A DNA stretch of 32,073 bases, taken from the NCBI GenBank assembly GCA_947453465.1, contig CANGGL010000015.1, positions 1 through 32,073 of the forward strand, written 5' to 3'. Source of the DNA: Microbacteriaceae bacterium (GTDB taxonomy: Bacteria > Actinomycetota > Actinomycetes > Actinomycetales > Microbacteriaceae). Under the pieces are notes generated by a model. The model had not been told where the DNA came from, searched no databases, and saw only the letters and a program-made list of their open reading frames with translations. The translations under genes and the position numbers were made by a program. Positions 1-32,073 of this stretch are shown here, piece after piece (within the stretch, counting starts at the first letter, position 1; every line of letters begins with the position of its first letter).

Positions 1-2
1 AA

Positions 3-155
3 GGCAAGCCTGCCGAAGCTGGCCAGTGGTGGTGGTTCAACGTTCGTTCTTCGAACACCGAACCGTTGCTACGTCTAAACGTCGAAGCCTCGAACGAAGA
101 CGCCATGACCCAGATTCGCAATGAGGTCCTAGACCTCATCCAGCAGAAAGCTTAA
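3..155 (+). CDS. manB: Phosphomannomutase/phosphoglucomutase, C-terminal fragment (5' truncated by window edge)
   Basis: Frame starting at nt 3 reads [50 protein letters not shown] and contains the phosphohexomutase C-terminal signature [17 protein letters not shown]. Confidence 0.85.
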
Positions 156-157
156 AC

Positions 158-1648
158 ATGTCTTCAACAATCACCGCCGTTACCCTCACCGCAAATGACT
201 TCAAGGTTGCCGACCTTGGCCTAGCCGAAGCCGGCCGTCACCAGATTCGTCTGGCCGAGAACGAAATGCCGGGCCTAATGTCGCTTCGCGCAGAGTTCGC
301 TGCTTCGCAACCACTCAAGGGTGCTCGAATCACCGGTTCGCTACACATGACCGTTCAGACCGCCGTCCTAATCGAAACCTTGGTTGACCTAGGTGCCCAG
401 GTTCGCTGGGCCTCTTGCAACATCTTCTCCACCCAGGATGAGGCCGCGGCCGCAGTCGTTGTTGGCCGCGATGGCACCATCGATGCCCCAAAGGGAACCC
501 CGGTCTTTGCCTGGAAGGGTGAGACCCTCGAGGAATACTGGTGGTGCACCGACCGTATCTTCGACTGGTCGACCGAGGCCGAGGCCGCGGGCGAAGACTT
601 TGTTGGCCCGAACATGATTCTTGACGATGGCGGCGATGCAACGCTTTTGGTTCACAAGGGCCGCGAGTTTGAACTTGCCGGCGCCGTGCCAGCAACCAAG
701 GCCACCGACTCTGAAGAGTACGGCGTGATCTTGAACCTGCTTCGCGACAACCTGATCACCAACCCGGGCCGATTCACCAAGATCGCCGCCGAGATTCAGG
801 GTGTAACCGAGGAGACCACCACCGGAGTTCACCGCCTCTACGAGTTCCACAAGCGCGGCGAGCTACTGTTCCCGGCAATCAACGTCAACGACTCGGTGAC
901 CAAGTCAAAGTTCGATAACAAGTACGGCATCCGCCACTCCTTGCCAGATGGCCTAAACCGTGCCACCGATGTCCTAATCGGCGGCAAGGTTGTCTTCGTC
1001 GCCGGCTATGGTGATGTTGGTAAGGGTTCTGCCGAGGCAATGCGTGGCCAGGGTGCCCGCGTGATCGTCAGCGAGATTGACCCAATCTGTGCTCTTCAGG
1101 CAGCCATGGATGGCTTCCAGGTTGCCACCCTGGAGTCGGTCATCGAAACCGTAGACATCTTTGTTACCGCAACTGGAAACCAGGGAATCATCACCCCGGA
1201 GCACATCCTGCAGATGAAGCACCTGGCCATCGTTGCCAACGTCGGTCACTTCGACGACGAAATCGACATGGCTGGCATCAACCGCATCCCGGGCATTGAA
1301 AAGATTGAGATCAAGCCACAGGTTCACGAATGGCGCTTGCCAAACGGCCGCTCAGTTTTGATTCTGAGCGAGGGGCGTCTGATGAACCTGGGCAACGCCA
1401 CCGGTCACCCAAGTTTCGTTATGAGCAACTCATTTGCCAACCAGGTTTTGGCGCAGATCGAGGTGTTCACGAAGGCTAGCCAGTACGAGCTCGGCGTTCA
1501 CATCCTGCCTAAGCACCTAGATGAGAAGGTTGCACGTTTGCACCTTGACGCACTCGGAGTTCAGTTGACACAGTTGAGTTCAGAGCAGGCCGCCTACATC
1601 GGTGTTCCAGTTGCTGGACCATATAAGGTCGACCACTACCGCTACTAG
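158..1648 (+). CDS. ahcY: Adenosylhomocysteinase (S-adenosyl-L-homocysteine hydrolase)
   Basis: 496 aa; [40 protein letters not shown]-binding motif and C-terminal [10 protein letters not shown] are diagnostic. Confidence 0.98.
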
Positions 1649-1697
1649 TCAATAGACTCGCCTTAGAGTTTCTAGCGAATCAGAAATCGGAGCCCAG

Positions 1698-2378
1698 ATG
1701 TCACACAAGATTTTGGTTGTGGATGATGACAACGCCTTGCGCGAAATGGTTGGCATCGTCCTTGAATCTGAAGGCTTCGAAGTTGCCTATCACGATGCCG
1801 GTTCGGGTGCTCTCGACCGTTTCGTCGAAGAGGCTCCTGATCTGGTCCTGCTAGACGTGATGTTGCCGGGTAAGACCGGCATCGAAGTGTGTGGTGAAAT
1901 CCGCTCTGTTTCCGGAACACCAATCATTATGTTGACCGCCAAGACCGAGAGCGATGATGTAGTTCTCGGTCTTGAGGCCGGCGCCGATGACTACGTGGTT
2001 AAGCCATTTGACCCAACCGTCCTCACCGCAAGAATTCGCGCTCGACTGCGACCGCTTGGCTCGAGCAGCGCAGAGGGCACTGTGAAGATTGGCCCACTCA
2101 CTCTCGACATCGAGGGTCACGAGGTACGACGAGGTACGGAAAAGATTTCACTGACTCCGCTTGAGTTCAGCCTGTTGCTGGCTCTGGCACAGAAGCCAAA
2201 CCTGGTCTTCAGCCGTGCCATGTTGCTCGAGAAGGTTTGGGGTTACCGTCACAACGATGACACCCGCCTGGTCAACGTTCACGTGCAGCGTTTGCGTTCA
2301 AAGATCGAAGAAGATCCAGATAACCCGAAGATTGTTACCACCGTTCGCGGCGTGGGCTACAAGGCGGGCCAGAGCTAA
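1698..2378 (+). CDS. mtrA: OmpR-family response regulator MtrA
   Basis: Receiver domain (VVDDDNALREMV, LLDVMLPG, KPFD) plus winged-helix domain; followed by an MtrB-type kinase and LpqB, the conserved actinobacterial order. Confidence 0.96.
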   Translation: MSHKILVVDDDNALREMVGIVLESEGFEVAYHDAGSGALDRFVEEAPDLVLLDVMLPGKTGIEVCGEIRSVSGTPIIMLTAKTESDDVVLGLEAGADDYVVKPFDPTVLTARIRARLRPLGSSSAEGTVKIGPLTLDIEGHEVRRGTEKISLTPLEFSLLLALAQKPNLVFSRAMLLEKVWGYRHNDDTRLVNVHVQRLRSKIEEDPDNPKIVTTVRGVGYKAGQS

Positions 2379-3965
2379 GTGCGTTTTCGCGGCGTCGCCT
2401 CTTGGGCGATAAGCCTTTTTCGGCGTTTTCTTCAGGTTAGAGCGGTTTTTTCAACCGTTGTTATCTCGGGCGTCGCGCTAACCATCGTTGGTGGTTTCCT
2501 CAGTTATTCAATCGGTGGCGGTCTTTACTCCACTCGTCAGGCCCAAGTGCTCGCCGAGTCGGCACGTGCCGTTGTTGAGGTTCAGAACACTTTCTCGGCA
2601 TCCAGCGTCAGCAACGATGTTGCCCTGCAGAGCCTCATGAACACCATCGTCCCGAGCATCGAATCAACCGGCACGACGAACTCTCGCAAGGTAGCGCTGC
2701 TGCGCAGCCCCGGACAGGTGACAGGGCAGGTCTTGCAGAGCCCAATCTCCGCCGACCTGGACACCAACATCATTCCAAGCATGCTTCGTGCAAAGGTTCG
2801 GGTCTCGGCCGGCAAACTGCTCTACCAGTCGGTTTCAATTCCGGTCGGAGACAGCAAGCACCCGGGCATCGTTGTCGGCGCTCCAATTCAAATTCCGCTG
2901 GCCGGCAACTATGAGCTCTACCTAGTCTTCGACCTAGATAGCGAGCAGCAGACGCTCGACTTCGTGCAGCGCACCCTGTTTTGGGGCATGCTTATACTCT
3001 TGCTGGTCATCGGTGCCATCAGCTTCTTCGTGACCGACTGGCTGGTGCGCCCGGTTCGCTTGGCGGCTGAGGTTTCCGAGCAACTCTCCGAGGGCGCCCT
3101 TGACCGGAGACTACCCGAGCGCGGCGAGGACATCATCGCCATCCTGGCCCGCTCATTCAACAAGATGGCCCAATCTCTGCAGAGTCAGATTACCCAGCTA
3201 GCCAACCTCTCCAAGATGCAACAGCGATTTGTCTCGGATGTTTCTCACGAACTGCGCACCCCTCTTACCACGATCAAGCTTGCCGGCGACATGATTTTTG
3301 CCAGCCGAGAGACGCTGTCGCCACCGGTAAAGCGCTCGGCCGAGTTGATGCACGACCAGATCGAACGTTTTGAAACCCTGCTAAATGACCTGCTCGAAAT
3401 CTCTAGATACGATGCCGGTGCGGTTATCGCGGACCTCGAGATGCAAGATCTAAATGGAGTGGTCGGCATGGCGATCGCCGGCATCGAACCGCTAGCCATG
3501 AGCAAGGGTTCGGAAATTCAAATTGATATTCCGCAGGGCCCGGTCGATGCCGAAATGGATAGCCGTCGAATCGAGCGCCTGCTGCGTAACCTGCTGGCCA
3601 ATGCCATCGAACACGGCGAGGGCAAGCCAATCCGGGTTGCGGTTGGAATGAGTGAATCTGCGGTTGCGGTGACCGTGACGGATGAGGGTATTGGCATGAG
3701 TCGCAGCGAGGTGGATCGTGTTTTCGACCGATTCTGGCGTGCAGACCCGGCTCGAAAGCGAACCACCGGTGGAACCGGTCTGGGCTTGGCCATTTCACTC
3801 GAGGACACCCACCTGCACGATGGCTGGTTGCAGGTTTGGGCCCGCCCCAACGAAGGCTCTTCATTCCGTTTGACGCTTCCGCGTCGCAAGGGAATGGTTT
3901 TCACTCAGTCACCATTGCCACTGCCGCCAAAGAAGGCCAAGAAACGTTCGGGGGCTCAGGCATGA
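2379..3965 (+). CDS. mtrB: Sensor histidine kinase MtrB
   Basis: GTG start directly after the mtrA stop; two TM segments, HAMP, HisKA (SHELRTPLTTIKLA), HATPase (GTGLGLAI). Confidence 0.95.
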   Translation: MRFRGVASWAISLFRRFLQVRAVFSTVVISGVALTIVGGFLSYSIGGGLYSTRQAQVLAESARAVVEVQNTFSASSVSNDVALQSLMNTIVPSIESTGTTNSRKVALLRSPGQVTGQVLQSPISADLDTNIIPSMLRAKVRVSAGKLLYQSVSIPVGDSKHPGIVVGAPIQIPLAGNYELYLVFDLDSEQQTLDFVQRTLFWGMLILLLVIGAISFFVTDWLVRPVRLAAEVSEQLSEGALDRRLPERGEDIIAILARSFNKMAQSLQSQITQLANLSKMQQRFVSDVSHELRTPLTTIKLAGDMIFASRETLSPPVKRSAELMHDQIERFETLLNDLLEISRYDAGAVIADLEMQDLNGVVGMAIAGIEPLAMSKGSEIQIDIPQGPVDAEMDSRRIERLLRNLLANAIEHGEGKPIRVAVGMSESAVAVTVTDEGIGMSRSEVDRVFDRFWRADPARKRTTGGTGLGLAISLEDTHLHDGWLQVWARPNEGSSFRLTLPRRKGMVFTQSPLPLPPKKAKKRSGAQA

Positions 3966-5635
3966 TCAAACTGACAAAAATCCTGAGTGCTGCGCTAGCA
4001 ATAGTCATGCTCGCCGGTTGCGCTCAGTTGCCGCAGTCGAGTGATATCAAGGTTGGCCCCGAAGTCAAGGGTGATATCGCCAGTGACTACCTCTACTACT
4101 CGCCAAGTGGACCAAGCTCCGGTGAGTCTCAGCAAGACATCCTGAATGGCTTTATTAATGCCGGCACCGGCCCCCAGAACGATTACCAGGCGGCGCGAGA
4201 ATACCTATCCCAGACGTTCAAGAACCGATGGAACCCGAACAACGAGGTTTTGATCCAACAGGGCAACCCGGTCGTGAGTTTCACCGCCAAGCAGGAAGCC
4301 ACGGTTGGAGTTCAGGTGCAGGCAACCGTTGACCTAGACGGCCACTATCAAGTCATGGATGCTGGCACCAGCCGAATGCTTGACTTCAAGATGGTCAGGG
4401 AATCGGGTGAGTGGCGCATCTCCGAGGCGCCAAACTTAACAATTTTGATTCGCCCGGTTTTCGATGTGATCTTCCGCAGTTACTCGATCTATTTCTTCGA
4501 CAGCCAAAAGAAACACCTTGTCCCAGATCTGCGATGGTTCCCAAGCCGCGCTTCCACGGCAACTCGAATGGTGAACGCGATGCTGCGCGGGCCGTCCGAA
4601 TGGCTCAAGCCGGCGGTTACCTCGGCAATCCCAGCGGGAACATCACTCTCGCTAAATTCGGTGACTGTGGCCGAAGGTATTGCCTCGGTTGATCTCTCGG
4701 CGAAGGCCTTGGGTGCCAGTGGCGCCGATCGTCGACTCATGAAAGCGCAGATTCGAGCTACGCTCACTCAGCTTCCAAACATCTATAGCGTGCTCATCTC
4801 GGTTGAGCGAGGCTCACAAGAGATTGCAGATATGCCCGAGCTTCTGCCGGCCGTGGCGAGCACCGATTCTGTCATTTTGCAGGGCGGCGAGCTTTCGCTG
4901 CTAAGCCAGAATGCCACCACGCCGATTACCGGAACCGCACCGGTGATTTCAAAGACCGCGGCCTCCGATTTTGCTATCACGGCCGCCCAGGACTGGCTCG
5001 CACTGAAGGGTCCGGCCGGAGTGTACCGGTCACACCTGGGGCTATTCGGAAGTGCTCCGGCTTTGGTTGACAGTCGAAAATCTCAACTGGTGCCAATGTT
5101 CGATAACTTCGGTTACCTCTGGACGATGACTCGCAAGGCAGGCGAAGTGGTGCAGGTCACCTCGCAGGGCGGAATCAAGCACACGCTGAGCCTAGGCTGG
5201 TTGGACTCGTTCCCGCGTCGCCAGTTTGAAGTCAGTGCCGAGGGCGCAAGAATCGCTCTTTTGGTCGGTTCGGGCAACTCGGTGCGCGTGTACGTTGCCA
5301 GCATTATTCGTGACCGCAACGGGATGCCAGAGTCGATCGGTGCACCACTTGAGATCATCCATGCCGGCGGTTTCCCTACCTCGGTCTCATGGGCAGATGA
5401 GAACAGCCTTGCCGTTTTGAGAACTCAGTCGGATGGATCTACTGCAGCAAGTTTCTTCAGCATTGGTGGCACCACCCGCGATCTAGGCACCATCGATGGT
5501 GGCCGAACCTTTGAGGTAAGAAGCGGTTCTTCGATGATTTACGCTCTCACCTTTGAGCAGAACCTTTTCGAGTATCGAAACCTAGGTTGGTCTAGAATTC
5601 GAAGCGCGGTTCAGGCGATTCATTTCGCAAACTAA
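3962..5635 (+). CDS. lpqB: Lipoprotein LpqB (GerMN domain, MtrAB-associated)
   Basis: Start set at ATG 3962 (ATGA overlap with mtrB), giving a signal peptide with lipobox LAGC; GerMN-like region; position after mtrB. Confidence 0.93.
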   Translation: MIKLTKILSAALAIVMLAGCAQLPQSSDIKVGPEVKGDIASDYLYYSPSGPSSGESQQDILNGFINAGTGPQNDYQAAREYLSQTFKNRWNPNNEVLIQQGNPVVSFTAKQEATVGVQVQATVDLDGHYQVMDAGTSRMLDFKMVRESGEWRISEAPNLTILIRPVFDVIFRSYSIYFFDSQKKHLVPDLRWFPSRASTATRMVNAMLRGPSEWLKPAVTSAIPAGTSLSLNSVTVAEGIASVDLSAKALGASGADRRLMKAQIRATLTQLPNIYSVLISVERGSQEIADMPELLPAVASTDSVILQGGELSLLSQNATTPITGTAPVISKTAASDFAITAAQDWLALKGPAGVYRSHLGLFGSAPALVDSRKSQLVPMFDNFGYLWTMTRKAGEVVQVTSQGGIKHTLSLGWLDSFPRRQFEVSAEGARIALLVGSGNSVRVYVASIIRDRNGMPESIGAPLEIIHAGGFPTSVSWADENSLAVLRTQSDGSTAASFFSIGGTTRDLGTIDGGRTFEVRSGSSMIYALTFEQNLFEYRNLGWSRIRSAVQAIHFAN

Positions 5636-5720
5636 CCAAGTGCACAAAGAAGTTCGGTTGTGATTTGTCCCCAAATCTCCCCTTCTAAAGTCAGAGACTC
5701 CTGAACTCCACCAGCATTTA

Positions 5721-6443
5721 TTGGTGTCCGGTTTTCAAGAGCTAATCGATCTCCTCCTCCCGAGCAAATGCGTTCTCTGTTTGCGTCCGGGGCCATCTCT
5801 TTGCGAGAACTGCTCTAGCGGTTTCCCGATAGAGCCGCGGCTCACCAGTCGCAACGGGTTGGTTGGTTATTCGAGTTGCAGCTATGGTCCGGTGGCCTCT
5901 AAATTGTTGACCGCGTTCAAAGAGCAAAATCAGACATCCTTGGCGGGGTTTTTCGCCGGCCACATGGTGTCCGGTTTTCTTGGGTGTTTTTCGGCGGCTC
6001 AGTTACCAGGAGTGGGGGAGTCTCGCGACGATACCACTGCGCCCGAACCTCTTCACCAAGCAGTTTTCTTGGTTCCTGTGCCTAGTTCCAGGGCAAACTT
6101 CATCAAGCGTGGATATTCTCCAGGTGGGGTCCTGGCCAGGAAGATGATTCGCGGGCTAACCAAGGAGGGAGTCGGTGCGGTCACCGTGGTCAACGCGCTG
6201 GCTTTTGGCAGGGTGGTTGCCGATCAAAGCAGACTCGGCAGCAGAGAGAGGCATGACAACCTGTCCGGGTCCATGAAGGCCAGTCCCCGGGTAAATGGCC
6301 AGCTAGTGATCTTGGTTGATGACATCGTTACAACCGGCGCGACCATCCTGGAAGCGGCCAGGGCGATTCGTCAGGAGGGTGGTCAGGTGCTTGGTTTTGT
6401 GACTTTTTCTGAGACTCTTCTGAAAACGCAAGCACAAAACTAA
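5721..6443 (+). CDS. ComF family phosphoribosyltransferase-like protein
   Basis: N-terminal CVLCLRPGPSLCENC zinc-type motif and C-terminal PRPP motif VILVDDIVTTGATILEA; TTG start. Confidence 0.9.
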   Translation: MVSGFQELIDLLLPSKCVLCLRPGPSLCENCSSGFPIEPRLTSRNGLVGYSSCSYGPVASKLLTAFKEQNQTSLAGFFAGHMVSGFLGCFSAAQLPGVGESRDDTTAPEPLHQAVFLVPVPSSRANFIKRGYSPGGVLARKMIRGLTKEGVGAVTVVNALAFGRVVADQSRLGSRERHDNLSGSMKASPRVNGQLVILVDDIVTTGATILEAARAIRQEGGQVLGFVTFSETLLKTQAQN

Positions 6444-6495
6444 AAATGGGTATACCGTTGCGTCACAGGCAATGGCGCCTGAAATGGAGGTAATC

Positions 6496-7119
6496 ATGGA
6501 AATCAACATCACTGCACGCAACTTGAGTGTTTCCGACCGGTTCCGCGACTATGTAGCCGACCGCTCCCACAAGGTTGAGCAGCTCGCTCACAAAGTCCAG
6601 TCGCTAGAGATTAAAGTGACTAGACATGATCACAGTCGAACCTCCGGACCTGAAGATCAGGTTGAGCTAACAGTGATTGAGCCGGGGCATGTAATTCGTG
6701 CCGAGGCCCAAGCAGGCGACAAATTTGCCGCCTTCGACATAGCTTTTGGCAAACTCTCTGAACGCCTTCGTCGTGCGGCCGACCGTCGCAAAGTGCACCA
6801 CGGAGCCCACGGCACAATCGGCACCAGCGAACTAACCGCAACTGATTTTGCCTCACTAGACATTCACCCGGTTGATTCCGATGTTCTGCTCGGAAAAGTA
6901 GCGGCCGAAACAGCTGAAGCTGCACCGGACATGGGGGATAGCCCAGTAGTGATTCGCCGCAAGGAATTTGCTGGCAACGCAATGTCGGTCGATGACGCTT
7001 TGTATCACATGGAGCTAGTCGGCCATGATTTCTACCTATTTCTAGATTCTGAAACCAACAAGCCGAGCGTGGTTTATCGTCGCAAGGGTTGGAACTATGG
7101 AGTCTTGACCCTCTCCTAA
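6496..7119 (+). CDS. hpf: Long-form ribosome hibernation promoting factor
   Basis: MEINITARNLSVSDRFRDYVADRSHKVEQL N-domain and C-domain MSVDDALYHMELVGHDFYLFLDSETNKPSVVYRRKGWNYGVL; SD GGAGG 6 nt before ATG 6496. Confidence 0.96.
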   Translation: MEINITARNLSVSDRFRDYVADRSHKVEQLAHKVQSLEIKVTRHDHSRTSGPEDQVELTVIEPGHVIRAEAQAGDKFAAFDIAFGKLSERLRRAADRRKVHHGAHGTIGTSELTATDFASLDIHPVDSDVLLGKVAAETAEAAPDMGDSPVVIRRKEFAGNAMSVDDALYHMELVGHDFYLFLDSETNKPSVVYRRKGWNYGVLTLS

Positions 7120-7152
7120 AAGGGGATAAATACCCAATTCGCCTTTCAGCGA

Positions 7153-7189
7153 ACGTAGGGCTCAGCCGGTCTCCGGTTGGGCCCTACGT
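7153..7189 (+). promoter_or_regulatory. Strong hairpin between hpf and secA (no following T-tract)
   Basis: ACGTAGGGCTCAGCCGG-TCT-CCGGTTGGGCCCTACGT: 17-bp stem with two G-U wobbles and a 3-nt loop. Confidence 0.85.
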
Positions 7190-7233
7190 CTAAGATTGGT
7201 ACTAGACCAATACAACCGGCTTGGAGCATTACC

Positions 7234-9903
7234 TTGGCAAATATCATCGACAAACTACTGCGCGCGGGCGAGGGGCGAATCCTTGCAAAGCTTCGCAACT
7301 ATGCCGACGCCATCAACGCGCTCGAAGTTAACTTCTCGACGCTCAGCGACGAAGAGTTGCAAAACGAAACCGCAGTGTTGCGGGAACGCTATGCGGCCGG
7401 CGAGGGCCTAGACGACCTACTTCCAGAAGCCTTCGCTGCCGTTCGTGAGGCATCAAAGCGCACCCTGGGTATGCGTCACTTCGATGTTCAGCTAATGGGT
7501 GGCGCTGCGCTGCACCTTGGCAACATCGCCGAGATGCGCACCGGTGAAGGTAAGACCCTGGTCGCAACACTTCCGGCTTACTTGAACGCGATTGCGGGTC
7601 GAGGCGTGCACGTGGTCACGGTGAACGACTTCCTTGCCAGCTACCAGAGTGAACTAATGGGCCGCGTGTTCCGCGCGCTCGGCATGACCACCGGTTGCAT
7701 CATTTCAGACCAAGACCCAGCAACTCGTCGCGAGCAGTACCTAGCCGACATCACCTACGGAACTAACAATGAGTTTGGTTTCGACTACTTGCGCGACAAC
7801 ATGGCCTGGAGCCAGTCAGACCTAGTTCAGCGCGGCCACTTCTATGCCATCGTTGACGAGGTTGACTCGATTCTCATCGATGAGGCCCGTACCCCGCTAA
7901 TCATCTCTGGGCCTGCTTCGGGCGATGCCAACCGCTGGTTTGCCGAGTTCGCCAAGATCGCTGAAAAGCTACAGCCGGTCATCGACTACGAAATCGATGA
8001 GAAGAAGCGCACCGTCGGTATTCTCGAGCCTGGCATCGAGAAGGTTGAAGATTACCTAGGTATCGGCAACCTTTACGAGTCAGCCAACACCCCGTTGATC
8101 TCGTTCCTAAACAACTCGATCCGCGCCAAGGCTCTCTTCAAGCGCGACAAAGACTATGTGGTCATGGACGGCGAAGTTCTTATCGTCGACGAGCACACCG
8201 GTCGCATTCTTTCTGGCCGTCGTTACAACGAGGGTATTCACCAGGCGATTGAAGCGAAGGAAGGAGTGGAGGTCAAGGCTGAAAACCAGACCCTCGCGAC
8301 AGTTACCCTGCAGAACTACTTCCGCCTATACAACAAGCTCTCGGGCATGACCGGTACGGCCGAAACCGAAGCCGGCGAGTTCATGAGCACCTACCGCCTC
8401 GGTGTTGTTCCTATCCCGACAAATAAGCCAATGGTTCGAATCGATCAGTCTGACCTGATCTACAAGAACGAGGAAATCAAGTTCAACGAAGTCGTCAAGG
8501 ACATCGCGAAGCGTCACCAGGCCGGCCAACCGGTTCTCGTCGGAACCACCAGCGTCGAGAAGAGCGAGTACCTGTCACGCCTCTTGGCCAAGGCCGGAGT
8601 TCGCCACGAGGTTTTGAACGCCAAGAACCACGCCCGTGAAGCAGCCATCGTTGCTCAGGCAGGCCGCCTAGGTGCAGTCACCGTTGCCACAAACATGGCT
8701 GGTCGAGGCACCGACATCATGCTCGGTGGTAACTCTGAGTTCTTGACCGTTGAATCTCTGGCCAAGCGCGGGCTTGACCCGGATGAGAACCCTGAAGCCT
8801 ATGAAGCGGCTTGGCAGGGTGAGTTTGAGCGCATCAAGGCTGAGGTCCAAGTTGAGGCAGAGAAGGTTCTCGAAGTCGGAGGTCTATACGTCCTCGGCAC
8901 CGAGCGTCACGAGTCTCGCCGCATCGACAACCAGCTTCGCGGTCGTGCCGGTCGCCAGGGCGACAAGGGTGAATCGCGTTTCTACCTTTCACTAACTGAT
9001 GACCTAATGCGTTTGTTCAACTCGGGCGCTGCAACGGCACTGATGAACCGCCCAGGTGTGCCTGACGAGACAGCAATCGAATCGAAGATCGTCAGCCGTG
9101 CCATCCAGAGTGCTCAGAGCCAGGTTGAGGGTCGCAACGCAGAGGTTCGCAAGAACGTCTTGAAGTACGACGATGTCTTGAACCGTCAGCGCGAGGCAAT
9201 TTACAGCGACCGACGCCACATCCTCGAGGGTGATGACATCAAGGCCCGCACCGAGGGCTTCCTTGGCGATGTAATCGCCGCCATCGTCGACAGCCAGATC
9301 TCAGATTCAAACGGTTCAGACTGGGATCTAGAGGCGCTGTGGGCAGAGCTAAAGACCATTTACCCGGTCGGTCTGACCATCCAAGAGGTTTTGGTTGAGG
9401 CTGGAAACCGTTCGAAGTTGACCAAGGCTTGGCTCACCCGAGAACTCACCAGCGATGCTCGCCTTGCCTATGAGAAGCGCGAAGAGGCAATTACCGAGGA
9501 GGCGATGCGCCAGCTTGAGCGCAATGTTGTTCTCTCGGTAGTCGACCGCAAGTGGCGCGATCACCTCTACGAGATGGATTACCTGAAGGAAGGCATCGGC
9601 CTTCGTGCGATGGCGCAGCGTGACCCTCTGGTTGAATACCAGCGCGAGGGCTATGACATGTTCCAGCAGATGATGGGTTCGATTAAGGAGGAGTCGATTG
9701 GGTTCCTCTTCAACCTAGAGGTCCAGGTTGAGGTAGCTCCGGTTCAGCCGGTCGATCAGGCTCAACTGACATACACGTCGCCAAACGAAGATGGCGAAGC
9801 CGAAGTTCATGGTGCGGGTGCTCCGAAGGAGTCCCCAGCCGCGCCGAGCCAAACTCAGAAGCCTGAGTCGGGCGGCCAGGGAAGCTCTTTCTTCAGAAGC
9901 TAG
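7234..9903 (+). CDS. secA: Preprotein translocase ATPase SecA
   Basis: [63 protein letters not shown]; start set at TTG 7234 ([15 protein letters not shown]). Confidence 0.98.
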
Positions 9904-9905
9904 AA

Positions 9906-10499
9906 CTACAGAACTGAAACCGAGGTCGCGCGCCAGCGACTATTGATGCCTTCCAGGCGGATAGTCACGGCGCGCGTTCTTGTTTTCGAGTTCAACAAAA
10001 CCACGGACTCGATAACTCCGTCGCGAGGTGAACTTGTCCTGAGGCCCCCAACGCTCAGGTTTTGATAATGCGCCGAAACTCCCTGCTCGACCCTTTGCGC
10101 CTGAGCCTTACGCGCTCGGAGTTGCAGGCGTTGATAAACGTCATCCGACAACCAGCGAGCAAGCTGATCAACCTGACGGGTGCCTGAGATTACCTCGATG
10201 ACTCCGGTTGCCAGCGCCTTTAGGCTTTCGGCCGGGTCCGGAAGGTCGGCGGTCGAGCTGTATTGCTCTCCGAAAAATTCATCGGATTCAATCGGGTTTG
10301 TGACATTTCGACGTTTGGCGTTGAATTCGCGTTTCGGCGGCGCCTGGTCCTTGTCTATTTCTAGCTTCTTTGATGCATCCAAATCTCTGGCCTTATCTAA
10401 CTTCTTTGTCTTTTTGACCTTTTTGATTTGCTTGATATTTTCTGGTTGTAAATTTGCTGCATTGCCTTCATTACTTGGTTCGGGTGCCTCGATAGACAT
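9906..10499 (-). CDS. Rv3235-like conserved actinobacterial protein
   Basis: Lys-rich N-terminus, then LARWLSDDVYQRLQLRARKAQ...V.LNSKTRTRAVTIRLEGINSRWRAT; converges on secA. Confidence 0.7.
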   Translation of the reverse strand: MSIEAPEPSNEGNAANLQPENIKQIKKVKKTKKLDKARDLDASKKLEIDKDQAPPKREFNAKRRNVTNPIESDEFFGEQYSSTADLPDPAESLKALATGVIEVISGTRQVDQLARWLSDDVYQRLQLRARKAQAQRVEQGVSAHYQNLSVGGLRTSSPRDGVIESVVLLNSKTRTRAVTIRLEGINSRWRATSVSVL

Positions 10500-10630
10500 T
10501 TCCCCCGCCCTTTCTCCCCCATTGGTTGAAGGAGTTTTGACGCTATTCCTAGCGAGGGCCGCTGTAAAGGGTTTCTAAATAACCTGTGGATAACTATTTC
10601 AAGATGTCGTAGGTGGATGAGAATCCACTT

Positions 10631-11128
10631 ATGAACTTTGATCACCTATTCGAGGACCTCGAGGCGCAGTTTGAAGCGGGCCTGGCCACCGAGCAAGCGT
10701 CGCTTGGCCTATCGACCAAAAAGTTGGCTCAAGTTGATCTCCTGGACGGCTCCAGTAGGGTTTTCGTGGCCCCGGTGCTGGGTTTCGATTTTATTGCCGG
10801 CTTGCTAATCGGCGAGGTTGCTTGGCAGCTTGTGCCATTTGTGGCGTTTGTTCGCCTAACCTTTCTAGATTCGGAATCTTCTGGTCTTCCGCCGCTCCGG
10901 CGACTTGATCTGGGTCTCATCGGTTTTCTTGAGCGGTTGCCCAGACCGGCGCATCTCAAGTGGAGGTTACTTGCTTCTGATCAAATTCGTCTCGGTCAGC
11001 TCATCGAGCTAGAAGGTAACTTATTGGCTCTCCAGGTTTCTGGCTCCCCGGAGGTGACTTTTCACCCGGTGGCTGCGTTCCAGAGCCTAGAAGTCATGGC
11101 TGTGGAAAACTTGGGCGAAGACTTTTGA
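10631..11128 (+). CDS. Conserved hypothetical protein
   Basis: ORF with typical codon composition between the Rv3235-like and SAF-domain genes; start MNFDHL preferred over upstream GTG 10613. Confidence 0.65.
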   Translation: MNFDHLFEDLEAQFEAGLATEQASLGLSTKKLAQVDLLDGSSRVFVAPVLGFDFIAGLLIGEVAWQLVPFVAFVRLTFLDSESSGLPPLRRLDLGLIGFLERLPRPAHLKWRLLASDQIRLGQLIELEGNLLALQVSGSPEVTFHPVAAFQSLEVMAVENLGEDF

Positions 11129-11147
11129 CTACCAGCAAACTCTGAGC

Positions 11148-11777
11148 ATGGTTGAAAAGTTGAAGCGCCTACGGGCCCCGCAAAATAATCGCCGGCGCAA
11201 GTTGGTGCTCGGTTTAGCTTTAGTAACGGCATCAACCGCCGGGGTCACGGCGATTATTCAGTTCAATAACCACACGTCAACTTTTGTGATTGCGGCCAAC
11301 GATGTTTCCAGCGGCTCGGAAGTGTCAGCAAACGCGGTGAGTACTGCGGAGTTGAATTTGGGAAACTCCGCTGCCCTGTACCTGAAGCCCGGGGAGTTGC
11401 CGGTCGGAAGTTACCTGTTGTTTTCAGTCGCCAAGGGCCAGTTGATCCCAAAGGCGTTCGTAGCCACAAAAATCCTGGATGAGCGGGTGCCGGTAGTGAT
11501 CAGTTCGGTTATGCCGCTACCTAGCGGGTTGAAAGCTGGCGATTCGGTGGACATCTGGACCTCAACCCTGACCGACAAAAACCTCTTCGCGCCACCGATC
11601 GAGTTGGTCTTGAACGCAGAGGTCACGAACGTGAGAGAGCCGACCGGAATGTTTGCTAACCAACAGCCCGAGGTTCAAGCGCTGGTTCCGGTCGAGTCAG
11701 TCGCCCCAATCCTCGACGCGATTGCCTCTAAAGACGCTCTTTCACTCGTGCTGAGGAGAAACCTTGGCAATGATTGA
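11148..11777 (+). CDS. SAF-domain (CpaB/FlgA-like) membrane-anchored protein
   Basis: One N-terminal TM segment followed by a SAF-like region (VIAANDVSSGSEVSANAVSTAEL...LPVGSYLLFSVAKGQLI). Confidence 0.8.
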   Translation: MVEKLKRLRAPQNNRRRKLVLGLALVTASTAGVTAIIQFNNHTSTFVIAANDVSSGSEVSANAVSTAELNLGNSAALYLKPGELPVGSYLLFSVAKGQLIPKAFVATKILDERVPVVISSVMPLPSGLKAGDSVDIWTSTLTDKNLFAPPIELVLNAEVTNVREPTGMFANQQPEVQALVPVESVAPILDAIASKDALSLVLRRNLGND

Positions 11778-12675
11778 TCTCTTCAAGAGGCCTAAGAGCG
11801 GGGTATCGCGGGCGCCTGAGAGTGGACTCTCAGATAGCCTCCGGCGTGCAGTCTCGATCTGCGTTTGGGGTCCGACCGGTTCCACCGGAAAATCTACGTT
11901 GGCGGCCAATCTGGGCTGCGAGCTTGCCTTAGCCGGCCACAAGGTTCTAATCGTTGATTTCGACACCTACTCGCCGAGTCAGGCAGTGATGTTTGGCATT
12001 ACCGACGGACCGCCCGGGCTTGCGGCGGCATGTCGACTTGTCGGCCAGGGGAGGTTAGATGAGGAGCAATTGAATCGGCTAAGTACCTCTTTCGAAGCAG
12101 GTGCTGGGCAACTAAGTCTGCTTTCCGGTTTGAGCTCGCCGGGGCGTTGGCCAGAGGTCAGCCCAGACAAGATTCAGGGCTTGCTCGAGGCGGCATCCCC
12201 GCTCTTTGATTTCGTGGTTTGCGATGTTGCTTCGGCTTTGGAAGAGGGTGTGCGTCAGCTCGGCGGCGTAATTGAGCGAAATTGCGCGAGTCGGGCGCTA
12301 CTGCAGAACTGCGACAAAACATTGGCGGTAGTGGGCGCCGACGCCGTTTCGATTCAACGGTACCTATCCAGTCATTCTTCGCTAACCGAATTAGCCAAGG
12401 AGCCGCTGCTGCTGGTCAATAGGTTGCGGCAGGCAGCTCTCGGGTCAAATCCCAAACAGCAGATCTCTGATGCGCTAGCTCAGTTTGCCAACCAGGAGGT
12501 GGATTGGTTTATCCCCAATGATCCGGAGTCGTGCGACCAGGCGGCACAGGAGTCGGTGCCTCTGGCGATGATGAAGCGTTCCTCGCCGGCACGCCAGGCA
12601 ATAGCTCAGGTGGCCCGCCTGAAGTTCATTGGTCAAGAAGGCAACCTGCAGAGGCGCGTGGCTAAACTCGTTTAA
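11764..12675 (+). CDS. CpaE/MinD/ParA-like P-loop ATPase
   Basis: VWGPTGSTGKSTLAANLGCELALAGHKVLIVDFDTYSPS; overlaps the end of the SAF gene. Confidence 0.85.
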   Translation: MAMIDLFKRPKSGVSRAPESGLSDSLRRAVSICVWGPTGSTGKSTLAANLGCELALAGHKVLIVDFDTYSPSQAVMFGITDGPPGLAAACRLVGQGRLDEEQLNRLSTSFEAGAGQLSLLSGLSSPGRWPEVSPDKIQGLLEAASPLFDFVVCDVASALEEGVRQLGGVIERNCASRALLQNCDKTLAVVGADAVSIQRYLSSHSSLTELAKEPLLLVNRLRQAALGSNPKQQISDALAQFANQEVDWFIPNDPESCDQAAQESVPLAMMKRSSPARQAIAQVARLKFIGQEGNLQRRVAKLV

Positions 12676-14151
12676 GTGTCGACACTTAGTGATCTCTTCA
12701 AACAGCATGGCAAGGCCAGCAACGCCGATATCGAGTGGTTGCACCTACTGCTTTCAGATTGGCAACTAGTTGCCGACTTGGTCTTTGCCGACCTGGTGCT
12801 GTGGATTCCAACCAACGATGGCTCTTTCGTAGCCGCCGGGCATGCCAGGCCTTCAAGTGCCGCAACAATTTTTTACCGAGACATCTCGGGTGAGCCAGTG
12901 CGCAAAGAGTGGGCTGGGACCATCGGCCAGGCCTTTACCACCGGCCTCTCGCAGCACCTGGGTGCCCCTGACACCTATGACGGCCTCCTAACCAGGTTCA
13001 GTGCCATTCCGGTTCGTAGACGCCTCTCAACCAAGTCTGAGGAGGTCGCTGAGAAGCCCATCGCCGTCGTGACCCGTCACACCAACCTCGCCGAGGCTAA
13101 GGCGCCCAACAAGCTGCAATTGAACTACCTAAACTGCGGCAACTATTTGCTCGACATGATGGCCGATGGCACGTACCCAGATTTCTCCAACCCAACCGGC
13201 CCTCGCCGAGGGGCGCCGCGAGCCAACGATGGGCTGTTGCGGCTCGACGTGGATGGCGTGGTCGAATTCGCCAGCCCAAACGGCCTCTCGGCTTTCAACC
13301 GGCTCGGCATCATTGGCGAGCTAGAGGGGGAGACCTTGGCCGTTGCCGCCGCCCCGGTCCTGAAATCGCGGATGAGTGTGGATGAGTCATTGCCGCTAGT
13401 CCTCACGGGGCGCGCGCCTTGGCGCACCGACATGGAATCTCGCAACGTGACGCTAACCGTGCGTGCCATCCCGCTTCGTCAGGGCGGTCAGCGCACCGGA
13501 GCCATCGTTCTCTGTAGAGATGTGACCGAACTACGGCGCCAAGAGCGAGAACTCATCACCAAGGACGCAACCATCCGTGAAATTCATCACCGGGTGAAGA
13601 ACAACCTGCAGACGGTGGCAAGCCTCCTGCGCATTCAAGCGCGAAGAAGCAAAAGCGAAGAGACTCGGGAGTCGCTGAATCAAGCTATGCGCCGAGTTTC
13701 TGCGATTGCTTTGGTCCACGACACTCTCTCGGAGGGCCTAAACCAGGATGTGAATTTTGATGAGGTCTTTGACCGAGTCTTGATGTTGGCAACCGAGGTT
13801 GCCTCGAGCATCGGCACATCGGTGCGAACCCTGATTGATGGCAAGTTTGGCCAGCTGAAGAGCGATATGGCCACACCGCTGGCAGTGGCGTTAACCGAGA
13901 TCGTGACCAACGCGGTCGAGCATGGGCTTGCGGAGCGAAGCGGCGTGGTTGCCGTAAATGCGGAGCGTAAACAAAAACAACTGCTGATTACGGTTTCAGA
14001 TAACGGCAAGGGGCTCACCGATGGCAAGGTCGGCGCAGGTCTCGGCACTCAGATCATTCGCACCTTGATCGAGGGCGAGCTCCGCGGCACCATCCACTGG
14101 TCATCGCCTCACGAGGGTGGCACGCGAGTTGCCATCGCCCTGCCGCTCTAA
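12676..14151 (+). CDS. pdtaS: PdtaS-like sensor histidine kinase (GAF/PAS, HisKA_2, HATPase)
   Basis: EIHHRVKNNLQTVASLLRIQARRSKSEETRESLNQAMRRVSAIALVHDTLSEG is the HisKA_2 signature; GTG start abuts upstream TAA; synteny with whiB1. Confidence 0.9.
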   Translation: MSTLSDLFKQHGKASNADIEWLHLLLSDWQLVADLVFADLVLWIPTNDGSFVAAGHARPSSAATIFYRDISGEPVRKEWAGTIGQAFTTGLSQHLGAPDTYDGLLTRFSAIPVRRRLSTKSEEVAEKPIAVVTRHTNLAEAKAPNKLQLNYLNCGNYLLDMMADGTYPDFSNPTGPRRGAPRANDGLLRLDVDGVVEFASPNGLSAFNRLGIIGELEGETLAVAAAPVLKSRMSVDESLPLVLTGRAPWRTDMESRNVTLTVRAIPLRQGGQRTGAIVLCRDVTELRRQERELITKDATIREIHHRVKNNLQTVASLLRIQARRSKSEETRESLNQAMRRVSAIALVHDTLSEGLNQDVNFDEVFDRVLMLATEVASSIGTSVRTLIDGKFGQLKSDMATPLAVALTEIVTNAVEHGLAERSGVVAVNAERKQKQLLITVSDNGKGLTDGKVGAGLGTQIIRTLIEGELRGTIHWSSPHEGGTRVAIALPL

Positions 14152-14164
14152 ACCTCCAGGTATG

Positions 14165-14198
14165 AAAAAAGCCTCGACCAAAATGGCCGAGGCTTTTT
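14165..14198. terminator. Bidirectional rho-independent terminator between pdtaS and whiB1
   Basis: AAAAAAGCCTCG-accaaaatggc-CGAGGCTTTTT: GC-rich stem flanked by A-tract and T-tract between convergent genes. Confidence 0.9.
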
Positions 14199-14208
14199 CA
14201 AAAGTTTG

Positions 14209-14463
14209 TTAGCTCGCGCGACGCGCACGAGCATATTTGCGCTTGAGCGACTTACGCTCATCTTCGCTTAGGCCACCCCAAACGCCGGTGTCCTGGTTTT
14301 CCTTGATTGCATATTCGAGGCAGTGGGTTGAAACTCCGCACTCGCGGCAAACAGATTTTGCCTGGTCGATCTGGTCAACAGCTGGGCCGGTGTTACCGAC
14401 TGGGAAGAATAGCTCTGGGTCTTCGGTGAGGCATCGAGCTTCGTTCAGCCACTGCATGTCCAT
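14209..14463 (-). CDS. whiB1: WhiB-family iron-sulfur transcription factor (WhiB1-like)
   Basis: Four cysteines (C..CxxC..C: ARCLTED, VCRECG, HCLEY), GVWGGLSEDERKSLKR turn, basic tail; next to pdtaS as in mycobacteria. Confidence 0.93.
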   Translation of the reverse strand: MDMQWLNEARCLTEDPELFFPVGNTGPAVDQIDQAKSVCRECGVSTHCLEYAIKENQDTGVWGGLSEDERKSLKRKYARARRAS

Positions 14464-14664
14464 AAGTGCCGTTATTCCTTTGTCTTGGTGTTTCGGTGAG
14501 CTTCAGCGCTCGTGCCAAATGGCACAGAAGAAAGACATCTGAAAAAAGATTTCTTCGGATGGGCGATTCACTCAAAAGAGCGATTTACCGCGAACTTTCC
14601 TGAGAAAATCGTTTCACAGAGTGAACGGTTTGGCAAGACCCAAAATCGCGAGACAAAAAATGGG

Positions 14665-15081
14665 ATGTGCTTGAAGATGGCAGCAAAAGTGGTTCGACCG
14701 ATCGGTCTAAAGCTGGTCATCGCGATTCTCGGCGTTGAGTTCGCTTTCCTGGTTGGCCTAGATGTTACCTATGTCGTGGCCACCTTGTCAGGTGAAGTCA
14801 AAAGCCTGCCAACGATGCTGGCGCTGGCGGGTCTCGGGCTAGTTCTGGCAGTCTGGCTCGGCTTCACGCTAAGTGCGCTATACGCCGGGCGTCGCTGGTC
14901 TAGAAACAGCGCAATTTTTTGGCAGCTCATGCAACTAACCGTGGCCTGGGGTAGTTTCACCGGTCAATTCGCCAATTTTGCGATCGGCATCGGTTTGATC
15001 GTTCCTTCGGTTGCGGTCATCGCACTGCTGTTTACCAAGCCAGTCTTTGATGCAACGCAGGGTGAAATCCCCAGCGAATAG
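14665..15081 (+). CDS. Small integral membrane protein (about four TM segments)
   Basis: Hydrophobic segments LVIAILGVEFAFLVGLDV, TMLALAGLGLVLAVWLGF, GIGLIVPSVAVIALLF; start ATG 14665 or 14677 preferred over track start 14512 because the extension is polar and unlike coding sequence. Confidence 0.7.
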   Translation: MCLKMAAKVVRPIGLKLVIAILGVEFAFLVGLDVTYVVATLSGEVKSLPTMLALAGLGLVLAVWLGFTLSALYAGRRWSRNSAIFWQLMQLTVAWGSFTGQFANFAIGIGLIVPSVAVIALLFTKPVFDATQGEIPSE

Positions 15082-15100
15082 CTGAAATCCCCAGCGAAAA
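15061..15100. repeat. 20-bp near-perfect tandem duplication across the stop codon of the membrane protein
   Basis: ggTGAAATCCCCAGCGAAta | gcTGAAATCCCCAGCGAAaa; the 16-bp core is identical in both copies. Confidence 0.9.
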
Positions 15101-15110
15101 GGCAGGTGCT

Positions 15111-15584
15111 CTAGATGTCGAGAAGCTTGCGCACCATGGCAACATGGCCAGTGGCTTTGACGTTGTAAAGCGCCAATTGAATGATGCCGGCTTCGTCAAC
15201 CGCAAAGGTCGAGCGCAGGACGCCCTGGTAGACGCGGCCATAGAGGCTCTTGGTGCCGTAGGCGCCAAAAGCCTTGTGAACCGAGAGGTCTGGGTCGCTC
15301 AATAGCGGAAAGTTCAGAGTTTGCTCAGTCTGGAATTTCTTGAGCTTGTTGATTGGGTCTGGAGAAATACCCAAAACCGTGTAACCGGCCGCCTTCAGCG
15401 GGTTTAGGTTGTCGTTAAAGTCACAGGCTTCCTTGGTGCATCCCGGGGTTGAAGCGGCGGGATAGAAGTAGATGATTACCTTGTGGCCCTTGAAGTCAAC
15501 AAGCGAAACCTGCTTGCCGTCCTGGTCGAGAATCTCGAAGTTGGGAGCCTTGGCTCCGGCGACTAATTTTTCTCCGTCTGACAT
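15111..15584 (-). CDS. bcp: Thioredoxin-dependent peroxiredoxin, Bcp/PrxQ type
   Basis: VIIYFYPAASTPGCTKEACDFNDN catalytic motif; 157 aa. Confidence 0.95.
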   Translation of the reverse strand: MSDGEKLVAGAKAPNFEILDQDGKQVSLVDFKGHKVIIYFYPAASTPGCTKEACDFNDNLNPLKAAGYTVLGISPDPINKLKKFQTEQTLNFPLLSDPDLSVHKAFGAYGTKSLYGRVYQGVLRSTFAVDEAGIIQLALYNVKATGHVAMVRKLLDI

Positions 15585-15642
15585 GTTTATGAGTCTAGGC
15601 GAATATGCTAGGCTTTTCTCTCGTTGCGGTTCTCTGCAGCAC

Positions 15643-15715
15643 GCACCTCTAGCTCAATCGGCAGAGCAACTGACTCTTAATCAGTGGGTTCTCGGTTCAA
15701 GTCCGAGGGGGTGCA
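15643..15715 (+). tRNA. tRNA-Lys (anticodon CUU)
   Basis: 7-bp acceptor GCACCTC/GGGGTGC, D-arm GCTC...GAGC, anticodon arm ACTGA-CTCTTAA-TCAGT, T-arm CTCGG-TTCAAGT-CCGAG; no genomically encoded CCA. Confidence 0.97.
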
Positions 15716-15722
15716 CAAATCA

Positions 15723-15748
15723 AAGACTCACTTCGGTGGGTCTTTTTT
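15723..15748 (+). terminator. Rho-independent terminator after tRNA-Lys
   Basis: AAGACTCAC-TTCG-GTGGGTCTT followed by T-tract; UUCG tetraloop. Confidence 0.9.
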
Positions 15749-15790
15749 GTTTGCCGGAATACCCCGGTTGAACCGAGCGTTGTTCCATAG

Positions 15791-16975
15791 ATGACCGAGA
15801 CCATCGATTTAGCAGCAACTGCCGACGAAATTCTTGAGAAACACTTTGTCGGCCTGCATTCTGGTGGCGGCAAGAGTTCAATTGAGGGTGGCCAAACGGC
15901 TGCGAATCAAGCGCTGGCAAATCTAGATATTCGTCGTTATGCCTCGGACCGCTCCGAGGTCCTTCCGCTGAGCCGCCGCGGTGCAACTGTCCTTTCTCCT
16001 TATATCCGTCACAATCTGCTGACTTTGCAAGAGGTCTGGGATGCCGTCAAGGATGCTCCGGCCAACGATCGTGAGAAGTTCCGCGATGAACTTCTATGGC
16101 AGGAATACGCGCGCCACTTATACGGCCGAATCGGCGAGCACTTCTTCGATAACCTGCGCTTTCAGCAAAATCGAGACAGCCCTGGTGATGGTTGGAATCG
16201 AGACATGTCTTGTATCAATCTGGTTGTCGGCGAGCTCGAGGTGGACGGTTGGCTGGTCAACCAAACTCGCATGTGGCTGGCCTCCCACTGGACAGTTCGA
16301 AATGGCAAGGGTTGGCTTCACGGACAAGAGCGCATGTATCAGAACCTCCTGGATGGCTCTAGAGCCGCAAACCTGCTGGGCTGGCAGTGGACGGTCGGGT
16401 CGGCGGGCAAGCCATACGGGTTTGCACGATGGCAGGTTGAGAAGCGTGCACCTGGGGTCTGTTTCAAGTGCCCGCTCAAGAAGAATTGCCCGATCGATGG
16501 TTTCCCGGCTGAAATCGAACTGCCGCCCACCGAGAAGCTCACTTTGCTCGAGTCTGACCCGAATCTTGCTTCGACCACCGGGCCGCTGGTCACCACCAAA
16601 ACGCGCACTCCTCGAGAAGTCTTGATTACTGTCGACTCGCTTGGCGATAAAGACCCGGCTATGGCGGCTAACCCCGAACTCCCTGTGGTCTTCGTCTTCA
16701 ACCGCGATGCTCTGGGTAAATTGCAGCTATCGTCCAAGCGACTGCATTTCTACATCGAGACTTTGAAAGACCTCTCCACGCGCCGCGATCTTACGGTCCT
16801 GCTGGGCAGTCCTTACGACTATGCCAAGTCACGCGATGTTGCCGTGACTTTTGCCCCGGTACCGAGCTTCAAAAAGTTTGAAAATCTGGCCGAACTGCAC
16901 CCGTATCAATGGCTCCGAACCCCGCATGCCAAGAACGTTCAGTCGTTCAGCGCCTGGCGCCGAAGCATCCACTAA
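15791..16975 (+). CDS. Photolyase/cryptochrome-superfamily protein with swapped domain order and a CryB/FeS-BCP-like four-cysteine set
   Basis: N-terminal FAD-domain motifs LSPYIRHNLLTLQEVW, KFRDELLWQEYARHLY, DGWLVNQTRMWLASHW, ANLLGWQWTVGSAGKPY; CxxCx5CP at 224-233; C-terminal REVLITVDSLGDKDPAMAANPELPVVFVFN...SSKRLHFYIETLKDLSTRRDLTVLLGSP resembles the photolyase N-terminal alpha/beta domain. Confidence 0.88.
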   Translation: MTETIDLAATADEILEKHFVGLHSGGGKSSIEGGQTAANQALANLDIRRYASDRSEVLPLSRRGATVLSPYIRHNLLTLQEVWDAVKDAPANDREKFRDELLWQEYARHLYGRIGEHFFDNLRFQQNRDSPGDGWNRDMSCINLVVGELEVDGWLVNQTRMWLASHWTVRNGKGWLHGQERMYQNLLDGSRAANLLGWQWTVGSAGKPYGFARWQVEKRAPGVCFKCPLKKNCPIDGFPAEIELPPTEKLTLLESDPNLASTTGPLVTTKTRTPREVLITVDSLGDKDPAMAANPELPVVFVFNRDALGKLQLSSKRLHFYIETLKDLSTRRDLTVLLGSPYDYAKSRDVAVTFAPVPSFKKFENLAELHPYQWLRTPHAKNVQSFSAWRRSIH

Positions 16976-16989
16976 AGAGGTCTTGGCGC

Positions 16990-17277
16990 CTAGGCGCCTA
17001 GCCGAATTTCAACCTCAAGCAGCTGATCCACGTCTAGCTTCAGAGGAAGACGCACCGCATTTTTAAGGGGCAGCACATAGGTGCCATCTTTAGCAAACAT
17101 CGAGGTCTTGAATTCAATGCCACGGATGGTCGCGACCGCCGGAATCATGCCCCAGCCATACGAGAGAACTTGGACTGCCGCCCGAATCTGGTCGGCTTGC
17201 TCGGTCGGAACACTGACGAAGTAAAACGGCGCGGGTCCCCGCCACTCCCAGACGCGACCGCTGAAAGAAAAATTCAT
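16990..17277 (-). CDS. DUF1905 domain protein
   Basis: FSGRVWEWRGPAPFYFVSVPTEQADQIRA...GWGMIPAVATIRGIEFKTSMFAKDGTYVLPLKNAVR matches the family pattern. Confidence 0.85.
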   Translation of the reverse strand: MNFSFSGRVWEWRGPAPFYFVSVPTEQADQIRAAVQVLSYGWGMIPAVATIRGIEFKTSMFAKDGTYVLPLKNAVRLPLKLDVDQLLEVEIRLGA

Positions 17278-17541
17278 TTATTGTTCGATGAAGTCTTGAA
17301 TGATAATTTTCTTCATCTTGCGCAAGGCTGCCCAGGCATATGCAGACTTGGCTGGGTTGGTGCTGACGATGAACTCGTGGCCATGGATGGAGAACTCTGA
17401 GGTCATCAATTTGCCGTCTGCCTCCGGGCGCCCCGAGCTGTGCAGCACGAAGTTGGCAAAGGTAGCCGCATAGAACTCAAGGGCTTCGCCTAGGTTTCCG
17501 TCGAACCAAAGAAAGGTTTTTAGCGTCGTTGGCTTTGTCAT
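17278..17541 (-). CDS. Short VOC/PhnB-like (glyoxalase superfamily) protein
   Basis: LKTFLWFDGNLGEALEFYAATF...GKLMTSEFSIHGHEFIVSTN; only 87 aa; TAA directly precedes the DUF1905 ATG. Confidence 0.75.
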   Translation of the reverse strand: MTKPTTLKTFLWFDGNLGEALEFYAATFANFVLHSSGRPEADGKLMTSEFSIHGHEFIVSTNPAKSAYAWAALRKMKKIIIQDFIEQ

Positions 17542-17589
17542 TCCACCAGCCTAGACCGGAGCTGCCCTGAAGGTGAATAGTCTTTATTC

Positions 17590-17928
17590 ATGTCTATGTT
17601 CGAACCCAACTCGCATCATCAAGAGTTCAACAAGCGCGATGAAAAGTATGACGAGTACCGGCGTGGGCATGAGCTAATCGCCAAGAATCTGGCCGACCTG
17701 CTTCGTGCCGGCAAAGAGATTTCGGACCCAGATGTGCAGCACTGGATAGGCAAGCACCATGAGTTCGTTTGTCAGTTTTGGACGCCCAATCAAATTGCCT
17801 ACAAGTCGTTGGCGCTGACGTACGTCATGGATCCGGCGTTCAACGCAACCTACGAAGCTTTCGAACCGGGTCTAGCTAAATATATTCAAACCGCAATCAA
17901 TGTCTGGGCGAACGCCAATCTGAAGTAA
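17590..17928 (+). CDS. Standalone TipAS-like antibiotic-recognition domain protein
   Basis: DPDVQHWIGKHHEFVCQFW.P...YKSLALTYVMDPAFNATYEAFEPGLAKYIQTAI matches the TipAS pattern; no MerR DNA-binding domain. Confidence 0.8.
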   Translation: MSMFEPNSHHQEFNKRDEKYDEYRRGHELIAKNLADLLRAGKEISDPDVQHWIGKHHEFVCQFWTPNQIAYKSLALTYVMDPAFNATYEAFEPGLAKYIQTAINVWANANLK

Positions 17929-17978
17929 TTCGGGGGAGCGGGCTTTGGCAGTCGGTCGAGGCGAGCAGCGCCAAGAGG

Positions 17979-19115
17979 TTAGCCGAGCAGCGCGGCAAGG
18001 CTCTCGCTCAATGCCACCACCGCGGTTTGCAGTTCTTCCTCTGTGGTCTCGTGAGAAAAACTGAACCGCACCGCGCTCTGAGCAACCTCGGGTTCAACGC
18101 CAATTGCCAGCAAAACGTGTGATGGCTCATCTTTGCCAGCCGCACAGGCCGAACCGCTTGAGCAAATAATGCCGCGCTCTTCTAGTTGCAGCAACACCGC
18201 TTCTCCGCTCACTCCAACAAAACAAAATGAGGCGATGCTGGCCAGCCGCTCGGTCGGGTGCCCCGTCGGAAGGGCGTTCGGGGCTGCTTCCATTACTTGC
18301 AAGATAAACGAGTCTCGAAGGGTGGCAACTCGACGAGATTCGCTCTCACTGTCAGGCAAGAGTTCAAGGGCCGTGGCCAGAGCAACGGCCCAGGCCACGT
18401 TTTCGGTGCCAGATCGAAGCCCGTTTTCCTGACCTCCACCATGAATGATTGGTTCGGCCTTAGTACGACCTCGAACATAGAGCGCACCGGAACCCTTGGG
18501 TGCCCCAAACTTGTGTCCCGAGATGCTCAAGGCGTCAACCCCGAGGGTCTTGACGTTGAGGTCAACCCAGCCGACGGCCTGAACCGCATCGGTGTGAAAT
18601 AGTGCGCCGACCTCGCGCGCGGCAGTGGCCAGGGCGTTGATTGGGTGCAGTGTGCCAATCTCGTTGTTGCCAACCATCAGTGTGACCAGTGTGGTGTCCG
18701 GGCGGAGAGCAGAGCGCAAACCGTTGACGCCCCCGAGAATGGAGCCAACCTCGTCTAGGTCGAGCCAGGTGACCTCGAAAGCGTGGATTCGCTCAAGGTA
18801 TTCAATCGCAGCTAAAACCGCCTCATGCTCGCTCTTGGCGCTGACCAGATGCTTGCCTCGCGGGTTGGCTAGGGCCAGTCCGATAATTCCAAGATTGTCG
18901 CTCTCGGTGCCGCCAGAGGTGAAGATGATTTCCGAACCACGAGCGCCCAACCAGTGAGCCACGCGCTCTCGTGCGCCGTCCAGAGCATTTGAAGCTCGGC
19001 CGCCCAATTCGTGGGTGCTCGAGGGGTTGCCAAACTCATTGGTCAACAATGGCCAAGCGGCCTGAAGAGCCTCGGGTCTAACCGAAGTGGTGGCGGCGTT
19101 GTCCAGGTAGATCAT
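17979..19115 (-). CDS. Cysteine desulfurase, NifS/IscS family
   Basis: MIYLDNAATTSVRPEAL, SISGHKFGAPKGSGALYVR (PLP Lys), GIICSSGSACAAGKDEPSHVL (active Cys loop). Confidence 0.94.
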   Translation of the reverse strand: MIYLDNAATTSVRPEALQAAWPLLTNEFGNPSSTHELGGRASNALDGARERVAHWLGARGSEIIFTSGGTESDNLGIIGLALANPRGKHLVSAKSEHEAVLAAIEYLERIHAFEVTWLDLDEVGSILGGVNGLRSALRPDTTLVTLMVGNNEIGTLHPINALATAAREVGALFHTDAVQAVGWVDLNVKTLGVDALSISGHKFGAPKGSGALYVRGRTKAEPIIHGGGQENGLRSGTENVAWAVALATALELLPDSESESRRVATLRDSFILQVMEAAPNALPTGHPTERLASIASFCFVGVSGEAVLLQLEERGIICSSGSACAAGKDEPSHVLLAIGVEPEVAQSAVRFSFSHETTEEELQTAVVALSESLAALLG

Positions 19116-19132
19116 GGAAGCAGTCTCGTTAC

Positions 19133-19987
19133 CTAGTGCGAAATCTTCACGTCAAGACCGAGGTCAAGCGCACGGGCGCTGTGTGTCAGCGCGCCAACCG
19201 AGATGACGTCGACGCCGGTCGCTGCGATTGCGGCAACCGTTTCAAGGTTTACTCCGCCAGAGGCCTCGACCACTGCCTTGCCTGCGATGAGTGCAACACC
19301 GGCACGCAGGTCGTCCAGGTTGAAGTTGTCGAGCATGATGATGTCAACGCCGGCGGCAAGCACCGGTGCAATCTGGTCTAGCCGGTCAACTTCAACCTCG
19401 AGTTTCATGGTGTGCGGCAGTTCGTTCTTCACCCGGCGAAGTTCGGTGGTCAGATCCTTGCCGCCCGCGGTCAAAATCGCTAGGTGATTGTCCTTAGCCA
19501 TCACGGCATCAGAAAGACTGAAGCGGTGGTTTCGGCCGCCACCAGAAACCACGGCGTGACGTTCGAAGGCACGCAGACCAGGGGTGGTCTTGCGGGTGTC
19601 AACGATTCTGGCATTGGTGCCGGCAACGGCCTCAACATACTTGGCCGTGAGGGTCGCGATGCCGCTCATGCGCTGCACAAAGTTCAGGCCGATTCGTTCG
19701 GCGGTGAGCACAGCTCGTGCCGATCCGGTGACGACGCCAAGTTCCTGACCGGCAACAAAGGTGTCGCCATCTTCGAGAAATAGCTGAACATCCAGCGTTG
19801 GGTCGGTTAGCAAAAACGCAGCTGCAAAAACGTCTGCTCCACTGAACACTCCGGCCTCGCGTGCGGCCAGCTCTGCGGTTGCGGTGGCGTTGACCGGGAT
19901 GAGGTGCTCGCTCGTGACATCGCCCCAGGGCGCATCCTCGTTCAGGGCGCGCTGGACAACTTCTTCGATGAGGTGGGTTGAAAGCAT
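19133..19987 (-). CDS. nadC: Nicotinate-nucleotide pyrophosphorylase (quinolinate phosphoribosyltransferase)
   Basis: EDAPWGDVTSEHLIP, RMSGIATLTAKYVEAV, DTRKTTPGLRAFERHAVVSGGGRNHRFSLSDAVMAKDNHL. Confidence 0.97.
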   Translation of the reverse strand: MLSTHLIEEVVQRALNEDAPWGDVTSEHLIPVNATATAELAAREAGVFSGADVFAAAFLLTDPTLDVQLFLEDGDTFVAGQELGVVTGSARAVLTAERIGLNFVQRMSGIATLTAKYVEAVAGTNARIVDTRKTTPGLRAFERHAVVSGGGRNHRFSLSDAVMAKDNHLAILTAGGKDLTTELRRVKNELPHTMKLEVEVDRLDQIAPVLAAGVDIIMLDNFNLDDLRAGVALIAGKAVVEASGGVNLETVAAIAATGVDVISVGALTHSARALDLGLDVKISH

Positions 19988-21540
19988 TACTTTGCCTTTC
20001 GCACGATGGTGATTGGCTTTGCCATCGATGGGTTGGTGTTCGGGAAGTCAAGTCGGTAGTGGCCGCCGCGAGACTCCTCGCGGGCTAAAGCAGATTCGGT
20101 AACAGCTCGAGCGAGCAGGAGCAGGTTGGCATCCTCCCAGTCGGTGAAGAGACGGTTGGTCACGTCCGCCGAACGCCAGCCAGCCAGGGCTCGGCGTGTG
20201 TCGATCAACTGATTTGCCTCTCGCGCCAATCCAACGTTGTCCCACATCAGAGTCTGCAGCTCAACGCGGTCAACCACGTTCAGCGAACTTCGTGGAATCA
20301 GGCTGTCGGCTTCGTCAATCAGTTCAATTTCGGTTAGCAGGCCGGTTTCGCGCCAGCGGGCGCTGGCCGCCTGTTTTGGCCAGGCTTCATCGAGCACCTG
20401 AACTGCGCGGCGAGAAAAGACAATCGATTCGAGTAGCGAGTTTGATGCCAATCGGTTGGCGCCGTGTGCTCCCGTGCAAGCAACTTCGCCAACTGCAAAA
20501 AGGCCCTCAATCGATGTTCTACCCCAGACATCGGTGGCTACTCCACCCATCCAATAATGGGCCGCTGGTGTGACCGGAATTGGGTTTTTACCCCAGTCCA
20601 GGCCGTATGACCGAGTGGTCTTGCTGATGCTCGGGAAGCGACGGTTTAGGAAATCCGAGCCGAGGCCGGTTGCGTCGAGCAGTACCGGCTGCCCGCCCTG
20701 CGAGATCATCTCGGCCTGGATGCCGCGCGCGACTACATCTCGCGGAGCGAGCTCGGCAAGCGGGTGAATCCTCTGCATGAAGCGCTCGCCTTTGTTGTTG
20801 ATCAGGACCGCTCCGTCACCGCGAACGGCTTCTGAAATCAAGAAGGAGCCAGGCACGGCCAAGGCCGTTGGGTGAAACTGATAAAACTCAACGTCGGCCA
20901 AATCGGCACCGGCACGGAAGGCGGCGGCCACACCATCGCCGGTGGTCACCGAGGGGTTAGTGGTGTGTCGATAAAGCTGTCCGGCACCACCGCTGGCAAG
21001 GATGACTGCGTCGGCCTCAACAAAGTGTTTGCCTGATGAGTCCATCAGGTGAACACCCTTTACGACGCCATCGACCACCTCAAAGTCAATGACGAAAGTG
21101 TGTTCGTGAATCTCGGTTGCAGTTGCTCGAAGCGTTTCAACTAAGGCTCGACTGATGTCGGCACCCGTGGTGTCGCCACCCGCGTGCAGGATTCGGGCAT
21201 GCGAATGCGCCGCTTCTAGCCCAAGGGCGAAGGCTGCGCCTTGCTTATCGAAGTCAACGCCAAAACGCACCAAGTCGTTGATTCGCTGCGGTCCCTCTTC
21301 ACAAAGCACCTGAACCGCCGGCTCAAAGCAATAGTCGGCGCCGGCCGAGAGGGTGTCTGCTACGTGCTCGGCGACCGAGTCATCGTCGGCAACCACGGCA
21401 GCAATTCCACCCTGGGCATAGTGGGTGTTGCTTTCCGAAAGGGTAGATTTTGTGACCAAAACCACTTCGTGAGTTCGGCTGCCCTCTACGGCTGCGATGA
21501 GCCCGGCTATGCCGCTACCGATAACTACAAGTTTTTTCAT
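19987..21540 (-). CDS. nadB: L-aspartate oxidase
   Basis: VIGSGIAGLIAAVEG FAD motif, HYAQGGIAAVV, HPTALAVPG, GEVACTGAHGANRLASNSLLE; start/stop overlap with nadC. Confidence 0.97.
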   Translation of the reverse strand: MKKLVVIGSGIAGLIAAVEGSRTHEVVLVTKSTLSESNTHYAQGGIAAVVADDDSVAEHVADTLSAGADYCFEPAVQVLCEEGPQRINDLVRFGVDFDKQGAAFALGLEAAHSHARILHAGGDTTGADISRALVETLRATATEIHEHTFVIDFEVVDGVVKGVHLMDSSGKHFVEADAVILASGGAGQLYRHTTNPSVTTGDGVAAAFRAGADLADVEFYQFHPTALAVPGSFLISEAVRGDGAVLINNKGERFMQRIHPLAELAPRDVVARGIQAEMISQGGQPVLLDATGLGSDFLNRRFPSISKTTRSYGLDWGKNPIPVTPAAHYWMGGVATDVWGRTSIEGLFAVGEVACTGAHGANRLASNSLLESIVFSRRAVQVLDEAWPKQAASARWRETGLLTEIELIDEADSLIPRSSLNVVDRVELQTLMWDNVGLAREANQLIDTRRALAGWRSADVTNRLFTDWEDANLLLLARAVTESALAREESRGGHYRLDFPNTNPSMAKPITIVRKAK

Positions 21541-21547
21541 CTTGGGC

Positions 21548-22828
21548 CTAAAGGGGCTTCGCCGCCAACATGCGCTCTAGTGCCACGCGGGCATCGGTGG
21601 CAACATTGTCGTTCACGACAATTTGGTTGACCGTCTCGCCGGCAACAAGGCGCTCGAGCACCCAGGCGAGGTATCCGGGGTGGATTCGATACATAGTCGA
21701 ACATGGGCAAACCACTGGGTCAAGGCAGAAAATGTTGTGCTGCGGATACTGTGCGGCAAGACGCTGAACCATGTTGATTTCGGTGCCGATGGCGAAGGTA
21801 GTCGGCTCGGTTGCTGCTGCCACCGCCTTGCGAATGTAATCCGTTGAGCCATACTCGTCGGCGGCATCAACCACGGCCATCGGTGACTCCGGGTGAACGA
21901 TGACGCGAACGCCAGGGAACTCCGCGCGCGCTTTATCGATCTGGGCAACGGTGAAACGCTTGTGCACCGAGCAGAAGCCGTTCCAAAGGATCACCTTGGC
22001 TTCGTTTAGCTGCTCCGCGGTGTTGCCACCCAGCTCTTTGCGGCCGTGCCAAAGTGGCATCTGGTCCACGCTGATTCCCATCGCCTTGGCGGTGTTGCGG
22101 CCGAGGTGCTGGTCGGGGAAGAACAAGACGCGCTGGCCGCGCTCAAAGGCCCACTTGAGCACGATTTCGGCGTTCGATGAGGTGCAGACGATGCCACCGT
22201 TTCGGCCGCAGAAGGCCTTGAGGGCTGCCGAAGAGTTCATGTAGGTAACGGGAATGACCGGTGCTAGACCCGCAGCGTTTGGCTCGGTGCCGTAAAGCTC
22301 CATCAGCTGTTCCCAGCAGTCCTCGACCGAGTCTTCGTCGGCCATGTCGGCCATTGAACAGCCGGCCGCCAAGTTCGGCAGAATCACTTTTTGCTCGTCG
22401 TTTGAGAGGATGTCGGCGGTTTCTGCCATGAAGTGAACGCCGCAGAACACGATGTGTTCGGCTTCGGGGCGACCCTTAGCTGCCACCGCGAGTTGGAATG
22501 AGTCACCTAGGTAGTCGGCGTGCTGAACGATTTCTTCACGCTGGTAGAAGTGGCCGAGGATGACAACTTTGTCACCGAGGGTCGCTTTAGCGGCAACGAT
22601 TCTCGCGTGCAGCTCATCCTGGGTCGCGGTCTTGTACTCATCTGGCAAGACGCCCTGACGTGGAGCATCCGCCGGGATGACATCCTCGCTCGACGAACCA
22701 GGTCCGTAGGCCGCTGGGCCGCCATCAAACTCCCATGGGCCCTTAGCCAAGGAGGTGCTGCAAGTCGAGTCTTTCGACTGGCCCTTCACGATTAGCTGAA
22801 TGCGCTCGTTCACAGATGCTGTTGTCAT
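21548..22828 (-). CDS. nadA: Quinolinate synthase A
   Basis: VILGHFYQREEIVQHADYLGDSFQLA, FCGVHFMAETADILS, FCSVHKRFTVAQID, VHPESPMAVVDAADEYGST, CPCSTMYRIHPGYL. Confidence 0.97.
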   Translation of the reverse strand: MTTASVNERIQLIVKGQSKDSTCSTSLAKGPWEFDGGPAAYGPGSSSEDVIPADAPRQGVLPDEYKTATQDELHARIVAAKATLGDKVVILGHFYQREEIVQHADYLGDSFQLAVAAKGRPEAEHIVFCGVHFMAETADILSNDEQKVILPNLAAGCSMADMADEDSVEDCWEQLMELYGTEPNAAGLAPVIPVTYMNSSAALKAFCGRNGGIVCTSSNAEIVLKWAFERGQRVLFFPDQHLGRNTAKAMGISVDQMPLWHGRKELGGNTAEQLNEAKVILWNGFCSVHKRFTVAQIDKARAEFPGVRVIVHPESPMAVVDAADEYGSTDYIRKAVAAATEPTTFAIGTEINMVQRLAAQYPQHNIFCLDPVVCPCSTMYRIHPGYLAWVLERLVAGETVNQIVVNDNVATDARVALERMLAAKPL

Positions 22829-23514
22829 TTGGTTTCCCCTGCGGTGATGGTGGTGGCTCGATAAAGTTTTGGTGGTCGATGGCGAGTGCCAGCCAAGCGC
22901 TCTCCGGTTTCTTCTACGGTGCCGGTTGATTCGACCATGCGGCGGAAGTTGCCCGGGTCTAGCTCGCGGCCGAGAACTGCTTCATAAACCTCGCGAAGTT
23001 GGGCGAGGGTGAAAGTTTCGCTGAGGAACACGTGCGCAATGCGGCTGTATTCGATCTTGTTGCGCAAGCGGCCGAGTGCATATTCGATGATTTGGTTGTG
23101 GTCGAAGGCCAGCGTAGGCAGTTCGTCGGCCCAGAACCACTGGACATTCTCACTTTGGATGGCACGGTCGGCCTCATCGGCGCCGACTAGGGCCCAGTAA
23201 ACAATCGAAACCACGCGTTCGGCAAGCTTGCCTCCGGCTCGGTCAACGCTGCCAAAGGCATAGAGCTGCTCGAGATAGCGCGGTTCTAGTCTGGTGGTGT
23301 CTCGCAGGGTGTGTGATGCCGAGGTGGCTAGATCTTCGTCGGTGTTTAGCGGTCCTCCGGGCAGAGCCCACTGTCCCTCAAATGGTGCACGGATTCGCCG
23401 AACCAGGGGAGTTGCCAATTGCAGACAGCCATCGCCATTTGGGCGTAGGGCAAAAATAACCGTTGAAACGGCAAGGGTTGGCGTCTCGATGGAGCTCGTG
23501 GCCCAGCTGCTCAA
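22825..23514 (-). CDS. nrtR: NrtR-type regulator of NAD metabolism (Nudix-like domain plus C-terminal winged helix)
   Basis: Nudix fold with degenerate Nudix box, C-terminal SETFTLAQLREVYEAVLGRELDPGNFRRMVESTGTVEETGER typical of NrtR; ATGA overlap with nadA; TTG start. Confidence 0.87.
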   Translation of the reverse strand: MSSWATSSIETPTLAVSTVIFALRPNGDGCLQLATPLVRRIRAPFEGQWALPGGPLNTDEDLATSASHTLRDTTRLEPRYLEQLYAFGSVDRAGGKLAERVVSIVYWALVGADEADRAIQSENVQWFWADELPTLAFDHNQIIEYALGRLRNKIEYSRIAHVFLSETFTLAQLREVYEAVLGRELDPGNFRRMVESTGTVEETGERLAGTRHRPPKLYRATTITAGETK

Positions 23515-23536
23515 GTGATCGCCAATCGAATAGAAA

Positions 23537-23584
23537 AAGTCAGAATGACTCTAAGTAGTAATAATCTTAGTGTCAAAATGACTT
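23537..23584. promoter_or_regulatory. Candidate NrtR operator: nested inverted repeats upstream of nrtR-nadABC
   Basis: AAGTCAGAATGACTCTAAG-tagtaataat-CTTAGTGTCAAAATGACTT: 19-nt arms matching 15/19, each containing its own palindrome GTCA-N3-TGAC. Confidence 0.7.
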
Positions 23585-23673
23585 AAACAACAAAATGGTG
23601 CGATGCTCCCGATTGTTTATCCGAATTTATTCGGCGGTCTCGGATACCGAGTCGGCATAACTTGCCGCCTCGC

Positions 23674-24144
23674 TCACTCCTCGCCGATGTCCTCAAACCA
23701 AAGTTCGTGGTTGGCATCGATGAATTCGCCCATGATCTCGATGAGGCCCGGGTCGTTCAGAACGTGAACTTCGGCGCCGTGCTCGGCAACCCAGTCTTGA
23801 CCACCCATGAAGTTTTTATCGTCGCCAACGATTACGCGGCCGATGCCGAATTGGCGAATCAGCCCCGAGCAATACCAGCAAGGGGAGAGGCTGGTGGCAA
23901 GGGTGACCTTGCGATAGCTGCGCTGGCGACCGGCGTTTCTGAACGCACTGGTTTCGCCGTGCATTGAAGCATCGCCGTCTTGAACCCGGCGGTTGCGGCC
24001 ACTGCCTAGCAGGCGGCCCTGTTCATCGAAGAGCGCAGCCCCAATTGGGATGCCGCCTTCGGCTAAACCGAGATGGGCCTCGGCAATGGCAACCTGGAGT
24101 TTTTCTTCATCTGTTGCGAAGATCTGTCCAACTTTAAATTCCAT
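23674..24144 (-). CDS. Cytosine deaminase, CDA-fold (yeast Fcy1-like)
   Basis: HGETSAFRNAG and SLSPCWYCSGLIRQFGIGRVIVGD zinc-binding motifs; HELWFEDIGEE tail; next to an NCS1 permease. Confidence 0.9.
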   Translation of the reverse strand: MEFKVGQIFATDEEKLQVAIAEAHLGLAEGGIPIGAALFDEQGRLLGSGRNRRVQDGDASMHGETSAFRNAGRQRSYRKVTLATSLSPCWYCSGLIRQFGIGRVIVGDDKNFMGGQDWVAEHGAEVHVLNDPGLIEIMGEFIDANHELWFEDIGEE

Positions 24145-24206
24145 TGCCGAGGCCTCTCGATTTAGTTACTGCTTTTGGTGCTTGGTGCTATTGAGTTGCG
24201 GGTGGA

Positions 24207-25598
24207 TTAGTTCTTGCTGTTCTTGTCTACGCGAGAGAAAAGAACGAACAGGACAGAAGCTAGAACGAATCCAACTACTGCGGTGAGGTCGCCAAGGCCT
24301 GAGTCCTTAGCGAATACACCGGTGTAAAGCACCTGAGCAGCAAAGCCCCAGATTGAAACAGCAGTAGCGATTACGAAAGCAGCTGCGCCAGCCCATGAGT
24401 TCTTTGGAGCCATTGCGCGCTCGCCAGCGTTCTTGCCCTTAGACAAGATGCGCTCGGTAAGTACAACTGCGATCCAAGGCGATACCCAGTAAGAAACGAC
24501 TAGTAGGAAGCTGTCTAGCTGGTGAGCAACGTCGCCGTTCTGAACACCAAGGAAAGAAAGCACACCACCGGCAAGACCAGCAACTAGCACCATGATGGCG
24601 CGACGAGTCTTGAAGCCCAACTTGAAGCCCATTGCCAAGAATGACATTGCGCCCGAGTAGACGTTAAGGATGTTGGCTGAAACCGAACCGATAACGATCG
24701 AAAGCAAGACGATTGCAGCGAAGGTTGAGTTGAACAAACCGGTGAATGCAGAGGTTGGGTTCTGGATGCCCCAGAAGTCACCAGGGTTACCGGTTAGTGC
24801 GTTGAATGCAAGAACACCAACACCCATGATCAAGGTGGTCGAGGTGAAGTTACCTAGGCCAGCTGCCCAACCAAGCGCGCGCTTTGAAGTGCTTGCCGGT
24901 AGGTAGCGGGTGTAGTCCGACGCGAAGGCCGTCCATCCAGCGGTGTAACCGTAAGCAGCTCCGGCGGTAAGGGTGAAGCCAGCCCAAGGGAAGGCTGAGT
25001 CTGCAGCGGCAGCAACTTCAAATGCGCCCTGCTGGCCAAGAACGGTAACGATAACGATGATCCAGACGATGGCCTGGAAGTAAGAAAGGTAACGCTCCCA
25101 CTTCTGAATCAGGTTGTGGCCAACGAAGGCAACACCAACCTGAAGCACAATGATCACGGCAAGTGCGCCAAGGGTGCCCAGTGCTGGGAACAGAGCCGAG
25201 AGGGCAAAGGTTCCCGAAACGGTGTTTACCGCAAACCAGCCGATACCGGCAACCAGGGTTGACATACCTGCAGGGATAAGGTTCCCCCACTTGCCGAAAG
25301 CGTTGCGGCTTAGGACCATCTGAGGTAGACCCGCTGATGGACCCCAGGTGCTTAGGATTCCGTGGGTGATGCCAGCAAGTGCGTTACCAACTAGAACAGC
25401 TAGTAGACCTTGCCAAACATTGAGGCCGAATCCGATTGCAAGTGCGCCAACAAAGACGGTTGCGAATTCTAGGTTCGGGGTAGTCCAAACAGTGAAGAGG
25501 TGCCACGCTTTACCGTGACGTTCGCCTGCTGAGATCGGAGCTACGTCGTTTACTTCGATTGAGGTTGCCTTGGCAGAGCCTGAGGTTGATTGAGTCAT
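24207..25598 (-). CDS. codB: NCS1-family cytosine/purine permease (CodB-like)
   Basis: About 12 TM segments; WTTPNLEFATVFVGALA and FASDYTRYLP NCS1 motifs. Start set at second ATG (25598); the track start is 25604. Confidence 0.9.
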   Translation of the reverse strand: MTQSTSGSAKATSIEVNDVAPISAGERHGKAWHLFTVWTTPNLEFATVFVGALAIGFGLNVWQGLLAVLVGNALAGITHGILSTWGPSAGLPQMVLSRNAFGKWGNLIPAGMSTLVAGIGWFAVNTVSGTFALSALFPALGTLGALAVIIVLQVGVAFVGHNLIQKWERYLSYFQAIVWIIVIVTVLGQQGAFEVAAAADSAFPWAGFTLTAGAAYGYTAGWTAFASDYTRYLPASTSKRALGWAAGLGNFTSTTLIMGVGVLAFNALTGNPGDFWGIQNPTSAFTGLFNSTFAAIVLLSIVIGSVSANILNVYSGAMSFLAMGFKLGFKTRRAIMVLVAGLAGGVLSFLGVQNGDVAHQLDSFLLVVSYWVSPWIAVVLTERILSKGKNAGERAMAPKNSWAGAAAFVIATAVSIWGFAAQVLYTGVFAKDSGLGDLTAVVGFVLASVLFVLFSRVDKNSKN

Positions 25599-25732
25599 AG
25601 CCATAATCTAGTGGTGAACGGAAGGTAAACAGGCCAGTTTCGCTAGATTCGCCAAGGCTTTTACATAAACGTAAAGAAGTCTTTGTGGTGAGTTTTTGTA
25701 GGAATGCCACAACTTGTATCGTTGGAGCCAAG

Positions 25733-26410
25733 ATGATCTTTGCTGAAGCCCTATTCGAGCCGCTGCTTGGCGACGAGCCAGCGCTAATCGAGGCTTTGAC
25801 GGCCAACTTCGATGCCCGCCTAATCGAGGTCATTCATGCAATCGTCGAGCTCGGCGATCTACCAACTTTTGCCCGCCTCGAAAACGTTGGATTTCAGACT
25901 GCTCGGCAGTTCAATCAGGGTAAATCACGATTCCAGCGCATGACCTTAGACCGGTATGACTTCATCCGGGCGCTCGCCGAGTTGAGGATGAGTGAACACC
26001 TAGATTTGAATCAGTGGCAGTTCGGCTTCGACAGTGCAAAGCGTCGGGCCGGCCTGTGCAACTACACCACCAAGACCATCACCATCTCTCGACACCTCGT
26101 TGACATCCACACCATGGATGAGTCAATGCAGGTGGTCCTGCACGAAATCGCCCACGCGATGTGTGGCAAGCGTGACGGCCATAACAAGAAGTGGTTAGCG
26201 ACCGCCAAGTCGATTGGTTACCGGGCCGAGAAATTCACCGGCAAGGAAATTGCCGAGGAGACTGCCACCTGGATTGGCCTGTGTAAAAACGGCCACACGC
26301 ATTACCGATACCGTCAGCCGGCCCGGCCGCTCGCTTGTGGATTGTGCGGCAGGGGATTCAGTCGCGCGAACCTAATCGTTTGGCAACATCGGGATGATTT
26401 GCTCAGTTGA
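25733..26410 (+). CDS. SprT-like zinc metalloprotease-family protein
   Basis: VVLHEIAHAMCGKRDGHNKKW active site and C-terminal Cys/His pattern (LCKNGH...CGLCGRGF); GGAG SD before ATG 25733. Confidence 0.85.
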   Translation: MIFAEALFEPLLGDEPALIEALTANFDARLIEVIHAIVELGDLPTFARLENVGFQTARQFNQGKSRFQRMTLDRYDFIRALAELRMSEHLDLNQWQFGFDSAKRRAGLCNYTTKTITISRHLVDIHTMDESMQVVLHEIAHAMCGKRDGHNKKWLATAKSIGYRAEKFTGKEIAEETATWIGLCKNGHTHYRYRQPARPLACGLCGRGFSRANLIVWQHRDDLLS

Positions 26411-26436
26411 CCGAAGTTCGGCACTCCCGCCTGCGG

Positions 26437-27306
26437 TCAGAGATGCTGGGCATAGTTGACGATAATCAAGCTGACTACCGCACCTGCAAAGAAGTTGAGC
26501 CAAATGAAGCGCTTCCAACCGCGGTTTGCATCTTCGCAGCGCTCATCGGTAATGCCAAAGTGACGACCAACTATGAATAGATATGGCAAAACCGCGATGG
26601 CAGATAGCGCCGAAGGCATCCCGGTGAAAAGCACCAAGACACCGGCCACTGTATAGGCGGCAAAAGCAAACGAAACTGTTGCTCTGGCGCCAATCACGGT
26701 TGCAATCGATGAAATGCCTGCTTCGCGGTCAGCCCTGACATCTTGAACCGCCCCAAATGCGTGCGAGCCGACTCCCCATAGAGTGAAGGCCAGGGCGACA
26801 AAGAGAAATTTCTGCTCGTAAAGGTTTGCCCCGGCGAGCGCGGCACCAATCAACATCGGGCCGACAAAATGACTGGCCGAGGTAATCGAGTCGAGGAAGG
26901 GCTTTTCCTTGAACCGTAGGCCCTTGACACTGTAGGCAACCACGGTAAACAGAATCGCGACCGTCCAAAGGTCAGAGGTCAGGTTCCCATAGACAAAGAG
27001 ATGAAGCACGAAGGGGATCGAGGTGACCACGCCAGCCCAGATGGTGAGCTTGTGCCACTTTGGTGCCAACAACGCGCCTTCGATGCCTCCCTTTCGCGGG
27101 TTTCGAAGGTCTGATTCGTAGTCGAAAACATCGTTGATGCCATACATCAGTAGGTTGAACGGGCCCAAGAAAAACACTGTTCCGACCAGCCAGTTGAGGT
27201 CAATTTCCCCGGCAACCAACCAGTATGAAACGGCGAATGGATAGGCGGTATTTACCCAGGAAACCGGGCGTGAACTCCAGAACAGTTGCTTGATGGCTTC
27301 AATCAT
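26437..27306 (-). CDS. crtEb: UbiA-family prenyltransferase, probable lycopene elongase (CrtEb/LbtBC-like)
   Basis: NDVFDYESDLRNPRKGG and DVRADREAGISSIAT Asp-rich motifs; ATGA-linked to the lycopene cyclase subunits. Confidence 0.9.
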   Translation of the reverse strand: MIEAIKQLFWSSRPVSWVNTAYPFAVSYWLVAGEIDLNWLVGTVFFLGPFNLLMYGINDVFDYESDLRNPRKGGIEGALLAPKWHKLTIWAGVVTSIPFVLHLFVYGNLTSDLWTVAILFTVVAYSVKGLRFKEKPFLDSITSASHFVGPMLIGAALAGANLYEQKFLFVALAFTLWGVGSHAFGAVQDVRADREAGISSIATVIGARATVSFAFAAYTVAGVLVLFTGMPSALSAIAVLPYLFIVGRHFGITDERCEDANRGWKRFIWLNFFAGAVVSLIIVNYAQHL

Positions 27307-27590
27307 GAGTTTCTCTTCGTTAGCTCGGCAAGAATCGAAAGCAGGGTCGGGGCGGCTAGCCCGTAGGCAAAGTCTTCGATTGGCGCCACCCCAATTTTGA
27401 TGCCGGTGATCAGTGATTCGTCATAGGCAACAATTCCACTGCCCACAATCACGTTGTCAAACACCGCTGTGATCACCAATAGCACCAGGGTGGCCAAGCC
27501 GATTGCCTTCCAGGGCAGGCGCTTGAAAAGCAGCAGGCCAACCAGCAAGACTGCACTTAGAAAAACCAAATTCAGGGCCAGGTATGTCAC
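27303..27590 (-). CDS. crtYf: Heterodimeric lycopene cyclase subunit (CrtYf/CrtYd-like)
   Basis: 95 aa, hydrophobic, VFDNVIVGSGIVAYDESLITGIKIGVAPIEDFAYGL with PxE(E/D) motif PIED. Confidence 0.88.
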   Translation of the reverse strand: MTYLALNLVFLSAVLLVGLLLFKRLPWKAIGLATLVLLVITAVFDNVIVGSGIVAYDESLITGIKIGVAPIEDFAYGLAAPTLLSILAELTKRNS

Positions 27591-27895
27591 TTGCGCACCA
27601 CTCGCCCAAAGGCCTTGAGAAGCAGAAGGGCGCTGTAGGTCAAAACCGTGAGAAATAGAATCTCCTCGATCGGCAGTTCCCTAGAGAGCGTGATTCCGGT
27701 CAGGTGGCTCGAGTTCCCTCGGAAGAAAATACCAAGGGCAATTCCGGCCAAATCCCAGACCAAGAAGAATGCCACGCTGAGAATTAGCAGGCAGCGGTAA
27801 CGCTTGTTCTTACCAAAGGCGAGTTTGTGTCTGAAATCTAGTGCGGCCAAGCCGGCAATCGATAACAGCAAGGAGCCTAGGTAGAGAAAACTCAA
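27587..27895 (-). CDS. crtYe: Heterodimeric lycopene cyclase subunit (CrtYe/CrtYc-like)
   Basis: 102 aa, FLVWDLAGIALGIFFRGNSSHLTGITLSRELPIEEILFLTVLTY with PIEE motif. Confidence 0.88.
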   Translation of the reverse strand: MSFLYLGSLLLSIAGLAALDFRHKLAFGKNKRYRCLLILSVAFFLVWDLAGIALGIFFRGNSSHLTGITLSRELPIEEILFLTVLTYSALLLLKAFGRVVRK

Positions 27896-29538
27896 CGAAG
27901 GCCTTTCCAGCCATTCTGAGCAACCGGCTTGATTTCCTGAGTAATTGGTCCGGCGCTGCGGTCATCAACCAAACGCTTGTAGACCAGCTCGGCGCCAATT
28001 AGACACATCGGTAGGCCAATGCCTGGGATGCTGTGGTGGCCGGCATAGTAGAGGCCCTTGACTTTTTTGCTGACGTTGGTTGGGCGGAAGAATGCGCTCT
28101 GGAATAGGGTGTGGGCCATTCCCAGAGCGGTTCCAGACCATGCGTTCAAGTCCTCGGCGAAATCGGCCGGGCCCATGGTCCGACGAACCACGATGCGTTC
28201 GGCTAGGTCAGGGATGTCGCACCAGTCCGAAATCTGCTGGATGATTCGATCGGCCGCCGCTTCGAAGGCGGCGTCGCCCTTCCCGGCCAAGCCACCATGG
28301 CCCAGGGCCGGGTCGGCTGCGATTGGAACCAAGACAAAGAGGTTTTCATAACCCTCCGGGGCAACCGATGGGTCGGTGATGCTCGGGGCACAAATGTAGA
28401 GGGAGGCGGGGTCTGGAATGACGCTGGTCGCTCCTTGCCTCTTCTTCTCGGCCGGGGTGCGGAAAACCTCTTTGAAGTTCTTGGCCCAGTCATCTGAATA
28501 AAGAAGGGTGTGGTGGTTTAGCTGAGGCAGCTTCCCCTTGACTCCTAAGAAGAGGAGCATGGCCGATGGGCCGGGAACCTTGTTCTCCCACCACTTTGCA
28601 GGGAGACTCTGGTCCTTAGGGTCGAGTAGCTGCGTTTCGATGTGGTGCAGGTCGGCGTTACCGACCACCACATCGGCCGGATAGAAGACCTTGTCAACCC
28701 AAACGCCGGTAGCGCGGCCATCCTTGGTTTCAATCTTTGAGACTCGCGAGTTGGTGCTGACCTGCACGCCGTGCTGCTTAGCCAAGCGCTCGATGGCCTC
28801 AATGACCGTGTAAAAACCACCCATTGGGTAGAAAACGCCAACGTTCATGTCAACGTGAGTCATCAGGTGATACATGCTCGGGGTGTCATAAGGCGAGGCG
28901 CCGAGGAACACCGCTGGGAAGTTCAGGATTTTGCGAAGACGCGGGTCGGTGACGTGCTTCCCGGCAAAGGTGTCTAGCGGCGTAATGAGGTGCTTGACGA
29001 ATCGCGCGGCGCGGGCCAAAACCTCAGGCTGGATGAACGACTTGGCGTTTTGAAAGTTTGTGTAGAGGAAGTGCTTGATCGACAGCGCGTAGGTGTCCTC
29101 GGCAGAGTCGATGTACGCCTGCAGGCGCTCGCCGGATCCCGGTTCAATCGAATCGAATAAGGCCTTGTTCTTGGCCAGGTCCTCATGGATGATGAGCTTC
29201 TCGTCGAAGCCCTCGTTGCGAGTTTGGTATGCCGGGTCAAGTCGAACCAAGCTCAATTCCTTGGCCGCAGTCGTGCCCATCAACTTGAAAAACTGGTCGA
29301 ACGCGTCGGGCATCAAGTACCAAGATGGCCCCATGTCGAACTTGAAGCCGTCCTTCTCCCAGATGTAGGCGCGGCCGCCAACTTTCTCGCGAGCCTCTAG
29401 GACGGTGACCTTCATGCCGGCTTTGGCAAGAATTGCAGCGGTTGCAAGACCCGCAATTCCTCCACCGATGACTACGGCGGTCTTTGGCTCGTCTAATTCG
29501 GTCGGCACGGTGTTTTGGGTTTTTGCCGGTTGGCTCAT
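27892..29538 (-). CDS. crtI: Phytoene desaturase
   Basis: VVIGGGIAGLATAAILAKAGMKVTVLEAREKVGGRAYIWEKDGFKFDMGPSWYLMP and C-terminal YYAGHHSIPGIGLPMCLIGAELV. Confidence 0.96.
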   Translation of the reverse strand: MSQPAKTQNTVPTELDEPKTAVVIGGGIAGLATAAILAKAGMKVTVLEAREKVGGRAYIWEKDGFKFDMGPSWYLMPDAFDQFFKLMGTTAAKELSLVRLDPAYQTRNEGFDEKLIIHEDLAKNKALFDSIEPGSGERLQAYIDSAEDTYALSIKHFLYTNFQNAKSFIQPEVLARAARFVKHLITPLDTFAGKHVTDPRLRKILNFPAVFLGASPYDTPSMYHLMTHVDMNVGVFYPMGGFYTVIEAIERLAKQHGVQVSTNSRVSKIETKDGRATGVWVDKVFYPADVVVGNADLHHIETQLLDPKDQSLPAKWWENKVPGPSAMLLFLGVKGKLPQLNHHTLLYSDDWAKNFKEVFRTPAEKKRQGATSVIPDPASLYICAPSITDPSVAPEGYENLFVLVPIAADPALGHGGLAGKGDAAFEAAADRIIQQISDWCDIPDLAERIVVRRTMGPADFAEDLNAWSGTALGMAHTLFQSAFFRPTNVSKKVKGLYYAGHHSIPGIGLPMCLIGAELVYKRLVDDRSAGPITQEIKPVAQNGWKGLR

Positions 29539-30407
29539 TGCGGAACGACTCCTAGTAAAGCTTTGGCGAGAATGACAAGTTTTTGTGGGTTAGGGATGCT
29601 GATGCGTGTCTCAATCAATACCTCGGCCGAGGTATTCCGGATCCTCTGGTTCAGAGCATCAAAAAACATTTGGGCTGCGGCCACTGCCTTGCGTGAGCCG
29701 GGGGAGAGTAGCGGCAGAGTCTTGGCCGAAACCGCCAGGTCAGCGTCAATGTCTTCGATCAAAAGAATCTGGGTGGCGGCGTCAAAGTTTTCGACATTGA
29801 CGTTCGGGAAGTAGGAGCGGCCAAGTTTCTTGAAGTCGGCTGACAGGTCACGGAGGAAGTTGACCTTTTGAAAGGCTGCGCCCAGCGCCCGTGCGCCAGC
29901 GATGAGTGTGACTCGTTCTTCCTTTGAGTAGTCACGACCAGCCATGAAGACTTTGAGGCACATCAAGCCGACCACTTCGGCCGAGCCATAGACGTAGGTG
30001 TCAAAGCTTTTCTGGTCGTGTTCACGCTCGGTCAAGTCCATGCGCATTGAGTGAAAGAACGGTTCGATGATGTCGCGCTTGATGCCAACCTCGCGCGCGG
30101 TGTGAGCAAATGCGTGAACCACCAGGTTGGTGCTGAAGCCGGTTTCCAGGGCGCGGTAAGTCTCGGCCTCTAGCTCTTCCAGAAGCCGGCTTGGGTTGTC
30201 GTGGGCCTCGTCGGCTGCTCCGTCAACGATTTCGTCGGCCACTCGCACTAGGGCATAGATGTTTCGGACCGGCTGTTGCTCGGCCTTACCGAGAAGTTTT
30301 GATGCCCAACCAAAGCTGGTCGAGTAAGTTGCAATTACCTCGGCAGATGCGCGTTCGGCGGCCTCGGTGTAGAGGCTCAGCCCCGTTACGTTCGCTGGTT
30401 GGTTCAC
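29535..30407 (-). CDS. crtB: Phytoene synthase
   Basis: [17 protein letters not shown] and [26 protein letters not shown] motifs; GTG start. Confidence 0.95.
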
Positions 30408-30477
30408 ACTTTTAGGCTACAACCCACTGAGCCTTGTTCCGGCCAGTTCCCGCTTCGAAATGGGTAAGATTGGCTGT

Positions 30478-32073
30478 ATGTCTGTAGATATCAAGCCGCG
30501 CTCACGCGCTGTAACCGATGGAATTGAAAAGGCCGCCTCTCGAGGCATGCTCCGTGCTGTTGGCATGGGCGACGAAGACTGGGTCAAACCTCAGATCGGT
30601 GTGGCCAGCTCTTGGTCAGAGGTCACTCCTTGTAACCTGTCGCTTGACCGTCTAGCCGACGCAACCAAACAGGGCGTTCACGCCGCCGGCGGATACCCGC
30701 TTGAGTTCGGCACCATTTCGGTCTCGGATGGCATCTCGATGGGTCACGAGGGAATGCACTTCTCTCTAGTCTCGCGAGAAGTCATCGCCGACTCGGTCGA
30801 GACAGTAATGCAGGCAGAGCGCCTCGACGGCTCAGTTCTTTTGGCCGGTTGCGACAAGTCGCTGCCTGGCATGTTGATGGCGGCAGCCCGCCTTGACCTC
30901 TCATCAGTCTTTCTTTACGCCGGTTCGATCATGCCTGGTTGGGTCAAGCTAACCGATGGCACCGAAAAGACCGTGACCATCATCGATGCCTTCGAGGCAA
31001 TCGGTGCCTGCAAGGCCGGCAAGATGTCTGAAGAAGACCTCGGCCGCATTGAGCGGGCTATCTGCCCTGGTGAAGGTGCCTGTGGTGGCATGTACACCGC
31101 AAACACCATGGCCTCGGCCGCTGAAGCACTAGGCATGAGCCTTCCTGGCTCGGCAGCCCCACCGGCTGCAGACCGCCGCCGCGATGTCTGGGCTCACCGC
31201 TCGGGTGAGGCAGTAGTCAACCTTCTTCGCCTGGGCATCACCGCTCGCGACATCTTGACCAAGAAGGCATTTGAGAACGCCATCGCCGTAACCATGGCTT
31301 TCGGTGGTTCAACCAACGCCGTTCTTCACCTCTTGGCCATCGCTCGCGAGGCCGAGGTTGACCTAACCCTCGCCGACTTCAACCGCATCGCCGACAAGGT
31401 GCCTCACCTTGGCGACCTAAAGCCTTTCGGCCAGTACGTAATGACCGACGTCGACCGTGTTGGCGGCGTTCCAGTTGTAATGAAGGCTCTCCTAGATGCA
31501 GGTCTAATCCACGGTGACGCACTCACCGTTACGGGCAAGACCGTTGCCGAAAACCTTGAGGGCATCAACCCGCCAGACCCAGATGGCAAGATCATCCGTT
31601 CGCTTCAGAACCCAATTCACAAGACCGGTGGAATCTCGATTCTTCACGGTTCGATGGCTCCAGAGGGCGCCGTTGTAAAGACCGCCGGTTTTGACCTTGA
31701 CGACTTCACCGGCCCAGCCCGCGTTTTCGAGCGTGAGCGCGAAGCCATGGATGCACTCACCGAAGGCAAGATTTCTGCCGGCGACGTAGTGGTCATTCGC
31801 TACGAAGGCCCTAAGGGTGGACCTGGTATGCGTGAGATGCTTGCCATCACCGGAGCCATAAAGGGTGCGGGATTGGGCAAGGATGTCCTACTATTGACTG
31901 ACGGACGATTCTCAGGCGGCACAACCGGCCTTTGCATCGGACACATTGCGCCAGAGGCCACCGAAGGTGGACCAATTGCTCTGGTTCGCGATGGAGACTT
32001 AATTCGAGTCAACATCGCTGCTCGTTCGCTCGAACTACTCGTTGAGCCAGAAGAGCTGGCTGCCCGCAAGCAA
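30478..32073 (+). CDS. ilvD: Dihydroxy-acid dehydratase (3' truncated by window edge)
   Basis: Absent from the ORF track because no stop falls in the window. Reads [35 protein letters not shown]...[19 protein letters not shown]...[31 protein letters not shown]...[24 protein letters not shown]. Confidence 0.97.

What the first reader, a model, noticed from the sequence alone, without database searches (positions are those of the whole stretch)
15791..16975. Photolyase/cryptochrome homologue with apparently permuted domain order
Canonical photolyases and cryptochromes have an N-terminal alpha/beta antenna domain followed by a helical FAD domain. Here the FAD-domain motifs (LSPYIRH, KFRDELLWQEYARHLY, ANLLGWQWTVGSAGKPY) occupy residues ~30-235. 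A segment resembling the start of a photolyase follows at residues ~274-360: VLITVDSLGDKDPAMAANPELPVVFVFN, compared with the usual VLxWFRxDLRLxDNPALxxA...xVxPVFVFD. It continues with SSKRLHFYIETLKDLSTRRDLTVLLGSP, compared with the usual RxxFLxESLxDLxxxLxxxGxxLxVxxGxP. The C-terminal domain is shorter and lacks the R-x-D-L-R signature, so it looks like a swapped or circularly permuted and diverged antenna domain. Function could be a photosensor or a repair enzyme; it sits alone after tRNA-Lys.
Basis: partly seen in the sequence, partly recalled or inferred. Interest (0 to 1): 0.86.

Follow-up and report, generated by a model that had tools for sequence, protein, structure and literature searches.

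The report
Reversed-domain iron-sulfur photolyase in actinobacteria
This gene encodes a light-driven DNA-repair-type enzyme whose two halves are joined in the opposite order from textbook photolyases; the arrangement is real and conserved across many actinobacteria, but a photolyase with the same reversed order and the same iron-sulfur cysteines was already reported in marine cyanobacteria in 2022.

Summary
Window 15791-16975 (+) encodes an intact 394-aa photolyase homologue with the FAD domain first (about 30-215) and a photolyase-type alpha/beta domain last (about 266-394). It is not an assembly artefact: 60 non-identical homologues (51-76% identity) and 25 more distant ones (45-63%) keep the order, and tRNA-Lys ends 74 bases upstream. 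Direct sequence evidence for the C-terminal domain is weak, but a Deinococcus bridge secures it: window C-domain to Deinococcus C-domain E 7.5e-18; Deinococcus C-domain to canonical N-domain E 5.7e-8; reversed control E 0.3. The internal order of that domain is canonical, so whole domains have changed places.

The same order and the same CX2CX5C spacing are published for cyanobacterial Phr4/Phr5 and Phr6 (PMC9426592), and related NewPHL/SPL photolyases are known. The Rhodoluna lacicola orthologue is almost certainly 'cpf2' (PMC8591293).

Best reading: actinobacterial member of the reversed-order Fe-S photolyases, probably CPD-repairing, since the class I CPD-site residues (E100, W103, N157, M161, W200) are invariant. 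That differs from the (6-4) role proposed for Phr4-6. New member of a known kind.

The parts
15791..16975 (+). reversed-order photolyase gene, 394 aa (probable orthologue of Rhodoluna lacicola cpf2)
   Evidence: ORF; about 60 further homologous loci keep the architecture
15878..16435 (+). FAD-binding helical domain, residues about 30-215; Trp dyad W198/W175 and CPD-site equivalents E100, W103, N157, M161, W200
   Evidence: PDB sequence and profile matches, mapping to E. coli photolyase, fold search
16211..16213 (+). C141 codon, putative first Fe-S ligand
   Evidence: invariant in 60/60 and 27/27 sequences
16460..16489 (+). CX2CX5C motif, C224-C227-C233, putative remaining Fe-S ligands; replaces the canonical C-terminal tail of the FAD domain
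   Evidence: invariant; same spacing as RS9916 Phr4 C254-C257-C263
16586..16972 (+). C-terminal photolyase alpha/beta (antenna-type) domain, residues 266-394
   Evidence: AF2 beta1-alpha-beta2-alpha-beta3-beta4-beta5 fold, pLDDT 84; Deinococcus bridge; class II photolyase N-domain is the top, but not significant, fold hit
15643..15716 (+). tRNA-Lys(CTT), upstream neighbour; leaves no room for a lost N-terminal domain
   Evidence: also next to the orthologue in two further Rhodoluna-group genomes

Best explanation
The gene encodes an actinobacterial reversed-order, Fe-S-containing photolyase of the kind first described as Phr4/Phr5 and Phr6 in marine Synechococcus and Cyanobium. The N-terminal helical domain binds FAD and receives a flipped-out pyrimidine dimer. 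Light-excited FADH- donates an electron to the dimer, which splits, and the electron returns. Photoreduction of the flavin would run through a Trp dyad (W198-W175). Four cysteines hold a [4Fe-4S] cluster that most likely stabilises the truncated C-terminal edge of the FAD domain. The C-terminal alpha/beta domain packs against the FAD domain, as the antenna domain does in ordinary photolyases, but it is shortened and may not carry an antenna pigment. CPD repair is the most likely activity. Shown here: order, conservation, cysteines and residue set. Inferred: cofactors, electron path, lesion specificity.
For: FAD domain homology. C-domain homology by bridge. AF2 model of the whole protein with pLDDT 88 and pTM 0.90. 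Four cysteines invariant in 60/60 and 27/27 sequences, with the CX2CX5C spacing published for RS9916 Phr4 (C169, C254, C257, C263). E. coli photolyase E274, W277, N341, M345, W384, N378, W382 and W359 map to E100, W103, N157, M161, W200, N194, W198 and W175, all invariant in the 49-row alignment. E. coli W306 has no Trp equivalent, leaving a dyad as reported for NewPHL (PMC8948257). Conserved in 26 of 398 Actinomycetota genomes sampled.
Against: No cyanobacterial Phr4/Phr6 or characterised NewPHL sequence could be fetched, so kinship with Phr4/6 rests on architecture and cysteine spacing as described in the paper. The authors of PMC9426592 suggest (6-4) repair for Phr4-6 because of the Fe-S site. 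The FAD-side residue D374 (E. coli) is S190 here. The window's C-domain has no significant direct match to canonical domains (hhalign E 0.067, 0.019). The model is uncertain around the cysteines (pLDDT below 50 at 220-230).
Confidence: 0.75

Rival explanations
1. It is a reversed-order (6-4) photolyase: the Fe-S cluster marks (6-4) specificity, as in FeS-BCP PhrB/CryB.
For: Four cysteines as in FeS-BCPs; the authors of PMC9426592 argue this for Phr4-6 from greater UV-C than UV-B sensitivity of a phr4 mutant.
Against: The class I CPD-site residues are invariant. The same genome already carries a PF04244 FeS-BCP protein, the usual prokaryotic (6-4) type. SPL proteins with an Fe-S cluster were described as CPD-repairing (PMC9649867).
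Confidence: 0.15
2. It is a cryptochrome-like blue-light sensor (CPF2) that drives the light responses of freshwater Actinobacteria rather than a repair enzyme.
For: R. lacicola cpf2 is transcribed on a light-dark schedule and was listed as a potential light sensor (PMC8591293); the blue-light sensor of these bacteria was not identified in that paper.
Against: The lesion-site residues are all kept; cpf2 is expressed together with the DNA photolyase; there is no effector domain and no conserved regulator next door outside the genus.
Confidence: 0.12
3. The C-terminal domain is an unrelated Rossmann-like module fused to a truncated photolyase FAD domain.
For: Direct profile comparison with canonical antenna domains is not significant; the fold search of the domain has no hit at E below 0.001.
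Against: Deinococcus bridge: 7.5e-18, then 5.7e-8 over 127 columns in canonical order; Pfam DNA_photolyase E 2e-4 and 7e-4; reversed controls null. Photolyases have the best TM-scores among the listed fold hits (0.48-0.55 against about 0.2-0.4 for the others).
Confidence: 0.07
4. Artefact: an N-terminal domain lost to frameshift or misassembly.
For: None found.
Against: About 60 further loci share the order; tRNA-Lys ends 74 bases upstream and the same tRNA-gene neighbourhood recurs in two other Rhodoluna-group genomes.
Confidence: 0.01

Closest known systems
Phr4/Phr5 and Phr6 of marine Synechococcus/Cyanobium (mBio 2022, PMC9426592)
   Same: FAD domain N-terminal, photolyase domain C-terminal; four conserved cysteines with the same CX2CX5C spacing
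Rhodoluna lacicola CPF2, rhola_00011000 (PMC8591293)
   Same: Probable orthologue: in a 1,430,433-bp same-genus genome the 74%-identical homologue sits beside tRNA-Lys and a peroxiredoxin, as expected for rhola_00011000 and rhola_00011030
   Different: Listed only as an uncharacterised cryptochrome-photolyase family protein; in the passages retrieved by term search domain order and Fe-S site were not mentioned
NewPHL / short photolyase-like (SPL) proteins, Phr7 (Emmerich 2020 and Xu 2021, known here through PMC13274461, PMC9426592, PMC9649867)
   Same: Inverted topology; Trp dyad; relatives of class I/III CPD photolyases
   Different: Phr7/NewPHL lack the Fe-S cysteines and carry a short Z-domain; a separate NewPHL-like group without the cysteines exists in other Microbacteriaceae
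Class I CPD photolyases (1owl, 1dnp)
   Same: FAD domain and lesion-site residues
   Different: Canonical domain order, Trp triad, no Fe-S cluster
FeS-BCP (PhrB/CryB) prokaryotic (6-4) photolyases
   Same: Four cysteines for a 4Fe-4S cluster
   Different: Canonical order with a PF04244-type N-domain; different lesion-site residues (from general knowledge)

Membership tests
Reversed-order Fe-S photolyase (Phr4/5/6 type) | FAD domain N-terminal, photolyase alpha/beta domain C-terminal | tested here: met
Reversed-order Fe-S photolyase (Phr4/5/6 type) | Four conserved Fe-S cysteines, CX2CX5C spacing | tested here: met
   against positions given
Reversed-order Fe-S photolyase (Phr4/5/6 type) | Groups with Phr4/Phr6 in a FAD-domain tree | not testable with these tools
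NewPHL / SPL | N-terminal catalytic domain | tested here: met
NewPHL / SPL | No Fe-S cysteines (as described for Phr7) | tested here: not met
   cysteines invariant
NewPHL / SPL | Trp dyad in place of the triad | tested here: met
   mapping; dyad reported in PMC8948257
NewPHL / SPL | CPD repair restricted to single-stranded DNA | not testable with these tools
   needs enzyme assay
Class I CPD photolyase | N-terminal alpha/beta domain | tested here: not met
Class I CPD photolyase | CPD-site residues (E. coli E274, W277, N341, M345, W384) | tested here: met
FeS-BCP (6-4) photolyase | PF04244 (DPRP) N-terminal domain | tested here: not met
   no such Pfam hit in P0001; the genome's PF04244 protein is a different gene on contig C1
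Photolyase/cryptochrome superfamily | FAD_binding_7 domain | tested here: met
   26.4 bits for the window protein, just under the cut-off of 27; 49 of 49 homologues match at E below 1, best 1.7e-13

The most novel reading that the evidence does not exclude
A widespread actinobacterial clade of reversed-order Fe-S photolyases acts as the unidentified blue-light sensor of freshwater Actinobacteria, or represents an early branch of the photolyase superfamily in which the FAD domain was joined to the alpha/beta domain in the other order before the canonical order arose.
Probability: 0.1. Interest if true: 0.65.

Novelty: new member of a known kind. Interest (0 to 1): 0.33.

Why it matters
It shows that reversed-order Fe-S photolyases are not a picocyanobacterial oddity but a conserved actinobacterial clade, with Deinococcus relatives, common in sunlit freshwater and cold-habitat lineages. 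It gives 'cpf2' of Rhodoluna an architecture. It also yields a testable disagreement: the lesion-site residues predict CPD repair, whereas (6-4) repair had been suggested for the cyanobacterial counterparts. The Deinococcus split gene suggests that the two domains can work as separate polypeptides, which bears on how domain order could change.

Tried and rejected
Direct hhalign of the window C-domain against canonical N-domains of the same bacterial family was not significant. The whole-chain fold search mainly aligns the FAD domain and cannot show the swapped order, so the C-domain was modelled alone. An attempt to reach cyanobacterial genomes through a Nostoc plasmid failed. Emmerich 2020, Xu 2021 and Maresca 2019 are not held. 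Phage relatives are only partial FAD-domain matches. The frameshift or assembly-artefact idea was rejected. Internal circular permutation of the alpha/beta domain was rejected because it aligns colinearly with Pfam positions 2-110 in Deinococcus. A literature lead, 'SPL' in Curtobacterium (PMC12029717), is spore photoproduct lyase and unrelated.

Full report
What is there. It starts 74 bases after tRNA-Lys(CTT), so there is no hidden N-terminal domain. The window lies in a 1.43-Mb, 74-contig, 85%-complete genome whose nearest named relatives are Rhodoluna and other Microbacteriaceae.

FAD domain. Residues 26-208 match photolyases of known structure (1owl E 8.5e-12, 1iqr E 3.3e-10), at chain positions of about 202-400, that is, the canonical C-terminal domain. 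A profile of 49 homologues raises this to E 7e-20, and the AF2 model (pLDDT 88, pTM 0.90) matches photolyases in a fold search.

C-terminal domain. In the window protein alone it is too diverged for a firm call: Pfam DNA_photolyase E 0.094, 9 of 49 homologues at best E 0.022, and no significant direct hhalign match to canonical N-domains. Three lines close the gap. First, a profile of the domain finds the C-terminal domain of Deinococcus plasmid proteins with the same architecture at E 1e-12 to 1e-15, whereas shuffled and reversed controls stay above 0.1. Second, those Deinococcus domains hit Pfam DNA_photolyase (E 2e-4, 7e-4) and the canonical N-domain by hhalign over 127 columns (94.7%, E 5.7e-8; reversed control E 0.3), while window and Deinococcus C-domains match at 99.0%, E 7.5e-18. 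Third, the domain modelled alone (pLDDT 84) forms a Rossmann-like sheet; its top fold hit is the class II photolyase (TM 0.52, E 0.022), and photolyases have the best TM-scores in the listed hits. The third line is supportive, not significant alone. In 1owl the family profile matches in two pieces in reversed order. The Deinococcus-Pfam alignment is colinear, so whole domains changed places; the alpha/beta domain itself is not permuted.

Fe-S site. The only four cysteines, C141, C224, C227 and C233, are invariant in 60 non-identical sequences and in 27 of 27 phylum-wide rows, window protein included. Deinococcus relatives keep equivalents, with slightly different spacing. RS9916 Phr4 has C169, C254, C257, C263, the same CX2CX5C. 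The motif replaces the last part of the canonical FAD domain: the match to solved photolyases stops at query residue about 208-214. Weak WhiB matches of this segment reflect the shared Fe-S-type spacing, not kinship.

Active site. By the HMMER alignment with E. coli photolyase, E274, W277, N341, R344, M345, W359, D372, N378, W382 and W384 map to E100, W103, N157, R160, M161, W175, D188, N194, W198 and W200, all invariant in the 49-row alignment. W306 has no Trp counterpart and D374 is S190. From established knowledge of class I enzymes, E274, W277, N341, M345 and W384 contact or stabilise the CPD, so CPD repair is the best prediction; the Trp dyad resembles that reported for NewPHL (PMC8948257).

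Distribution and context. Close homologues (51-76% identity over most of the length) occur in Rhodoluna, Aquiluna, Pontimonas, Cryobacterium, Frigoribacterium, freshwater actinobacterial MAGs and a Patulibacter MAG. In a phylum sample 26 of 398 genomes carry it. The window clade is monophyletic in a FAD-domain tree (99/95); deeper branches among reversed and canonical forms are not well supported and include long branches. The neighbourhood (CpaB-like, ParA-like, sensor kinase, peroxiredoxin, tRNA-Lys, NadABC, cysteine desulfurase) is kept within the Rhodoluna group only. The genome also encodes a canonical class I photolyase and a PF04244 FeS-BCP protein, matching the phrB/cryB/cpf2 trio of R. 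lacicola. A 1,430,433-bp same-genus genome has the homologue beside tRNA-Lys and peroxiredoxin, which fits cpf2 = rhola_00011000 and peroxiredoxin = rhola_00011030. This identity is inferred, not read from an annotation.

Comparison with the literature. [quoted passage not shown] NewPHL/SPL are also described in PMC13274461 and PMC9649867. The architecture is therefore known; what is added here is a conserved actinobacterial clade, the Deinococcus bridge, a Deinococcus split gene, and the CPD-site argument. In the passages read, cpf2 is described only as an uncharacterised family member; the original R. lacicola paper and the SPL paper were not available, so parts of this may already be stated there.

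Verdict. The reading of a reversed-order photolyase is right; the claim of a new architecture is not. New member of a known kind, moderate interest.

Noticed in passing
L093:741-2032 (Deinococcus sp. QL22 plasmid): The same protein is split into two overlapping ORFs (FAD domain, then a separate alpha/beta-domain ORF annotated hypothetical protein), overlapping by 4 bases, reminiscent of cyanobacterial Phr4/Phr5.
   Followed up: partly
L018-L027 and L097 (Asticcacaulis plasmid): A second reversed-order group without the Fe-S cysteines, NewPHL-like, in other Microbacteriaceae and in Asticcacaulis; its C-terminal segment weakly matches the canonical N-domain (hhalign E 0.0011, reversed control 0.44).
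   Followed up: partly
G030:C1:818420-819562 and 843985-845142: One genome of the same family carries two copies of the reversed-order gene about 24 kb apart.
   Followed up: no
L096 (Chondrinema litorale plasmid): A 362-aa relative without the cysteine motif, next to a gene annotated as cryptochrome/photolyase family protein; it sits on a very long branch in the tree.
   Followed up: no
window 17979-22828 (-): Cysteine desulfurase gene next to nadC, nadB and nadA (identified by reading the translations), possibly supplying the Fe-S cluster of NadA; same order in two further Rhodoluna-group genomes.
   Followed up: no
window 27892-30407 (-): Adjacent phytoene-desaturase-like and phytoene-synthase-like genes (identified by reading the translations), that is, carotenoid synthesis, about 11 kb from the photolyase gene.
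   Followed up: no
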